Shown here: piece by piece, positions 1 to 64,000 of the stretch
Layout of the letters: each line of letters opens with the position of its first letter
How positions within the stretch are numbered: position 1 is the first letter of the stretch
NCBI RefSeq assembly: GCF_036013525.1
Contig: NZ_CP107853.1
Coordinates: 6,696,001-6,760,000, forward strand
From: Nonomuraea sp. NBC_00507
Lineage (GTDB): Bacteria; Actinomycetota; Actinomycetes; Streptosporangiales; Streptosporangiaceae
Length of the DNA: 64,000 nt
Reading direction: 5' to 3'
The notes under the pieces: model-generated
The model's input: only the letters and a program-made list of their open reading frames with translations
Told to the model about the DNA's origin: nothing
The model's database searches: none
Made by a program: the position numbers and the translations under genes

Positions 1-633
1 GTCGTCGCGCCTGCCGCCGGTGAGGAGTGCGTCATCGTCGATCCAGGTCAGGACGCGACCGAAGCCGTCGACGAGCTGCTGCGCGAGCACCGGCTCAAGC
101 CGGTCGCGGTCCTGCTCACCCACGGTCACCTCGACCACGTCTGGTCGGTCGCCCCGGTGTGCGGCGCGCGCGACGTCCCCGCGTGGATCCATCCCGAGGA
201 CCGCCACCTGCTGAGCGACCCGGCCGCGGGCTGGTCCGACACGAGCGCCTCGCTGTTCGGCGGCCTCACGCTGAGCGAGCCCGACGACGTGCGCGAGCTG
301 ACCGACGGCGCGGTCCTCAAGCTGGCCGGCCTCGAGCTCGTGGTGGACCACACGCCCGGCCATACCAGGGGGTCGGTGAGCTTCCGGCTGCCCGATGACG
401 AGGTCATGTTCTCGGGCGACCTGCTGTTCGCCGGCTCCATCGGACGCTCTGACCTGCCCGGGGGCGACTACCCGACGATCCTGCGCAGCCTGGCCGCCAA
501 GTGCCTGCCGCTGCCTGACGATACGGTCGTCCTGCCGGGCCACGGACCACAGACCACGATCGGCCGCGAGCGCGCTACCAACCCATACTTGAAAGAAGCA
601 GCGCCGCACGCCGGTCCCACACGAGGGATCTAA
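1..633 (+). CDS. MBL-fold metallo-hydrolase (glyoxalase II-like), 5' end outside window
   Basis: Frame 1 is open from the first base to TAA at 631-633, so the N-terminus lies upstream; 210 residues are visible. The metal ligands of the metallo-beta-lactamase fold appear in order: HGHLDH at visible residues 41-46, HTPGH (His121), FSGD (Asp140) and LPGHG (His181). This is the pattern of the glyoxalase II-like thioester hydrolases, which use two metal ions; the substrate cannot be read from the sequence. No signal peptide is visible, but the true N-terminus is missing. The TAA overlaps the hisS ATG by one base (TAATG), which suggests translational coupling. A persulfide dioxygenase is an alternative within the same fold. 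Confidence 0.85.
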
Positions 634-1889
634 TGAGCTTCCAAGCACCCAAAGGCGTCAAGGAGTACGTCCCACCGCAGGCCTCGACGTTCTACGCGAT
701 TCGCGGAGCGTTCGCGGAGACGGCCAGGCGTGCGGGCTACGCCTACCTCGAGACTGCGGTTTTCGAGGACACCCAGCTGTTCGCGCGCGGCGTCGGCGAG
801 TCCACCGACGTCGTGAGCAAGGAGATGTACACCTTCACCGACCGCGGCGGCAGGTCGCTGACGCTGCGCCCGGAGTTCACCGCCGGCGTGCTGCGCGCGG
901 TCCTGGAATATGGCCTGCACCGCGGCCAGCTCCCGGTGAAGGTCTGGACCGACGGCCCGGTCTTCCGCGCCGAGGCGCCTCAGGAGGGCCGCTACCGCCA
1001 GTTCTACCAGCTCGACCTGGAGGCGATCGGCAGCGAGGACCCGGCCGTCGACGCCGAGACCATCGCGCTGGCCTGGCAGTGGTACTCCGCGCTCGGCCTC
1101 ACCCAGGTGCGGTTGCTGCTCAACTCGCTGGGCTGCAAGGAATGCCGCCCGGCTTACCGCGCCCGGTTGCAGGAGTTCCTGCGCGCGCTCGACCTTGACG
1201 AGGCCACCAGGGCCCGAATCGAGATCAATCCGTTGCGCGTGCTCGACGACAGGCGCCCCGAGGTCCGTGCGCAGCTGGAGGGAGCGCCGCTCATCGGCGA
1301 CCACCTCTGCCCTGCCTGCAAGGCCTACCACGACCGGGTCAAACAGCTGCTGGCCGACCTCGGCGTCTCGTGGGAGGACGCGCCCAGGCTGGTGCGCGGG
1401 CTCGACTACTACACCCGCACCACCTTCGAGTTCGACCACCCGCTGCTGGGCGCACAGTCCGGCATCGGCGGTGGCGGCCGCTACGACGGGCTCTCCGAGG
1501 CCATCGGCGGGCCACCGTTGCCCGGCATCGGCTTCGGCCTCGGCCTCGACCGCACGGTGATCGCCATGGAGAGGGAGGGCATCGCGCTCGCCGCCCCGCC
1601 TCGGTGCGAGGTGTACGGTGTGGCGCTGGGCGACGAGGCGGCGCGCGCCATGTTCAAGCTCGTGAACGAGCTGCGCGCGGCCGGTGTCGCCGCCGACATG
1701 GCCTACGGCGGCAAGGGGCTCAAGGGCGCCATGAAGGGCGCCGACCGTTCGGGCGCCGCGTTCGCGCTGATCCTGGGCGATCGCGACCTGGCCGCCGAGG
1801 CCGTGCAAGTGAAAGACCTGACCACCGCTGACCAGACCGAGGTGCCCTTGGCCGAGGTCGTCGAATTCTTGAAAGGGAAAGTGCAGTGA
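633..1889 (+). CDS. hisS: Histidyl-tRNA synthetase
   Basis: Class II aminoacyl-tRNA synthetase that charges tRNA-His in the cytoplasm. The 418 residues match the usual length. Visible motifs are TLRPE (77-81), the motif 2 stretch starting [11 protein letters not shown] (111-121), the HisRS-specific RGLDYYTRT (255-263) and GGGGRYDGL (279-287), followed by a C-terminal anticodon-binding domain. Two CxxC pairs, C168/C171 and C226/C229, flank the insertion domain and could bind zinc, as in some bacterial HisRS. The start shares one base with the upstream stop, and the end overlaps aspS by four bases (GTGA), so MBL hydrolase, hisS and aspS form one coupled unit. Confidence 0.97.
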
Positions 1890-3631
1890 TCCGCACGCAT
1901 ACGGCCGGGTCGCTCCGCGAGGAGCACGCCGGGCAGCAGGTGACGCTCGCGGGATGGGTGGCCCGCCGCCGCGACCATGGCGGCGTGGTCTTCATCGACC
2001 TGCGTGACGCCTCCGGCTCGGCGCAGGTGGTCTTCCGCGAGGAGGACCACGCCCACGACCTGCGCGCCGAATACTGCGTGAAGGTCGTCGGCGCGGTCCG
2101 CCTGCGCCCCGAGGGCAACGAAAACCCCGACCTGCCCACCGGCAGGATCGAGGTCGTGGCCGACACGGTGGAGGTGCTGAGCGAGTCGGCGCCGCTGCCG
2201 TTCCCAATCGAGGGCAACGTGGGCGTGTCGGAGGAGGCGCGGCTGAAATACCGCTACCTCGACATCCGCCGCCAGCAGGTGGCCACTGCGATGCGCACCC
2301 GCTCCAAGGCCACCTACCTCGCCAACGAGGTCATGCACGAGCTCGGCTTCGTCTACGTCGAGACGCCCACGCTGACCCGCTCCACCCCCGAGGGCGCCCG
2401 CGACTTCCTCGTGCCGGTGCGCCTGCAGCCCGGCAACTGGTATGCCCTGCCGCAGTCGCCCCAGCTGTTCAAGCAGTTGCTGCAGGTGGGCGGGCTCGAG
2501 CGTTACTACCAGCTTGCCAAGTGCTACCGCGACGAGGACCTGCGGGCCGACCGGCAGCCGGAGTTCACCCAGATCGACGTCGAGATGTCCTTCGTGGACC
2601 AGGAGGACGTCATCGAGGTGGGCGAGAAGCTGATCGGCCGGCTGTGGAAGGAGATCGCCGGCTACGAGCTGCCCACGCCGCTGCCGCGCATGACGTACGC
2701 CGACGCCATGGCCCGCTACGGCTCCGACAAGCCCGACCTGCGCTTCGGCCAGGAGCTGGTCGAGATGACCGCCTACTTCGCGAACACGTCGTTCCGCGTC
2801 TTCCAGGCCGAATACGTCGGCGCGGTCGTCATGCCGGGCGGCGCCTCGCAGACCCGCAAGGAGCTCGACGGCTGGCAGGAGTGGGCCCGCTCGCGCGGCG
2901 CCAAGGGCCTGGCCTACGTGCTCGTGCAGGAGGACGGCACGCTCGGTGGCCCGGTGGCCAAAAACCTGTCCGAGGAGGAGGCCGGCGGGCTGGGGGCCAA
3001 GGTCGGCGCCAACCCGGGTGACGCGATCTTCTTCGCGGCCGGCCCCCGGCACTCCTCCCGCGACCTGCTCGGCGCCGCCCGCCTGGAGATCGGCCGGCGC
3101 TGCGACCTGATCGACGAGTCGGCGTGGTCGTTCCTGTGGGTCGTCGACGCCCCCATGTTCGAGCCGGTGCACGACGAGGTGGGCCGCGAGATCGGCTGGA
3201 CGGCCGTGCACCACCCGTTCACCGGTCCCAAGCCGGAGTGGGCCGACAACTTCCAGGACCACCCGGGCGAGGCCCTCGCCTACGCCTATGACATGGTGTG
3301 CAACGGCATGGAGATCGGCGGCGGCTCGATCCGTATCCACCGGGCCGAGATGCAGCAGCGCGTCTTCGACGTGCTCGGCATCTCCAAGGAGGAGGCCGAG
3401 AGCAAGTTCGGCTTCCTGCTCGAGGCGTTCAAGTACGGCCCGCCGCCGCATGGCGGCATCGCCTACGGCTGGGACCGGATCTGCATGCTGCTGTCCGGCG
3501 GCGACTCGATCCGCGACGTGATCGCCTTCCCGAAGACGGCCTCCGGCTTCGACCCGCTCACCGCCGCGCCCACGCCGATCACGGCCGACCAGCGCAAGGA
3601 GGCGGGCGTCGACGCCCAGCCCAAGGCCTGA
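1886..3631 (+). CDS. aspS: Aspartyl-tRNA synthetase
   Basis: Class IIb synthetase of 581 residues, the bacterial long form. The N-terminal OB-fold contains [19 protein letters not shown] (23-41); motif 2 with [15 protein letters not shown] lies near residues 212-226, and motif 3 reads [13 protein letters not shown] near 525-537, with Trp where many homologues have Leu (GLDR). The bacterial GAD insertion lies between motifs 2 and 3. The GTG start is in the GTGA overlap with hisS. Many actinobacteria use a non-discriminating AspRS together with GatCAB to make Asn-tRNA; the sequence alone does not settle that here. A strong hairpin follows the stop. Confidence 0.97.
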
Positions 3632-3656
3632 ACGACGGCCGCTCAAGGCGTGAACG

Positions 3657-3698
3657 CAAGAACGGCAGGCGCCCGCGTCGCGGGGCCTGCCGTTCTTG
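3657..3698. terminator. Bidirectional terminator between aspS and the cyclophilin gene
   Basis: A perfect 14-bp stem pairs CAAGAACGGCAGGC (3657-3670) with GCCTGCCGTTCTTG (3685-3698). The 14-base loop can pair further (CCCGC with GCGGG). It lies between the convergent ends of aspS and the peptidylprolyl isomerase gene and could stop transcription from both sides. Confidence 0.8.
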
Positions 3699-3704
3699 TG
3701 TCTC

Positions 3705-4610
3705 CTACTTGACCGTGACGCTCTTGATCACGATCGGCGTCTTCGGGGCGGTGGAGCCGCCGTCGCCGGTGATGTCGTCCTCGTTGACGGTGACGCCGTC
3801 CTTGGCGATCTTCTCGATGATCTCCAGGCCCGACTTCACCATGCCCAGCACCGAATACTGCGGCTCGATCTGCGCGTTCTCGTCCGACATCGAGATGGCG
3901 AACTGGCTGCTGTTCTGGCCGGCCGCGTCCTGAGGCTGGGTCAGGAACACCACACCCCTGGTGTACGGCACCACGCCCACGGCCTCGTCGCCGAACACGT
4001 ACCCCGCGGTGCCCAGGCCGTCCGTCGGGTTCTTGCCGTCCGCCTTGGCCTGAGGGTCGCCGCACTGCAGCAGGAACAGGCCGGTCGTCTCCGGCGTCGC
4101 GAGGCGGTGGCACTTGGTGTTGTCGTAGAACTTCTTCTTGGCCAGGAACGCCATGGAGTTCACCGAGCACGGGGTGGCGTTCGCGTCCACGTCGATGACG
4201 ATGTCACCGTGGTTGGTCTTGATCGTCATCGTGCTGAGCTTCAGGTTGGGCTTCTTGCCGGGCATCCCCACGTACTTGTTCGGAACCGAGTCGTCCCGCT
4301 TGTACGTGCACGACACCGAGCCCGCCTTCTTCGGCGGCGTGGTGCTCGGGAGCTCTGTCGGCGCGGGGGCGGAGGCGGACGCCGACGCGGACGCCGAGGG
4401 CGTGCTCGCCGCCGAGGCCGCCTCACCGCCATCCTTGCTGACCAACGTGGTCGCGGCGAAGATGCCGCCCGCCACCACTACGACGGCCACGCCCGCGCCG
4501 ATGAAGGTGTTCCGCCTCGCCTTGGAGGACTGCTCGGCCGCGGCGCGCTCCTTCTGCCGCTCCTTGTGCTCCCGCGCCAGCTCGCTCTTGCGGTCGTCGT
4601 CGCCGCTCAC
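3705..4610 (-). CDS. Membrane-anchored cyclophilin-type peptidylprolyl isomerase
   Basis: 301 residues. A charged, coiled-coil-like N-terminus (rich in K, E and R, about 1-34) precedes one membrane segment at about 35-56 (FIGAGVAVVVVAGGIFAATT), an Ala/Ser/Pro-rich linker, and a cyclophilin domain from about residue 130. The domain keeps the CHR pair that holds the catalytic arginine, an LQCGDP match to the QGGDP region, and a QNSSQFAIS match to the GTNGSQFFI motif. It probably acts outside the membrane as a folding helper, catalysing cis-trans isomerisation at proline. GTG start with AAGGAG about 8 bases upstream. It converges with aspS and shares a divergent promoter region with the DUF2231 gene. 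Confidence 0.9.
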   Translation of the reverse strand: MSGDDDRKSELAREHKERQKERAAAEQSSKARRNTFIGAGVAVVVVAGGIFAATTLVSKDGGEAASAASTPSASASASASAPAPTELPSTTPPKKAGSVSCTYKRDDSVPNKYVGMPGKKPNLKLSTMTIKTNHGDIVIDVDANATPCSVNSMAFLAKKKFYDNTKCHRLATPETTGLFLLQCGDPQAKADGKNPTDGLGTAGYVFGDEAVGVVPYTRGVVFLTQPQDAAGQNSSQFAISMSDENAQIEPQYSVLGMVKSGLEIIEKIAKDGVTVNEDDITGDGGSTAPKTPIVIKSVTVK

Positions 4611-4737
4611 CGCTTGTCTCCTTCATCTTTGCCGTCACATGACCAAACAACTCCGCGCATGCTACCGGCCTCCGATATGTGCCGGACGTAAGTGGCGAAA
4701 GCCGTGATGTGCGACTTGTGAGGTCGCGAACCATATG

Positions 4738-4766
4738 GTGCTCACATTCGTAGTTGAAATGAGCAC
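4738..4766 (+). promoter_or_regulatory. Inverted repeat upstream of the DUF2231 gene
   Basis: GTGCTCA (4738-4744) and TGAGCAC (4760-4766) form a perfect 7-bp inverted repeat with a 15-base spacer whose ends (ATT and AAA) partly extend it. A possible -10 box TATGGT (4734-4739) overlaps the left arm, so it may be an operator or an early 5'-UTR hairpin. The ribosome site TAAGGAG (4767-4773) begins directly after it. Function is inferred. Confidence 0.4.
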
Positions 4767-4778
4767 TAAGGAGCCCCC

Positions 4779-5261
4779 ATGTTCGACCAGATCCTGGGCC
4801 TCCCGGCCCACCCCCTGATCATCCACTTCGCCGTCGTGCTGACCCCGCTCCTCGTCGTCGCGGCCGCCGTCTACGCGCTGCTGCCGCGCTGGCGGCCGTA
4901 CGTGGCCTGGGCCGTCGTCCTGCTCTGCCTGGCGGCGCCCGCGGCCGTCTACGCGGCCAAGGAGAGCGGCGAGAGCCTCAAGGCGGCCCGCTTCGCCACC
5001 GCCGGCGGCGAGGTGGGCGCCCGCATCTCCACCCACCAGAGCTTCGCCAACCCCTTGCTGCTGTCGGTGCTCGGGCTCGCCGCCGCCGCCCTGCTGCTGG
5101 TGTACGCCACCCGCCCGGCCCGCGACTCCGTGGGCGGCGACCGGTTCGGCCGCGCCGCGACGCTGACCCTGTCGGGACTGACGCTGGCGCTGGCCGGAGT
5201 CGCCAGCTACTACGTCTTCCGCGCTGGCGACTCCGGAGCGAGAGCCGTGTGGGGGCTGTAA
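4779..5261 (+). CDS. DUF2231 integral membrane protein
   Basis: 160 residues with four predicted membrane helices (about 16-36, 42-60, 89-107, 123-145). The start FDQILGLPAHPLIIHFAVVLTPL has the HPLI(V)HFP-like signature of the DUF2231 family, whose histidines in the first helix suggest a redox or metal role; no reaction is established. ATG follows TAAGGAG with ideal spacing. It is monocistronic: the gap to rarA is about 200 bases, and the upstream gene is divergent. Confidence 0.82.
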   Translation: MFDQILGLPAHPLIIHFAVVLTPLLVVAAAVYALLPRWRPYVAWAVVLLCLAAPAAVYAAKESGESLKAARFATAGGEVGARISTHQSFANPLLLSVLGLAAAALLLVYATRPARDSVGGDRFGRAATLTLSGLTLALAGVASYYVFRAGDSGARAVWGL

Positions 5262-5284
5262 TCTCGCGTTGTGGAGAGCGTCTC

Positions 5285-5405
5285 TGACTGGCTGGGAGTG
5301 CCAATCGTGGTCGCGCCCTGGTGCCGATGTCGGCCCGTTGGTGCGCGTCCCTCCGGACGCTGGCCCACCAGGCCGGGGCCGGATGGGGGAGGGCACTCCG
5401 CGTCG
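5285..5405 (+). ncRNA. Candidate structured RNA or leader upstream of rarA
   Basis: The 202-base gap between the DUF2231 gene and rarA contains nested complementarities: GGAGTGCC (5295-5302) with GGCACTCC (5392-5399); CCTGGTG (5317-5323) with CACCAGG (5366-5372); and GCGTCC (5345-5350) with GGACGC (5355-5360). A small CCG/CGG hairpin fits inside at 5324-5333. It matches no RNA family I recognise: it lacks the tmRNA, RNase P and SRP signatures. High GC makes chance pairing likely, so confidence is low. Confidence 0.2.
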
Positions 5406-5422
5406 CCTGGGCGCGGAGCGTT

Positions 5423-5439
5423 TACAGTTCGTAACTGTA
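5423..5439 (+). promoter_or_regulatory. Inverted repeat in the rarA promoter region
   Basis: TACAGTT (5423-5429) and AACTGTA (5433-5439) are perfect 7-bp arms around CGT, about 25 bases before the rarA start, in an AT-rich patch unlike the surrounding GC-rich DNA. Size and position fit a repressor operator or a site overlapping the promoter; the regulator is unknown. Confidence 0.4.
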
Positions 5440-5463
5440 TGATTACTGTGGATCGCGAGTCAA

Positions 5464-6774
5464 GTGGATAGCCTGTTCGATTCGGCGGCTGAGGAGGCCA
5501 CCCCGCAGCCCCTCGCGGTGCGCATGCGCCCGCGCACGCTCGACGAGGTGATCGGCCAGCGGCACCTGCTCGGCCAGGGCACCCCGCTGCGGCGCCTGGT
5601 CGAGAGCGAGGCCCCCATGTCGCTGTTCCTGTGGGGCCCGCCGGGCACCGGCAAGACCACGCTCGCCTACGTCGTCTCCAACGTCACCAAGCGCCGCTTC
5701 GTCGAGGTCTCGGCCGTGTCCGCCGGCGTCAAGGACGTGCGGGCCGCCATCGACAACGCCCGCCGCGAGCTGGGCATGACCGGGCGGCAGACCGTGCTGT
5801 TCGTGGACGAGGTGCACCGCTTCAACAAGGCACAGCAGGACGCCCTGCTGCCCGCCGTGGAAAACCGCTGGGTCACCTTCATCGGGGCGACCACCGAAAA
5901 CCCGTTCTTCTCGGTCATCTCGCCGCTGCTGTCGCGCTCGCTGCTACTGACGCTGGAGTCCCTGTCCGAGGACGACATCCGCGTGGTGCTGGAGCGGGCC
6001 GTCGCCGACCCGCGCGGCCTGGACGGCCGCGTCACCCTCGCGCCCGAGGCACTGGAGCATCTCGTACGCCTCGCGGGCGGCGACGCGCGCCGGTCGCTGA
6101 CCTACCTTGAGGCTGCGGCGCTGCTGGCCGACGACGTCACGGTCGAGGTCGTGGAGAAGGCCGTCGACAAGGCCGCCGTGCGCTACGACCGGCAGGGCGA
6201 CCAGCACTACGACGTGATCAGCGCGTTCATCAAGTCGATGCGCGGCTCGGACGCCGACGCCGCACTCCACTATCTGGCCCGCATGATCGAAGCGGGCGAG
6301 GACCCGCGCTTCATCGCCCGCCGCATCGTCATCTTCGCCTCCGAGGACGTCGGCATGGCCGACCCCACCTGCCTGCAGACCGCCGTCGCCGCCGCGCAGG
6401 CAGTGCAGCTCATCGGCCTGCCCGAGGGGCAGATCAACCTGGCGCACGCCGTCATCCACTGCGCCCTGGCCCCCAAGTCCAACGCCGTCGTCAAGGCCAT
6501 CGGGGCCGCGATCGGCGACGTGCGCCGCGGCCTGATCGGCCAGGTGCCCGGCCACCTGCGCGACGCCCACTACCCAGGGGCCGCCAAGCTGGGCCACGGG
6601 GACGGCTACAAATACCCGCACGACTTCGACCACGGGCTCGTCCGCCAGGACTACGCGCCCGAGCAGGTCCGCGAGCGCCGCTACTACGAGCCGACCCGGC
6701 ACGGCGCCGAGGCCCCGGTCGCCGACCGCTGGGCCAAGATCCGCGACTTCCTGCGCGCAAAGCCGGACGCATAG
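5464..6774 (+). CDS. rarA: Replication-associated recombination protein A (AAA+ ATPase)
   Basis: 436 residues of the RarA/MgsA/WRNIP1 family, a clamp-loader-like ATPase acting at stalled forks with single-stranded DNA-binding protein. Walker [10 protein letters not shown] is at 58-66, Walker [20 protein letters not shown] near 110-128, and the sensor region is [19 protein letters not shown]. The C-terminal tetramerisation part contains [15 protein letters not shown] and YKYPHDF, both typical of the family. The start is GTG ([10 protein letters not shown]) without a strong Shine-Dalgarno, so a nearby start or leaderless translation is possible. It stands alone between the DUF2231 gene and the DUF2236 gene. 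Confidence 0.95.
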
Positions 6775-6818
6775 GTGAAAGCCGTACTAAACAGCTGTTC
6801 ACGGGGAATCACCACCGT

Positions 6819-7757
6819 GTGAAGGCGACCGTTACCTCCGGTGGCGGCCTGTTCGGCCCCACATCGATCACCTGGCGCATCCACACCGAGCCGCTCGCCT
6901 TGCCGGCGGTGCTGCGCGCCTTCCAGCTGCAGGCCCTTCATCCCCGCACCATCCGCGGCATCGCCCAGAACTGTCTGCTCGACGACCCCGAGGTGGCCCG
7001 CGAACGGCTGCGGCGGCAGCTCGCCTACCTCACGGTGCGCACGTTCGGCACCCGCGAGCAGGCCGAGCAGGCCGCCGAGCGGGTGCGCCGCGTGCACGCC
7101 CGCCTCATCGGCCTCGACACCGACACCGGCACTCTGTTCCGGGTGGACGACGAGGAGAACCTGCGGTGGGTCCACTGCGTGGAGACCTCCTCGCACCTGG
7201 AGGTGGCTCTGCGCGCCGGCGTGCCGCTCACCGGCGCGGAAGCCGACGCCTATGTGGCCGAGCAGCGGCGCAGCGCGAGTCTCGTCGGGCTGCGGGACGT
7301 GCCGGGCGACGTGCCGGAGCTGCGCGATTACCTCGAGGGCATGCGCCCGTACCTGTCGGCCACCGACGAGGCGCGCGACGCGCTGCGCCGCAGCCTCAGC
7401 CCGCAACTGTCATTGCGCATTCTGTGTCTATGGTCGCGCTCGCACGGGGCTCCGCTGGTCACGCAAGCTGCCGCTCTCCGCCCCAAGCTCGCCGCTCCGC
7501 TACTGACAGCGCCGCTGGCGCTCGGCTCGCTGCCCGCCGCGGGCGCCCTCGCCTTCGCCACGCTGCCCGAGTGGGCCAAGGAGATGTACGGCTGTCACGC
7601 GGGCAAGGCCACCGAGTACGCGGCCGGCACGGCGCTCAAGGCGTTGCGCGTGGCGGCGGCCGCCCTGCCGGATCGGCTGGTCGCGCCGGAGATCAGAGCG
7701 GCCCGCGGGCTCATGCGCGCGCTCGCGGGCGCGCCGGGAGCGGACGTGGCGGCCTGA
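6819..7757 (+). CDS. Oxygenase MpaB family protein (DUF2236)
   Basis: 312 residues of the DUF2236/MpaB/latex-clearing-protein-like family, alpha-helical proteins of which some bind haem b. Visible family features are FGPTSITWRIHTEPLALPAVL at the N-terminus, the LQALHP motif, the VHCVETSS stretch near 120 and the YGCHAG-like C-terminal region. Histidines in LQALHP and the WVH motif are candidate haem ligands. The substrate is unknown. GTG start at 6819 (GTG at 6817 is out of frame). The gene is followed closely by the DUF948-DUF6167-alaS set, but an apparent new promoter precedes those. Confidence 0.75.
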   Translation: MKATVTSGGGLFGPTSITWRIHTEPLALPAVLRAFQLQALHPRTIRGIAQNCLLDDPEVARERLRRQLAYLTVRTFGTREQAEQAAERVRRVHARLIGLDTDTGTLFRVDDEENLRWVHCVETSSHLEVALRAGVPLTGAEADAYVAEQRRSASLVGLRDVPGDVPELRDYLEGMRPYLSATDEARDALRRSLSPQLSLRILCLWSRSHGAPLVTQAAALRPKLAAPLLTAPLALGSLPAAGALAFATLPEWAKEMYGCHAGKATEYAAGTALKALRVAAAALPDRLVAPEIRAARGLMRALAGAPGADVAA

Positions 7758-7841
7758 GGCGGCTCGTCGTCCTCACCGATGTTGTCGCTCGGACGCGATA
7801 GGGTCGTGCCGTTCCGGCCCAGCGTACGAGGGAGAGAGCGG

Positions 7842-8222
7842 ATGCTTACCGCTGGAGAGGTCGCCGGGCTGATCGCGGCCACGGGCTGGATCGTCCTGGT
7901 CTGCGTTCTCGCCATGGTGCTCGTCAAGCTCGCCAGGCTGCTCACGGAGACCACCAAGGCGGTCGCCGACCTCAACAACCGCCTCACGCCGCTGCTGGAC
8001 GACCTGAGCGTCACGGTCAGCGAGACCAACAGGCAGCTGATCGCCGTCGAGGCCATCGCCAGGGACGTCAAGCAGGTCAGCGGCCACGCGGCCAAGCTCA
8101 GCGCGGTGACGCAGACGGTCTTCACCGGACCGCTGATCAAGGTGTCGTCGCTGACCTACGGCGTGCGGCGCGCCATCGAGGCCCGCCGGCCGCGCAGAGC
8201 CGTGCCGAGGCGGACGCGATGA
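7842..8222 (+). CDS. DUF948 membrane protein
   Basis: 126 residues: one membrane helix (about 12-32, IAATGWIVLVCVLAMVLVKLA) followed by a long amphipathic region (about 35-95) of heptad character, as in DUF948 proteins, then a basic tail. Its place just before a small DUF6167-type gene and alaS is typical of actinobacteria. I chose ATG 7842 because GGGAGAGAG lies about 5 bases upstream; an upstream in-frame ATG at 7779 lacks such a site. The stop overlaps the next gene by four bases (ATGA). A role in envelope organisation is only a guess. Confidence 0.78.
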   Translation: MLTAGEVAGLIAATGWIVLVCVLAMVLVKLARLLTETTKAVADLNNRLTPLLDDLSVTVSETNRQLIAVEAIARDVKQVSGHAAKLSAVTQTVFTGPLIKVSSLTYGVRRAIEARRPRRAVPRRTR

Positions 8223-8449
8223 TCAGAAGGCTGTTCTACCTTTCGCTCGGCGCGTTCCTCGCCATGTGGGTGATGCGCAGGCTGCAAGCGCTCCATCCCA
8301 ACCATGTCATCCACAGGACTGCGGACGGTGCGGCAGGCATGCTCCGGCAGGTGAGAGACTTTACCTCTGACGCGCTAGGCGAGGCCGCCGAGCGCGAAAC
8401 CGAGTTGCGGGCACGCTTCGGGCTCGACAACGTTGAAGACAACAACTGA
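8219..8449 (+). CDS. Small DUF6167-like membrane protein
   Basis: 76 residues with a single N-terminal hydrophobic segment (about 5-20, LFYLSLGAFLAMWVM) followed by a charged soluble tail rich in Glu and Arg. The length and the position between the DUF948 gene and alaS match the actinobacterial DUF6167 family; the function is unknown. ATG lies in the ATGA overlap with the DUF948 gene, so the two are translationally coupled and may form a membrane pair. Only 22 bases separate it from alaS. Confidence 0.75.
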   Translation: MIRRLFYLSLGAFLAMWVMRRLQALHPNHVIHRTADGAAGMLRQVRDFTSDALGEAAERETELRARFGLDNVEDNN

Positions 8450-8471
8450 CTAAACGCAAAGGATGGCCATC

Positions 8472-11144
8472 ATGGAGTCGGCAGAGATCGCCCGCCGCTT
8501 CCTGCGCTTCTTCGAGGAGCGTGGGCACAAGATAGTGCCCTCGGCCAGCCTGATCGCTGAGGACCCGACGCTTCTCCTGGTCAATGCGGGTATGGTGCCG
8601 TTCAAGCCGTACTTCCTGGGGCAGCGCAAGCCTCCGGCGTCACGGCTGGCCACCGCGCAGAAGTGCGTGCGCACCCCCGACATCGACGAGGTCGGCAAGA
8701 CCACCCGGCACGCGACGTTCTTCCAGATGCTGGGCAACTTCTCCATCGGCGACTACTTCAAGTCCGAAGTGATCCCTTTCGCGTGGGAGCTGCTCACCAG
8801 GTCCGAGTCCGACGGCGGCTTCGGCTTCCCCGAGGACAAGCTGTGGGCGACGGTCTACCTCGAGGACGACGAGGCCTACGACCTCTGGCGCAACAAGGTC
8901 GGCCTGCCCGAGCACCGCATCCAGCGCCGCGGCCTGGAGGACAACTACTGGCACATGGGGGTGCCAGGCCCGGGCGGCCCCTGCTCGGAGATCTACTACG
9001 ACCGCGGCGCCGAATACGGCAAGGAGGGCGGTCCGGTCGCCGACGAGGACCGCTACCTCGAGGTGTGGAACCTCGTCTTCATGCAATACCAGCTCAGCCA
9101 GGTCCGCACCAAGGTCGACTTCGACGTGGCGGGCGAGCTGCCGGCGAAGAACATCGACACCGGCATGGGCCTGGAGCGCATGGCGGCGATCCTGCAGGGC
9201 GTCGACAACATCTACGAGATCGACACCACCTACAAGATCCTCGACAAGGCGGCCGAGCTCACCAAGACCCGTTACGGCCGCGACCACCGCTCCGACGTCA
9301 GCCTGCGGGTGATCGCCGACCACGTGCGCACCGGCACCATGCTGGTGGCCGACGGCGTCATGCCCGGCAACGAGGGCCGCGGTTACGTGCTGCGCCGCAT
9401 CCTGCGCCGTTCGGTGCGCAACCTGCGCCTGCTCGGCTCCGGCGACGAGCGCTATATGCACGAGCTCACCGACGTCGCGATCAACGTGATGGGCGAGCAA
9501 TACCCCGAGCTCAAGGCCGACGCGCCGCAGATCCACGGAGTCATCGACGCGGAGGAGGCCTCCTTCCTCGGCACGCTGCGCACCGGCACCGCGATCTTCG
9601 ACGTGGCCGTCGAGGAGACCAAGCGCAAGTCCGGCACCACGATCCCCGGCGACCAGGCGTTCAAGCTGCACGACACCTACGGCTTCCCGATCGACCTGAC
9701 GCTGGAGATGGCGGCCGAGCACGGGCTCAAGGTCGACGAGGAGGGCTTCCGCCGCCTCATGAAGGAGCAGCGGCAGCTGGCCAAGGCCGACGCGGCGGCG
9801 AAGAAGACCGGCAACGCCGACATCTCCGTCTTCGGGCAGCTGCTCGAGGCGGCAGGCAAGATCGAGTTCCTCGGCTACGACCAGACCGAGGCCGACACCA
9901 GCGTGGTGGGCATCCTGGTGGACGGCGCGTCCGTCCCCGCGGCGGGCGCGGGCTCGACCGTGGAGGTGGTGCTCGGGCGCACCCCGTTCTACGCCGAGGG
10001 CGGCGGCCAACTCGCCGACCAGGGCGTGATTCGCACCAGCGGCGCCGAAGTCGAGATCGTCGACGTGCAGTCCCCGCTGCCCGGGCTCGTCGTGCACCGC
10101 GGCAAGGTCCGCAGCGGCGAGCTGAGGGTCGGGGACGAGGCGCAGGCCGAGATCGACATCGAGCGCCGCCGCGCGATCTCCCGTAGCCACAGCGCGACCC
10201 ACCTCGTCCACCGCGGCTTCAAGAACGCGCTCGGCGAGACCGCGGCGCAGGCCGGCTCGGAAAACTCGCCCGGCCGCTTCCGTTTCGACTTCACCGCATC
10301 GGGCGCGGTCCCGGCCAGCGTGCTGCGCGACGTCGAGGACGAGGTCAACGCGGTGCTCATCAACGACCTCAAGGTCAACGCCTTCTACACCTCGCAGGCG
10401 GAGGCCAGGGCGATGGGTGCGCTGGCGATGTTCGGCGAGAAATACGGCGACGAGGTCCGCGTGGTCGAGATCGGCGACTACTCGCGCGAGCTGTGCGGTG
10501 GCACCCACGTGCACAGCTCCGGCCAGCTCGGCCTGGTCAAGGTGCTGGGCGAGCAGTCGGTCGGCGCGGGCGTGCGCCGCGTCGAGGCGCTCGTCGGCAT
10601 CGACGCGTTCCGGTTCCTGGCGCGTGAGAGCGTGCTGGTCAACCAGCTCACCGAGCAGCTCAAGGCGCGTCGCGAGGAGTTGCCTGAGCGCATCGACGGC
10701 ATCGTCACCCGGCTGCGCACGGCCGAGAAGGAGCTGGAAAGGCTCCGCTCGGCGCAGGTGCTCGAGGCGGCCGGTGATCTGGTGGCCCAGGCTCGTGACC
10801 TGCGGGGAGTCTCCGTCGTGACACACCGCGCGCCTGATGGCACCGGCCCCGATGACCTGCGTAAGCTCGCGCTTGATGTGCGTGGCAGGTTCCCGGCCGA
10901 CCGGCCGGCGGTCGTCCTGATCGCCGGCGTCCCCTCCGACCGGCCCGTGGTGGTTGCCGCGGTCAACGAGGCGGGGCGCGAGCGGGGGCTCAAGGCCGGA
11001 CAGCTGGTCGGCGTCGCCGCCAAGGCGCTTGGGGGTGGCGGCGGTGGCAAGGACGATGTCGCGCAAGGCGGTGGCACACGACCGGAGGCGATCGGCGACG
11101 CGCTGCGCCTGGTTGAGGAGGCCATCGCGGGGCAGCTCGGCTGA
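8472..11144 (+). CDS. alaS: Alanyl-tRNA synthetase
   Basis: 890 residues of class IIc AlaRS. Order: the catalytic domain beginning [18 protein letters not shown] with [13 protein letters not shown] and [22 protein letters not shown] (motif 1/2 region), the tRNA-recognition helices, the editing domain with the HSATH zinc motif ([12 protein letters not shown]) and CGGTHV, and a C-terminal coiled coil plus a Gly-rich segment. ATG 8472 (MESAEI) is preferred over ATG 8463 because AAAGG (8458-8462) directly abuts the first ATG but is 9 bases from the second. It charges tRNA-Ala and hydrolyses Ser- and Gly-tRNA-Ala. Confidence 0.97.
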
Positions 11145-11145
11145 C

Positions 11146-11625
11146 ATGAGGTTCGGTTCACGGATCGGCGTGGACGTCGGCTCCGTACGCGTCGGCGTGG
11201 CCCGCAGCGACCCTTCGGGGCTGCTGGCCACGCCAGTCGAGACAGTCAAGCGGGGCAAGGGCGACCTCGACCGCATCGCCGCGATCGTCGCCGAGCACGA
11301 CGCGATCGAAGTCGTGGTGGGACTGCCCACCTCGATGTCGGGCCGCGAGGGGCAGGCGGCCACGCTGGCCCGCCAGTTCGCCACCGCTCTGGCCGCCCGG
11401 CTCGCGCCGACGCCCGTACGGCTCTTCGACGAGCGGCTGACCACGGTAGCCGCCCAGCAAGGACTGCGGGCCAGCGGCGTGAAGGCCAAGAAACAGCGTG
11501 GCGTCGTCGATCAGGCGGCGGCTGTCGTGCTGCTGCAGGATGCGCTCGACTCCGAGCGTGCCACGGAAAGACCACCAGGCAGGCCCGTCGCACCGCCCCC
11601 GGCGGACGACGGACCTGCCCGATGA
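11146..11625 (+). CDS. ruvX: YqgF/RuvX Holliday-junction resolvase-like nuclease
   Basis: 159 residues of RNase H fold. The first strand has GVDVGSVRVGVARSD with the catalytic Asp (Asp9), then VVVGLPTSMSG with the GLP motif, FDERLTTVAA with the second acidic pair, and the C-terminal DQAAAVVLLQ with the last Asp. In E. coli the family acts in maturation of the 16S rRNA 5' end. ATG begins one base after the alaS stop; the C-terminal end is Pro-rich. The stop overlaps the next small reading frame by four bases. A gene order of alaS-ruvX-mltG-aroE is typical of actinobacteria. Confidence 0.92.
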   Translation: MRFGSRIGVDVGSVRVGVARSDPSGLLATPVETVKRGKGDLDRIAAIVAEHDAIEVVVGLPTSMSGREGQAATLARQFATALAARLAPTPVRLFDERLTTVAAQQGLRASGVKAKKQRGVVDQAAAVVLLQDALDSERATERPPGRPVAPPPADDGPAR

Positions 11626-11897
11626 GCGGGCGATTCACGGGGCAGGTCGGCACGGCGGCGACGGCGGGGGGCCGGTCGGCCGGGCGTGTGAGGGGGACGT
11701 CGAACGCGTCCCCCATGAGCGGGCACGCAGGTGCGGCGCCGATGGCGAGCCTTCCCAGGACGCGCGCGAGAGTGGCGCCGATGGCGGGCCTTCCCGGGAC
11801 GCGTGCGAGAGTGGCGTTGATGGCGGGCCTTCCCGGGACGCGCGGGTGTGTGGTCGCAGGCCGGAGGGGCCAGGCGTTTGGCGGGGTGGTCGCATGA
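11622..11897 (+). CDS. Possible small repetitive protein between ruvX and mltG
   Basis: 91 residues, Gly/Ala/Arg-rich, not recognised as a family. It is coupled at both ends: ATGA overlaps with ruvX (11622-11625) and with mltG (11894-11897). Third codon positions are mostly G or C, more so than in the mltG frame over the same stretch. It contains three 13-residue repeats of the form VAPMAGLPGTRAR. The alternative is that it is non-coding drift between ruvX and mltG, or that mltG starts further upstream in its own frame. Without homologues the coding status remains open. Confidence 0.3.
   Translation: MSGRFTGQVGTAATAGGRSAGRVRGTSNASPMSGHAGAAPMASLPRTRARVAPMAGLPGTRARVALMAGLPGTRGCVVAGRRGQAFGGVVA
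11733..11849 (+). repeat. Three tandem 39-base repeats
   Basis: Units 11733-11771, 11772-11810 and 11811-11849 share a core GATGGCGGGCCTTCCCGGGA with one to a few changes each. The 39-base length keeps every frame open, giving 13-residue repeats both in the small reading frame and in the mltG frame. It looks like recent slippage duplication next to the 18-base minisatellite in mltG. Confidence 0.7.
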
Positions 11898-13327
11898 GCG
11901 GCGACGGCACCGGCGGACGCGCGCCGAATGACCCTCGTGAGGAGGAGCAGGGCGACGTCGGCGACGTGATCCCGTTCCAGGCCGACGACGACCCGCCCGA
12001 GGAGGCCGGGTCACAGGGTGGCGAGCGGGCCGAGCCCGAGGGCTCCCAAGACCGCGAGGGCTCCCAAGACCGCGAGGGCTCCCAAGACCGCGAGGGCTCC
12101 CAAGAGCGCGAGGGCTCCCAAGAGCGCGAGGGCTCCCAAGAGCGCGAGGGCTCCCAAGAGCGCGAGGACTCTCAGGAGCGCGAGGACTCTCAGGAGCGCG
12201 AGGACTCTCAGGAGCGCGAGGACTCTCAGGAGCGCCAGGACCCTCTGGAGGGGGAAGATGCCGAGGCGGACGACGTCCGGCTGCCGGCGCCCCGCAAGCA
12301 GGCCATGCGCACGGTCGCCCTGGTCTCAGCCGGCCTGATCGCGGCGGTGGTGGCACTGGCGCTAGGGGCGTTCGCGGTGCTCAAGCCGTACCTCAGCCCC
12401 GACGACTTCGAAGGCCCCGGCAGCGGTGCGGTGACCGTGCGGATCACACCCGGCTCCAGCGCGGAGGCCATTGGCTCGGCGCTCGCCGAGGCCGGGGTGG
12501 TGGCGAGCACGCAGTCGTTCGTCCGCGCGACGGAGGATCGCGCGGTGGCCGACCGGCTGCGGCCCGGGCACTACCGCCTGCGCAAGGGCATGGCCGCGGG
12601 CGCCGCGCTCGACCTGCTGCTCAGCCCCGCGTCCAGGGTGGTGCGGCGGGTCACTGTGCCCGAGGGCATGCGGGTGAGCGAGGTGCTGCCCCGCCTCGCC
12701 CGCCAGGCCGGGCTGCCGCTCAAGGACCTGCAGAGCGTGGACAAGGCCCTGGTCGGACTGCCCAAGTACGCGCCCGGGCTCGAAGGGTTCCTCTTCCCCG
12801 CCACGTACGAGATCGAGCCAGGGGACACGGCCGTGGACGTGCTCGCCGCGATGGTCGAGCGCTTCGGCGTCGCGGCCAAGAAGGTGCGGCTGGCCGAGCA
12901 GGCGGCGCGCGTGAAGCTGACGCCGCTGGAGGCCGTCACGGTGGCCAGCCTGATTCAGGCGGAGGGCGGCACTGACGAGGACTATCCCAAGATCTCCCGA
13001 GTGATCTACAACCGGCTCGCGAAGGGCACACCGCTCGAGATCGACAGCACCGTCCTGTACGCGCAGAACCGGCGGACACTGAGAGTAACGGAGCGCGATA
13101 CCAAGGTGGACTCCCCCTACAACACCTACCGCCGCAAAGGACTGCCGCCAGGACCCATCGCCAATCCCGGGGAGAAGGCGCTGATGGCGGCCTTGCACCC
13201 GGCCAGGGGCGATTGGTACTGGTTTGTAACGACGGATCCGGCGCATAGAATCACCAAATTCACCAACAAAGAGAGCGAGTTCGTGAGATACCGGGAAGAG
13301 TTGAACAAGAACCTCGGGGCGAGCTGA
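11894..13327 (+). CDS. mltG: Endolytic murein transglycosylase MltG, copy 1, with long repeat-bearing N-terminus
   Basis: 477 residues. A cytoplasmic acidic region includes eleven hexapeptide repeats (residues 49-114: EGSQDR x3, EGSQER x4, EDSQER x4), then one membrane helix (about 138-158) and an extracellular YceG/MltG domain (about 165-475). MltG cuts nascent peptidoglycan strands, leaving 1,6-anhydro-MurNAc ends. ASLIQAEGG (Glu357 as candidate catalytic acid), SRVIYNRL, DSTVLYA, SPYNTYRRKGLPPGPIANPG and GDWYWF are family motifs. ATG 11894 (MSGDGTGG) is chosen for the ATGA overlap; the frame is open further upstream. The cytoplasmic part is much longer than in usual MltG proteins and could be a partner-binding arm. 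Confidence 0.9.
   Translation: MSGDGTGGRAPNDPREEEQGDVGDVIPFQADDDPPEEAGSQGGERAEPEGSQDREGSQDREGSQDREGSQEREGSQEREGSQEREGSQEREDSQEREDSQEREDSQEREDSQERQDPLEGEDAEADDVRLPAPRKQAMRTVALVSAGLIAAVVALALGAFAVLKPYLSPDDFEGPGSGAVTVRITPGSSAEAIGSALAEAGVVASTQSFVRATEDRAVADRLRPGHYRLRKGMAAGAALDLLLSPASRVVRRVTVPEGMRVSEVLPRLARQAGLPLKDLQSVDKALVGLPKYAPGLEGFLFPATYEIEPGDTAVDVLAAMVERFGVAAKKVRLAEQAARVKLTPLEAVTVASLIQAEGGTDEDYPKISRVIYNRLAKGTPLEIDSTVLYAQNRRTLRVTERDTKVDSPYNTYRRKGLPPGPIANPGEKALMAALHPARGDWYWFVTTDPAHRITKFTNKESEFVRYREELNKNLGAS
12038..12235 (+). repeat. 18-base minisatellite inside mltG copy 1 (11 units)
   Basis: Eleven in-frame copies of an 18-base unit, first unit GAGGGCTCCCAAGACCGC. Three units encode EGSQDR, then four EGSQER, then four EDSQER, so the array appears to have grown by block duplication of successive variants. 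It ends exactly at CAGGACCCT. Repeat number is likely to vary between strains. Confidence 0.95.
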
Positions 13328-13538
13328 TGGCCGACGGGACCCCCTCCGTCCCCACGCAAAAGCTCCAACGCGGGGCATGCGTCCTCTTTCCGTCCCCTAG
13401 CATGGCTACCCAGAGTGATCTCCGCCGGTCATGGCAGCATGTCCGGCGGTTCCCCCAGTTCCACTCGGTAACCCCTGCCGGTTGGGCACTTCCGCTTGAC
13501 GCCTGGCCGGCAGTACCGGGAGATTGGCCAGCGAACCT
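13328..13538 (+). other. Gap between the two mltG genes
   Basis: No gene is visible. A possible hairpin pairs CCGCCGG (13422-13428) with CCGGCGG (13443-13449) over a 14-base loop. TTGACG at 13496-13501 could be a -35 box for the second mltG, but no convincing -10 is seen. The second copy may therefore have its own promoter, unlike the coupled first copy. Confidence 0.4.
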
Positions 13539-14696
13539 ATGAACGATCTCGATCTGAACACGCTGCTCGGCGCCGAAGACGACGAAGGTCAGACCAGGCG
13601 CCGCACCCGAGGCTCCGGCAAACGTGGCAACGGCCGCAGACGGCGCAGGCGCCGCAACCGGGGTCGATTCATAGCGCCACTGCTCGCCTTCGTCGTGCTG
13701 GCGGGCATCATCGGCGGCGGCGGATACTACGGCTACCTTTGGCTCAGCGACGCCCTCGTCCCCGACGACTACACCGGTCAGGGCACCGGCGAGGTCGTCA
13801 TTGAGATCAAGGACGGGCAGAGTGCCTCGGAGGTGGCCGAGGAGCTGGAGCGGCAGGGGGTCGTAAAAAGCGCCAGGGCGTTCACCAACGCGATCGCCAA
13901 CGCCGGCAAGAGCGCCTCGCTGCAGCCGGGCTCGTACAAGCTGCGCAAGCAGATGTCGGCGGCCTTCGCCGTAACGATGCTCGTCCCGGAGAACCGGCTG
14001 CTCGCCAAGGTGACGCTCAAGGAGGGCCTGCGGCTGTCCGACACGCTCACCACGCTCGCCAAGGAGACCGGCAAGCCGGTCAAGGAGTTCACCTCCGCGG
14101 CCAAGGACGCCGAGGATCTGGACCTGCCGTCGTATGCGAAGGGCAAGCTCGAGGGCTACGCCTTCCCCGCCACGTACGACTTCCAGCCCAAGTCCACCCC
14201 GAAGCAGATGCTGGCGGCGATGGTCAAGAGGTTCAACCAGACGGCCGAACAGATGGACCTCGAAGGCGGCGCCAAGGAGCTCGGCCACACGCCGCACCAG
14301 ATCATGGTCATCGCGAGCATCGTGCAGGCCGAGGCGGGCCGGCAGGAGGACATGGCGAAGATCGCCCGCGTCATCTACAACCGGCTCGAGCGCAAGCCGC
14401 AGATGAAGCTGGAGATGGACAGCACGGTGATGTACGCGCTCGGCAAGTACGGCACAGCCGCCACCTTCGCTGAGACGAAGACCAGACACCCGTACAACAC
14501 CTACCAGAACCTGGGCCTGCCGCCCGGCCCGATCTCCAACCCCGGCGACCACGCCATCGAGGCGGCGCTGAACCCGGCGAAGGGGGATTGGCTCTGGTTC
14601 ATCGCCACCGACCCCAACAGCAACGTCACCAAGTTCGCCTCAACGGAGGCTCAGCGCCAGGCGCTTCTCGCCGAATACAAGAACAACGGCGGCTGA
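13539..14696 (+). CDS. mltG: Endolytic murein transglycosylase MltG, copy 2
   Basis: 385 residues with the same architecture as the gene before it: a short basic cytoplasmic part, one membrane helix (about 44-66) and an MltG domain. The motifs ASIVQAEAG (Glu265 as candidate catalytic acid), ARVIYNRL, DSTVMYALG, HPYNTYQNLGLPPGPISNPG and GDWLWF are intact, so this is not a decayed copy. It lacks the hexapeptide array and is closer to normal family length. ATG 13539 (MNDLDL) is used; an in-frame TTG at 13524 is an alternative, since GGGAG (13518-13522) lies oddly close to it. A strong hairpin follows. Two tandem, clearly diverged copies suggest division of labour. Confidence 0.92.
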   Translation: MNDLDLNTLLGAEDDEGQTRRRTRGSGKRGNGRRRRRRRNRGRFIAPLLAFVVLAGIIGGGGYYGYLWLSDALVPDDYTGQGTGEVVIEIKDGQSASEVAEELERQGVVKSARAFTNAIANAGKSASLQPGSYKLRKQMSAAFAVTMLVPENRLLAKVTLKEGLRLSDTLTTLAKETGKPVKEFTSAAKDAEDLDLPSYAKGKLEGYAFPATYDFQPKSTPKQMLAAMVKRFNQTAEQMDLEGGAKELGHTPHQIMVIASIVQAEAGRQEDMAKIARVIYNRLERKPQMKLEMDSTVMYALGKYGTAATFAETKTRHPYNTYQNLGLPPGPISNPGDHAIEAALNPAKGDWLWFIATDPNSNVTKFASTEAQRQALLAEYKNNGG

Positions 14697-14716
14697 CCGA
14701 GCCGTCCGCGCTCGCC

Positions 14717-14746
14717 GCCGCCCACCCGCTGAGATGGGTGGGCGGC
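14717..14746 (+). terminator. Terminator after mltG copy 2
   Basis: An 11-bp perfect stem pairs GCCGCCCACCC (14717-14727) with GGGTGGGCGGC (14736-14746) around an 8-base loop, 21 bases after the stop. No T tract follows, which is usual for actinobacterial terminators. Confidence 0.65.
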
Positions 14747-15091
14747 CGACCGGGCCCGGTGCCTGAAGCCCGAGGGCCGGATCTTGCGGTCATGGGTCCC
14801 GCGAGAGGGCACCATGATCGCCACCGTGCCCGCCCGTTGCAAGGCCCTTCGGCCGCCCTGTGCCGGTAGGGGGTGCCGGGCGTAGCTGTGCCGGTAGAGG
14901 TGCCGGGCGTTGAGCTTGCCGTACACCCGCGCGGTGCCCGTGAAACTGGGCCGGCCCCGTGTATGTGGCGGGACCCCCGGTGCGAGGGTGGGCGGGCGGT
15001 GACAGGGCTGAGCTGCTGGGCGGTGCCGGGCTTGCGATGCTGGGCGCCGCGTTGGCGATAGGGTCGTCGTGTTCGTTCGGAAGGAGTGCGG
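14747..15091. other. Intergenic region upstream of aroE
   Basis: No credible gene on either strand. It contains a direct repeat: CTGTGCCGGTAG followed by a GGTGCCGGGCGT block at 14858-14885 and again at 14886-14914. A CGATAGGGTCGT element (15057-15068) identical to one before the DUF948 gene probably marks the aroE promoter, with TAGGGT (15059-15064) as a -10 candidate. GGAAGGAG (15079-15086) is the aroE ribosome site. Confidence 0.5.
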
Positions 15092-15949
15092 ATGCGAGCC
15101 GCCGTGTTGGGATCGCCCATCGCTCATTCGCTCTCGCCCTACCTGCACAGGGCCGCCTATCAGGCGATGGGCCTGGACGGGTGGAGCTACGAGGCGCTCG
15201 AATGCGACGAGGCACGGCTGCCGGGCCTGCTGCGCGAGCTGACACCCGTGCGCGGGCAGGGCCAGGAGGACGGTGACGCCTGGGCGGGGCTGTCGCTGAC
15301 CATGCCGCTCAAGCGGGCCGTGCTGCCGCTGCTCGACTCCGTCTCAGAGCTGGCCGTGGAGGTCGGCGGCGCCAACACGGTGGTGTTCCGCGACGGACTG
15401 CGGCACGGCGACAACACCGACGTCTACGGCATCGAGCAGGCGCTGGCCGAGGCCGGAGTGCCCGCGCCGCGGTCGGCCACCGTGCTGGGCGGAGGAGCCA
15501 CCGCGGCCTCCACGCTCGCGGCCCTGCGCAACCTCGGGCTGTTCTCGACGACCCTGCTGGTACGCGACCCGGCGCGGGCAGGCGAGACGGTGGAGGTGGC
15601 GGAGCGGCTCGGCGTGGCGCTGGCGGTGGAGACGTTCGACAAACTCGACGCCCTCACCGGGGTGGACCTGGTGGTGTCCACGCTGCCGAGCGGCGCCGCC
15701 GACGCCTTCGCCGACCGGCTGGCCCGGGTCCCCGCGCTCTTCGACGTCGTCTACTCACCCTGGCCGACCAGAGCGGCGGCGGCCGTGCAGGCGGCGGGCG
15801 GCACGGTGGTCGGCGGGTTCCCGATGCTGCTGCACCAGGCGGCGCGGCAGGTGGAGTTGATGACCGGCCGGACGGATGTGCCGGTGGAGGCCATGCGTGC
15901 GGCCGGTGAAGCGGAGATCCTCAGGCGGGCGGCCAGTCGAACGGATTGA
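15092..15949 (+). CDS. aroE: Shikimate dehydrogenase
   Basis: 285 residues; reduces 3-dehydroshikimate to shikimate with NADPH in the aromatic amino acid pathway. The N-terminal substrate domain begins GSPIAHSLSPYLHRAAY and contains LSLTMPLKRAV with the catalytic Lys; GGANTVVF and GDNTDVYG carry the Asn and Asp contacts. The nucleotide-binding loop is LGGGATAAST. The C-terminal GGFPMLLHQAARQVELMTG is typical. ATG 15092 is favoured over GTG 15086 because GGAAGGAG lies 5 bases upstream. The last 29 bases overlap the convergent PIN-domain toxin gene. Confidence 0.95.
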   Translation: MRAAVLGSPIAHSLSPYLHRAAYQAMGLDGWSYEALECDEARLPGLLRELTPVRGQGQEDGDAWAGLSLTMPLKRAVLPLLDSVSELAVEVGGANTVVFRDGLRHGDNTDVYGIEQALAEAGVPAPRSATVLGGGATAASTLAALRNLGLFSTTLLVRDPARAGETVEVAERLGVALAVETFDKLDALTGVDLVVSTLPSGAADAFADRLARVPALFDVVYSPWPTRAAAAVQAAGGTVVGGFPMLLHQAARQVELMTGRTDVPVEAMRAAGEAEILRRAASRTD

Positions 15950-16340
15950 TCGTTTTCACGCCGAGCCCAGCGAAGTCCTTGACGTTGCGGGTCACGAGGA
16001 TCCAGTCGTGCGTGCGTGCGGTGGCGGCGATCAGGCCGTCGACGATCGGGAGCGGCCGTATGGCATGCAGCCGCCCCCATTCCTCGGCCACGGCGGCGGT
16101 GACCGGTAGGATCCGGGTCTTGAACTCGCGCTGGAGACGAGCCAGCCAGCTGTCGTAGCCGCCTGCTCGTGCCGGATCGCGGCGCCGCAGCAACTCGACG
16201 CCCTTGCGGATCTCGCCGAACACCATGACGCTCACGTAGAGGCCCGGCCCGTTGACGGTGTCGAGCCACGCCTGCATGTTGGCGTCCCTGGTGCGCTTGG
16301 TCATCTCCGACACGACGTTGGTGTCGAGGATGTAGCTCAT
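15921..16340 (-). CDS. vapC: VapC-type PIN-domain toxin ribonuclease
   Basis: 139 residues of PIN fold. The first acidic residue is in YILDTNVVSEM (Asp6), then GEIRKGVELL (Glu43), and the C-terminal cluster is VDGLIAATARTHDWILVTRNVKDF (Asp100 and the TRN.KDF motif). The family cleaves RNA, often initiator tRNA, after release from its antitoxin. It follows the antitoxin with a four-base overlap (16337-16340), and its 3' end runs 29 bases into the end of aroE on the other strand. Its place between two conserved housekeeping blocks suggests insertion of a toxin-antitoxin module. Confidence 0.9.
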   Translation of the reverse strand: MSYILDTNVVSEMTKRTRDANMQAWLDTVNGPGLYVSVMVFGEIRKGVELLRRRDPARAGGYDSWLARLQREFKTRILPVTAAVAEEWGRLHAIRPLPIVDGLIAATARTHDWILVTRNVKDFAGLGVKTINPFDWPPA

Positions 16341-16624
16341 TCGATGCCCTCGAAGTCGATGTCCCGCATCTCGGTGCTCTTGTCTCGAGCGAGGTCCAGG
16401 TCGCTCAGGTCAGGACCGGAGAGCAGAAACTCCTTGAAGCCCGGCTTCGGCTCCTGGCTCTTGAGCTGGCGATATTCCTCCATGTCGAGGATCACCGCCA
16501 CATCGCGCCCGTGCCGCATGACGATCTGCGGCCCCTCGTCATGTGCTCTGCGAACGACCTCGCTGAACCGCTGCTTGGCCTCTTGCAGCTGCCATTTGGT
16601 CGCTTCGAGCTGTTCTCCTGTCAT
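16337..16624 (-). CDS. Phd/YefM-type antitoxin paired with VapC
   Basis: 95 residues. The N-terminal Phd/YefM DNA-binding fold shows WQLQEAKQRFSEVVRRAHDEGPQIVMRHGRDVAVIL followed by a MEEYRQL helix; the C-terminal acidic tail (SDLDLARDKSTEMRDIDFEGIE) probably wraps the toxin. It neutralises the PIN toxin and, with it, represses its own promoter. ATG start with an ACAGGAG ribosome site just upstream on the - strand. An inverted repeat at 16633-16658 is a likely operator. Confidence 0.9.
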   Translation of the reverse strand: MTGEQLEATKWQLQEAKQRFSEVVRRAHDEGPQIVMRHGRDVAVILDMEEYRQLKSQEPKPGFKEFLLSGPDLSDLDLARDKSTEMRDIDFEGIE

Positions 16625-16632
16625 ATGACTCC

Positions 16633-16658
16633 ATTCTGACTATTTTCCTGGACAGAAT
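16633..16658 (-). promoter_or_regulatory. Candidate operator of the toxin-antitoxin pair
   Basis: ATTCTGAC (16633-16640) and GACAGAAT (16651-16658) form an inverted repeat with one mismatch and a 10-base spacer, in an AT-rich patch just upstream of the antitoxin ATG. Phd-family antitoxins usually bind such palindromes. Activity is inferred from position. Confidence 0.5.
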
Positions 16659-16960
16659 TCTAGGGGAAGGTGTCGGGCCAGCGGGGAAGATTCGAGGACG
16701 CTACGTGGTTGTGGTAATGTAGCTCTCTGATCGGTCCGGCATGCACTGCTGGACGCGCAAGCGGAGGTCTCCCTCCCACCCGAGTCGCCGAAAGGTGTCC
16801 GGGTCCAGGATCACGCCGGACTACTCCGGGGAGCTCGAGGCCACGAAAGCCACAGAGCTCAGTGGCCCCGCATGCGCGACGTGCGGGGCTTTTCGCGTCA
16901 GGAAGCGCGGAAGGCCCTCGGCACGACGAGCACGTAGGGATCGCAAACCTAGGAGGCCCC
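16659..16960 (+). promoter_or_regulatory. Long leader of the infC-rpmI-rplT operon
   Basis: About 300 bases with no credible gene. TAATGT (16715-16720) with TTCGAG (16691-16696) 18 bases upstream is a weak promoter candidate. The leader can form an intrinsic terminator (16865-16893) whose 5' arm is also complementary to an earlier segment: GGCCAC (16839-16844) can pair with GTGGCC (16862-16867). GAGCTC occurs twice (16831-16836, 16855-16860) and can pair with itself. The layout is that of a ribosomal-protein operon leader controlled by attenuation. Confidence 0.5.
16865..16893 (+). terminator. Attenuator hairpin in the infC leader
   Basis: GCCCCGCA (16865-16872) pairs perfectly with TGCGGGGC (16882-16889), followed by TTTT (16890-16893). 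It sits about 70 bases before the infC start, so it must be bypassed for expression. An upstream segment can pair with its left arm as an antiterminator. Confidence 0.65.
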
Positions 16961-17548
16961 ATCAGCACTGAGCCCCGCATCAACGAGCGTATCCGAGTTC
17001 CCGAGGTTCGCCTCGTGGGCCCGAACGGCGAGCAGGTAGGCATCGTCTCGATTCACGACGCCCTGAAGCTCGCCCAGGAAGCCGACCTTGACCTCGTCGA
17101 GGTCGCGGCCACGGCTCGACCGCCCGTGTGCAAGCTCATGGACTACGGCAAGTTCAAGTACGAGTCCGCGATGAAGGCGCGCGAGGCGCGCAAGAATCAG
17201 GCGCACACGATCATCAAGGAGATCAAGCTCCGGCCGAAGATCGACCCGCACGACTACGAGACCAAGAAGGGTCACGTGGTGCGGTTCCTCAAGGCGGGAG
17301 ACAAGGTCAAAGTCACGATCATGTTCCGCGGGCGCGAGCAGTCCCGGCCGGAGCTGGGCTTCCGGCTGCTGCAGCGGCTCGCGGACGACGTCCAGGAGCT
17401 CGGCTTCGTGGAATCCCACGCCAAGCAGGACGGCCGTAACATGATCATGGTGATCGGTCCGCACAAGAAGAAGGCCGAGGCCAAGGCCGAAAAGGCCGCA
17501 GCCAGGGCACAGCGTGGCAGCGAGGACGCTTCCGTACAGGAAGGATGA
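16961..17548 (+). CDS. infC: Translation initiation factor IF-3, starting at ATC
   Basis: 195 residues. The N-terminal domain begins [22 protein letters not shown], then [13 protein letters not shown], the linker helix and the C-terminal domain with [25 protein letters not shown] and a basic/acidic tail. IF-3 binds the 30S subunit and checks start codons. No ATG or GTG lies at the family start point; AGGAGG (16951-16956) is followed after four bases by ATC, which fits infC genes that use AUU or AUC so that IF-3 can repress its own synthesis. An in-frame upstream ATG at 16862 would add 33 residues encoded inside the attenuator and is rejected. Confidence 0.93.
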
Positions 17549-17674
17549 CCCGCGGTTGGGGTTAGCCTTACAAAGCACCCCGATTCAGCCACCGGGACGA
17601 CGAAAGACGCCGCGACCGGGTCGGCCAGCACCGGCCCGGCCACCGGCACGACCGAAACGAGGAGAGACGGCGAC

Positions 17675-17869
17675 ATGCCGAAGATGAAGACGCACAGTGG
17701 TGCGAAGAAGCGGTTCCGGCTGACCGGCACCGGCAAGATCAAGCGTCGCCGTGCCAATCGCGCCCACTACAACGAGTGGAAGTCGTCCACGCTGACGCGC
17801 CGTCTCAAGAATGAAGTCGTCCTTTCCGACGCCGATTCCAAGAAGATCAAGAAGCTGCTCGCCAAGTAG
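17675..17869 (+). CDS. rpmI: 50S ribosomal protein L35
   Basis: 64 residues, strongly basic, beginning [24 protein letters not shown], which is the L35 signature. It is a component of the large ribosomal subunit. GAGGAGAG lies about 8 bases before the ATG. It is the second gene of the infC-rpmI-rplT operon; the 126-base gap from infC holds possible GGCC-rich hairpins but no gene. Confidence 0.97.
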
Positions 17870-17896
17870 CGCGAACTTTCCCCGGGGAGAAGAAAC

Positions 17897-18280
17897 ATGG
17901 CACGCGTGAAGCGGGCGCTCAACGCCAAGAAGAAGCGCAAGGTCGTCCTCGAACGGGCTACCGGTTACCGTGGCCAGCGGTCACGTCTTTACCGCAAGGC
18001 CAAGGAGCAGATGCTCCACTCGATGACGTACGCCTACCGGGACCGTAAGGACCGCAAGGGCGCGTTCCGCCGTCTGTGGATCCAGCGGATCAACGCCGCG
18101 GCCCGCCAGAACGGCATGACGTACAACCGTCTGATCCAGGGCCTGCGCCTGGCCAACATCGAGGTCGACCGCAAGATCCTCGCCGATCTCGCGGTGAACG
18201 ACATTCAGACCTTCGCCACGCTCGTCGAGGCCGCCAAGAAGGCGCTGCCGGCGAACGTGAACGCTCCGGCCGCGAGCTGA
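17897..18280 (+). CDS. rplT: 50S ribosomal protein L20
   Basis: 127 residues, starting [20 protein letters not shown] and containing [15 protein letters not shown] and [20 protein letters not shown], all diagnostic of L20. It binds 23S rRNA early in assembly and in some bacteria represses the infC operon by binding its leader. GGGGAGAAG precedes the ATG, 27 bases after rpmI. A hairpin with a T tract ends the operon. Confidence 0.97.
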
Positions 18281-18292
18281 AGCACCACAGAG

Positions 18293-18320
18293 GGGCCCAC
18301 CGGCTGACGGTGGGCCCTTT
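18293..18320 (+). terminator. Terminator after rplT
   Basis: GGGCCCACC (18293-18301) pairs perfectly with GGTGGGCCC (18309-18317) around a 7-base loop, followed by TTT. It ends the infC-rpmI-rplT operon only 23 bases before the next gene. Confidence 0.8.
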
Positions 18321-18342
18321 GCCGTATCCACAGGGGGAGAGC

Positions 18343-19146
18343 ATGGCCGGGTCCGAGCTGACCAACGTGAAGTCGCCGCGGGTCAAGGCCGCCCGGCGCC
18401 TCACCAAGCGGGCCTTCCGGGAGCAGGACCGCAGGTTCCTGGCCGAGGGCCCGCAGGCGGTACGCGAGGCGCTGCGGCTCGACGGCGTCACCCTGGAGCT
18501 GTTCAGCACCGCCGAGGCCGAGCTGCGCCACCCCGAGCTGATCACCGAGGCGACGCTCAAGGGCGTGCCCGTGCACCGGGCCAGCGGCGAGGTGATGGCC
18601 GAGCTGTCACAGACGGTGACCCCGCAGGGGCTGCTGGCGGTGTGCACGCTCGTGCACGTCCCCTTGGACGAGGCGCTGGAGGAGCCGCCGCGCCTGGTGG
18701 CGGTGCTCGCGCACGTTCGTGACCCGGGCAACGCCGGCACTGTGATGCGGGTGGCCGACGCGGCCGGCGCGGACGCGGTGGTGTTCACCGATGCCTCCGT
18801 CGATCCGTACAACGGCAAATGTGTGCGCGCCAGCGCCGGCAGCATTTTTCATCTGCCGGTCGTCATCGGTGCACCGGTCAGTGCCACTGTGCGTCAACTG
18901 AAGGAGCGAGGCTTGCGGGTGCTGGCGGCAGACGGCGCGGGCAAGCATACGCTCGACGACGTCGACCTGTCGGGCCCCACCGCGTGGATCTTCGGCAACG
19001 AGGCTTGGGGACTGCCGGAGGAGATACTGGCCGAAGCGGATGATGTGGTCAGAGTGCCCATCTACGGACAGGCTGAAAGTCTCAACCTGGCCACCGCGGC
19101 GGCGGTATGCCTTTACTCCTCCGCTAGGGCTCAGCGAGTGTCCTAG
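18343..19146 (+). CDS. TrmH/SpoU-family RNA methyltransferase
   Basis: 267 residues of the SPOUT class. A substrate-binding N-terminal domain (about 1-100) precedes the knotted SAM-binding domain with motif 1 VRDPGNAGTVMRVADAAG, motif 2 WIFGNEAWGLPEE and motif 3 VPIYGQAESLNLATAAAVCLY. It methylates a 2'-O-ribose in rRNA or tRNA; the exact site is not clear. A position after rplT and before pheS is common in actinobacteria. ATG 18343 has GGGGGAGAG close upstream; an earlier in-frame start would overlap rplT and the terminator. Confidence 0.92.
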   Translation: MAGSELTNVKSPRVKAARRLTKRAFREQDRRFLAEGPQAVREALRLDGVTLELFSTAEAELRHPELITEATLKGVPVHRASGEVMAELSQTVTPQGLLAVCTLVHVPLDEALEEPPRLVAVLAHVRDPGNAGTVMRVADAAGADAVVFTDASVDPYNGKCVRASAGSIFHLPVVIGAPVSATVRQLKERGLRVLAADGAGKHTLDDVDLSGPTAWIFGNEAWGLPEEILAEADDVVRVPIYGQAESLNLATAAAVCLYSSARAQRVS

Positions 19147-19196
19147 GCGGCCGGAAACCCGCTATTGTCGGCGTTGTAGGCGGAGGAGGCGAGGTC

Positions 19197-20291
19197 GTGC
19201 ACGGTGCGGAAACCGACGGGCAAGTAGTGGCCGCCGCGTGCACGATAGCCATCGACGACCTTCCCGACGGTCTCATCGTGACCGACCGATATGGGTGCGT
19301 GCTGGCCGTCAACCGGGCCGCGGCCCGGCTCACCGGCGTGGCCATGGAGCGCGCGGTCGGCCGCCACATGAACGACGTGTTCCCGTTCCGCGACCACGAC
19401 GGGCGCGACTGGTGGAAGGCGGTCGACCCCGAATGCGGGCTGCGCACCCGTAGCCGGGTGCCGGAGCGGCCGCTGCACCTGCCGGGCGGGCAGGAGCTCC
19501 ACGTCACCGCGAGGCTCGTACGCGAGCCGGAGCGCGGTGGCGAGGTCGAGCGGGTCGCGATCACCCTGCGTGACGGCGGCGCCCGCGCCCGGCTGGAGCG
19601 CAGCCGCGCCGACCTGGTCTCCACCGTGGCCCACGAGCTGCGCTCGCCGCTGACCAGCGTCAAGGGCTTCACCGCGACCCTGCTGGCCAAGTGGACCCGT
19701 TTCACCGACGAGCAGAAGCGGGTGATGCTCGAGACCGTCAACAACGACGCCGACCGCGTCACCAGGCTCATCACCGAGTTGCTCGACGTCTCCCGCATCG
19801 AGTCCGGGCGGCTGGAGGTGCGCCGCCAGGTCGTCGACATCCCCGCCAGGGTGCGCAGGCTCATCGCGGGCCGGGTCGCGGCAGGCGAGGCGGAGGACCG
19901 CTTCCACCTGATCGTGGGCGACGACCTGCCCGAGATGTGGCTCGACCAGGACAAGCTCGACCAGATTCTGGGTAACCTGGTGGAAAATGCGCTGCGCCAC
20001 GGGCGCGGCACCGTGACAATCGAGATCGAGTCCGTGGGATGGGGAGTTGCCGTGTCGGTGCGCGATGAGGGCGAGGGCATCGAGCCCGAGCTGGCCCCGC
20101 GCGTCTTCCGGCAGTTCTGGCGGGGCGGCAACAGCCGCAGGCGCGGCGGCACCGGTCTCGGGCTGTTCATCGTCAAGGGCCTGGTCGAGGCGCACGGTGG
20201 CACCATCACCGTGCAGCGGGCGCCCGAGGGCGGGGCGGAGTTTCGATTTACCGTGCCCACCGGCACGCCCGACTTCGCCTCGTCTATGTGA
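19197..20291 (+). CDS. PAS-domain sensor histidine kinase (orphan)
   Basis: 364 residues, soluble, with no membrane segment. A PAS domain (about 15-125, starting ACTIAIDDLPDGLIVTDRYG) is followed by a dimerisation helix with STVAHELRSPLTSVKG (phosphorylated His146 candidate) and an ATPase domain: N box LGNLVENALRHG, G1 DEGEGIEP, G2 GGTGLGLFIVKGLVEAHGG. GTG start with GGAGGAGG upstream. No response regulator is adjacent; both neighbours are translation genes, so its partner must be elsewhere. It probably senses a cytoplasmic signal. Confidence 0.9.
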   Translation: MHGAETDGQVVAAACTIAIDDLPDGLIVTDRYGCVLAVNRAAARLTGVAMERAVGRHMNDVFPFRDHDGRDWWKAVDPECGLRTRSRVPERPLHLPGGQELHVTARLVREPERGGEVERVAITLRDGGARARLERSRADLVSTVAHELRSPLTSVKGFTATLLAKWTRFTDEQKRVMLETVNNDADRVTRLITELLDVSRIESGRLEVRRQVVDIPARVRRLIAGRVAAGEAEDRFHLIVGDDLPEMWLDQDKLDQILGNLVENALRHGRGTVTIEIESVGWGVAVSVRDEGEGIEPELAPRVFRQFWRGGNSRRRGGTGLGLFIVKGLVEAHGGTITVQRAPEGGAEFRFTVPTGTPDFASSM

Positions 20292-21463
<1,172 letters not shown>

Positions 21464-21464
<1 letters not shown>

Positions 21465-24019
21465 TGAAGGTCCCGCTTTCCTGGCTGCGGGAGTACGTCG
21501 ATCTCCCGGCGGTCACCGCCCACGAAGTGGCCGACAAGCTCACCATGGCAGGGCTCAAGCTCGAGTCGATCACCTCGCACGGCCACGACGTCAAGAACGT
21601 CGTGGTCGGCGAGGTGCTCGAGATCGAGGAGCTGATCGGCTTCAAGAAGCCGATCAGGCACTGCAAGGTCGAGACCGGCGAGGCGACGCCCCGCGAGATC
21701 GTCTGCGGCGCCACCAACTTCGTGGCCGGCGACCGCGTGCCGGTGGTGCTGCCCGGCGGCGTGCTGCCCGGCGGGTTCGAGGTCGGGGCGCGCAAGACGT
21801 ACGGGCGCATGTCCGAGGGCATGATCTGCTCCGAGCGGGAGCTCGGGCTGAGCGACGAGCACGCCGGCATCATGGTGCTGCCGCCGGACACGCCGATCGG
21901 CGCCGACGTCGTCGAGCTGCTCGGTCTGCGTGACGACGTGATCGAGCTGGAGATCACGCCCGACATCGGCTACGCCCTGTCGATCAGAGGCGTGGCCCGC
22001 GAGGCGGCGACCGCGTTCGGGGTGGCCTTCCGCGACCCCGCCGCCGTTGAGCTGCCCACCGAGACCGGCCCGGCGTGGCCGGCGTCGATCGCCGACCCGA
22101 CCGCCTGCGACCGGTTCGTGCTGCGCGAGGTCACCGGCTTCGACCCGGCCGCGTCCAGCCCGCTGTGGATGCGGACCCGCCTCACGCGGGCCGGCATGCG
22201 GCCGGTGTCGCTGGCCGTCGACATCACCAACTACCTGATGCTGGAGCTCGGCCAGCCGCTGCACGCGTTCGACCGGTCCAAGCTGAGCGGCGAGATCGTC
22301 GTACGCCGGGCCCAGCCGGGGGAGCGCCTGGAGACGCTCGACCACGTTGTCCGTGAGCTCGACCCCGACGACATCCTCATCACCGACCGGTCGGGCCCGA
22401 TCTCGATGGCGGGCACCATGGGCGGCCTGGAGACCGAGATCTCCGACGAGTCCACTGACATCGTCATCGAGGCCGCACACTTCTCCGCCACCGGCATCTC
22501 GCGAGAGTCCCGCCGGCACGGGCTGGTGTCCGAGGCGTCCAAGCGATTCGAACGCGGAGTGGACCGGGAGCTGCCGCTCGTCGCCTCCTGGAGGGCGGTG
22601 CAGCTGCTGGCCGAGCTCGGCGGGGCGACCGTCCAGCCCGGGGTCACCCACGCCGAGGTCGAGGTGACGCCGCCGCGCATCGCGATCCCGTCCGGCTACC
22701 CGAGCGTCGTGGCCGGGGTGAGCTACTCCAAGGACACCGTGGTCGCCCGGTTGCGGCAGGTCGGCTGCGTCGTCGTGGACGGCAACGATCCCGCGGTGCG
22801 CAAGGGCGGCGTCGACCCGACCGGGGTCGTGACCGGCGGCGCGCTCGCGGCCAAGCTGGCCGTCAACGGCGACGACATGATCACGGTGACGCCGCCGTCG
22901 TGGCGGCCCGACCTCACCGACCCCAACGACCTGGCCGAAGAGGTCATCCGGCTGGAAGGCTACGACACCCTGCCGTCGGTGCTGCCCAGCGCCCCGGCCG
23001 GAGCAGGCCTCACCGAGGGACAGCGGCTGCGCAGGCGGGCCGGCCGGGCGCTGGCCGAAGGCGGCTACGTCGAGGTGCTCAGCTACCCGTTCATCAGCGC
23101 CGACGACTTCGACCGGCTGTTGCTGCCCGCCGAGGACGCGCGACGCCACGCCATGCGGCTGGCCAACCCGCTGTCGGAGGACGAGCCGCTGATGCGCACC
23201 ACGCTGCTGCCGGGGCTGCTCAAGACCCTGGTACGCAACGTCGGGCGCGGCTTCACCGACGTGGCGCTGTTCGAGACCGGGGCCGTCTACCGGCCGCGCG
23301 AGGGCGCTCCGGAGGTCGCGCCGGTGCTCGGCGTCGAGCGCAGGCCGACCCTCGAGGAGCTGGCCTCGATCGAGGCGGCGCTGCCCGACCAGCCGATGCG
23401 GGTCGCGGTCGTGCTGGCCGGCGAGTTCGAGCGGTCCGGCTGGTGGGGCGGCGGCCGTCAGGCCACGTGGGCCGACGCCGTGCAGGCCGCGCGGCTCGTG
23501 GCGACGGAGGCCCGGCTCGAGCTGTCGGTCACCGCCGACCAGCACGAGCCCTGGCACCCCGGGCGTTGCGCCGCACTCTACGTGGGCGACACGCTCGTCG
23601 GGCACGCCGGCGAGCTGCACCCGCGCGTGATCGAGGCCTACGGGCTGCCGCCGCGCACCGTGGCGATGGAACTCGAGCTGTCGCGCTTGGAGCCGGCCAT
23701 GCCGGGGCCCGTCGACGCGCCTGCCGTGTCCTCGTATCCGGTGGCCACGCAGGACGTGGCACTGATCGTGCCCGACTTCACGCCGGTCGCGGACGTGGAG
23801 TCGGCCCTGCGCGACGGGGCGGGGGAGCTGCTGGAGTCGATCCGGCTGTTCGATGTCTACGCCGGGGAGCAGGTGGGTGAGGGGAACAAGTCGCTCGCCT
23901 ACACGATGCGGTTCCGGGCGGCTGACCGGACGTTGACGGTGGAGGAGACGACGGCGGCGCGGGACGCGGCGGTGGCCATGGCGGCCGATCGTGTGGGGGC
24001 TCAGCTGCGGAGCGCCTGA
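21464..24019 (+). CDS. pheT: Phenylalanyl-tRNA synthetase beta subunit
   Basis: 851 residues. Order: N-terminal KVPLSWLREYVDLP, a tRNA-binding EMAP-like domain (GEVLEIEE...CGATNF), the B3/B4 editing region, B5 domains, the catalytic-like core and a C-terminal ferredoxin-fold anticodon-binding domain (SSYPVATQDVALIVPDFTPVADV). With PheS it charges tRNA-Phe and hydrolyses mischarged Tyr-tRNA-Phe. The ATG overlaps the pheS stop by one base, so both subunits are made in coupled translation. A long hairpin follows the stop. Confidence 0.96.
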
Positions 24020-24026
24020 GCCTGGG

Positions 24027-24063
24027 AAAGGGCCGGTACGGCGGGATGCCGTGCCGGCCCTTT
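24027..24063. terminator. Bidirectional terminator after pheT
   Basis: A 16-bp stem pairs AAAGGGCCGGTACGGC (24027-24042) with GCCGTGCCGGCCCTTT (24048-24063), with one G-U pair and a 5-base loop. It separates pheT from the convergent Uma2-like gene and can serve both strands. Confidence 0.85.
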
Positions 24064-24066
24064 CGT

Positions 24067-24661
24067 TCAGATGCGGTCGAGCTCGGTGAGGTCGATGTCC
24101 AGGTCGAACGGAACGGGTCAGCCGCAATCTGTCTCGATGGATGCCGGTGAGGGCATAGGAGCGAGTGGCGGGGTCGAGCTCGTAGACGTAGACGACCGCT
24201 CGGCCGGTGTCGGTCTCGACCCGCCAGAAATGCCGGATCCCGGCCTCTGCGTAGAGGAGCGGCTTGCGCTTCCTGTCGCGGGACCTGGTGTCCTGAGTGA
24301 CGACTTCAACCGCCAGTTGGACGTCTTGCGCGAGGTAGAAGGTCTCGTCCAGGCTTTTGTGAGCCTCGGCGCGGATGACAATGACGTCCGGTTCGGGGCG
24401 TTGATCCTCGTCGAGGATGACGGTCATCCGGCTGCACACGAGGAGATGGTCGGGGGCTGTGCGGTCCAACACGGAATGGAACAGCATCAGGACCCGGCAG
24501 TGGATGTCGGTTTGCGGGGCGAAGAAGACCAGGCTGCCGTCGATCAGTTCAGAGTGGTTGGGCAGTCCTGGGAGGTGATCGAGATCCTCGGCCTTGAACC
24601 CCTCAGGGGGTGGGATGACCCAGGACGGGAGGCAGTCAACATCCTCTTCCGCGGTTGTCAT
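24067..24661 (-). pseudogene. Uma2-family (DUF820) nuclease-like gene with a 3' frameshift
   Basis: The first 180 or so residues read as an intact Uma2 protein of PD-(D/E)XK fold: RPEPDVIVIRAE and LAVEVVTQDTRSRDRKRKPLLYAEAGIRHFWRVE hold the acidic and Lys residues. Near the end the frame is wrong: the reading turns into an Arg/Pro-rich run with no stop. Removing one C from the run at 24115-24117 restores VPFDLDIDLTELDRI and a stop at 24067-24069, a typical Uma2 C-terminus. So this is either a recent single-base mutation or a sequencing error. Uma2 genes are widespread in actinobacteria; the cellular role is unsettled. It is divergent from a small gene at 24739. Confidence 0.75.
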
Positions 24662-24738
24662 AGCGCAACGTCAGCGTGCTGATACGGTGCGTGCTCAGAT
24701 GTTCACCTCTTCATACCGGGTTGGCGGAATTCGGTCGC

Positions 24739-24972
24739 ATGACGCAATTGCTGGTGTTCGGCGAGCGTGAGGACGCCGAGGAAGTCGCGGAGACGCTGGG
24801 TGAGTGGTTCCCTCAGTTCGGGGTGCCGCGGGTGGTGCGCGAGACGCTCGCCGGCGAGGACGACGTGGAGGACGCGCAATGGGTGGTTGTCGTCGAAGGG
24901 CCCGGTGAGGACGCACTGGCGAAGGTGGATCAGCTAGTGGAACAGTACGACGGGTGGCGGGAGGCGGGCTGA
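24739..24972 (+). CDS. Conserved small acidic protein, function unknown
   Basis: 77 residues, acidic, beginning TQLLVFGEREDAEEVAETLGEWFPQFG. I do not recognise a named family. Alternating hydrophobic strands (QLLVF, QWVVVVEGP) and helices rich in Glu and Asp suggest a small alpha/beta fold such as a ferredoxin-like domain. ATG 24739 is chosen because the protein looks compact from there; the frame is open upstream to 24676 without a ribosome site. No clear Shine-Dalgarno is present. It is divergent from the Uma2-like gene. Confidence 0.55.
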   Translation: MTQLLVFGEREDAEEVAETLGEWFPQFGVPRVVRETLAGEDDVEDAQWVVVVEGPGEDALAKVDQLVEQYDGWREAG

Positions 24973-25347
24973 GTCCCGCTCGCATGCGGTCGATCTCGGT
25001 GAGGGTCGTGGCATGAGATGTGCGGTCTCACGACCGCGTACGCCGCTTACGCGGGTGACGCCCGTACGGCCAGGTGAAGCCGTGCGGGTCTCCCCTCGAC
25101 CGTGTTGGACACTCCGCTGCCCGAAGGCGTCCGCGCCCTGTTTCGTCGCTGCTCCAGAGTTGTCTGCTGACGCGGCCCGCCGCGGTTTCATGGGACAAGC
25201 CCCGGCCTTCAGACCGGGGAGCGAGTGACGCTGCAACGCTACCAATCACGCTTAGTATATGCACAACTACAGATCGAGGCAGGGCAATGTGTTCGTCCGG
25301 TGCGAACGGCTCTCCCGTCGCGGCCCGGATCGGGGCAGAGTAGCGGC
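24973..25347. other. Intergenic region with degraded sequence
   Basis: No intact gene is seen in these 375 bases. ATGCGGTCGATCTCGGTGAG near 24984 resembles, on the - strand, the coding sequence for the C-terminus of Uma2 proteins (TLTEIDRM), perhaps a fragment of a second copy. The middle part looks like the end of an IS200/IS605 element. An AT-rich patch, CTTAGTATATGCACAAC near 25250, could be the promoter of the phosphoesterase gene. Confidence 0.4.
25013..25230 (+). mobile_element. Possible relic of an IS200/IS605 (tnpB) right end
   Basis: A 71-codon open stretch ends RRGFMGQAPAFRPGSE, which resembles the read-through at the end of actinobacterial tnpB genes. It overlaps the hairpin CCCCGG-CCTTCAGA-CCGGGG (25200-25219) followed by AGCGAGTGAC, a layout like IS605 right ends and the omega-RNA scaffold. 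No TnpA or TnpB domain is visible, so it would be a remnant. The assignment rests on resemblance from memory and is tentative. Confidence 0.35.
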
Positions 25348-26088
25348 ATGCGTATCGCCGTGCTGTCCGACATCCATGGTGTGCTGCCCGCGCTCGAAGC
25401 CGTGCTGGCCGAGCCCGACGTGGCTACCGCCGACCTCATCGTGCTGACCGGGGACATGGCGGCGGGGCCGATGCCGGTGGAGACGCTCGACGTGCTCGTG
25501 GCGCTGGGGGAACGGGCGCTGTGGGTGAGCGGGAACGCCGACAGGGAGCTCGTGGAGGTGGCCCAGGGGAAGATGCATCCTCGTGCGGTCACTCAGTGGG
25601 CGGGCGAGCAGTTGCGGGGCGATCAGGTCGAGGTGCTGGCTGGGTTGCCGGCGCGGCAGGTGGTCGAGCTCGGGCGGCTCGGGGCGACCTTGTTCGTGCA
25701 CGGCACACCGCGCAGCGACGAGGAGGTGATCCTGGTCGACAGCTCGCTGGAGCGGTGGGGTGAGGTGCTGGCGGAAGAGACGGCCGGGACCGTGGTGCTG
25801 GGGAACACGCACATGCCGTTCGTGCGGCTGGCTGATCGGGTGCTGGTGGTCAACCCGGGTTCGGTCGGCATGCCGTACGGGAAGGATGGGGCGCACTGGG
25901 CGTTGCTGGACGGCGAGACCGGGGCGGTGGCCCTCCGGCGCACCCCGATGGACAGCGAGCGGATGGCCCGGCGGCTGGTGGCCGAGAACGGGTTCGACGG
26001 GATCGAGGAATGGGTGGCGGAGTACGTGACCAGCACCTATTCCGATGCCGAGGCGTTGCGGGTGTTCGCCAAGGCCGAGAACCGTTAG
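25348..26088 (+). CDS. Metallophosphoesterase (YfcE/MJ0936-like)
   Basis: 246 residues of calcineurin-like phosphoesterase fold. Metal motifs in order: SDIHG (Asp8, His10), TGDMAAG, SGNADRELVE, FVHGTP, and GNTHMPF, where the usual GHTH motif has Asn for the first His. VNPGSVGMPYG follows as in the family. It probably hydrolyses phosphodiesters with two metal ions; the substrate is unknown. ATG 25348 starts right at the first strand (MRIAVLSDIHG); the open frame upstream is discounted. The 3' end overlaps the convergent MFS gene by four bases. Confidence 0.88.
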   Translation: MRIAVLSDIHGVLPALEAVLAEPDVATADLIVLTGDMAAGPMPVETLDVLVALGERALWVSGNADRELVEVAQGKMHPRAVTQWAGEQLRGDQVEVLAGLPARQVVELGRLGATLFVHGTPRSDEEVILVDSSLERWGEVLAEETAGTVVLGNTHMPFVRLADRVLVVNPGSVGMPYGKDGAHWALLDGETGAVALRRTPMDSERMARRLVAENGFDGIEEWVAEYVTSTYSDAEALRVFAKAENR

Positions 26089-27383
26089 GACTCCTGGGCT
26101 GCCGGCTCTTGCCTGCGGGCCTTTTCCGCCAGGGCGTGCTCGTCGGTCCTGGCGTCGTAGCGGCGGAACCTCGGCAAGGCCGTGGCCAGCGCCAGGACGG
26201 CTCCCACGCACAGCATGCCGCCCGCGGTCAGCGAGAAGCGGGTGCCGCCGAAGTTCGCCATCAGGCTGGCCCGGGCGTTGCCGAGCATGGGGCCGCTGGC
26301 GTACGACAGGAGCTCGATGCCCGCCAGGCGGCCGCGCAGCTCTCGTGGGATCGTCTGGTTCCACATGGTCATCCGGAAGATGCCGCTGACCATGTCGGCC
26401 GCGCCGGCCAGCGCGATGCAGACGAAGACCAGCCACACGTTGGGGGCGAGCCCCGTCAGGGCCACCGCCACGCCCCACAGCGTCGCGGCGACGATCACGC
26501 CCAGGCCCTGCCGCTGCACCCGGGCCGTCCAGCCGCCGGTGAGGGAGGCGATGAGCGCACCGACCGCGGCGGCCGAGTACAACAGCCCGAGCGCCTGTGG
26601 CGCACGAAGCTCGTCGGCCAGGAAGGGGAAGAGCGCCGTCGCCATGGCGAACACCATGGCCGCGATGTCGACCAGGTACGTCCCCATCAGGTCGCTACGC
26701 CCCACCGCGTACCGCACACCTTCGACCAGCGATTTCAGCGACGCGGGCGCCGCGTCCTCGGCGGGCGGCAGGGATCTGATCCGCCACAGCAGCGCCAGCG
26801 ACAGCAGGAACGTCACCGCGTCCACCCCGTACGCGGCCGCCGCGCCGGCCGACGTCACCAGGAGCCCGCCGAGGGCGGGGGCCACGATGGCGCCGAAGTT
26901 CCAGCGCAGGCTCGCCAGCACCGCCGCCGCGCCCTGGTGCTCGTGCTTGACGACCTGCTGAAGCACCGCCTCCAGGCTGGGCCGCTGCAGGCAGGCGATG
27001 CCGGTGGAGATCGCGCCCACCACGTACAGGACCCAGACCTGAGGGTTCGGCAACATCGCGTTGACCGTGAGAGCGGCCGAGGTGACCAGGAGGCCCAGCT
27101 CGCTCAGGACGATGATCTTGCGGCGGTCGAGGGCGTCGGCGAGGGCGCCGCCCCACAGGCCGCACACCACCATCGGCACGAACTCCGCCAGGCTCACCAG
27201 CCCGACCGCGAGGTAGGAGTCCGTCAGCTCCTTCATCTGGTACGGCACCGCCACCAGGGTGATGAACGTGCCGAACATCGTGATGACCCCGGCCCCGAAC
27301 AGCAGGCGATAGTCGCGGGAGTCGCGGAGCGGGCTCAGGTCGATGGAAAGGTGACGAAGAAGGCGTCTTACTCGATCGGGCAC
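26085..27383 (-). CDS. MFS transporter of the EntS/MFS_3 type
   Basis: 432 residues with 12 predicted membrane segments in two halves separated by a cytoplasmic loop near 200-220. GGALADALDRRKIIVLSE is the MFS motif A between helices 2 and 3 (DRR), repeated weakly later. The DYRLLFGAGVITMFGTFITLVAVPYQM start is typical of the enterobactin-exporter-like MFS_3 family. It probably exports a small molecule; the substrate is not evident. GTG start. It is followed on the opposite strand by a four-base overlap with the phosphoesterase gene. Confidence 0.85.
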   Translation of the reverse strand: MPDRVRRLLRHLSIDLSPLRDSRDYRLLFGAGVITMFGTFITLVAVPYQMKELTDSYLAVGLVSLAEFVPMVVCGLWGGALADALDRRKIIVLSELGLLVTSAALTVNAMLPNPQVWVLYVVGAISTGIACLQRPSLEAVLQQVVKHEHQGAAAVLASLRWNFGAIVAPALGGLLVTSAGAAAAYGVDAVTFLLSLALLWRIRSLPPAEDAAPASLKSLVEGVRYAVGRSDLMGTYLVDIAAMVFAMATALFPFLADELRAPQALGLLYSAAAVGALIASLTGGWTARVQRQGLGVIVAATLWGVAVALTGLAPNVWLVFVCIALAGAADMVSGIFRMTMWNQTIPRELRGRLAGIELLSYASGPMLGNARASLMANFGGTRFSLTAGGMLCVGAVLALATALPRFRRYDARTDEHALAEKARRQEPAAQES

Positions 27384-27448
27384 GAGGTCCGATTGTCCGG
27401 CGGAAGCTGCGGTCCCCGCAAATCGTTTTCCCGCACAACGGACATGCG

Positions 27449-27473
27449 AAGGCCCCGGGGTGACCGGGGCCTT
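27449..27473. terminator. Terminator between the SnoaL-like and MFS genes
   Basis: AAGGCCCCGG (27449-27458) pairs perfectly with CCGGGGCCTT (27464-27473) around a 5-base loop. It lies just after the stop of the SnoaL-like gene on the - strand and separates it from the MFS gene downstream. Confidence 0.7.
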
Positions 27474-27483
27474 GGTTTCGGGG

Positions 27484-27843
27484 TCAGGCGGTGGGGACCT
27501 TGTCGAGGAACCCGAGGACCTTGCGGATCCTGCCGTCCGCGGCCAGCTCCACGACGTCGAAGCCGACCGCGACCGGCTCCCCGCCCGCCGGTCCGAGGTG
27601 CCAGGTGAACCTGGCGATGTTGTGGTGGGCCTCGAAGACGTGTCCGGCGCTGAACACGAGGCCGGGGAACATGCCCTGGGCGCCCTCGATCACCGCGGCG
27701 ATCCCGGCGTGACCGGCCATGTCGGCCAGCGGGTCGGTGTACGTGGCGTCCTCGGTCCACAACTCGGCCACGGCCTTGGTGCGGGCGTCGGCGTCGGTCT
27801 CGTTCCAGGCGGCGATGTAGCGGTCGACAAGAGTGGTGTCCAT
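27484..27843 (-). CDS. SnoaL-like / NTF2-fold protein
   Basis: 119 residues of NTF2-like cone fold. DTTLVDRYIAAWNETDADARTKAVAELWTEDATYTDPLADMAGHAGI is the typical SnoaL-like start with the YTDP motif; the end reads GFDVVELAADGRIRKVLGFLD. Members act as small cyclases, isomerases or binding proteins, so no reaction is assigned. It follows a small membrane-protein gene on the same strand after 11 bases, suggesting one transcript. Confidence 0.85.
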   Translation of the reverse strand: MDTTLVDRYIAAWNETDADARTKAVAELWTEDATYTDPLADMAGHAGIAAVIEGAQGMFPGLVFSAGHVFEAHHNIARFTWHLGPAGGEPVAVGFDVVELAADGRIRKVLGFLDKVPTA

Positions 27844-27854
27844 GGTGATCTCCC

Positions 27855-28262
27855 TTACTGGTTGCGGGCCTTGCGCAGGCCCATGATCTGCAGCTCGGCG
27901 AACCCGGCCACGGCCAGCGCCTGGGCGATGGCCCAGATCGCGCCGATCGTGGTGAAGCCGACCGCCCCGCTGATGACGGCCGCGACGCTGCCCAGGGTCC
28001 AGATGATGTTCAGGGCGATCACGGCCCTGGTGGCGGCCGGGCTGATCGCGCGGCGGGTGGCCAGCAGGCCGACCGCGGCGCCGTACACGAACAGGAAGAC
28101 GCCGATCCCGCGCAGCAGGCCCGCCTCGGGGCCGAGCAGGGCGGCGACGGGGCCGGCGAAGGCCAGGTAGACCAGCCCGTTGCCGCCGGTGACGACGGCG
28201 TCGGCGGCCAGCGCCAGGCGCAGGAACTTCAGGCGGTCGGTCGTGACGCTCAGAGCGGTCAT
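27855..28262 (-). CDS. Small four-helix integral membrane protein
   Basis: 135 residues with four predicted membrane helices (about 11-30, 38-60, 72-92, 98-122). I do not recognise a precise family; it resembles small DoxX- or DUF-type membrane proteins. The chosen ATG (TALSVTTDRLKFL follows) has GGGAG seven bases upstream on the - strand; the longer frame adds 38 residues of no membrane or domain character. It is probably co-transcribed with the SnoaL-like gene. Confidence 0.7.
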   Translation of the reverse strand: MTALSVTTDRLKFLRLALAADAVVTGGNGLVYLAFAGPVAALLGPEAGLLRGIGVFLFVYGAAVGLLATRRAISPAATRAVIALNIIWTLGSVAAVISGAVGFTTIGAIWAIAQALAVAGFAELQIMGLRKARNQ

Positions 28263-28396
28263 ATCGGCTCCCTCGGTGGTTCGGTGCGACACCTGAAAGA
28301 TGTCAGCCACCGCATAGGGGCCGCGATTACGCCAGAGGTAAGCGCAGGTGGTGATTCGCTGCTTCACCTGCGGCAATGGTCATGGTGTGACGCTCG

Positions 28397-30067
28397 TCAC
28401 GGACCAGCGGTTCCGAGGATCTCCTGGCGCAGGCGGGTCTTGAGGATCTTGCCGCCGGGGTTGCGGGGCAGCTCGCCTTCGCGGAACCAGAAGTGGACCG
28501 GGATCTTGAACGTGGCGATCCGGCCGGCCAGGAACGCCTGCAGCTCCTCCGAGGTGACGGACTGCCCGGGGGCCAGGCGGATGACGGCGCCGACCTCTTC
28601 TCCCAGCTCTTCGTGCGGCACCCCGATCACGGCCGCGTCGTCGACCGCCGGGTGCTCGAACAACGCCGCCTCCACCTCGGCGCAGTAGACGTTCTCGCCG
28701 CCCCTGATCACCATGTCCTTGGCCCGGTCCACGATGTAGACGAAACCCTCTTCGTCGATCTTGGCCAGGTCGCCGGTGTGCACCCACCCGTCCACGAACG
28801 TCTGCGCCGTGGCCTCCGGCTTGTTCCAGTAGCCGAGGATCACGTTCGGGCCGCGCAGGCACAGCTCGCCCACCTCGCCGGGCGGCAGCTCGTTGTCCAT
28901 CGGGTCGACCACGCGCACGTCCACCACGGGCACCGGGCGGCCGATGCTGTCGGGCCTGGCCCGGTAGTCGGCGCCGCCGTTGCCGATGGCCAGCGCGGTC
29001 GTCTCGGTCATGCCGTAGCCGTTGGAGGGGGCGCGGTTGGGGAGGTTCTCGGTGATGCGCTCCAGCAGCTTGGGCGGGGCAGGGGCGCCGCCGTAGCCGA
29101 GGGTGGCCAGCGACGACAGGTCGTACTTGCCGAAGTCGGGGTGGGACATGAGCTGCCACGCGCTGGTGGGCACGCCGATCATGGCGCTGATCTTCTCCCG
29201 CTCGATCAGGCGCAGCGCCTGCTCGGGATCCCACTTGTACATGAGCACCAGTCCGCCGCCGCTGAACATCGTCGTCGTCATGGCCGAGAAGCAGCCCGTG
29301 ACGTGGAAGAGCGGCACGGTCAGCAGCGTCACGCGGCGCGTTCCCGCCGCCGCCGCGAGGTCCTTGCCGGCCAGCGCGAGCGCGTGCATGAGCCCGTAGG
29401 CCACGGTCATGGGCGACTGGCCCAGGTTGCGGTGGCTGCCCAGCGCGCCCTTGGGGCTGCCGGTCGTGCCGGAGGTATAGAAGATCGTGGCCGGGTCGTC
29501 CGCGGACAGCTCCACGCCGGGCAGCTTCACGTCGGCCGCGACCTCGCCCAGCACCTCGTCGAAAGCACGCGCTCCGGCCGGTGGCTCGCCCCTTGTGACG
29601 ATCAGCGGCACTCCCGTCGAGGCGAGCCGCGCCGCCCGCTCGCCGTCCGCGATCAGCACCTTCGCGCCCGAGTCACGCACGCCGTAGGCCAGCTCGGCCT
29701 CCGTCCACCAGGCGTTGAGCGGTACGGCCACGGCCCCGGTCGCCAGCACCGCCGAGAACGAGACCACCCATTCCGGATAGTTGCGCATCGCCACGGCCAC
29801 CCGGTCGCCCTTACGTACGCCGTAGTCGTCCACCAGCCGGTTGGCCAGTGTGGCGGCGCGGCGGAAGTGGTCCTCGAAGGTGATCTGCTCGTCCTCGTAG
29901 ACGAGGAAGACCTTCTCGCCGTGGAACCTGCTCATCTCCAGCAGGGCGCGGAAGTGGGCGGGTGCGTGTTTCCACGTGCGTACCCCGGTGTCGCCGATCT
30001 CCTCTATCTCGAAGAGCTGGCCGGGGCCGGTGAGCTGCTCCTGGACCTGGGCGTGCGTGAGGGACAT
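28397..30067 (-). CDS. Long-chain acyl-CoA synthetase-type AMP-forming ligase (FadD-like)
   Basis: 556 residues of the adenylate-forming superfamily. The P-loop-like motif is IFYTSGTTGSPKGA near 192-205, the adenine motif is NGYGMTET near 340, the YRARP/TGD core includes VHTGDLAKIDEEGFVYIVDRAKDMVIRGGENV, and the catalytic Lys is in PRNPGGKILK close to the C-terminus. It activates an acid to its CoA thioester through an acyl-adenylate. A near-perfect palindrome at 30114-30131 upstream suggests repression by a TetR-family regulator, as in many actinobacterial lipid genes. Confidence 0.92.
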   Translation of the reverse strand: MSLTHAQVQEQLTGPGQLFEIEEIGDTGVRTWKHAPAHFRALLEMSRFHGEKVFLVYEDEQITFEDHFRRAATLANRLVDDYGVRKGDRVAVAMRNYPEWVVSFSAVLATGAVAVPLNAWWTEAELAYGVRDSGAKVLIADGERAARLASTGVPLIVTRGEPPAGARAFDEVLGEVAADVKLPGVELSADDPATIFYTSGTTGSPKGALGSHRNLGQSPMTVAYGLMHALALAGKDLAAAAGTRRVTLLTVPLFHVTGCFSAMTTTMFSGGGLVLMYKWDPEQALRLIEREKISAMIGVPTSAWQLMSHPDFGKYDLSSLATLGYGGAPAPPKLLERITENLPNRAPSNGYGMTETTALAIGNGGADYRARPDSIGRPVPVVDVRVVDPMDNELPPGEVGELCLRGPNVILGYWNKPEATAQTFVDGWVHTGDLAKIDEEGFVYIVDRAKDMVIRGGENVYCAEVEAALFEHPAVDDAAVIGVPHEELGEEVGAVIRLAPGQSVTSEELQAFLAGRIATFKIPVHFWFREGELPRNPGGKILKTRLRQEILGTAGP

Positions 30068-30113
30068 CTGCAGAACGCTCCCCGCGGTGGACGATTATTC
30101 TGGGTAAATCACT

Positions 30114-30131
30114 GTACCGACCGGTAGGTAC
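30114..30131 (-). promoter_or_regulatory. TetR-like operator upstream of the acyl-CoA synthetase gene
   Basis: GTACCGACCGGTAGGTAC is a palindrome over 18 bases except for one pair, about 47 bases before the acyl-CoA synthetase start. The ACCGACCGGT-type core is common for TetR regulators of lipid degradation. No TetR gene is in the window, so the regulator acts from elsewhere. Confidence 0.6.
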
Positions 30132-30154
30132 GTCGCGCTAGAACCCCGCGGCCG

Positions 30155-30165
30155 TGAAAGTTTCA
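30155..30165 (+). promoter_or_regulatory. Palindrome 1 upstream of the xylanase gene
   Basis: TGAAAGTTTCA is a perfect 11-base palindrome (5+1+5) about 150 bases before the xylanase start. It shares the GAAA-N-TTTC core with the second site at 30278-30288. Confidence 0.45.
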
Positions 30166-30277
30166 TCGTTGTGCCGATAGTTTCTGCTGCCCAACTGCTG
30201 CTTTGGTGGCTGCCCGCGACTGGCATTGACCGCTGACTTGCATGTCAATACCGTCTGCGGTGCGATCCAAGCGGGAT

Positions 30278-30288
30278 CGAAACTTTCG
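30278..30288 (+). promoter_or_regulatory. Palindrome 2 upstream of the xylanase gene
   Basis: CGAAACTTTCG is a perfect 11-base palindrome 27 bases before the xylanase ATG. GAAA-N-TTTC palindromes are associated with xylanase genes in streptomycetes. With the site at 30155-30165 it suggests a cooperative repressor. Confidence 0.55.
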
Positions 30289-30314
30289 GGTCGAGTGCCT
30301 GCCTCCGGAGGTAG

Positions 30315-31979
30315 ATGTTCGTGCTGTCGTCCTCGTTCGCCAGAGTCCTCGCCTTGGCGGGGATGTCTTTAGCCTTCCTCCTGCCCGCCAGTTCGGCCGA
30401 CGCGTCGGCGTCCCTGCGCACGCACGCCTCCGCCAAGGGCAAGTTCATCGGGGCGGCGCTCGCCACCAGCCCGCTGTCCAATGAGACCTCCTACCGCAAT
30501 ATCGCGGCCACCGAGTTCAGTCAGGTCACTGCCGAGAACGCGATGAAGTGGGACGCCACCGAGCCCAGTCAGGGCCAGTTCAACTTCTCCGGCGCCGACG
30601 CCATCGTCAACTTCGCCACCCAGAACAACCAGCAGGTCCACGGCCACACCCTGGTGTGGCACAGCCAGACCCCGAGCTGGGTGCAGAACCTCGGCGCCAG
30701 TGCCATGCGCACCGCCATGCAGAACCACATCAGCCAGGTCGTCGGCCGCTACGCCGACAACGCGACCGTGGTCTCGTGGGACGTGGTGAACGAGATCTTC
30801 GACGACAACGGCGGCTGGCGCAGGTCGTTCTGGTACAACACGCTCGGCCAGAGCTTCGTCGCCGACGCCTTCCGCGCCGCTCGCGCCGCCGACCCCAACG
30901 CCCGGCTGTGCATCAACGACTACAACGTCGAGGGCATCAACGCCAAGAGCACCGCGATGTACAACCTGGTCTCGTCGCTGCGCCAGCAGGGCGTGCCCGT
31001 CGACTGCGTGGGCTTCCAGGGGCACCTCGCGATCCAGTACGGCTTCCCGAACGACCTGCAGCAGAACCTGCAGCGCTTCGCCGACCTCGGCGTCCAGGTC
31101 CGCATCACCGAGCTGGACATCCGCATGCAGACGCCCAGGAACGCCACCAAGGACGCGACCCAGGCCACCTACTACCGCAACGTCGTCAACGCCTGCCTGG
31201 CCGTGACCGCCTGCGCAGGGGTGACCATCTGGGGCTTCACCGACAAGCACTCGTGGGTGCCGGGCACCTTCCCAGGCGAGGGCGCCGCGCTGATCTACGA
31301 TGAGAACTACCAGCCGAAGCCGTCGTACAACGCCGTGCACGACGCGCTGGCCGGCGGCACCACCACCGACACCACGCCGCCGACCACGCCGGGCACGCCC
31401 ACGTCGAGCAACGTGACGTCCAACTCGGCCGCCCTGACCTGGGCCGCCTCCACCGACAGCGGCGGCAGCGGGCTGGCCGGCTACAACATCTACCGCGAGC
31501 AGGGGGCCACCGACACGCTGCTCGGCCAGAGCTCCACGAACTCGACCACGCTGACCGGGCTGAGCTCCGAGACCCAGTACCAGGTCTACGTGCGGGCCCG
31601 TGACGGCGCCGGCAACCTGTCGGGGAACTCGCCGCTGGCCACGTTCACGACGCTGTCGGGACCGGGTGGCGGGGGCCCCTGCACCGCGGCCGGCACCGTG
31701 CAAACCCAGTGGAGCACCGGGTACGTGGTGCAGCCGGTGACCGTCACCAACACCGGCACGTCCGCCATCACCGGCTGGACCGTCACCTTCACCCTGCCCG
31801 CCGGCCACACGCTCACCGGCTCGTGGAACGCCGACGTGACGGTGAGCGGGCAGACCGTCACCGCGAAGAACGCGGGTTACAACGGCAACCTGGCCCCGAA
31901 CGCGAGCACCAGCTTCGGGTTCCAGGTCAGCCGGCCGAACGGGAACACTCAGACGCCCTCCGGATACACCTGCGCCTGA
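30315..31979 (+). CDS. Secreted GH10 endo-1,4-beta-xylanase with FnIII and CBM2
   Basis: 554 residues. A signal peptide (about 1-32) ends near ADASA. The GH10 barrel (about 40-345) contains ENAMKWDATEP, HGHTLVWHSQTP, DVVNEIFDD (acid/base Glu160) and ITELDIRM (nucleophile Glu266). A Thr/Pro linker leads to a fibronectin type III domain (about 360-445), a short Gly linker and a C-terminal CBM2 cellulose-binding module (about 455-554) with paired cysteines at its ends. It cuts xylan outside the cell while held on plant fibre. Two GAAA-N-TTTC palindromes lie upstream and a strong terminator follows. Confidence 0.96.
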   Translation: MFVLSSSFARVLALAGMSLAFLLPASSADASASLRTHASAKGKFIGAALATSPLSNETSYRNIAATEFSQVTAENAMKWDATEPSQGQFNFSGADAIVNFATQNNQQVHGHTLVWHSQTPSWVQNLGASAMRTAMQNHISQVVGRYADNATVVSWDVVNEIFDDNGGWRRSFWYNTLGQSFVADAFRAARAADPNARLCINDYNVEGINAKSTAMYNLVSSLRQQGVPVDCVGFQGHLAIQYGFPNDLQQNLQRFADLGVQVRITELDIRMQTPRNATKDATQATYYRNVVNACLAVTACAGVTIWGFTDKHSWVPGTFPGEGAALIYDENYQPKPSYNAVHDALAGGTTTDTTPPTTPGTPTSSNVTSNSAALTWAASTDSGGSGLAGYNIYREQGATDTLLGQSSTNSTTLTGLSSETQYQVYVRARDGAGNLSGNSPLATFTTLSGPGGGGPCTAAGTVQTQWSTGYVVQPVTVTNTGTSAITGWTVTFTLPAGHTLTGSWNADVTVSGQTVTAKNAGYNGNLAPNASTSFGFQVSRPNGNTQTPSGYTCA

Positions 31980-31987
31980 TGTTCCGC

Positions 31988-32025
31988 GAATCCCCTGGGC
32001 GCTTCTCCTGCCGCCCAGGGGATTC
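31988..32025 (+). terminator. Terminator after the xylanase gene
   Basis: GAATCCCCTGGGCG (31988-32001) pairs perfectly over 14 bp with CGCCCAGGGGATTC (32012-32025) around a 10-base loop, nine bases after the stop codon. Confidence 0.85.
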
Positions 32026-32090
32026 TCTCTGCCGAAGATATTGACAATTAAACCGTCGAGGTCTGTCGTTCGCCATAGGAGGTGAACGGC

Positions 32091-32909
32091 ATGAACGAAT
32101 GGGATGCCACCTCGTACGCGGGCAAGGACACCATCCTGCGGGTCGTCAGGGACGAGGCCGATCGGCTGTTCGCGCTGGCCGAACCGGAGGAGGCATGGGA
32201 GGCGCCGACCGCCTGCCCAGGCTGGACGACGCGGGACGTGGTCGCGCACATCGTCGACACGACCGAGGGATACTTCGCCGCGTTCGACGCGGCCCGCCGT
32301 GGCCAGGACTTCGGCACGGCGTACGGGCTGCCCGGCATGGGCGATCGGGTCAACGAGCAGGCCGTGGCGCTGCGCGGGATCCCGCAGAAGGAGCTGCTCG
32401 ACCGGCTCAAGACGGACTTCGAGCACATGCAGGCGATCCTGCGCGAGCTCGGCGAGGACGAATGGGCCGGGCTCACCGTCCCGCACTTCTACATGGGGCC
32501 GCTGCCCGCGTACTTCTACGCGGCAGGCCAGCTCATGGACTACGCCGTGCACTCCTGGGACATCCGGCAGGGGACCGGACGGGCGCACGGGCTGTCGGGG
32601 GAGGCGGCCGATCTGCTGGTGCCGTTCATGTTCGTGCTCTGGCAGTCCACGATCAGGAAGGAGGCGGACCTGACGACGCCGTTCGAGCTCGGCATCCGGG
32701 TGGGCGGGGTCAACGGCGGGGACTTCCGCGTGTCGGTGGGGACGGGCGGGATGACGTACGAGCAGGGTGACCTGGGCGGGTTGCCGACCGTCCTCGAGTT
32801 CGACGCGGGGAGCATGGTGCTCACGACGTTCGGGCGCAGCAACGCCGGCACCGTCAGGGGCGACCTGGCGATCGCCGACCGTTACCTGAACCTGTTCTTC
32901 CGCATCTAG
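32091..32909 (+). CDS. Maleylpyruvate isomerase/mycothiol-dependent family protein (DinB-like)
   Basis: 272 residues. The N-terminal DinB-like four-helix domain contains CPGWTTRDVVAHIVDTTEGYF, typical of the mycothiol-dependent maleylpyruvate isomerase family; histidine His61 of AHIV and those in the HSWDIR stretch are metal-ligand candidates. A C-terminal domain follows. The substrate is unknown. ATG 32091 is preferred: AGGAGG (32077-32082) is 8 bases upstream, whereas the in-frame GTG at 32082 lies inside it. TTGACA at 32041-32046 may be the -35 box, though no matching -10 is clear. Confidence 0.85.
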   Translation: MNEWDATSYAGKDTILRVVRDEADRLFALAEPEEAWEAPTACPGWTTRDVVAHIVDTTEGYFAAFDAARRGQDFGTAYGLPGMGDRVNEQAVALRGIPQKELLDRLKTDFEHMQAILRELGEDEWAGLTVPHFYMGPLPAYFYAAGQLMDYAVHSWDIRQGTGRAHGLSGEAADLLVPFMFVLWQSTIRKEADLTTPFELGIRVGGVNGGDFRVSVGTGGMTYEQGDLGGLPTVLEFDAGSMVLTTFGRSNAGTVRGDLAIADRYLNLFFRI

Positions 32910-32916
32910 AGCCGCG

Positions 32917-32942
32917 GGCCGCCGGTACGTATGCCGGCGGCC
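32917..32942 (+). terminator. Terminator after the mycothiol-dependent enzyme gene
   Basis: GGCCGCCGG (32917-32925) pairs with CCGGCGGCC (32934-32942) around an 8-base loop and can extend past a one-base bulge. It separates this gene from the kinase-Thg1 cassette that begins 34 bases later. Confidence 0.6.
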
Positions 32943-32950
32943 GCGTGCCG

Positions 32951-32970
32951 TTACGGTTGGCCCGTAATGT
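32951..32970 (+). promoter_or_regulatory. Inverted repeat and -10 box of the kinase-Thg1 cassette
   Basis: TTACGG (32951-32956) and CCGTAA (32962-32967) form a perfect 6-bp inverted repeat with a 5-base spacer. TAATGT (32965-32970) overlaps the right arm and lies six bases before the ATG, the spacing of a leaderless promoter. The repeat could be an operator that blocks this promoter. Confidence 0.4.
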
Positions 32971-32976
32971 GGGGTG

Positions 32977-33441
32977 ATGACAGATCGGGAAGTGGCCGTT
33001 CTCATCGGCCTGCAGGCTTCCGGTAAATCCGCCTTCTACCGGCGATGCCTGGCCTCCACTCATGCCCATGTGACCAAGGACGATTTCCCCAACGCGCGGC
33101 ACCGGCAGCGCCGCCAGCTCCGTCTGATCCGTGAGGCGCTGGAGGAGGATCGGAAGGTGGCGGTCGACAACACCAATCCTTCGCCCGAGGAGTGGCGGCC
33201 GTTGATCGTGGCCGGGCGGGAGCACGGGGCGCGGGTGGTGGCCTATTGGTTCCCGCCGAACCTGAAGGGATCCCTCCAGCGCAACGCGGAACGGCTCGGC
33301 CGGGCGCGTGTGCCGGAGGTGGGCGTCTTCTCGACGTTCAGGCGGCTGCGGCGCCCCCGGGTGGCCGACGGGTTTGACGAGGTGTCCGTGGTGGAGTTCG
33401 ACGGGCGCGGCGGCTTTCTCGTGCGGAGGGAGGAGGGATGA
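32977..33441 (+). CDS. PNKP-like polynucleotide 5'-kinase (AAA_33 P-loop kinase)
   Basis: 154 residues of P-loop kinase fold. Walker A is GLQASGKS (11-18). TKDDF (33-37) matches the acidic pair that activates the 5'-OH in T4 and human polynucleotide kinases. VDNTNP (63-68) and the end pattern RVPEVGVFSTFRRLRRPRVA followed by DGFDEV resemble the kinase domain of human PNKP. It would phosphorylate a nucleic acid 5'-OH using ATP. The phosphatase domain of PNKP is absent. ATG 32977 is chosen over GTG 32974. The stop overlaps the Thg1 ATG (ATGA), so both are made together. A small-molecule kinase of the same fold cannot be excluded. Confidence 0.75.
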   Translation: MTDREVAVLIGLQASGKSAFYRRCLASTHAHVTKDDFPNARHRQRRQLRLIREALEEDRKVAVDNTNPSPEEWRPLIVAGREHGARVVAYWFPPNLKGSLQRNAERLGRARVPEVGVFSTFRRLRRPRVADGFDEVSVVEFDGRGGFLVRREEG

Positions 33442-34187
33442 GGGTCGACCGGTTGGAGGCGGGGATGCGGGCGCGGGAGTGGTTTCACTCGCTGACGCTG
33501 CTGCCCGGTGCGTGGGCGATCGTGCGGGTGGATGGGCGCGCATTCTCCCGCTACACGGAAGGCCGCTTCGACAAGCCTTTCGACGTGCGCTTCCGCGAGT
33601 TGATGGCAGTCGCGGCGCGGAGCCTGCTGGAGGAGTTCCAGGGGTGTTACGCCTATGCGCAGAGCGATGAGATCTCCCTCGTGCTGCCTCCCTCCTTTGA
33701 CCTGTTCGGGCGGGAGGCGGAAAAGCTGGTGTCGATCTCGGCAGGCGTGGCGTCGGCGGCCTTCACGCACGCGGCGGGCGAGCCGGTGCATTTCGACAGC
33801 AGGGTCTGGCTGGGCAGCTCGGTGGAGGACGTCGTCGATTACATGTCGTGGCGGCAGGCCGACGCCGCCAGATGCGCACTGAACGGCTGGTGCTACTGGA
33901 CCTTGCGCAGGGACGGCAGGACGGCGCGGCAGGCCGGCAAGCTGCTCGAACACACCACGGTCGCCGACAAGAACGAGCTGCTGTTCCAGCACGGCGTGAA
34001 CTTCAACGAGCTGCCTGCCTGGCAGCGCCGCGGCATCGCCTTGTGGTGGGAGACGCACGACCATCAGGGGCACGACCCCATCCGCGGCGTGGACGTGGTC
34101 ACCCAGCGGCGGCGGGTGCACGTGGAGTGGGATCTGCCCATGAAGGACGACTACCGGCGGCTCGTGGAGCGGCTGGTCACCGGCTGA
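33438..34187 (+). CDS. Thg1-like 3'-5' RNA nucleotidyltransferase
   Basis: 249 residues. VRVDGRAFSRYTEGRFDKPFD (starting near 30, Asp32) and YAQSDEISLVL (Asp77, Glu78) give the three metal-binding acids of Thg1/Thg1-like proteins; the N-terminus DRLEAGMRAREWF matches the family's DLGDRMKxYE start. These enzymes adenylylate an RNA 5'-monophosphate and then add nucleotides in the 3'-5' direction; bacterial Thg1-like members repair tRNA 5' ends rather than only adding G-1. The length is normal. The start is in the ATGA overlap with a GGAGGG site unusually close. Coupling to a 5'-kinase suggests RNA end repair. Confidence 0.9.
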   Translation: MRVDRLEAGMRAREWFHSLTLLPGAWAIVRVDGRAFSRYTEGRFDKPFDVRFRELMAVAARSLLEEFQGCYAYAQSDEISLVLPPSFDLFGREAEKLVSISAGVASAAFTHAAGEPVHFDSRVWLGSSVEDVVDYMSWRQADAARCALNGWCYWTLRRDGRTARQAGKLLEHTTVADKNELLFQHGVNFNELPAWQRRGIALWWETHDHQGHDPIRGVDVVTQRRRVHVEWDLPMKDDYRRLVERLVTG

Positions 34188-34220
34188 CCGCCGGCAGCGG
34201 TCGCGGAGCTCGCTCAGCGC

Positions 34221-35630
34221 TCACCCCAGGTCGTGCCCTCCGGCCGCCGGCAGCTGGTGCTTGGCCACGCGCGCGGTGGGCGTCCGAGGCAGGGCGTCCA
34301 GCCGCTGCCAGAACCTCGGCACCTTGTACGGAGCCAGCCGCGCGGCCGTCCAGTCACGCAGGGCCGCCAGGTCCAGTTCGCGCCCAGGGGCCGCGACCAC
34401 GAACGCCTTCACCTCCTCGTCCGTCAGCTCGGACGGGACCCCGATCACCGCGCATTCCAGCACGTCGGGGTGGGCTTCCAGGGTCTCCTCGACCTCCAGG
34501 GGCGAGAGGTTCTCGCCGCGGCGCCGGATGACCTCCTTTTTGCGGGCCACGAACGTGTAGGTGCCGTCGGGGTTGGCCGTCACCAGGTCTCCGGTGTGCA
34601 GCCAGCCGTCCTTGACGGCCCTGGCGGTTTCATCGGGCATGCCCCAGTATCCGGGGGTCACGGCGGGGTTGTGCAGGAGCAGCTCGCCGTCCTCCGCCAC
34701 CCGCGCGTGGTTGATCGTGCCCAGCGTCGGGTGCTGGCGCGGGGTGCCGAGCGTCTCGTACGGTCGGGCGCCGCGGGGCCAGATCAGCCCGTACGGGGTC
34801 TCCGACAGGGCGTAGCCGACGACGATCTCCAGGCCGAAGCGGCGCTCGATCTCCAGCTGCCGTTCGCGGGCCGGAGCCGGGCCCGTGTAGCAGAGCTTGA
34901 GCGGGTTGTCGGCGTCGTCCGGCCTTTCCGGCTGCCGCATGAGGATCTCCAGCATGGCGCCGATCGCGTTGAACTCGGTGGCGCCGTACCGCCGGGCGTC
35001 GTCCAGGAAGGAGCCGGCCGAGAAGCGGGGCAGGAGGACCAGGCCGGCGCCGCAGGACAGCGAGCCCATGACCGAGTAGGCCGGGGCGTTGATGTGGAAC
35101 AGCGGCAGCGACGTCATCAGGCGGTCCGCGCCGGTCAGGCCGAGCCAGTGGGCGAAGCCCTGGCCGGCCAGCGCATACGCCCGATGGGTCTGCATGACCA
35201 GCTTGGAGCGGCCGGTCGTGCCCGAGGTGGGGATGAGAACGGCCAGGTCGTCCGGCCGCACCAGGTCCGTCGGCAGCTCGGCGGGCTCCGGCCACGGGCC
35301 GGGGTCACGGATGACGTGGGCCGGTTTCGCCTGCTCGATGAGGGCGTTGAGCTCGTGGTCGGTGCTGCGGGGGTTCACCGGGAGCGTGACGGCGCCCAGC
35401 GTCGTCAGCGCGAGCCAGCAGATCAGGTCGCGCGGCGTCGTCCTGGCCACGAGCATGACGACGTCGCCGTGCCGCACGCCCCGCGCGGCCAGGGCCTGCG
35501 CCTCGCCGCCCACCAGGGCGGCGGCCTCGGCGAACGTGATCATCGAGTCGCCGTGCAACCAAGGGCCGTCACAGCAGGCGGCGGCGAGCACCTGCGGGAT
35601 CGTAGCCGGGAGCGATCCGGGAGTCGTCAA
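34221..35630 (-). CDS. AMP-forming acyl/aryl-CoA ligase
   Basis: 469 residues, shorter than FadD types. The P-loop-like motif is VLIPTSGTTGRSKLVM (near 131-146); GYALSETPYGLIWP is the adenine motif; GWLHTGDLVTANPDGTYTFVARKKEVIRRRGENLSP is the hinge region; the catalytic Lys region is PRTPTARVAKHQLP near the C-terminus. It forms a CoA thioester from an unknown acid. The ATG is within the four-base overlap with the upstream VOC gene (35627-35630), so the two are co-translated and probably share a pathway, perhaps breakdown of an aromatic or fatty acid. Confidence 0.88.
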   Translation of the reverse strand: MTTPGSLPATIPQVLAAACCDGPWLHGDSMITFAEAAALVGGEAQALAARGVRHGDVVMLVARTTPRDLICWLALTTLGAVTLPVNPRSTDHELNALIEQAKPAHVIRDPGPWPEPAELPTDLVRPDDLAVLIPTSGTTGRSKLVMQTHRAYALAGQGFAHWLGLTGADRLMTSLPLFHINAPAYSVMGSLSCGAGLVLLPRFSAGSFLDDARRYGATEFNAIGAMLEILMRQPERPDDADNPLKLCYTGPAPARERQLEIERRFGLEIVVGYALSETPYGLIWPRGARPYETLGTPRQHPTLGTINHARVAEDGELLLHNPAVTPGYWGMPDETARAVKDGWLHTGDLVTANPDGTYTFVARKKEVIRRRGENLSPLEVEETLEAHPDVLECAVIGVPSELTDEEVKAFVVAAPGRELDLAALRDWTAARLAPYKVPRFWQRLDALPRTPTARVAKHQLPAAGGHDLG

Positions 35631-36232
35631 GGCTCCAGTGTGATCCCTTCGCGCCTGAGGTCCTCGATGATGCCGTCCACCAGGCGGGTGGCGACCGTGT
35701 GGCGCAGCTCGCCGTGGTCACGCAACTCGCGCACGGCGGGAACGGGATCCGGGTCGGCGAACAGCCGCTCATCGGCGTAGTCCACCGGCCGGCCGGTCGG
35801 GTCGATGGTCCACCAGGACGCCTCCAGCGCGATGCCGTTGGGGTCGCTAAAGTAGATCGACCGCAGGAACCCGTGGTCGATGACGTCAGTGACCTCGCAC
35901 CCATGCGCCTTGAGCCGGTCGCGCATCCGGTTGAGCGCGTCCTCGTCCGGCAGGTGCAGCGACAGGTGATCGAACTGCGCCGCCTTGGCGTACGGCACGC
36001 CCGCGGGCTTGGCGAAGCTGTCGAGGGGCTGGTCGGCGTATTCGAAGAAGGCGACGGTGTTGCCCGGCGCCACCTCGAAGAAGTAGTGCTTGAACGAGGG
36101 CACGGCAAGAGTGGTGACCAGGCGGGCGCCGAGCACACCGTGCCAGAACCGCACGGTGGCGTCCATGTCCGCGGTCACCAGGGCGAGATGGTGCACGCCG
36201 CGCCAGTGCACCGGATCTGGGGTCGCAGCCAT
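35627..36232 (-). CDS. VOC-superfamily dioxygenase/glyoxalase-like protein
   Basis: 201 residues with two beta-alpha-beta-beta-beta modules. VHHLALVTADMDATVRFWHGVLG opens the first, FDHLSLHLPDEDALNRMRDRL the second, and FSDPNGIALEAS holds the last metal ligand; the likely set is His14 or His15, the His of FDH and the Glu of ALEAS, as in extradiol dioxygenases and glyoxalases. A C-terminal tail of about 55 residues has no known domain. It is the first gene of a two-gene unit with the CoA ligase, suggesting an aromatic ring-opening or isomerase role. Confidence 0.82.
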   Translation of the reverse strand: MAATPDPVHWRGVHHLALVTADMDATVRFWHGVLGARLVTTLAVPSFKHYFFEVAPGNTVAFFEYADQPLDSFAKPAGVPYAKAAQFDHLSLHLPDEDALNRMRDRLKAHGCEVTDVIDHGFLRSIYFSDPNGIALEASWWTIDPTGRPVDYADERLFADPDPVPAVRELRDHGELRHTVATRLVDGIIEDLRREGITLEP

Positions 36233-36284
36233 GCGTCAACCGTACGCCTTTCAACTATCCCTGGTAAGTGAGGACTACCTGCCC

Positions 36285-37106
36285 TCAGCCCTTCACCGAG
36301 CCGGCGAAGCTGAAGGAGCCGGCCAGGTATTTGTTGACCGCGACGTAGAGGACCACGGCCGGGGAGGTGTAGAGGATGGAGAAGGCGGCCAGCTGACCGT
36401 AGGCGACCTGGCCGTACTCGGAGAAGAACGTGAAGACGGTGACCGCGGCCGGCTGCTTCTCCGGGGTGTCGAGCAGGACGAACGGGGCGAAGAAGTTGCC
36501 CCACTGGCCGACGAAGACGAAGATCGCGACGACGGCGATGCCCGGGGCCATCAGCGGGCCGACGACGGCCGTCAGGGAACGGATCCAGCCGGCCCCGTCG
36601 ACCCAGGCCGCCTCCTCCAGGTTCACCGGCACGCCGTCCATGAAGTTCTTCATCATCCAGATGGAGAACGGCAGCGAGCTCGCCGTCAGGAACAACACCA
36701 TCGCCGGGACGGAGCCGTACAGGTTGAAGCGGAAGAACATCGCGTAGACCGGCACCAGGATCGCGGTCACCGGCAGCCCGGTGGTGAACAGCAGGGTCAG
36801 CATGAAGTGGCGGCGGTAGCGCAGCTGGTAACGCGACAGCGGGTACGCCGCCAGGCCAGACACCAGGACGGTCAGGATCGCCGTCGAACCCGAGATGACG
36901 ATCGAGTTGATCAGCGGAAGGATGATCGTCTCCCAGGTCAGGACGGCTTTGAAGTTGTCCAGGGAGAAGGTGAGCGTGGGCGTGGCGGACAGGGTGGCCT
37001 CCGGCTGGACCGAGGCGATCAGCACCCACAGGAACGGCCCCAGGAAGGCCAGGGCGATGAGCAGCAGGGCCAGCACCGCCGCGCCCCTCGCGGCCAGCCG
37101 CGTCAT
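36285..37106 (-). CDS. Carbohydrate ABC transporter permease (MalG/LacG type)
   Basis: 273 residues with six predicted membrane helices and the cytoplasmic EAA loop EEAAWVDGAGWIRSLTAVVGPLMAP that docks to the ATPase. It belongs to the binding-protein-dependent permease family of sugar importers. ATG is within the ATGA overlap with the partner permease upstream (37103-37106), which fixes the start and excludes the longer open frame. It is the last gene of the operon; no ATPase gene follows, so a shared MsiK-like ATPase is likely. Confidence 0.92.
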   Translation of the reverse strand: MTRLAARGAAVLALLLIALAFLGPFLWVLIASVQPEATLSATPTLTFSLDNFKAVLTWETIILPLINSIVISGSTAILTVLVSGLAAYPLSRYQLRYRRHFMLTLLFTTGLPVTAILVPVYAMFFRFNLYGSVPAMVLFLTASSLPFSIWMMKNFMDGVPVNLEEAAWVDGAGWIRSLTAVVGPLMAPGIAVVAIFVFVGQWGNFFAPFVLLDTPEKQPAAVTVFTFFSEYGQVAYGQLAAFSILYTSPAVVLYVAVNKYLAGSFSFAGSVKG

Positions 37107-38020
37107 GCGTCCTCCACCTTGATCAAACGCAGGTAGATCAGCGAGAACAGGGCTCCGATCACCAGCATGACGAGGGCGATCGCGGAGCCGTAGCCGATCT
37201 CGAAGTAGCGGAACGCCTGCTCGTACATGTACAGCGGCGTCGTCTGGCTGGCCGTCCCCGGGCCGCCGCCGGTAAGGGCGTAGATGAGGCCGAAACTGGC
37301 CAGGGTCTGCAAGGTGATCAGCATGAGGTTCGCCATGATGGAGCGGCGGATCAGCGGCAGCGTGATGTGCAGCAGGCGGCGGCCTGGCCCGGCGCCGTCC
37401 ACCGCGGCGGCCTCCACCAGGTCGGCGGGGACCTCCGAGAGCGCCGCGGAGTACACCAGCATCGAGAACGCCGTGCCGCGCCAGATGTTGGCCAGGATGA
37501 CCGCGAGCATCGGCGCCGTGTAGAGCCATTCCTGCTCGATGCCGAGCACCGTGTTGAGCGTGCCCTCCTCGGCCAGGAACGAGAACCAGCAGGCCGCCGC
37601 CACGACCTCCGGCACCACCCAGGCGGCGATCACGACGCCGTTGACCACGCTGCGCGTCACCCGGCCGCGGCCGCGCTGGAGCAGGGCGATGATCAGGCCC
37701 AGGGTGTTCTGGCCGATGACGGCCGAGCCGATGACGAAGACGAACGTCAGGAAGAACGAGTTGAGGAAGGTCGGGTCGCCGAAGAGCTTGATGAAGTTGG
37801 CCAGGCCCACGAATCGCGAGTTCACCGACGCCGAGCCGGTGAGCGTCTCGTTCGTGAACGCGATGTAGACGCTCCAGAGGATGGGCCCGGCCAGGAACAG
37901 GGCCAGGATGACCAGGGCCGGGCCGAGGGGGAGGAGCCAGCGCAGGACCCCGCGCCGCGCCGGGCCGCGCACGGGCGGGCTCGTCACGGGCGGGGACTGC
38001 GGCGCGGTGGCGACTGTCAT
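37103..38020 (-). CDS. Carbohydrate ABC transporter permease (MalF/LacF type)
   Basis: 305 residues, six predicted membrane helices after a short Pro-rich cytoplasmic start, with the EAA loop EVPADLVEAAAVDGAGPGRRLLHITLPLIRR. It pairs with the MalG-type permease to form the membrane channel of a sugar importer. It overlaps the binding-protein gene by four bases (38017-38020) and the next permease by four bases, so the three genes are translated as one unit. Confidence 0.92.
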   Translation of the reverse strand: MTVATAPQSPPVTSPPVRGPARRGVLRWLLPLGPALVILALFLAGPILWSVYIAFTNETLTGSASVNSRFVGLANFIKLFGDPTFLNSFFLTFVFVIGSAVIGQNTLGLIIALLQRGRGRVTRSVVNGVVIAAWVVPEVVAAACWFSFLAEEGTLNTVLGIEQEWLYTAPMLAVILANIWRGTAFSMLVYSAALSEVPADLVEAAAVDGAGPGRRLLHITLPLIRRSIMANLMLITLQTLASFGLIYALTGGGPGTASQTTPLYMYEQAFRYFEIGYGSAIALVMLVIGALFSLIYLRLIKVEDA

Positions 38021-39372
38021 CGGGCCAGGACCTTGTCGGGGCCTCCCACGGCGGAGGGCAGCGCCTGGACGTACGCGGCCGTCGCCTCCTCAGGGGTCTG
38101 CGCGCCCGTCGTGACCGCCTCCATGGCCTCCTGGACCTCGGTGGACACCTTCGGGTATTCCTCGAAGGCGGGCCGGTAGTGGGTGACCGAAGCCAGGTCG
38201 GTCCAGAACTTGATGCTCGGATTGCCCTCGCTGTACTTCGGGTCGGCGGCCACGTCCTTGCGGGCGGTGAGGTCGCCGGTGCCGACCGAGTACGCCGTCG
38301 AATTCTCCTTGTTGGTGGCCACCGTGATGAAGTCGAACGCCTCCTGCTTGTTCTTGGCGTAGGCGCTCATCGCGATCACCCAGCCGCCCGACATGCTGAC
38401 CGCGCCCGGCGGCTCGCCGTTCTGCGTCGGCATGCGCGTCCAGCCCATCTTCTCCGTCCACTCCGGCCACGGCTTCGTGCCGGTCGCCTTCCACGCGGAG
38501 GACGCCCAGGCGCCGTCGAGGGAGATGCCGAGCTCGGCGCCCGGGAACCACTCGAACGTGATCTTGTCGCCGAGCTTGGCGTTGTGCGCGTCGGCCTGCT
38601 TGGGGCCGAGTTCCTCGCGGTAGATGGTGTTGATGAAGGTCAGCGCGTCGGTGAAGTTCTTGCCGCCGGCCACCCACTTCTTCTGCGTCTCGTCGTAGAG
38701 GGTGCCGCCGGGGGTGCCGTACAGGAGCATCTCGAAGCCCTGCATGGTCGACGCCTCGCCGTGGATCTTCGTGGAGTACATGGCGAAGGGGATGACGCCG
38801 GGGACCTTCTGCTTGATCGTACGGGCCGCCGTCAGCACGTCGTTCCAGGTCTTCGGCTCCCACGGGACCGGCAGCCCGGCCTTGGCGAAAACGTCCTTCT
38901 GATACCAGAGACCGCGCGTGTCCGTGCTGATCGGAACGCCGTAGACCTTGCCGTCACCGCCCATGGCGGCCTGCTTGACCGAGTCGGGGAACTGGCTGCT
39001 CCAGTCGGGCCACTTGGCCAGGTAGTCGTCGAGCGGGGCCAGCTTGCCCGCCGCGACGTCCGCGTTGACCTGGAACGTGTCGTGGTAGTAGACGTCGGGC
39101 GCCGAGTCGGGGGAGCGGTTGAGCAGGGCCAGCTTGGTGTAGTAGGCCTCATTGGTGCCCTGGACCGCGGTCAGCTTGACCTTGACGCCGGGGTGGGCGG
39201 CTTCGTACTGCGTCTTCGCGCCGGTGAGCATCTTCTCCAGATGCGGCCACGTCGGCTCGACCCTGTAGAGGACTTCGAGTTCCTTGCTGCCGGAGGTGTC
39301 CTGCGCGGGGTCGGCGCCGCAGCCGGCGACGACCGCGAGGAGCAGGAGGGAACCGGCCAGCGGACGTTTCAT
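38017..39372 (-). CDS. Sugar ABC transporter substrate-binding lipoprotein
   Basis: 451 residues of the family 1 extracellular solute-binding proteins. The N-terminus KRPLAGSLLLLAVVAGC ends in a lipobox with the acylated Cys near residue 18. The mature part has the two-lobe fold, with YYHDTFQVNADVAAGKLAPLDDY and SGGWVIAMSAYAKNKQEAFDFI typical of the family. The sugar is unknown. ATG 39372 is used: GGGAGG is 5 bases upstream; GTG 39375 is too close to it. It is first in a three-gene operon divergent from a ROK-type regulator, with shared operators between. Confidence 0.92.
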   Translation of the reverse strand: MKRPLAGSLLLLAVVAGCGADPAQDTSGSKELEVLYRVEPTWPHLEKMLTGAKTQYEAAHPGVKVKLTAVQGTNEAYYTKLALLNRSPDSAPDVYYHDTFQVNADVAAGKLAPLDDYLAKWPDWSSQFPDSVKQAAMGGDGKVYGVPISTDTRGLWYQKDVFAKAGLPVPWEPKTWNDVLTAARTIKQKVPGVIPFAMYSTKIHGEASTMQGFEMLLYGTPGGTLYDETQKKWVAGGKNFTDALTFINTIYREELGPKQADAHNAKLGDKITFEWFPGAELGISLDGAWASSAWKATGTKPWPEWTEKMGWTRMPTQNGEPPGAVSMSGGWVIAMSAYAKNKQEAFDFITVATNKENSTAYSVGTGDLTARKDVAADPKYSEGNPSIKFWTDLASVTHYRPAFEEYPKVSTEVQEAMEAVTTGAQTPEEATAAYVQALPSAVGGPDKVLAR

Positions 39373-39409
39373 CACGACCTCCCCGTGTTGCCTTGGGTTG
39401 AACGTGACG

Positions 39410-39428
39410 GTAAATCTTTTTGATTTAC
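39410..39428. promoter_or_regulatory. ROK-type operator between the sugar ABC operon and the regulator
   Basis: GTAAATC (39410-39416) and GATTTAC (39422-39428) form a perfect 7-bp inverted repeat around TTTTT. The 86-base divergent region is AT-rich, unlike its surroundings, and also has GTCAA (39432-39436) facing TTGAC (39446-39450, repeated at 39454-39458). ROK repressors often bind such AT-rich palindromes. Confidence 0.6.
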
Positions 39429-39458
39429 TAAGTCAATACTTTGTGTTGACATATTGAC

Positions 39459-40634
39459 ATGCAGCTCGGCACGAACCTGCCCAAGATCGGCAGCTACAAC
39501 CGGGCCGTGGTGCTGGAGGCCGTCCAGGCCTCCGACGGCATCAGCCGGGTGCAGATCGCGGCCCGCACCCGGCTCACCGCGCAGACGGTCTCCGTGATCG
39601 TGCGCAGGTTGCTGGAGGAGGGCCTGGTCGTGGAGGACGGCTCGGCGCCGTCGAGCGGCGGCAAGCCGAGGACGATCCTGCGCGTCGATCCGGCCGCCGG
39701 GTACGCGGTCGGCGTGCACTTCGATCCGAAGGAGATCTCGTGCGTGCTCGCCGACCTGGCGGGGCGACCGGTGGCCCGCTCGCACCTGGCCGTGCGGCCG
39801 GGGCTCAAGCCGGAGGCGGTCATCCGGCAGATGGCCAGGGCGGCGCGACGGATTCTGCGTGAGGCGAGGGTGCCGGACGGGAAGGTGCTGGGGGTGGGGC
39901 TGGCCTGTCCCGGGCCACTGGACGGGGACGGCGTGATGGTGTCACCGCCGCGGCTGCCGGCGTGGGAGCAGGTGCCGATCAAGAAACTGCTGCGGGAGCA
40001 CACACGGTTCCCGGTGACCGTGGACAACGACGCGACCGCCGCGGCGATCGGGGAGCGGTGGGCCGGGATCGCACGGACCACGCCCAGCTTCGCCTACCTC
40101 TATCTGGGGACCGGCATCGGCGGCGGGATCTTCCTGGACAACCAGGTGTATCGGGGGCGGTCGATGAACGCTGCCGAGTTCGGGCACATCACGGTCGAGC
40201 CGGACGGGCCCGAGTGCCACTGCGGGAATCGCGGGTGCGTGGAGGCGATCTGCTCACCGAGCGCCATCGAGGCCGCGATGGGGGGACATTTCTCGCATGC
40301 CGACATTTGCGCTGCCGCCGCGCGAGGGCAGGCCGCGGCGCGCGAGGTGATCGAACGGGTGGCGGGGCGGCTCGCCGATGCCGCCGTGAGCGTGGTGAAC
40401 ATGCTGGACATCGACCTGCTGGTGCTCGGCGGGCCCGCGCTCAGGGAGGTGGGAGAGATCTACCGGGAGGTGATCGCGGCGGCCACGGCGAGCCGGGCGC
40501 TGGCCCGGCGGCTGCACACCGTGCGCGTGGAGACTTCGCCGATCGCCGCGGACGCCGCCGCGATCGGCGCGGCCTCACTGGTCTTCCACGCCACGTACGC
40601 GCCCAGGCTGGCGACCACCCTGCTCGGCGGCTGA
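39459..40634 (+). CDS. ROK-family transcriptional regulator
   Basis: 391 residues. An N-terminal winged helix-turn-helix (about 12-70, with ISRVQIAARTRLTAQTVSVIVRRLLEEGLV) is followed by a ROK kinase-like sugar-binding domain. DNDATAAAIGE, LGTGIGGGIF and the zinc motif region with CHCGNRGCVE (Cys ligands) are clear. It probably represses the divergent sugar ABC operon and itself until its sugar binds. No Shine-Dalgarno is visible; TTGACATATTGAC directly precedes the ATG, so a leaderless start is possible (TGACAT as -10). The operators lie in the shared 86-base gap. Confidence 0.93.
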   Translation: MQLGTNLPKIGSYNRAVVLEAVQASDGISRVQIAARTRLTAQTVSVIVRRLLEEGLVVEDGSAPSSGGKPRTILRVDPAAGYAVGVHFDPKEISCVLADLAGRPVARSHLAVRPGLKPEAVIRQMARAARRILREARVPDGKVLGVGLACPGPLDGDGVMVSPPRLPAWEQVPIKKLLREHTRFPVTVDNDATAAAIGERWAGIARTTPSFAYLYLGTGIGGGIFLDNQVYRGRSMNAAEFGHITVEPDGPECHCGNRGCVEAICSPSAIEAAMGGHFSHADICAAAARGQAAAREVIERVAGRLADAAVSVVNMLDIDLLVLGGPALREVGEIYREVIAAATASRALARRLHTVRVETSPIAADAAAIGAASLVFHATYAPRLATTLLGG

Positions 40635-40751
40635 GTTTGCTGGCGGGTTTACGACAAGTCGGGATCTGGCCACGCCGACCTCATGGACAATGGCTGATCA
40701 GGATGGCTAGGAATTCGGTATTCATGCTTACCGATTCTGTGGAGGTCGTCC

Positions 40752-43700
40752 ATGCCGCGTGGGACAGGGCGATGGCGGCGGAGCACCGTGGTGGTGGGCG
40801 TCCTGGCCATGATCGCCGCGCCGCTCTCGGTGCCTGGCGCGCACGCGTCCGCCGCGTCGCTTCCGGTTTCCGGCGCGGCGAGCGACGAGATCACGCTGAT
40901 CACCGGTGACCGGGTGCGGGTGACGGCCGTGGACAGCGAGCACAGCACGGTGACGGTCACCCCGGCGCCGCGGGCCGACGGCTCCGTGCCGACGTTCCAG
41001 GTGCTGGAGGCGGACGGCGCGGTGAGCGTCATCCCCGACGACGTGGCCGCCTTGGTGCCGGAGCGGCTCGACAGCGCGCTGTTCGACGTGACGGAGCTGG
41101 CCGGGCAGGGGTACGGCGCCGACCTCCCGCTGATCCTGGACTACGCGGGGCCCACGCCCAAGGCCGCGATCCCGGCCGTGAAGCAGGTCCGGACGCTGGA
41201 GAGCATCGGCGGCGCGGGCGTCACGGTGGCCGCGGCCGACGCCCCCAGGCTGGGTGCCGAGCTGACGAAACTGGCCCGGGCCCGAGCCGCGGGAGCGCTG
41301 GCGGGCGTGTCGAAGATCTGGCTCGACCGCAAGGTCAAGCCGGCGCTGGAATACAGCGTCCCGCAGATCGGCGCTCCCGCGGCGCGGGCCGCCGGGTACG
41401 ACGGCGCGGGCACGACCGTGGCCGTGCTCGACACCGGCGTGGACGCAGAACACCCCGACCTCGCCGGCCGGGTCGCCGACCGGCGCGACTTCGCCGGCGC
41501 GAACGTCACGGACGACCCCCACGGCCACGGCACCCACGTGGCCTCCACGGTCGCGGGCGCCAAGGGCGTCGCGCCCGGCTCGCGACTGATCAGCGGCCGC
41601 GTGCTGGACTCCACCGGCCACGGCCTGTCGTCCTGGATCATCGACGGCATGGAATGGGCGGCCGGCGAGCAGCACGCCCAGATCGTCAATCTGAGCCTCG
41701 GCGCCCGCGAAGCGGGCGGCCCGCTCACCGACGCGCTCTCGCGGTTGACGAAGCAGCACGGCACGCTGTTCGTCGTGGCGGCCGGCAACGACGGCTGCGA
41801 CCAGTGCGTGGGCACCCCCGGCGACGCCCCCGAGGCGCTGACGGTCGGCGCGGTGGACCGGGAGGACCGGCTCGCCGGCTTCTCCAACCGCGGCCCCATC
41901 GCCGCCGACCAGGCCGTCAAACCGGACGTGACCGCGCCAGGCGTGGGCATCACCGCGGCCGAGCCCGGCGGCGGTCACGTCGCGATGTCCGGCACCTCGA
42001 TGGCCGCTCCGCATGTCGCGGGCGCCGCCGCGCTGCTGCGCCAAGCCCGTCCTGGTATCACAGGCGGCGAGCTGAAATCCCTGCTCATGGCCACCGCCGC
42101 AGCGGGCAGGGAAATCCCGGTCGACGCGCAGGGCGCGGGCCGCATCGACGTGGCCGCCGCGCTCAAGAGCTCCGTCGTGGCCTCGCTCGGCTCGGCCCAC
42201 TTCGGCCGGCTCGGCACGGGCGAGCGCAAGAGCATCACCGTGACCTACCGCAACCTCGGCCAGGCACCTGCCGAGCTGGACCTGACCAGCGGCGCGGCGT
42301 TCACGGTCGAGCCCGCGAAGCTGACCGTCCCCCCGTCGGGGACGGCCGAGGCCACGGTCACGGTCACGGCCGCCGAGCCGGGCCGGCTGCGCCAGGAGCT
42401 GACGGCCGCCGTCGCGGGCGGCCCGCCGGTGCGCACCCTGCTGACGGGAGTCGTCGAGGACCGGCGCGTCGAGCTGCGGGTACGCGGCATCGCCAGGGAC
42501 GGCCGCGTCGCACGCGGCGGCTTCACCGTGCTCAACCTCGACGAGGGCACCCTGGTCGGCCGGGTGCTCCCCGGGAACCCGGCGCAGCCGTGCACCGACC
42601 AGAAGTACGGCACCGGCACCTGCCTGCTGGTCAAGCCCGGCACCTACTCCGTGCTCGGCCACGTCTTCACCATGCCGGCCACCCAGGACAGCACCGCCGC
42701 CGGCAAGCCGCTCAACGAGAGCCTCCTCGGCGACCCGGAAATGGAGATCACCGAGAACACCGAGGTCGTGCTGGACGCCCGCAAGGCCGTCGAGGTCGAG
42801 ATCGAGACGCCCGATCACAAGACCAAGCGGAACACCGGCGCGGCCGCCGCCCTCATGTGGTACCGCTCCGGTGAGCAGGGCACCGCGCTACGCGGCGGCA
42901 CCACGATCTCGCCCGGCGCGCACATCGAGGAGCGGCTGTTCGTCCAGCCCACCAGGAAGGTCACCAAGGGCGTCTTCACCGTCGCCACCCGCTGGCGACT
43001 GAAAGCTCCGGACATCGCCCTCACCGCGCCGGGACTTCGCCTGGAGCCGCAGTACGTGGACCCGGTCCAGTTCAGCGACTTCTCCACCGAATACCCGCGC
43101 CTGGACGGCACCCGGCTGCTCATGGCCGTGGACGCCGGCCGAGGCACCGCCGAGGAGATCCAAGCCCGCGATCTGAAGGGCAAGCTGGCCGTCATCCGGC
43201 GCACCGACGGCGTGCCGGTCTCCGCCCAGGCCAACGCTGCCGCGGCCGCCGGGGCCGCGATGGTGGCGGTCTACAGCGACCGGCCCGGCGCCGACGTCAC
43301 CACCGGCGGCAACAAGGTCAAACTCGCCGTCCCGACGGTCCGGCTCACCCACGAAGAGGGTCTGCGGCTCATCGAGCGGCCGGTGCCGGTCCTGGCCAAG
43401 GGTGTCGTGGCCAGCCCGTACGTGTACGACCTCTACCTGCGGGAGAAGGGCCGAGTTCGCGACCGGCTCCAGTACGTGGTCCGCGCCGGCGAGCTGGCCA
43501 GGATCGAGACCGGCTACCACAGCCAGCTCACCGATGACGTGACCGTGAACGAGGCACGGTACGCCTTCGAACCCTGGGACACCCTGTCGATCTCCACCAA
43601 CCACCCCATGGCCAAGGTGCCGCGTACCCGGGTCGACTACGTCACCCCCGACCCCGAGGTGCGGTGGACGACGGCGGCGACCAGCCCGGAGCGGCCCTAC

Positions 43701-44456
43701 AACAACATGTGGCCGCACCCGGACACCCCGCGCGTCTCGGTCTCCTCGCCCGACTTCCGCCCCTACCAGGCGGGGGAGCGGGTGAGCCGCACGGTGTTCA
43801 AGCAGCCCCTGCTGCCGGGCGTCAACCCGCGCAACCCGCTGCGCAGGGAGGGCGACCGGTTGCGGATCTCCATGCAGGGTTTCGTGGACGCAGGCGGCAA
43901 TTACGGCGAGGCGTACACCAGTCCGTACGAACGCGGCCTGAAGACCAGCTTCCGGCTCTATCGGGACGACACGCTGCTGGTGCAGACGAACCACCTGCCG
44001 TCGGGGACGGCGACGCTGCCGGCCGGGCGGTCGGCGTACCGGATCGAGTACGACCTGGCCAACGAGGCCGAGTGGGCCAGGATGTCCACCCGCACCAAGG
44101 CCGTCTGGACGTTCAGCTCGGAACGGGCCGCGCAGACCACGGTGATCCCGCTGCTGCTGGCCACGTTCGACGCACCGGTGGACCTGAAGAACCAGGCCAC
44201 CTCCCGCAGGCTCGGCGTGACCCTCTCCCACCAGGAGGGCGCAGAGCAGAGCGCGGTCAAGAGCGTGTCGCTGGAGGTGTCGTACGACGACGGCGCCACC
44301 TGGCGGCCGGCCCGCCTGCGCGACAAGGGCGACCGGAGCTACGAGACCACGCTGGACCGGTCGCCCTCTGGATTCGTCTCACTGCGGCTCACCGCCGCCG
44401 ACGTCGCAGGCAACTCGCTGACGCAGGAGGTGATCCGCGCCTACGCGGTGCGCTGA
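40752..44456 (+). CDS. Large secreted subtilisin-like serine protease (S8)
   Basis: 1,234 residues. A signal peptide (about 1-33) precedes a propeptide-like region and a subtilase domain with the triad AVLDTGVDAEHPDL (Asp227), HGHGTHVAS (His259) and GTSMAAPHVAG (Ser416); AAGND holds the oxyanion Asn. Later parts include a beta-sandwich stretch near 480-570 and a protease-associated (PA) region near 790-860 (KGKLAVIRRTDG...AAAAAGAAMVAVYSD), then a long C-terminal region. It degrades protein outside the cell. GGAGG (40741-40745) gives a well-placed ribosome site. It converges with the ABC ATPase gene, with 8 bases between stops. Confidence 0.93.
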   Translation: MPRGTGRWRRSTVVVGVLAMIAAPLSVPGAHASAASLPVSGAASDEITLITGDRVRVTAVDSEHSTVTVTPAPRADGSVPTFQVLEADGAVSVIPDDVAALVPERLDSALFDVTELAGQGYGADLPLILDYAGPTPKAAIPAVKQVRTLESIGGAGVTVAAADAPRLGAELTKLARARAAGALAGVSKIWLDRKVKPALEYSVPQIGAPAARAAGYDGAGTTVAVLDTGVDAEHPDLAGRVADRRDFAGANVTDDPHGHGTHVASTVAGAKGVAPGSRLISGRVLDSTGHGLSSWIIDGMEWAAGEQHAQIVNLSLGAREAGGPLTDALSRLTKQHGTLFVVAAGNDGCDQCVGTPGDAPEALTVGAVDREDRLAGFSNRGPIAADQAVKPDVTAPGVGITAAEPGGGHVAMSGTSMAAPHVAGAAALLRQARPGITGGELKSLLMATAAAGREIPVDAQGAGRIDVAAALKSSVVASLGSAHFGRLGTGERKSITVTYRNLGQAPAELDLTSGAAFTVEPAKLTVPPSGTAEATVTVTAAEPGRLRQELTAAVAGGPPVRTLLTGVVEDRRVELRVRGIARDGRVARGGFTVLNLDEGTLVGRVLPGNPAQPCTDQKYGTGTCLLVKPGTYSVLGHVFTMPATQDSTAAGKPLNESLLGDPEMEITENTEVVLDARKAVEVEIETPDHKTKRNTGAAAALMWYRSGEQGTALRGGTTISPGAHIEERLFVQPTRKVTKGVFTVATRWRLKAPDIALTAPGLRLEPQYVDPVQFSDFSTEYPRLDGTRLLMAVDAGRGTAEEIQARDLKGKLAVIRRTDGVPVSAQANAAAAAGAAMVAVYSDRPGADVTTGGNKVKLAVPTVRLTHEEGLRLIERPVPVLAKGVVASPYVYDLYLREKGRVRDRLQYVVRAGELARIETGYHSQLTDDVTVNEARYAFEPWDTLSISTNHPMAKVPRTRVDYVTPDPEVRWTTAATSPERPYNNMWPHPDTPRVSVSSPDFRPYQAGERVSRTVFKQPLLPGVNPRNPLRREGDRLRISMQGFVDAGGNYGEAYTSPYERGLKTSFRLYRDDTLLVQTNHLPSGTATLPAGRSAYRIEYDLANEAEWARMSTRTKAVWTFSSERAAQTTVIPLLLATFDAPVDLKNQATSRRLGVTLSHQEGAEQSAVKSVSLEVSYDDGATWRPARLRDKGDRSYETTLDRSPSGFVSLRLTAADVAGNSLTQEVIRAYAVR

Positions 44457-44464
44457 GCGCGCGG

Positions 44465-46057
44465 TCAGGGCCCGCCCGGGATCGCGGCCAGCAGCTCCCG
44501 GGTGTAGTCGTCGGCGGGACGGTCGAAGATCTCGTCGGTCGTGCCGCTCTCCACGATCCGCCCGTCGCGCATCACGTGCACCGCATCGGAGATCATCCGT
44601 ACCACGGCCAGGTCGTGGCTGATGAACAGGTAGCTCAGCCCGAGCTCCCGCTGCAGCTCGGCGAGCAGCTCCAGGATCTGCGCCTGGACGATCACGTCGA
44701 GCGCCGAGACGGCCTCGTCGAGCACGACCAGCTCCGGCGAGAGCGCCAGCGCCCGCGCGATGGCCACCCGCTGGCGCTGGCCGCCGGACAACTCGTGCGG
44801 CAGCCGCTCGCCCAGCGAGGCCGGCAACGACACCTTCTCCAGCAGCTCGGCGGCGCTCTTGCGGCGCTCGGCCGCCGTGCCGACGCCGTGCACGCGCAAC
44901 GGCTCCATGATCGACTTCTCGACGGTGTAGCGGGGGTCGAGCGAGGCGTACGGGTTCTGGAACACCGGCTGCACCCGCCGGCGGAACGCGAACAACTCAC
45001 GCCGCCCGAGCCCGGCCAGGTCCGTGCCGTCGAAGCGGATGCTGCCCGCGGTGGCGTCGTCCAGCCCGAGCAGCAGGTTCGCGGTCGTCGACTTGCCGGA
45101 GCCCGACTCGCCCACGATCGACACGGTACGGCCCTTCGGGATGGTGAACGAGACCGCGTCCACCGCGGTCAGCTCCTCACCCGTGCCCCTGATCGGGAAC
45201 ACCTTGCGCAGGCCGTCGACCACCACCAGGTCCTCCGCCGCCGTCTCCGGACGGGCCACTCGCACCGACGACAGGCTCGGCACGGCCCGCAGCAGCCGCT
45301 TGGTGTAGTCGTGCTCCGGCTCGGCCAGGATCCGCGCCGCCGGCCCGGTCTCGACGATCTCGCCCTGGTACATGACGGCCACGACATCGGCCCGCTCGGC
45401 CGCCAGCGCCAGGTCGTGCGTGATGAGGAACACGGCCGTGCCCATGTCCGCGGTGAGCCGCTCGAGCTGGTCGAGGATGCGCCGCTGCACGGTCACGTCC
45501 AGAGCCGAGGTCGGCTCGTCGGCGATGAGCAGCCGCGGCCGGCAGGCCAGCCCCATGGCGATCAGCGCCCGCTGCCGCATGCCGCCGGAGAACTCGTGCG
45601 GGTACTGCCCGATCCGCCGCGCCGGGTCGGGGATGCCCACCATGTCCAGCAGCTCCAGCACGCGTGCCCGCGCCGCCTTCCCGGTGGCCACGCCGTGCAC
45701 CTCCAGGGCCTCGGCGATCTGGTCACCGATGCGTAGCAGCGGATTGAGGTTGGACATGGGGTCCTGCGGGACCAGGCCGATGCCGGCGCCGCGGATCGCG
45801 GTCATCTCCCGCTCGCTCGCCGTCGCCAGGTCGTGTCCTTCGAACACGACCCGGCCCGAGGTGATGCGGCCGTTGTCCGGCAGCAGCCGGTTGACCGCGG
45901 CGGCCGTGGTGGACTTGCCCGATCCCGACTCGCCGACCACCGCGACCGTCTGGCCCGGCATGATCTCCATGGAGACGTTCTTGACGACGGTGACGTCCTG
46001 CCTGCGGGTGCGGAAGGCGACCGACAGGTCGCGGATCTCCAGAAGCGGGCTGCTCAT
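44465..46057 (-). CDS. Dipeptide-type ABC transporter, two fused ATP-binding domains
   Basis: 530 residues: a DppD-like half and a DppF-like half joined by a linker near 255-275. Each half has Walker A GESGSGKSTT, a signature (FSGGMRQRALIAMG and LSGGQRQRVAIARA) and a Walker B (LLIADEPTSALD and LVVLDEAVSALD; the second has Ala for the usual Pro-Thr). One gene thus supplies both ATPases of the importer. It overlaps the serine hydrolase gene by four bases (46054-46057) and is the last gene of the recycling operon. The long open frame further upstream is out of context and is not used. Confidence 0.92.
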   Translation of the reverse strand: MSSPLLEIRDLSVAFRTRRQDVTVVKNVSMEIMPGQTVAVVGESGSGKSTTAAAVNRLLPDNGRITSGRVVFEGHDLATASEREMTAIRGAGIGLVPQDPMSNLNPLLRIGDQIAEALEVHGVATGKAARARVLELLDMVGIPDPARRIGQYPHEFSGGMRQRALIAMGLACRPRLLIADEPTSALDVTVQRRILDQLERLTADMGTAVFLITHDLALAAERADVVAVMYQGEIVETGPAARILAEPEHDYTKRLLRAVPSLSSVRVARPETAAEDLVVVDGLRKVFPIRGTGEELTAVDAVSFTIPKGRTVSIVGESGSGKSTTANLLLGLDDATAGSIRFDGTDLAGLGRRELFAFRRRVQPVFQNPYASLDPRYTVEKSIMEPLRVHGVGTAAERRKSAAELLEKVSLPASLGERLPHELSGGQRQRVAIARALALSPELVVLDEAVSALDVIVQAQILELLAELQRELGLSYLFISHDLAVVRMISDAVHVMRDGRIVESGTTDEIFDRPADDYTRELLAAIPGGP

Positions 46058-47094
46058 GCGGTCCTCGATCGTTGCGTGGTGGCCTGCAGCAGGCGGTGCC
46101 AGAGGTCCTCGGCCGGCGTCGGGGCGCCCGCGACGAGCAGGCGGTTGCTCGCCACGACCAGGGAGACGTCGCGGCCGGGCACGAAGCCGATCGCGCAGCC
46201 CACGTGGCCGGGGTGGCCGAGCACCGTGACCGTCTCGCCCGCCAGGTCCAGGGAGTAGCGGCGGAAACCGAGCGCCTGCTCGGGGTCCGGCCCCGGGGCG
46301 AAGAACTCCCGGGCGACCTCGGGCCGCCACAGCCGGTCGTGCTCCTCGTACCGGGACAGCGCGGCGCAGTATTTGAGCAGGTCGGGCACGGTCGAGAACA
46401 GCCCGGCGTGCCCGCCGACCCCGTCGAGCGCGTAGTAGGCGTTGCCGTCGGCCACTTGGCCGAGCACGGGCTCGCGCCGCCAGCGGGTGAAGTCGGTGCT
46501 GCGGTACGGGACCGGGTACGGCCTTCCGGTGTCGAGCATGGTCATCTCGACCCGGTCGTCCAGGGCGCTCATGGCCACCTCGGTGCCCGTGGGGCGGGCG
46601 TACGTGGTCTGGGTGAGCCCGAGCGGCCGGGTGACGAGCTCGGCCACCGCCCGGTCCAGCCGCAGCCCGGTCGCGGCCGTGATGATCCGGCCGAGCAGGA
46701 TGAAGCCGAGGTCGGAGTAGTGCCGCGCGCGGCCGGGCCGGTAACGCGGCGGCGGTGGCTGCGCCTGGATGTAGAGCGGCCACCATTCCCACAAACCGCC
46801 CCGGTGCAGGAGCAGCTCCCGCACGGTGATCGCCTCGTACGACCGCGGCAGGTACGCGCTCAGCGGCGCGTCCAGGTCCACCAGCCGCTCCGACACCAGG
46901 CGCATGAGCGCCGTCGTGGTCGCCACGATCTTCGTGACGGAGGCCAGGTCGTGGTAGGTGTCCAGGGTCATGGCCGCCTGGCCCGAGAGCTCGCCGCCCT
47001 CCACGCGCACGGTCCGGTGCCCGGTGCACTCGGTCAGCTCGAACCAGGGCGTGCGCGCGGCCATGACCAGGCCGGGGGGCTCGTCCGGGCTCAT
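46054..47094 (-). CDS. Beta-lactamase-family serine hydrolase
   Basis: 346 residues of class C beta-lactamase/DD-peptidase fold. The active-site SVTK (Ser and Lys of SxxK, near 52-55) is in [22 protein letters not shown] (near 125) is the second motif, and HPGHVG near the C-terminus takes the KTG-like place. No signal peptide is visible, so it probably acts in the cytoplasm. In this operon it may trim imported muropeptides or act as an esterase; NamZ-like or amidase roles are not supported. The ATG is in the ATGA overlap with anmK. Confidence 0.82.
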
Positions 47095-48320
47095 CGGGTC
47101 AGCACCAGCGAACGCGGCGGCTCGGCCATCGGGGCGGGCAGGACGAGCGGGCCCGCGCCCGGCGTCAGCGTGCCGAGGACGCGGGCGGCCCGCGCGCCCG
47201 TCCCGCCGGGCACCGTGCCGGGCAGACCGTGCGCGGTCAGCCAGCCGATCAGGGCGAACGCGATGGCCTCCTTGTCGTCGGCGGGCGCGCCGAACGCGTC
47301 GGACGGCGCCACCTCCACGCCGGGCAGTGCCGCGCGCAGCCCGCGCATGATGACGAGGTTGCGGCATCCGCCGCCCGAGACGACCAGGGCGCTGACGCCG
47401 GCGGCACGCACGTCGTCGGCGACGGTGCGCACGGTCAGCTCGGTGAGCGTCGCCACTAGATCCGCATCGCCGATCGTGCCGGTCACCGCCGGATCCAGGT
47501 CACCGGCGGCGCCGGTCGCCGCCGAGCCGGTGCCGTCGGCCCGCAGACCCGCCCTGGCCAGCGCGGCCTCCACATATCCCAGGTGGAACAGCTCCTTGCC
47601 GGTGCTCTTGGGGGCGGGCAGCCGGTAGTAGGGCTCGTCGAGCAGCACCTCCAGCAGCCGGGCGTCGACGCGCCCCGACGCCGCGATCGCGCCGTCCTCG
47701 TCGAACCCCCGGCTGTTCAGCCGCCGGCTCGTCACCACGGCGTCGATCAGCGCGTTCGCCGGGCCGATGTCGTAGGCGAACAGCTCGCCCCCGCGCACGA
47801 CGGTCATGTTCGCGATGCCGCCCAGGTTGAGCGCTCCGGCCCCGCCGGGCTGCCCGCCCAGCAGCAGCCCGTCGAGCACCGACACCAGCGGAGCCCCGTG
47901 CCCGCCCGCCGTGATGTCGCGGATGCGCACATCCGACAGCACGGGAACGCCGGTTCGCTCGGCGATCCACGCGGGCTGCCCGATCTGCAGCGTGCCTCGC
48001 GCCTGCGAACCCTCCACCCAGTGGAACACCGTCTGCCCGTGCGACACGATCAGATCGACGGGACCGCCCCGCTCGATCGCCTCGGCGGCGGCCGCGGCGA
48101 AGCTCTGCCCGATGAGCGTGTCCAGCACGCACACCTCCGCCAGCGTCGTCCTGGCCGGCGGCAGCGCCGCGATCAGCCTGGCCCGCAGCTCGCCGGTGTA
48201 CGGCGTGCTCGCCGTGTGCCCCACCCGGCCCTCCAGCACCTCACCGGCACGCGAGAAATCGACGACGGCCACGTCGATCCCGTCGTGCGAGGTGCCGGAG
48301 ATCATCCCGAGAACCCTCAT
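47091..48320 (-). CDS. anmK: Anhydro-N-acetylmuramic acid kinase
   Basis: 409 residues of ASKHA kinase fold. [18 protein letters not shown] is the N-terminal phosphate motif, SHGQTVFHW and [18 protein letters not shown] are AnmK signatures, and [12 protein letters not shown] holds the adenosine-side motif. It opens 1,6-anhydro-MurNAc and phosphorylates it to MurNAc-6-phosphate, the entry step of cell-wall recycling in the cytoplasm. It is coupled by four-base overlaps on both sides. The follow-on etherase MurQ is not in the window. Lytic transglycosylases such as the two MltG copies create the anhydro ends it would use. Confidence 0.93.
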
Positions 48321-49147
48321 GAGCGCCTTCCTCGATTACGCGGGTCAAGCGTGTCACGCAGGCCGTCACCCAGCAGATTCAACCCCACCACGAGCAGCAC
48401 GACGACCGCGCCCGGCGCGATCAGCGTCCACGGGGCCACGAACACCAGGCTGCGCGCCTCGAAGATCATCGAGCCGAGCGACGGGGCCGGCGGCGGCGTG
48501 CCCAGGCCCAGGAAACTCAGTGACGCCTCCGTTAGCACCGCCCACGACAGCGACAGCGCCACCTGGACCACGATGATCGAGGTGATGTTCGGCAGCACGT
48601 GCCGCACCATGATCTGCGCGCGGCTCAGGCCCGTGGCGACCGCCGCCTTCACGTACTCGATCTCCCTGAGCGACAACACCGGGCCGCGGGTGACGCGGAT
48701 GAAGATGGGCACGTACACGATGGCGATCGCCACGGCGATCGTGAACCAGTTGCGGTCCAGCACCGCGGCCAGCGACAACGCCAGCAGCAGCGGCGGGAAC
48801 GCGAACAGCACGTTCGTCACCCCGCCGATCGCCCCGTCGGCCCATCCGCGGTAGAAACCCGACACGAGCCCGCCGAGCGTGCCGATCACGGTCGCGAACG
48901 CCACCGCCACGACCGCGATGAGCGCCGAGTTCCCCACCCCGGCCGCCACCCGCGAGAAGACGTCCCTGCCGAACTGGTCGGTGCCGAACAGGTGCGCGCC
49001 CGACGGCGACTGGAACCGCGCCGGCGGGTTCTGCGCGATCGGGTCGTACGGCAGCAGCCCGAAGTACGCCAGCACCGCCACCCCGGCCAGCACCACGAGG
49101 ATGACCGAGCCCGCCAGCGCGGCGGGACTCCTGCGCAGAGCCGTCAC
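48317..49147 (-). CDS. Dipeptide/oligopeptide-type ABC permease (DppC-like)
   Basis: 276 residues with about six membrane helices and the N-terminal [20 protein letters not shown] typical of DppC. The periplasmic-loop [14 protein letters not shown] motif and the EAA-like loop [19 protein letters not shown] are clear. It forms one half of the channel of the importer encoded in this operon. It overlaps anmK and the DppB-like gene by four bases each. Confidence 0.92.
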
Positions 49148-50112
49148 GACGCCCTCACCCGCGGGTCGATGATCCGGTAGAGCACGTCGGTCAGCAGATT
49201 GACCAGCACGAACGCCAGCGCGATCACCAGCACCGTGCTCTGCACCACCGCGTACTCCTTCTGCTGGATGCCCAGCAGCACCTGCCGGCCGATGCCCGGC
49301 ACCGAGAAGATCTGCTCGACCACGACCGCGCCACCGAGCAGGTAGCCGAACTGCAGGCCGGTCATCGTCACGATCGGCACGAGCGCGTTGCCGAGCACGT
49401 GCCTGACCTGCAGCAGCCGCTCCGGCACCCCCTTGGCGCGGGCGGTGCGCACGAAGTCGTGCGAGCGCACCTCCAGCACCGCCGCCCGCGTGGTGCGCAG
49501 GATCGGCGCCGCGATCCCGAAGCCGAGCACGAGCGCGGGCAGCACCATCTGCTGAAGGTTGAGCAGCGGATCCTCCAGCAGCGTCGCGAAGCCCTGCCCG
49601 TTGGGGTTGAACCCGAACGACGCCGCGAAGATCGACAGCAGCGTCGTGGCCAGGAGGAACGCCGGGATCGACAGACCCGCCAGGCTCACCGCCTGCCCCA
49701 CGGCGTCCCGTGGGGCGCCGGCCTTCGACGCCGACAGCATGCCGAGCGGCACGCCGATCAGCAGCGCCAGCGCGATCGACAGCACCGCCAGCTCGAACGT
49801 CACCGGCAGCGACTGCGACGTCAGGTCGAGCACGCTCTGCTGGTTACGCGCCGAGTAGCCCAAGTTCCCCGTGACCATGTTGCCCAGCCACGAGAAGAAC
49901 TGCGTGACCAGCGGCTGGTCGAGGCCGTAGTAACGCTCGAGCGCCGCCCGCTGGGCGGGGGTGAGCGCGGCGGCCTCGGTGCCGAGCCCCGCCGTGATCT
50001 GGTCGCCGGGAATCGCCCGGAGCATGACGAACACGAACACGGCCACCCCGAAGAGAGTGCCGAGCGTGCCCGCCACACGCCGGACGACGCGATTGCGTAG
50101 GAGAGCACGCAT
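49144..50112 (-). CDS. Dipeptide/oligopeptide-type ABC permease (DppB-like)
   Basis: 322 residues with about six membrane helices. The N-terminal RRVAGTLGTLFGVAVFVFVMLRAIPGD is the DppB start, and the EAA-like loop is TARAKGVPERLLQVRHVLGNALVPI. It pairs with the DppC-like protein. The ATG shares one base with the stop of the binding-protein gene (TGATG). The longer open frame upstream overlaps that gene and is rejected. Confidence 0.92.
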   Translation of the reverse strand: MRALLRNRVVRRVAGTLGTLFGVAVFVFVMLRAIPGDQITAGLGTEAAALTPAQRAALERYYGLDQPLVTQFFSWLGNMVTGNLGYSARNQQSVLDLTSQSLPVTFELAVLSIALALLIGVPLGMLSASKAGAPRDAVGQAVSLAGLSIPAFLLATTLLSIFAASFGFNPNGQGFATLLEDPLLNLQQMVLPALVLGFGIAAPILRTTRAAVLEVRSHDFVRTARAKGVPERLLQVRHVLGNALVPIVTMTGLQFGYLLGGAVVVEQIFSVPGIGRQVLLGIQQKEYAVVQSTVLVIALAFVLVNLLTDVLYRIIDPRVRAS

Positions 50113-51659
50113 CAGGACGCGGACGTGGTGCGCAGATACTGCAGCGAGCCGTTGGCCATGGGCGTGAAGCCCTGCACGCCCGCGGTCGTGGCCGTGTAGG
50201 TGTAGCCGGAGAACAGCCAGATCCAGGCGGCGTTGTCCTCCAGATGGGCGGCGACCTGGTCGTAGATCGCCTTGCGGGCGGCCTGGTCGGTGGTGGCCTT
50301 GCCCTCGGCGAACAGCCGGTCCAGCTCGGGGGAGCTGTAGCCGGCGACCTTGTTGAGGTTGCCCTTGCTGGTGAAGTAGCGGCCGTAGGAGCCGTCGGGG
50401 TCGGGGCGGCCGCCGTTCAGCGCGACGGCCGCGTCGAAGTCGGCGGCCACCCAGCGGTCCACGAACGCCCCCGACTCCAGCACCTCCAGCTCCAGGTTGA
50501 TCTTGGCTTCGGCTAGCTGGGCCTTGAGGTTTTGCGCCTCGTTGACGGACGTCGCGTACTCGCCCTGGGAGACGATGGCCTTGACGGTCACCCCGCCTGA
50601 CTTGCCGGCCTTGCTCAGGTAGTCGGCGGCCTTGGCGAGGTCGCGGCTGGGGCAGGGGCGCTTGTTCGGGTCCGACTTGAACGCGGTGGCCGTGATGGGC
50701 CCGGTCACCTCGCCCTCGCCGAGCGCGGCGGTGTCGAGCACCTGCTTGCGGTCGATCGCGCACTGGACGGCCAGGCGCACATTGACGTCCTTCAGGTCGC
50801 CCTTGCGCGCGTTGAGCTGGAGCACGTGGTAGCTGAGCTGCGGCGTCTTGGCGACCGTGATCGTGCCGCCGCCCTCGGCGGTCTGGGCGACCAGCGGGTC
50901 GTTGAAGACCGCCAGCTGCACGTTGCCCGACTGCATCGCCGAGACGATGGACGACTCGTCGGGGATCACCCGGAACTCGACCGTGGGGACCTTCGGCTTC
51001 TCACTGCCCCAGTAGGTGTCATTCCTGGCGAGGGTGATCGATTGGCTGGGCACGCGCTTGCTCAGCGTGAACGGCCCGGTGCCGTTGGGGGTGGCGTTGA
51101 GCTTCTCCTCGGTGTCGTCGGAGGACAACATCGCCATGTTGACCGTGGCCAGGTTGGCGGGCAGCGCGGCGTCGGGCCCGGTCAGGCTCAGCACCACCGT
51201 GGCCGGGTCGGGCGCCTCGACCGACTTCACCGATGACAGCGACGCCATGGCCACCGCCGCCGTGGCCTCGTCCATGATCTTGTCGAGGGAGTGCTTGGCG
51301 TCCTTGGAGTCGAACGCGCTGCCGTCGGCGAAGGTGACGCCCTGCCGGAGCTTGAGCGTGAGCGTCTTGCCGTCATCGGAGGTCTCCCACGACTCGGCCA
51401 GCCCGGGCACCACGTTGAGGTCCTTGTCGAACTCCGTGAGCGTCCCGTACAGGTTCTGCAGCACGTTGACGGCCTGGAACTGGGTGGCCTTCCAGGGGAA
51501 GAGCGTGTCCGGGTCGGAGGTGACGCCGACCACGAGACCCTTCGCGGCGCCCGTGCCTGTGCCGGCGCCGGGCCCGGGCCCGGAGGAGGATGAACAGCTG
51601 GTGAGGGCGATGGACAGCGCCGCCGTGAGGGCGACCGTGGAGAATGCGCCACGGGGCAT
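50112..51659 (-). CDS. Peptide/muropeptide-type ABC substrate-binding lipoprotein
   Basis: 515 residues of solute-binding family 5. The leader ALTAALSIALTSC ends in a lipobox-like Cys (near 22), followed by a Ser/Gly/Pro tether. SDPDTLFPWKATQFQAVNVLQNLYGTLTEFD and the GTGPFTL motif are typical of DppA/OppA proteins. With anmK in the operon, it probably captures cell-wall peptides or anhydro-muropeptides; the ligand is inferred. AGGAGG lies four bases before the ATG. It is the first gene of a six-gene unit divergent from the RpiR regulator. Confidence 0.92.
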   Translation of the reverse strand: MPRGAFSTVALTAALSIALTSCSSSSGPGPGAGTGTGAAKGLVVGVTSDPDTLFPWKATQFQAVNVLQNLYGTLTEFDKDLNVVPGLAESWETSDDGKTLTLKLRQGVTFADGSAFDSKDAKHSLDKIMDEATAAVAMASLSSVKSVEAPDPATVVLSLTGPDAALPANLATVNMAMLSSDDTEEKLNATPNGTGPFTLSKRVPSQSITLARNDTYWGSEKPKVPTVEFRVIPDESSIVSAMQSGNVQLAVFNDPLVAQTAEGGGTITVAKTPQLSYHVLQLNARKGDLKDVNVRLAVQCAIDRKQVLDTAALGEGEVTGPITATAFKSDPNKRPCPSRDLAKAADYLSKAGKSGGVTVKAIVSQGEYATSVNEAQNLKAQLAEAKINLELEVLESGAFVDRWVAADFDAAVALNGGRPDPDGSYGRYFTSKGNLNKVAGYSSPELDRLFAEGKATTDQAARKAIYDQVAAHLEDNAAWIWLFSGYTYTATTAGVQGFTPMANGSLQYLRTTSAS

Positions 51660-51677
51660 GTGGCCTCCTCAGGCAGT

Positions 51678-51700
51678 AGGTCATAAAATTACGCAGACCT
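51678..51700. promoter_or_regulatory. Operator candidate between the recycling operon and the MurR/RpiR gene
   Basis: AGGTC (51678-51682) and GACCT (51696-51700) form an inverted repeat with a 13-base AT-rich spacer, in the 77-base divergent gap. The position fits control of both the recycling operon and the RpiR gene. Confidence 0.4.
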
Positions 51701-51736
51701 TACCACTGGGGTATTTTCTTTTCCCTCCCAGGATGG

Positions 51737-52624
51737 ATGACGATGGCCGAGGACGACGGCACCTTGCTGATCCGCATCCGCGCCGCCATGCCCGCCCTGC
51801 GGCCGTCCGAGCGGCGCATCGCGGAGGCGTTCGCCGGGGACCCGGCCGCGGCGGCGAACCTGTCCATCGCGGACCTGGCCGCCCGCTGCGCCACCTCCAC
51901 GACGTCCGTGGTGCGCTTCTACCGGCGCATGGGGTACGCCCGCTACCAGGACTTCAGGATCGACCTGACCCGGGCGGTGGCCAGGGAGGAGCTCGCCACG
52001 TCGAGCCTGCCGGAGGCGTCCGGCGACATCGACCGCCACGACAGCCTGGAGGGCATCGTCTCCAAGGTGGCGATGAACGAGACGTTGTCCATCGCCGACA
52101 CCGCCCGTTCGCTGGACATGAAGGCCCTGGCCGAGGCGGTGGCGCTGCTGGGGGCCGCCCGCAGGATCGACACGTTCGGCGTGGGCGCGAGCGCGCTCGT
52201 CGGGCTCGACCTGCAGCAGAAGTTGTCCCGCATCGGGCGCACCGCGATCAACTGGCACGACCCGCACTCGGCCTGGACCTCGGCCGCCACGCTCGACGGC
52301 ACCTGCGTCGCGGTGGCGGTCTCGCACACCGGCGCCACCGTGGACACGGTCGAGTTCCTGTCGATCGCGCGCAACTCGGGGGCCGCCACGGTCGCGATCA
52401 CGAACTTCCTGGACTCGCCACTGGCCCGCGCGGCCGACGTGACGCTCACCACGGCCGCACGGGAGACTCAGTTCCGCTCCGGTGCCCTGGGCAGCCGCAT
52501 CGCCCAGCTCATGGTGGTCGACTGCCTGTTCACCGGGGTCGCGCAGGCCTCCTACGACGAGTCGATGGAGGCGCTGCGCGCCACGTACGCGGTCGTGCAC
52601 GGCCGCGTGGTCAAGCGCGCCTAG
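51737..52624 (+). CDS. MurR/RpiR-family transcriptional regulator
   Basis: 295 residues. The N-terminal helix-turn-helix of RpiR type (LRPSERRIAEAFAGDPAAAANLSIADLAARCATSTTSVVRFYRRMGY) precedes a SIS sugar-phosphate-binding domain (about 130-260) with GVGASALVGLDLQQKLSRIG and SHTGATVDT. MurR of E. coli responds to MurNAc-6-phosphate, the product of AnmK, so the context supports the same signal here. ATG 51737 is used; ATG 51743 is an in-frame alternative. It is divergent from the anmK-containing operon. Confidence 0.92.
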   Translation: MTMAEDDGTLLIRIRAAMPALRPSERRIAEAFAGDPAAAANLSIADLAARCATSTTSVVRFYRRMGYARYQDFRIDLTRAVAREELATSSLPEASGDIDRHDSLEGIVSKVAMNETLSIADTARSLDMKALAEAVALLGAARRIDTFGVGASALVGLDLQQKLSRIGRTAINWHDPHSAWTSAATLDGTCVAVAVSHTGATVDTVEFLSIARNSGAATVAITNFLDSPLARAADVTLTTAARETQFRSGALGSRIAQLMVVDCLFTGVAQASYDESMEALRATYAVVHGRVVKRA

Positions 52625-52692
52625 TTTCCTCGCAGCATGTTCACAGACCGGATTCACCTGGGGTTCACTGGATATCTCTACCTTGTAGGGCC

Positions 52693-53583
52693 ATGAGCTG
52701 GAAGTACCGGGCCAACGCGACGCTTGAGGGCCTGACGGGATACACCTTGACGCGGCGGCTGGGCAAGGAGCCGCCCAAGCCGCCTCCACCGAAGCCTCCG
52801 CTGGAGTTGCAGCGGCTCCCGGGTGACACGGTGCGCCCGCCCGTCGACCCGGTGCACGACCGGCTGCTGCGCGAGCCGGCCTTCCTGCTGTCGTCCGTGC
52901 GGTCGGGCTCCACGCTGCTGCGGGTCATGCTCAACAGCCATTCGCAGGTGCACTCCCCGATCGAGACGCACTTCCGGCGGATCACCATCGGCCTCGGCAC
53001 CGACCCCGTGCGGCAGGCGATGGAGGCGCTCGGCCACACCCACAGCGACATCGAGCACATCGTCTGGGACCGCATGCTGCACCGGGAGCTGACCCGCAGC
53101 GGCAAGCCGGTCCTGGTGGAGAAGACGCCGAGCAACGTGTTCGTCTGGCGGCGCCTGGCGACCTGCTGGCCGGACGCGCGTTTCATCTTCCTGCTGCGCC
53201 ACCCGATGTCCATCGTGCAGTCCTGGCATGAGGCCGATCCCGAGAAGCGGCCGATGGAGGAGGCCGTGCCGCGCACGATGAGCTACATGACCTACCTGGA
53301 GGAGGCCCGTACCCACCTCGACGGGCTGACCATGCGGTACGAGGACCTGGTCGCCGACCCGGAGGCCGAGCTGCGCCGGCTCTGCCTGTTCCTCGGCCTC
53401 GAATGGGAGCCGGGCATGCTCACCTACGGCAACAAGGACCACGGCGGCTTCGTCAAGGGCATCGGCGACTGGCGGGACAAGATCCGCACCGGCACCGTCG
53501 TCGCCGGGCGGCCGCTGCCGACTCCTGACGAGGTGCCGGACGCCCTGCACGAGATCTGCCGGAAGTGGGAGTACCTGTCCTGA
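52693..53583 (+). CDS. PAPS-dependent sulfotransferase
   Basis: 296 residues, soluble. FLLSSVRSGSTLLRVMLNSH is the 5'-phosphosulfate loop and FIFLLRHPMSIVQSW the 3'-phosphate motif of PAPS sulfotransferases; the C-terminal part has MRYEDLVADPEAELRRLCLFLGL. It transfers sulfate from PAPS to an unknown carbohydrate, lipid or peptide acceptor. A Pro-rich stretch (PPKPPPPKPP) lies near residue 30. The ATG (SWKYRANATLEGL follows) fits the fold. It is followed by a secreted sulfatase gene on the same strand. Confidence 0.9.
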   Translation: MSWKYRANATLEGLTGYTLTRRLGKEPPKPPPPKPPLELQRLPGDTVRPPVDPVHDRLLREPAFLLSSVRSGSTLLRVMLNSHSQVHSPIETHFRRITIGLGTDPVRQAMEALGHTHSDIEHIVWDRMLHRELTRSGKPVLVEKTPSNVFVWRRLATCWPDARFIFLLRHPMSIVQSWHEADPEKRPMEEAVPRTMSYMTYLEEARTHLDGLTMRYEDLVADPEAELRRLCLFLGLEWEPGMLTYGNKDHGGFVKGIGDWRDKIRTGTVVAGRPLPTPDEVPDALHEICRKWEYLS

Positions 53584-53584
53584 C

Positions 53585-53619
53585 CAGACCCAGTCCGCAC
53601 GGTAACCGTTTCAGGTCTG
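53585..53619 (+). promoter_or_regulatory. Nested palindromes between the sulfotransferase and sulfatase genes
   Basis: CAGACC (53585-53590) can pair with GGTCTG (53614-53619) and encloses ACGGTAACCGT (53599-53609), a perfect 11-base palindrome. It is either a weak terminator or an operator for the sulfatase gene. Confidence 0.35.
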
Positions 53620-53680
53620 TGACAGAGTTTCGTGCGCCATTTGCCCGCTGTTCGCCTTGGGCTTCGATATGGTGCCCGTC

Positions 53681-55312
53681 GTGATCAACGGGCCCTCGCG
53701 CCGCGCTTTACTAGCCGGAACCCTCGCCAGTCTCGCCGTCCCATCGGCCGCATCGGCCGCCGACCCTGACGGCCTGCCGTCGCGTCCCAACATCGTCGTC
53801 ATCCTGGCCGACGACCTTGGCTGGGGTGAGATAGGAGTGCAGGGCCAGCGACTGATCAGGACGCCGAACCTGGATCGGATGGCGGCCGAGGGCGTCAGGT
53901 TCGAGGCCGCGTACTCGGGGGCGCCGCTGTGCGCCCCCTCACGCTGCGCCCTGCTCACGGGGCTGCACGCCGGGCACGGCACCGTACGCGAGAACCCCGA
54001 GGGCGGGCCGCAGCACGCGCTCACCGACGCCGACGTCACCTTCGCCGAGGTGCTGCAGCTGTCCGGCTACCGGACGGCCTGCATCGGCAAGTGGGGCTTC
54101 GGGCCCGAGCTGGCCGGTCAGGTCTCGCACCCGAACATGCGCGGGTTCGACGAGTTCTTCGGCTACATCGGCCACCGCCACGCCCACCAGTACTTCCCCA
54201 AGTACCTGTGGCACAACGGGGCCAAGGTGCAGCTGGACGGCACGTCGTACGCGCCGCACCTGTTCCGCGAGCAGGCGGTCGAGTTCATCCGGCAGGGCGG
54301 CGAGGACCCGTTCCTGCTCTACTTCGCCAGCACCCTGCCGCACTCGCCGAGCGTGATCGCCGGCGACGCCGGGCCGTACGAGGACATGCCGTGGAGCGGT
54401 CCCAACCGCCGGCACGCCGCGCAGGTGGCCAGGCTCGACACCGACGTCGCGGCGCTGCTGCGCGCGTTACGCCAGGCGGGCGTGGCCGAGCGCACGCTCG
54501 TGCTGTTCACCAGCGACAACGGCCCGCACCGGGAGAAGGGCGTGACGCCCGCGCTGTTCAACTCCAACGGACCGTTCCGCGGTGACAAGCGCGAGGTGTA
54601 CGAGGGCGGCATCCGCGTGCCGATGATCGCCTGGTCGCCGCGGCTGCGGCCGCGCGTGGTCAAGCAGCCGGTGGCCTCCTGGGACGTGCTGCCGACGCTG
54701 GCGGACCTGGCCGAGGTGCCGGCCCCGGCGAACCTGGACGGGCTCTCCTTCCGCGGCCTGCTCACCGGCGCGGGCGCGCCCAAACACGAGCACCTGGTGT
54801 GGAACCGGCCGCGCAAGGCCCAGGCCATCCGCCGCGGCCGGTGGAAGGCCGTCAGATTGGCCCCCAACATCGGCGGCGCCGGGCCGGAGGGCCGGATCGA
54901 GCTGTACGACCTGGCCGCCGACCCCGGGGAGCAACGCGACCTCGCCGTGGCGCGGCCCGACCTGACCGACGAGCTGATGACCGCGCTGGACGCGTCGATC
55001 GGACCCGACCCGCGGATCCCGTACGGGCTGAAGACGGAGATCGTCGGCAACGAGGTCGTCGTGACCCTGCACAACGGCTCCACCGTGCCGTGGAACGAGG
55101 TCAAGCTGGGGCTCGACGGACCGCGCCGGGTCCGCGCGCACACCGTGGCGCGGGTGGACCCGGGGATGTCGATCGCGGTCGGCTTCCCGCTGCCCGCGGG
55201 GAGCCGCAGCCGCGTCGTCGCCCTCGCCGACTTCGAGTCAGGCGGCCGCTCGCACCTGTTCCGCAAGGTGCACCGCAGGAGCGCCTTCCCCGCCGACGTC
55301 GTCACCCCCTGA
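53681..55312 (+). CDS. Secreted (Tat-type) arylsulfatase-like sulfatase
   Basis: 543 residues from GTG 53681. The N-terminus INGPSRRALLAGTLASLAVPSAASAA is a twin-arginine signal. The sulfatase core starts RPNIVVILADDLGWGEIGV; CAPSR (Cys84 to formylglycine) with LLTG is the active-site motif, and GKWGFG and FTSDNGPH hold further metal and substrate residues. It hydrolyses sulfate esters outside the membrane; a formylglycine-generating enzyme must be encoded elsewhere. The start is uncertain: TTG 53657 and ATG 53669 are in frame, but TATGGT (53668-53673) seven bases before GTG 53681 suggests a leaderless transcript. Confidence 0.9.
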   Translation: MINGPSRRALLAGTLASLAVPSAASAADPDGLPSRPNIVVILADDLGWGEIGVQGQRLIRTPNLDRMAAEGVRFEAAYSGAPLCAPSRCALLTGLHAGHGTVRENPEGGPQHALTDADVTFAEVLQLSGYRTACIGKWGFGPELAGQVSHPNMRGFDEFFGYIGHRHAHQYFPKYLWHNGAKVQLDGTSYAPHLFREQAVEFIRQGGEDPFLLYFASTLPHSPSVIAGDAGPYEDMPWSGPNRRHAAQVARLDTDVAALLRALRQAGVAERTLVLFTSDNGPHREKGVTPALFNSNGPFRGDKREVYEGGIRVPMIAWSPRLRPRVVKQPVASWDVLPTLADLAEVPAPANLDGLSFRGLLTGAGAPKHEHLVWNRPRKAQAIRRGRWKAVRLAPNIGGAGPEGRIELYDLAADPGEQRDLAVARPDLTDELMTALDASIGPDPRIPYGLKTEIVGNEVVVTLHNGSTVPWNEVKLGLDGPRRVRAHTVARVDPGMSIAVGFPLPAGSRSRVVALADFESGGRSHLFRKVHRRSAFPADVVTP

Positions 55313-55326
55313 GCCCCCACCCGGTC

Positions 55327-55863
55327 TCAGGGGAGACAGCCCACGTATGCGAGGGCCTGCTTCAGCAGCACCCCCTGCCCGCCGGGCATCTCCTGCTGCA
55401 CCATCGGCGAGGCCGCCTCCTCGGGCGTGAACCACACCAGGTCCAGCGCGTCCTGCCGGGGCCGGCAGTCGCCCGCGACGGGCACGATGTAGGCCAGGGA
55501 CACGGCGTGCTGACGCGGATCGTGGTACTGGGTGACGCCCGGCGTCGGGAAATACTCGGCGACCGTGAACGGCTGCGGAGACGCCGGGATGTGCGGGAGC
55601 GCCACCGGGCCGAGGTCCTTCTCCAGGTGACGCAGGAGCGCGTCGCGGACCCGCTCGTAGTACAGCACCCGGCCCGAGACGAGCGCCCGGCTGACCGTTC
55701 CATCCGACGCGATGCGCAGCAGCAGGCCGACGCGGGTGACCACGCCGGTGTCGTCGACGCGCACCGGCACCGCGTCGACGTAGAGGATCGGCAGCTGGCC
55801 GCGGACGGACTCAAGCTCTTCCGGCGACAACCAGCTGGGCGTCGTTTCGGTCTTTTCGGTCAT
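55327..55863 (-). CDS. Nudix-fold DUF4916 protein with degenerate Nudix box
   Basis: 178 residues. It resembles actinobacterial DUF4916 proteins, related to Nudix hydrolases: ILYVDAVPVRVDDTGVVTRVGLLLR near the start, then a region spaced like a Nudix box (G-x5-E-x7-R... from G65) in which the central EE pair reads KD, so pyrophosphatase activity is doubtful. A C-terminal strand region (YIVPVAGDCRPRQDALDLVWFTPEEA) is typical. It follows the formate dehydrogenase small protein on the same strand, 24 bases after it, but whether it belongs to that operon is unclear. Confidence 0.7.
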   Translation of the reverse strand: MTEKTETTPSWLSPEELESVRGQLPILYVDAVPVRVDDTGVVTRVGLLLRIASDGTVSRALVSGRVLYYERVRDALLRHLEKDLGPVALPHIPASPQPFTVAEYFPTPGVTQYHDPRQHAVSLAYIVPVAGDCRPRQDALDLVWFTPEEAASPMVQQEMPGGQGVLLKQALAYVGCLP

Positions 55864-55887
55864 TGGCTGATCGTACGTCCCCCCGAC

Positions 55888-56001
55888 CTACCGGCGTACC
55901 CGGGCCGGCTCCGGCAGGGCACGACCGGCCAGCCACGACGCCGTGCAGATGACCAGCACGAAGCCCAGGAAGGGCAGATACTCGACGATCTTACGGTTCA
56001 T
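55888..56001 (-). CDS. 37-residue single-span membrane protein in the formate dehydrogenase operon
   Basis: 37 residues, beginning NRKIVEYLPFLGFVLVICTA, with one membrane helix (about 8-27) and a basic C-terminal tail (RVRR). The ATG lies in an ATGA overlap with the end of the NrfD-type gene (55998-56001), a coupling that a chance frame would rarely show. It may be a small accessory subunit that stabilises the membrane part of the dehydrogenase. I know of no named family for it. It is too short for usual gene-calling thresholds. Confidence 0.6.
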   Translation of the reverse strand: MNRKIVEYLPFLGFVLVICTASWLAGRALPEPARVRR

Positions 56002-56999
56002 TGGAGATCACGCTCCGCTCTCGCTCTCGCCAGCCGCTTGCGCTGCGGCTGGACGGTGTACGTCGGGTCGTTCGCCGACTCCGTTCCTGCGTGGAAGATC
56101 CCGAATCGGGTGCAGGCCGATCCCGCCAGCAGCGCCGCCCCCGCCGCGACGGCCGCGATCCTGCTGCGCCGGCCGAAGGCGATCCCGGCTAGCGCACCGC
56201 CCAGCGTCAGCGCCTCGCCCGCCCACAGCAGCCTGCTGCGTTTGAGCGGCACGGCCTGCGGCCCGAGCCGCCGCTCCATCCGGAGGGCGGCGGCGCACCC
56301 GGCGGCGGCGCCCAGCAGCGCCACCCGCCGGGCCGGGCCCGCCTCGGCCAGGGGCGCGGCCAGCATGCCGAGCCCGCCCGCCGCCGCGGCGGCCGAGCCG
56401 GCGAACAGGAACGGCATCTCGCGGTAGCCCTCGTGCCAGACGGGCACGGCGGTGTCGCAGACCAGCGCGGCCGTATAGGTGGCCACCGCGGGCCCGGCCA
56501 GCCCGGCTCCGATCGTGGCCGCCCGGCCCAGCCGGGGGAGACGCCCCGTCAGGGCGGTGGCGGCCGCGCAGGCGGCTGGCGGGCCGTACGCGGTCAGGAG
56601 CCACGTGCCGACGCTCATCGGCGAGGTCACCTTGAACACGCGCAGCATGTTGACGAACCGCTCGGGGCGGCCGAGGTCGTGGATCAGCGAGTAGAGCGAC
56701 CCGCCGAGCGCGCACAGCGCCCCGGTCTTGGCCGCCCTGGCCAGGCGCGGCCGGCCGGTCAGCTCGGCGGCGGCGGCCAGCGTGGACGAGGCCCCGGCCA
56801 GGCCGCCGAGGAACAGGTATCCGGCGATGTCGGGGGCCTGCCACGTCGGCTCGTTCAGCACCGGCAGGCCGTAGTAGGAGCCTGCTCGCGGCTTGGCCGT
56901 CGCGGGGCGCAACGGCCTGGGTCCCGCGGACCCCGGCGTGGCCTCACGTTCGGTCCGCACCTCGGCCGAGCCGTCCAACCGCACGTCGGTCTGGCTCAT
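55998..56999 (-). CDS. NrfD/PsrC-type membrane subunit of formate dehydrogenase
   Basis: 333 residues with about eight predicted membrane helices after a hydrophilic start. YYGLPVLNEPTWQAPDIAGYLFLGGLAG is the NrfD start pattern; HDLGRPERFVNMLRVFKVTSPMSVGTWLL is a conserved loop and helix. The protein would pass electrons from the iron-sulfur subunit to menaquinone. The ATG is in the ATGA overlap with the FdhB-like gene (56996-56999), and the stop overlaps the 37-residue protein. Confidence 0.88.
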   Translation of the reverse strand: MSQTDVRLDGSAEVRTEREATPGSAGPRPLRPATAKPRAGSYYGLPVLNEPTWQAPDIAGYLFLGGLAGASSTLAAAAELTGRPRLARAAKTGALCALGGSLYSLIHDLGRPERFVNMLRVFKVTSPMSVGTWLLTAYGPPAACAAATALTGRLPRLGRAATIGAGLAGPAVATYTAALVCDTAVPVWHEGYREMPFLFAGSAAAAAGGLGMLAAPLAEAGPARRVALLGAAAGCAAALRMERRLGPQAVPLKRSRLLWAGEALTLGGALAGIAFGRRSRIAAVAAGAALLAGSACTRFGIFHAGTESANDPTYTVQPQRKRLARARAERDLQ

Positions 57000-57883
57000 G
57001 ATCTCCTCCGTCCTGGGGCCGCCGAGCCCAAGAGGGCTGAGCTCACCGCCTCCGCGCCGGCCGGCCGCCGTAGCAGGGCCGCGGCGGTCATTCCCGCCAT
57101 CAGGGCGAGGGCCGCGGCGCCGGCGTGGCGCCACATCGACGGCAGGTCTCTGGTGGTCACCACCGGGTCGGGTGGCAGGCCGTACACCTCGGGCTCGTCG
57201 AGCAGCAGGAAGAACGCCCCCATGCCGCCCACGCCGTCACCGGTGTCGTGGCCGTACAGCCGCGCCGAGGTGACCCCGGCCCCGCGCACCTGCTCCAGCC
57301 GCCGCTCCGCCCGCTCGCGCAACTCCTCCAGGTCGCCGAACTGGATGGAGTCCGTGGGGCACGTCTTGGCGCAGGCCGGCTCTTGCCCCGCCCCCAGCCG
57401 GTCGTAGCACATGGTGCACTTGGCCGCCGTGCCGCCCTGCTCGCGCTCCCGCTTGCCGATCACCCCGAACGGGCAGGCCGGCACGCAGTAGCCGCAGCCG
57501 TTGCACACGTCCTCCTGCACCACCACCGTCCCGTGCTCGGTGCGGAACAACGACCCCGTCGGGCACACGTCCAGGCAGGCGGCGTGCGTGCAGTGCTTGC
57601 ACACGTCGGAGGCCATCAGCCAGCGGAAGTCCTGGTCGTTCAGCCCGGGCTCCTGGTGGCCGAGCGGCCGCCGCTGCTCGATGAACGCCACGTGCCGCCA
57701 GGTGTCGGCCCCGAGGCCCACCGTGTTGTCGTACGACATGCCGGTGAAGGTCAGCCCGTCCTCGGGGACGGCGTTCCACTCCTTGCACGCCACCTCGCAC
57801 GCCTTGCAGCCGATGCAGACGCTGGTGTCGGTGAAGAACCCCACCCGCCCGGCGCCGATCGCCTCGTCCAGGTCGAAGGCCAT
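56996..57883 (-). CDS. Four-cluster ferredoxin subunit of formate dehydrogenase (FdhB-like)
   Basis: 295 residues. Cys motifs CIGCKACEVAC, CKHCTHAACLDVC, CNGCGYCVPAC and CTMC with CAKTC provide ligands for four 4Fe-4S clusters that carry electrons from the catalytic subunit to the membrane subunit. A C-terminal hydrophobic segment (about 250-270, AGAAALALMAGMTAAALL) may anchor it. GGAGG seven bases before the ATG lies in the end of the fdhA-like gene; only three bases separate the two. No Tat signal is seen. Confidence 0.93.
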   Translation of the reverse strand: MAFDLDEAIGAGRVGFFTDTSVCIGCKACEVACKEWNAVPEDGLTFTGMSYDNTVGLGADTWRHVAFIEQRRPLGHQEPGLNDQDFRWLMASDVCKHCTHAACLDVCPTGSLFRTEHGTVVVQEDVCNGCGYCVPACPFGVIGKREREQGGTAAKCTMCYDRLGAGQEPACAKTCPTDSIQFGDLEELRERAERRLEQVRGAGVTSARLYGHDTGDGVGGMGAFFLLLDEPEVYGLPPDPVVTTRDLPSMWRHAGAAALALMAGMTAAALLRRPAGAEAVSSALLGSAAPGRRRS

Positions 57884-57886
57884 GGC

Positions 57887-60800
57887 TCAGGCCTCCATTC
57901 CGGTGTCGCCGGTGACTCCGGCCCGCTGCCGGTAGGCCAGGACGAGCTCGGGCAGCGCCGCGCCGCGTGGCCGCCGCCCCGGCCGGATGTCCGCCGACAG
58001 CGCCTTGACCTCCTGGATGTGCGAGTTGGGGTCCAGCGAGATCGACGACAGCTCGTTGGCCGCATCGCCCCTGGCCAGGCCGTTCGGCCCGAAGTGGAAC
58101 GGCAGGCCGATCTGGTGCAGCGTGCGCCCGTTCAGGTGCAGCGGCGCGATCCGGTCGGTGACCAGCACCCTGGCCTCGATGGCGTTGCGGGCCGTGATGA
58201 TCGTGGCCCAGTCGCCGTGCACCAGCCCCCGCTCGGCGGCCAGCTCGGGCGACACCTCGCAGAACATCTCCGGCTGCAGCTCGGCCAGGTACGGCGTGTG
58301 CCGGCTCATGCCGCCCGCGGTGAAATGCTCGGTCAGCCGGTAGGTCGTCACCACGTACGGGAAGACCGAGGCGCCCGGCTCGTCCCCGCTCGGGTGATAC
58401 CGGTTGTCCTCGTGCGGGTAGAGCCTGCGGGCCGGGTTGCGCTGGTGCCCGTACAGGGGGTTGGCCACCGGCGAGTCCTGCGGCTCGTAATGCGCCGGCA
58501 GCGGCCCGTCCACCACCCCGGTGGGCGCGAACAGCCAGCCCTTGCCGTCGGCCTGCATGATGAACGGGTCGATGCCCGACAGCGCCGCCGCCCCCCGCGC
58601 GTCCGGCGGCGGCCGGTAGTCCGGGCTCTTGTCCACCTCGAAGTCGGGCACGTCATAACCGGTCCACCGGCTCCCGTCCCACCAGACGAGCTTCTTGCGC
58701 TCGCTCCACGGGCTGCCGTCCGGCTTGGCCGAGGCCCGGTTGTAGAGGATGCGCCGGTTGGCCGGCCACGCCCACGCCCATTCGGCGGCGATCCAGTCCT
58801 GCTCGGCGGCGGGTTTGCGGCGGGCGGCCTGGTTGACGCCGCCGGCGCGCACGCCGCAGTAGATCCAGCAGCCGCACGCGGTGGAGCCGTCGTCCCGCAG
58901 CTCGGCGTAGCCGGACAGCGGCCGTCCCTGCGCGTCCCGGCCGTTGATCTCGGCCTGCACCGCCTCCGCGTCCGGCTCGGCCGTCGGGCCCTCGACCGGG
59001 TAGTCCCAGGTGAGGTCGAGCACGGGCCGGTCCATCGGGTCGTCCGAGTCGGCCAGCTTCTCCCGGATGATCCGTCCCAGGTGGTACATGAACCACAGGT
59101 CGCTGCGGGCGTCCCCCTCAGGCTCGACGGCCTGGTGGTGCCACTGCAGCAGCCGGTTGGTGTTGGTGAAGCTGCCGCTCTTCTCGGTGTGCGCGGCGGC
59201 GGGCAGGAAGAACACCTCGGTGCGGATGTCCCCGGTACGCAGCTCGCCCGTCTCGAGCTCCGGGCCGTCCTTCCACCAGGTGGCGCTCTCGATCAGGTTG
59301 AGGTCGCGCACCACCAGCCAGTCCAGGTTCGCCATGCCGAGGCGCTGCATCCTGGCGTTGGCCGAGCCGACGGCCGGGTTCTCGCCGAGCAGGATGTAGC
59401 CCTTGCAGGTGCCGTCGAGCTGCGCCAGGACCGTGTCGTACGTGCTGTGCGACCCCGTCAGCCTGGGCAGGTGGCCGAAGGCGAAGTCGTTGTCCGGCCG
59501 CGCCGCCTCACCCCACCATGCCTTGAGCAGACTCACCAGGTAGGCGGGCATATTGGCCCAGAACCCCTTGGGCGGGGCGTCGGCGTGCAGGAAGTCGCGC
59601 AGCCGCTCGTGCTCGTGCGCGTACGGCATCGGGATGTACCCCGGCAGCAGGTTGAACAGGGTCGGGATGTCGCTGGAGCCCTGGATGCTGGCGTGCCCGC
59701 GCAGCGCCTGGATGCCGCCGCCCGGCCGGCCGATGTTGCCCAGCAGCAACTGCAGGATGCTCGCCGTGCGGATGAACTGGGAGCCGTCACTGTGCTGCGT
59801 CCAGCCCACGGCGTAGACGAACTCCGCCGTCTTGTCCGGCCCGGAGTTCTCCGTCAGGTGCCGGCACACCTCCTCGAACAGCCGGCGCGGCACCCCGCAC
59901 GTCTGCTCCACCATCTCCGGCGTGTAGCGGGCGAAGTGGCGGCGCAGGATGCTGAGCACGCAGCGCGGATGCCGCAGCGTCTCGTCGCGCTGCGGGGTGC
60001 CGCCCATCGGCGCGCCGAGTCCGCCATGCGCCTCCGCGTGGCCCGCCCGCCGCTCGAAGTCCTGGTCCCTGGCGCCGGCCGCGGGGACCACCTCCATGCC
60101 CTCGTACTGCCAGGTGCCGTGGTCGTAGGTGTGGGTGCCCGGGTCGAAGCCGGAGAACAGGCCGTCGAGGTCCTCGGCGTCGCGGTAGTCCTCGCGCAGG
60201 ATGGTGGCCGCGTTGGTGTAGTCGACCACGTACTCGCGGAAGAAGAGCTCGTTCTCCAGCACGTGGTTGATGATCCCGCCGAGGAAGGCCACGTCGGAGC
60301 CGGCCCGGATGGGCACGTGCAGGTCGGCCAGCGCGCTGGTGCGGGTGAACCGCGGATCCACGTGGATGATCACAGCGCCGCGCGCCTTGGCCTCCATCAC
60401 CCACTGGAAGCCCACCGGGTGGGCCTCGGCGAAGTTGGAGCCCTGGATGACCACACAGTCGGAGTGCTGCAGGTCCTGCATGAACGTGGTGGCGCCGCCC
60501 CGCCCGAACGATGTGCCCAGGCCCACCACGGTCGAGCTGTGGCACACCCGTGCCTGGTTCTCGATCTGCACCACGCCGAGCGCCGTCAGCAGCTTCTTGA
60601 TGAGGTAGTTCTCCTCGTTGTCCAGCGTGGCGCCGCCGAGGCTCGCGATGCCCATGGTGCGGGCGGTGCGCCGGCCGTCCCGCTCCCACTCCCAGGTCTC
60701 GCGCCGGGTGGCGATGATCCGGTCGGCCACCATGTCCATGGCCGTGTCCAGATCGATCTCCTGCCAGTCCGGCGCACCCGGCGGCCGGTGGAGCGCCTTG

Positions 60801-61093
60801 CGCTGACGGCCGGGCGCGGTGGTGAGCTGGAGGCTCGCCGCGCCCTTCGGGCACAGCCGTCCCCTGCTGACCGGCGAGTCCGGGTCGCCCTCGATCTGGA
60901 CGACCTTTCCCTCCCGTACGTACACGTTCTGGGCGCAGCCCACCGCGCAGTACGGGCACACCGACTTGACCACCCGCTCGGCGTCGGCGGTTCGCGCCCG
61001 CAGCCGCTCCGTATGGGCGGACTTCACCGCCTGTCCCCGCCCATACCGGTCTCTGCCGGTCAGCTGCCGCAGCAGCGGCCACGCGAAATCCAT
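57887..61093 (-). CDS. Formate dehydrogenase catalytic subunit, Cys form, no visible Tat signal
   Basis: 1,068 residues of the molybdopterin bis-MGD family. The 4Fe-4S ligands are C46, C49, C53 (CPYCAVGC) and C81. In QARVCHSSTVVGLG, Cys184 (codon TGC) is where E. coli FdnG has selenocysteine. LGGATLDNEENYLIKKL and GSNFAEAHP are typical. It oxidises formate to CO2. The N-terminus MDFAWPLLRQLTGRD has no twin-arginine signal, unlike FdnG, so the active site may face the cytoplasm, or export depends on a partner. GGGGGG precedes the ATG. It starts a four-gene operon with FdhB-like, NrfD and the 37-residue protein. Confidence 0.93.
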   Translation of the reverse strand: MDFAWPLLRQLTGRDRYGRGQAVKSAHTERLRARTADAERVVKSVCPYCAVGCAQNVYVREGKVVQIEGDPDSPVSRGRLCPKGAASLQLTTAPGRQRKALHRPPGAPDWQEIDLDTAMDMVADRIIATRRETWEWERDGRRTARTMGIASLGGATLDNEENYLIKKLLTALGVVQIENQARVCHSSTVVGLGTSFGRGGATTFMQDLQHSDCVVIQGSNFAEAHPVGFQWVMEAKARGAVIIHVDPRFTRTSALADLHVPIRAGSDVAFLGGIINHVLENELFFREYVVDYTNAATILREDYRDAEDLDGLFSGFDPGTHTYDHGTWQYEGMEVVPAAGARDQDFERRAGHAEAHGGLGAPMGGTPQRDETLRHPRCVLSILRRHFARYTPEMVEQTCGVPRRLFEEVCRHLTENSGPDKTAEFVYAVGWTQHSDGSQFIRTASILQLLLGNIGRPGGGIQALRGHASIQGSSDIPTLFNLLPGYIPMPYAHEHERLRDFLHADAPPKGFWANMPAYLVSLLKAWWGEAARPDNDFAFGHLPRLTGSHSTYDTVLAQLDGTCKGYILLGENPAVGSANARMQRLGMANLDWLVVRDLNLIESATWWKDGPELETGELRTGDIRTEVFFLPAAAHTEKSGSFTNTNRLLQWHHQAVEPEGDARSDLWFMYHLGRIIREKLADSDDPMDRPVLDLTWDYPVEGPTAEPDAEAVQAEINGRDAQGRPLSGYAELRDDGSTACGCWIYCGVRAGGVNQAARRKPAAEQDWIAAEWAWAWPANRRILYNRASAKPDGSPWSERKKLVWWDGSRWTGYDVPDFEVDKSPDYRPPPDARGAAALSGIDPFIMQADGKGWLFAPTGVVDGPLPAHYEPQDSPVANPLYGHQRNPARRLYPHEDNRYHPSGDEPGASVFPYVVTTYRLTEHFTAGGMSRHTPYLAELQPEMFCEVSPELAAERGLVHGDWATIITARNAIEARVLVTDRIAPLHLNGRTLHQIGLPFHFGPNGLARGDAANELSSISLDPNSHIQEVKALSADIRPGRRPRGAALPELVLAYRQRAGVTGDTGMEA

Positions 61094-61163
61094 GACACCC
61101 CCCGATGCCCCTGGTCCGACTCTTGCCCGAACCGGACAGAGCGAAAACCAAGGTCAAAGGGGG

Positions 61164-62576
61164 TCAGAAGACGCGCGAGGCAGCCTCGTCCCATGCGCCG
61201 GCGTCGCCGGAGGGCTCGTAGCGGCGCAGCGGCTCCGCCGCGGCCACCAGCGACCGCATCTCCGCCAGGTCGGAGACCAGCCCCGCCGCGCGCGCCTGCA
61301 CGAGCACGTTGCCGAACGTGGTCGCCTCCGCGGGACCGGCCACCACCGGCAGCCCGCAGGCGTCCGCGGTCAGCCGGCACAGCAGCTCGTTGCGGGACCC
61401 GCCGCCCACCAGGTGCACGACCTCCACGTCGCGCCCCGACAGCTCGACGGCCTGCCGGATGGCCTGCCGGTGCCCGAGCGCCAGGCTCTCCAGCACGCAC
61501 CGCACGTACGCCGCCGGGGTGGCCGGCGGTCGCTGCCCGGTGCGGCGGCACTCGGCCGCGATCCTGGCCGGCATGTCGCCCGGCGGCAGGAACACCGGCT
61601 CGTCCGGGTTGACCACGGCCGCGAACGGCCGCTCGCCCGCCGCCGCCTTCAGCAGATCGCCCAGGTCGGAGCCGGGCCAGGCGCGCAGGCACTCCTGCAG
61701 CAGCCACAGCCCCATGACGTTGCGCAGGTAGCGGACGGTGCCGTCGATGCCGGCCTCGTTGGTGAAGTTCGCGGCGCGGCTGTCCGGCGTCAGCACCGGA
61801 CCCGGCAGCTCCACCCCGGCCAGTGACCACGTGCCGCAGGAGACGTACGCGAACGCCGGCCCGGTGGCGGGCACCGCGACCACGGCCGAGGCCGTGTCGT
61901 GCGAGCCCACCGCTCTGACCGGCGCCGACCAGCCGATCTCGGCGGCCACGTCCCGGCGCAGCCCGCCGACCGCCTCGCCCGGCTGCCGCAGCGGCGGGAA
62001 GATCCCGGACGGCAGCCCCAGCCGCTCGATCAGCGGGGTCGCCCACGTCCTGGTGCGCACGTCGAGCAGGCCCGTCGTCGAGGCGTTGGTCACCTCCGCG
62101 CCCAGCTCGCCGGTCAGCCAATAGCCGAGCAGGTCGGGGATCAGCAGCATCGTGGCCGCCTGGTCCAGCCGGTCGGCCAGCAGCTGGTAGATCGTGTTGA
62201 ACGGCAGCACCTGCAGCCCGGACACCTCATACAGCGCCTCGGCGCCGACCTCTTCGGCCACCCGCTCGGCCACGCCCTGCGTGCGGTCGTCGCGATAGTG
62301 CACCGGGTTGCCCAGCAGCGCGCCGGACTCGTCCAGCAGCCCGTAGTCGACCGCCCACGAGTCCACGCCGATCGACGACACCGGGCCCGCGGCACGCAGG
62401 CCCGCCAGGATCTCGCGATAAAGGCCGAGGATGTCCCAGTAGAGGCGGCCGGCCACGCGCACCGGGCCGTTGGGGAAACGATGCGCCTCGGTCAGCTTCA
62501 ACCCGTCGGACAGATCGGCCAGCATCACCCGGCCACTGGAAGCTCCGAGGTCCACGGCGGCGAAACGGCGGCTCAT
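61164..62576 (-). CDS. rhaB: Rhamnulokinase-like FGGY sugar kinase
   Basis: 470 residues of the FGGY family. AVDLGASSGRVMLADL, DSWAVDYGLLDESGALLGNPVHYRD (with the catalytic Asp), TNASTTGLLDV and HLVGGGSRNELLC are rhamnulokinase-like. It would phosphorylate L-rhamnulose, or a related ketose, in the cytoplasm. The ATG is inside the ATGA overlap with the LacI gene (62573-62576), so the regulator and kinase share one transcript. Other rhamnose genes are not in the window, so the substrate remains probable rather than certain. Confidence 0.85.
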   Translation of the reverse strand: MSRRFAAVDLGASSGRVMLADLSDGLKLTEAHRFPNGPVRVAGRLYWDILGLYREILAGLRAAGPVSSIGVDSWAVDYGLLDESGALLGNPVHYRDDRTQGVAERVAEEVGAEALYEVSGLQVLPFNTIYQLLADRLDQAATMLLIPDLLGYWLTGELGAEVTNASTTGLLDVRTRTWATPLIERLGLPSGIFPPLRQPGEAVGGLRRDVAAEIGWSAPVRAVGSHDTASAVVAVPATGPAFAYVSCGTWSLAGVELPGPVLTPDSRAANFTNEAGIDGTVRYLRNVMGLWLLQECLRAWPGSDLGDLLKAAAGERPFAAVVNPDEPVFLPPGDMPARIAAECRRTGQRPPATPAAYVRCVLESLALGHRQAIRQAVELSGRDVEVVHLVGGGSRNELLCRLTADACGLPVVAGPAEATTFGNVLVQARAAGLVSDLAEMRSLVAAAEPLRRYEPSGDAGAWDEAASRVF

Positions 62577-63577
62577 TGGGTCGACTCCCTGGCGACCAGC
62601 TCCGGCTGGAACATGATGTGCTGGTGGGCGTGCGTCTCGGGGTTGTCGCACTCGTCGAGCAGCAGCTCGGTGGCGATGCGGCCGAGCTGATAGGTGGGCT
62701 GGCGCATCGAGCTCAGCGACACCGTCGAGGCGGCGGCGAACTCGATGTCGTCGTAGCCCATCAGCGCCACGTCCTCGGGCACCCGCACCCCGGAGCGGAG
62801 CAGAGCCCGCAGCATGCCGAGCGCGAGCAGGTCGTTGGCGCAGAACACGGCCTCCGGCAGGGGGCCGCCGGCCATCAGCTCGGCGGCCGCCTTCTCGCCC
62901 GCGCGGGCCGTCATCGTCGCGACCTCCACCACCCGCAGCTCGCCGGCGTCGAGCCCGACGGCCCGCATGGCCGCCTTGGCGCCCTCACGGCGCTCCACGC
63001 ACTGCCTGATCGTCAGCGGTCCGGTGATGTAGGCGATGCTGCGCGCACCCTTGGACAGCAGGTGCGCGACGGCGGCGCGGCCGCCCGCCACGTCGTCCAC
63101 GGCGACGGCGCACTGGTCGGGCCGGTGCGCCGGGTGGTCGACCAGCACCACGCTGATGTTGTGCTCGCGCATCCGGTCGAGTCTGGCCGGGTCCTCGCCG
63201 GACGGGGTGATCAGCACGCCGCGCACCCGGTGCTCGGCCAGCACCCGCAGGTTGCGGTCCTCCTTGTCCTGCGAGCCCGCCGAGTTGCCCAGGATGACGG
63301 CGTAGCCCAGCTCGCTGGCCACGTCCTCGACCCCGGCGGCGACCTCCGTGAAGAACGGGTTGCCGATGTCGATCACGCTCAGGCCGATCGTCCTGCTGTG
63401 CCCGGCACGCAGCGTCGAGGCCGAGCCGTGCCGGACGAAGCCCAGCTCGCTGATCGCCGCCTCCACCCGCTCCCGCGTGGCGGGAGCGACTTTGCCTGGC
63501 CGGTTCAGTACGTTGGAGACCGTGCCGGGGGAGACGCCGGCGTGCGCGGCGACGTCCTTAATGCTGACCATGGCCAT
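62573..63577 (-). CDS. LacI-family transcriptional repressor
   Basis: 334 residues from ATG 63577. The helix-turn-helix VSIKDVAAHAGVSPGTVSNVLNRPGKVAPATRERVEAAI is complete, with the hinge helix near 48-60 (STLRAGHSRTIGLSV after it), followed by a periplasmic-binding-protein-like sensor. ATG 63571 is six bases downstream and also plausible; TTG 63586 is disfavoured. It probably controls its own rhaB-containing transcript and the divergent beta-galactosidase gene through operators in the 350-base gap. Confidence 0.9.
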   Translation of the reverse strand: MAMVSIKDVAAHAGVSPGTVSNVLNRPGKVAPATRERVEAAISELGFVRHGSASTLRAGHSRTIGLSVIDIGNPFFTEVAAGVEDVASELGYAVILGNSAGSQDKEDRNLRVLAEHRVRGVLITPSGEDPARLDRMREHNISVVLVDHPAHRPDQCAVAVDDVAGGRAAVAHLLSKGARSIAYITGPLTIRQCVERREGAKAAMRAVGLDAGELRVVEVATMTARAGEKAAAELMAGGPLPEAVFCANDLLALGMLRALLRSGVRVPEDVALMGYDDIEFAAASTVSLSSMRQPTYQLGRIATELLLDECDNPETHAHQHIMFQPELVARESTQ

Positions 63578-63929
63578 GGGGCCCAATTAAAACGTACAAA
63601 CGCACAGGACGCCACATGGCCGCCCCTACATCGCCCGGTCCAGGGGAACCAGGCGATGGCTGCGGCGCGCCCTCCTGGCAGGTCCTGGCGACGGCCGGGC
63701 GAAGCTGCCGCCTAAAGCATTGAATCGGTTCACCCGGAGCGATGCCTGCGGGCGCACGAGGAGTGGTGGGGAAGACGGCGGCGACAGTGATTTCTTACGC
63801 CCTGACCTGGAGCTACGCTCTCACGCTGGCGTAAAGGTCTTGTGCGGCAGGCGCGAGGAACGTTTTAATCCCCCGTACACGCAGGCGTAACAAGCTGTGA
63901 GCGCTAACAGTTACTCGAAAGGCAGGCTC
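63578..63929. promoter_or_regulatory. Divergent control region between the LacI and beta-galactosidase genes
   Basis: No gene in about 350 bases, but several candidate sites: ATTAAAACGT (63586-63595) and its exact reverse complement ACGTTTTAAT (63860-63869) near the two ends; TGAATCGGTTCA (63721-63732), a LacI-type near-palindrome; TGTGAGCGCTAACA (63896-63909), a second one centred on AGCGCT; and GGCGTAA at 63838-63844 and 63884-63890 with TTACGCC inverted at 63795-63801. It probably holds both promoters and the operators. Confidence 0.55.
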
Positions 63930-64000
63930 ATGCCGGATGTCATCGCCTATGGCGGCGACTGGAATCCCGAGCAGTGGCCCGAGGAGACGTGGGAGCAGGA
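63930..64000 (+). CDS. GH42-type beta-galactosidase, N-terminal part only
   Basis: Only 23 residues are in the window: MPDVIAYGGDWNPEQWPEE and a few more. The YGGDxNPEQWPEE signature is diagnostic of the start of glycoside hydrolase family 42, which removes terminal beta-galactose. GAAAGGCAGG provides the ribosome site a few bases upstream. The rest of the gene lies beyond the window. It is divergent from the LacI-rhaB pair. Confidence 0.8.
   Translation, partial: MPDVIAYGGDWNPEQWPEETWEQ

Follow-up and report, generated by a model that had tools for sequence, protein, structure and literature searches.

Two overlapping genes of the actinomycete Nonomuraea sp. NBC_00507, whose genome comprises 12.9 Mb on 2 contigs, raise the question of whether a small kinase and a Thg1-like 3'-5' polymerase (TLP) act together to repair RNA 5' ends. 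We examined them within a stretch of 64,000 nucleotides (the window; contig NZ_CP107853.1, positions 6,696,001 to 6,760,000). A first-pass annotation had proposed this joint role and had regarded the pairing, to its knowledge, as not described in detail. The latter view does not stand, since the pairing was published in 2010, in a study whose authors we take to be Anantharaman, Iyer and Aravind. In the parts of that study consulted (PMC2904730), a PNK-family kinase is the most persistent association of bacterial Thg1, and the abstract puts this kinase forward as a possible source of the 5'-phosphate used by Thg1. Because both the pairing and the mechanism are given there, the central idea of the annotation was already known. 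Judging from sequence, the Nonomuraea genes are a real and conserved pair, plausible in RNA 5'-end repair, and a well-supported further example of the 2010 prediction.

The kinase and the polymerase

Both open reading frames were confirmed on the + strand, overlapping by ATGA as first annotated. A promoter scan with the sigma-70 consensus as its sole model found none. The features of the pair are as follows:

32977..33441, + strand: kinase gene, PNK-type P-loop kinase (AAA_33), 154 aa, from the open reading frame with Pfam and structure matches; start at ATG 32977, with GTG 32974 as a possible alternative
33007..33030, + strand: Walker A motif GLQASGKS, residues 11-18; G11, G16 and K17 in 56/56 paired kinases
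33079..33081, + strand: D35 in TKDDF, in 56/56, aligned with the Asp of PNKP NRDT
33166..33180, + strand: DNTNP, residues 64-68 (within VDNTNP), common to the DNTNP of PNKP; D64-N67 in 56/56, P68 in 54/56
33280..33294, + strand: RNxxR, with R102 and R106, in 56/56 paired kinases
33438..33441, + strand: ATGA start/stop overlap of the kinase and TLP genes
33438..34187, + strand: TLP gene, Thg1-like 3'-5' polymerase, 249 aa, from the open reading frame with Pfam and structure matches
33531..33533, + strand: D32 of the TLP, metal-binding acid, in 83/84 loci with one gap
33666..33671, + strand: D77-E78 of the TLP, metal-binding acids, in 84/84 loci
33795..33803, + strand: D120-S-R122 of the TLP; D120 in 83/84 loci, R122 in 84/84

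The kinase matched Pfam AAA_33 (E = 2.9e-13) and, in NCBIfam, PNK-3'Pase (2e-5), PSTK (7.6e-5) and bacter_Pnkp (0.0015), all far under their cut-offs; at 16.8 bits against a cut-off of 750, it falls outside the Pnkp model TIGR04075. A single-sequence search of solved structures returned five matches, all of them PNKP (E ~2e-6), in chains that we take to be mammalian. When a profile built from 32 relatives was used instead, 14 matches were obtained, led by the mammalian PNKP kinase domain (E = 2.4e-13). Second, at 1.4e-9, came a chain of 171 residues deposited under the name 'Metallophosphoesterase', presumably the Clostridium Pnkp kinase domain. The P-loop protein 9drz (1.9e-7) and an L-seryl-tRNA(Sec) kinase (7e-5) followed, then Pnkp1 (0.002) and a fungal 'kinase', 9d8a (0.004). 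A cyanobacterial relative of the kinase found the same two leading structures among its 16 matches, which include repeat proteins without any stretch that passes alone. PNKP kinase domains therefore lead over other P-loop kinases, placing the protein by similarity among the PNKs. A small-metabolite kinase was considered and set aside: no solved-structure match at E ≤ 0.01 carries such a name, the names of 9drz and 9d8a being uninformative on substrate. The nearest named homologues come from Nonomuraea.

The motifs first noted in the kinase (Walker A, TKDDF and VDNTNP) are present at residues 11-18, D35 and D64-P68. Across all 56 paired kinases, invariant residues are G11, G16, K17, K34, D35, R46, Q47, D64, N65, T66, N67, R102, N103, R106, V112, P113, P127 and F133. 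By analogy with PNKs, we take D35 to be a candidate general base, and R102 and R106 to be candidate lid arginines. The PNK motif set of Walker A, Asp, DNTN and RNxxR is thus present, as in the PNKP kinase domain and T4 Pnk, from which the kinase differs in having no phosphatase domain. T4 Pnk also carries an Arg three residues after its general-base Asp, whereas the kinase has Pro there; this position is P in 38, R in 14 and G in 4 of the 56 pairs, and the T4-type Arg is also missing from PNKP in the alignment.

The TLP scored 101.5 bits against Pfam Thg1 (cut-off 29.2, E = 4.2e-29) and 62.1 bits against Thg1C (cut-off 26.3, E = 7.4e-17), and matched six TLP/Thg1 sequences among solved structures (best E = 3.9e-32). 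Pfam and structure matches thus bear out the family assignments of both proteins, and the Asp32/Asp77/Glu78 acids named in the first-pass annotation were found in place. The TLP gene is 99% identical in Nonomuraea sp. G32. The eukaryotic HINNLYN motif is missing: the HINNLYN of the Thg1 in structure 3otb, which we presume to be human, aligns with ARCALNG. That motif reads the anticodon in eukaryotes (PMC6471195), and bacterial and archaeal TLPs, according to the portions consulted of the work on Bacillus thuringiensis TLP (PMC3701042) and of the same review, likewise combine the Thg1 palm with Thg1C and D/D/E acids and have no HINNLYN. We provisionally take D120-S-R122 as the DxR signature that the consulted part of PMC2904730 ties to the initial adenylating reaction.

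Distribution of the gene pair

We scanned genome contigs and kept the best 80 of 94 relatives as TLP loci; the scan required peptide patterns of this TLP subfamily, to which its coverage of Thg1s is confined. A kinase counted as adjacent when it lay ≤400 bp upstream of the TLP on the same strand. It was found directly upstream at 53 of the 79 assessable genome loci and was absent at 26, with 1 further locus cut. Adding the window and three loci on plasmids (one of which, L090, was retrieved via its kinase) brings the set to 84 loci: 56 with the kinase, 27 without and 1 cut. Pairs occur in Actinomycetota, Cyanobacteriota, Myxococcota, Planctomycetota, Acidobacteriota, Abditibacteriota and Vulcanimicrobiota, and on a plasmid in Deinococcota, giving eight phyla with the plasmid locus counted. 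A quick TLP tree with a midpoint root placed pairs on deep branches and implied at least 13 gain or loss changes of the pairing.

Because the adjacency recurs at 56 of 84 loci, and the matched stretches of the loci examined are free of internal stops, this is not a chance pair of reading frames. The adjacency is far from chance, and it agrees with the arrangement of PMC2904730 in that a PNK-family kinase adjoins Thg1 across lineages. The genes themselves, their family membership, their catalytic residues and their conserved adjacency are directly established. Distances between kinases correlated with those between TLPs (r = 0.83 for the 56 pairs and 0.82 for 29 genus labels), but the correlation is not corrected for species relatedness, and we therefore give co-evolution little weight.

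No third conserved partner gene was found at a fixed place beyond closely related species, except RlaP in three loci, in a neighbour scan based on mechanical ORFs, among which antisense ORFs cluster too, and with part of the neighbours family-scanned. In Spongiactinospora (L008, L009 and L042), a TLP without an adjacent kinase is directly followed by an ORF that looks NUDIX-like by eye; its product could in principle trim a 5'-pyrophosphate, or its presence may be chance in one genus. Loci labelled Rhodococcus rhodnii and Actinosynnema have the TLP and surroundings of the Kibdelosporangium loci (L046 and L047 with L041, L045, L053 and L068), and the record labels may be wrong.

The check set by the first-pass annotation, conserved adjacency in related genomes, gave a mixed outcome: the pair is kept in one close Nonomuraea genome and across many other genera and phyla, but not throughout the genus. 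Thg1 was found in 5 of 59 genomes in a sample of relatives, the window's own included; the other four all belong to the same genus and have no kinase within ~1.5 kb on either side, and two of them carry a divergent Thg1 type. In a sample of the phylum, Thg1 was present in 2 of 396 genomes and the kinase in 10 of 396 (E ≤ 1e-25), each count including the window's own genome. None of the nine other kinase-bearing genomes had a complete Thg1: eight gave no match, and one had broken pieces beside the kinase. At locus L134 (genome G185), a kinase is followed by broken Thg1 pieces, as if the TLP gene had decayed while the kinase was retained. Since Thg1 is absent from most sampled relatives, it is not essential there.

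We also searched the 27 genomes of the loci with the kinase absent or cut for homologues elsewhere, scoring ≤117 candidates per genome. Three have a close homologue (>200 bits; 219-228); among the other 24, the best match was a domain within a frame 867-1447 aa long in 20 genomes and a 166 aa frame in one, and three gave no match. All ten long-frame kinase-like matches that were checked, nine from those genomes and one from a relative, proved to be Pnkp. A Streptantibioticus plasmid carries the kinase with no Thg1 nearby.

The surroundings of the pair in the window and its relatives are described by three further features:

32082..32909, + strand: MDMPI_N family gene, outside the unit, 67 bp 5' of the kinase gene and of an unrelated family
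32910..34220, no strand: segment that genome G058 (L144) lacks between these two flanking genes, taken as the extent of the two-gene unit
34221..35630, - strand: AMP-binding ligase gene, outside the unit, convergent and downstream

Because the MDMPI_N gene lies 67 bp away on the same strand, co-transcription with the kinase is possible; this gene was found in 8 of the 59 relatives, own genome included. The junctions were compared in L139-L141 and L144 (the sequences of L142 and L143 stop short of this point, and L145 was left out). In L139-L141, DNA similarity runs up to 32909 and resumes at 35626-36285, with the pair and the AMP-ligase gene missing. In L144, from a more distant genome, the MDMPI and AMP-ligase genes adjoin with <50 bp between them and no pair. 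As its flanks join without it in a relative, the pair behaves as a compact unit, and it probably came or went in one compact block. With one neighbour of an unrelated family, the other convergent and both able to join without the pair, the earlier impression of no other close partners was broadly right.

Copies also occur on mobile elements. Among 72,556 plasmid records, Thg1 was found in 21 and the kinase in 5, the two being adjacent in 2 (Embleya and Deinococcus). Among 50,697 named phages, 122 had Thg1 and none matched the kinase; five phage regions were inspected, and in one of them, from KashFlow, a gene annotated as polynucleotide kinase lies downstream of Thg1 at a distance of four genes. 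In IMG/VR we found seven kinase loci, two of them weak, with Thg1 adjacent in four, two in each order. Five of the seven records were searched whole for Thg1, and four of these five contain it. Thg1 precedes the kinase, the opposite of the bacterial order, in L150 (4250-5495) and L152 (4222-5462). The record of 273,563 bp (L154) encodes a phage major head protein (1.8e-40) and is jumbo-phage-like; at 4962-7345 it has the kinase, a TLP copy with D32 and D77 replaced, and then an intact TLP copy, possibly a structural and a catalytic partner judging from these residues. Sampling proteins from the remaining three records with a pair yielded an endonuclease match for one of them and, for another, L153, a strong match to phrog_14837 (PHROG, function unknown); the rest had weak or no matches, and the viral identity of these records is the database label. 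No PADLOC family matched the kinase or the TLP at E ≤ 0.01.

RNA repair context and competing explanations

Bacterial Pnkp-Hen1 is an RNA repair system, and the Nonomuraea genome contains it (Pnkp at 1307 bits), together with a tandem RlaP pair and one weak RlaP match. The same genome has a further PNK-like P-loop domain in a 595 aa frame (G000:C1:4038904-4039296; L123/L126). Pnkp resembles the kinase described here in bringing a 5'-end kinase to an RNA repair system of the same genome, but it is one large protein (an 851-position model) rather than a stand-alone kinase of 154 aa. Of the 77 TLP-bearing genomes, the only ones counted, 65 have Pnkp at E ≤ 1e-100, and in 64 it exceeds the family cut-off; of the 53 loci with the kinase, three from Amycolatopsis (L039, L048 and L056) were left out of this count. 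The idea that the kinase is needed only where Pnkp is absent was discarded, as Pnkp occurs in 42 of 50 genomes with an adjacent kinase and in 23 of 27 with the kinase absent or cut.

Several loci place the TLP beside other RNA repair genes. A Deinococcus taeanensis plasmid (L088, 5525-10784) carries the kinase-TLP pair, DUF705, Hen1 and two RlaP genes in an RNA repair island of ~5.3 kb. The order RlaP-TLP-RlaP, with no adjacent kinase, is found in Phormidium sp. LEGE 05292 (L067, 2271-4812). On a Thiodictyon plasmid (L089, 6022-12750), the TLP is followed by RlaP, and the opposite strand has a helicase ~2 kb and a BREX brxD gene ~4 kb downstream. In a same-genus relative (L004), a divergent Thg1 type has an RNA_ligase (PF09414) gene upstream in the same orientation, matching the ligase association of the 2010 paper.

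On balance, we favor as fairly probable a two-gene RNA 5'-end repair unit in which the kinase phosphorylates a 5'-OH and the TLP rebuilds from a template. A ribonuclease would leave a 5'-OH RNA end, onto which the kinase, judging from its family, would move the gamma-phosphate of ATP. By analogy with other TLPs, the polymerase would adenylylate the resulting 5'-monophosphate and then add nucleotides 3'-to-5' against the opposite stem strand, restoring the truncated 5' end. The earlier premise that Thg1 chemistry needs a 5'-monophosphate is supported for TLP activation in the portions of PMC6471195 consulted. Coupling in an operon would supply both steps together, and the substrate would most likely be tRNA; we infer the RNA substrate, the order of the steps and the cellular role of the pair. 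The kinase domain that Pnkp in the same genome already carries and the Pro in place of the T4-type Arg count against the repair unit. The absence of the kinase at 26 of 79 loci, together with the kinase-only genomes and the Streptantibioticus plasmid, counts against it as well and argues against strict coupling.

A wider reading, which we consider improbable, assigns the healing and filling of the 5' side of an RNA gap to the kinase and TLP, the filling of its 3' side to RlaP, and marking and sealing to Hen1-Pnkp; the pair would then form one arm, the 5' one, of a larger pathway whose genes are in part unlinked. The presence of Hen1-Pnkp and tandem RlaP in the Nonomuraea genome is consistent with this, as are the Deinococcus island, the Phormidium and Thiodictyon arrangements, the relative in which a different type of Thg1 lies close to an RNA ligase gene, and the occurrence of Pnkp in 65 of 77 TLP-bearing genomes. 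However, RlaP or Hen1 was physically linked to the TLP at 3 of 84 loci, with part of the neighbours family-scanned, and Pnkp is frequent in these actinomycetes, so that its count, which has no background frequency beside it, is only suggestive of a joint pathway. If a ligase acted afterwards, the 5'-triphosphate left by the TLP would first have to be trimmed; yeast Thg1 can remove pyrophosphate, though less efficiently at Watson-Crick paired ends, in the consulted part of PMC6471195.

The remaining explanations fare worse than the two-gene repair unit. That the two genes are passengers, with the kinase acting on a small metabolite and an adjacency that is merely historical, would fit the nine kinase-bearing genomes of the phylum sample without a complete Thg1, but the adjacency persists in eight phyla amid otherwise different neighbours, viral contigs have both gene orders, and the structure matches named no small-metabolite kinase; we judge this reading quite unlikely.

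We hold it very unlikely that the pair serves tRNA-His, with the TLP keeping or restoring G-1 opposite C73 and the kinase rescuing 5'-OH tRNA-His. In vitro, TLPs are able to place G-1 opposite C73, according to the consulted part of PMC6471195. By our reading of the sequence, however, the tRNA-His gene found by a pattern search, which would miss a divergent second copy, encodes G at -1 and C73, so that maturation of this tRNA is not an obvious need, and we rejected it as the role of the pair; the missing HINNLYN and the sparse occurrence of Thg1 (5/59 relatives and 2/396 phylum genomes) count against it as well. Equally hard to credit is a toxin-antitoxin-type conflict module with a nucleotidyltransferase-like RNA toxin and a controlling kinase, which would suit a compact, overlapping and sporadic pair that one relative lacks between the flanking genes, that has copies on plasmids and viral contigs, and whose kinase belongs to a family in which 2 of 32 AAA_33 members weakly match Zeta_toxin, but which is opposed by the occurrence of each gene without the other as neighbour, the fully conserved catalytic sites, the RNA-repair context of 2010 and the lack of a PADLOC match.

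Relation to earlier work and implications

The closest precedent, in the parts of PMC2904730 consulted, is a Thg1 gene beside a PNK-family P-loop kinase with the same proposed chemistry; some of its operons add MACRO or RNA ligase genes, neither of which is adjacent to the Nonomuraea pair. It also reports Thg1 in mimivirus and a Pseudomonas phage, and the same parts contain no RlaP/Hen1 islands and no virus-borne kinase-Thg1 pairs. In the TLP review (PMC6471195), the words 'kinase' and 'operon' occur nowhere in the main text. Jumbo phages carry polynucleotide kinases, RlaP, RNA ligases and, sporadically, Thg1 (PMC7824862), but the consulted part of that work does not describe Thg1 and kinase as one gene pair. 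In our searches of the open-licence PMC literature, we recognised no experiment on the kinase-Thg1 pair and found neither a kinase-TLP-Hen1-RlaP island nor a virus-borne kinase-Thg1 pair. More speculatively, and with considerable doubt, the pair could be the 5' gap filler, alongside RlaP on the 3' side and Hen1-Pnkp as sealer, of a counter-defence against tRNA-cleaving immunity that moves between bacteria and travels on phages, among them the jumbo-phage-like record L154 with its intact TLP and its TLP paralogue short of two catalytic acids.

The in vivo role of bacterial TLPs is still open according to the consulted part of PMC6471195. A compact, co-expressible kinase-TLP pair makes the 2010 prediction testable, and its RlaP/Hen1 and phage settings point to the partners and stresses worth trying. 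The question it poses is whether 5'-OH RNA left by an RNase is made fit for 3'-5' polymerisation by a dedicated 5'-kinase.
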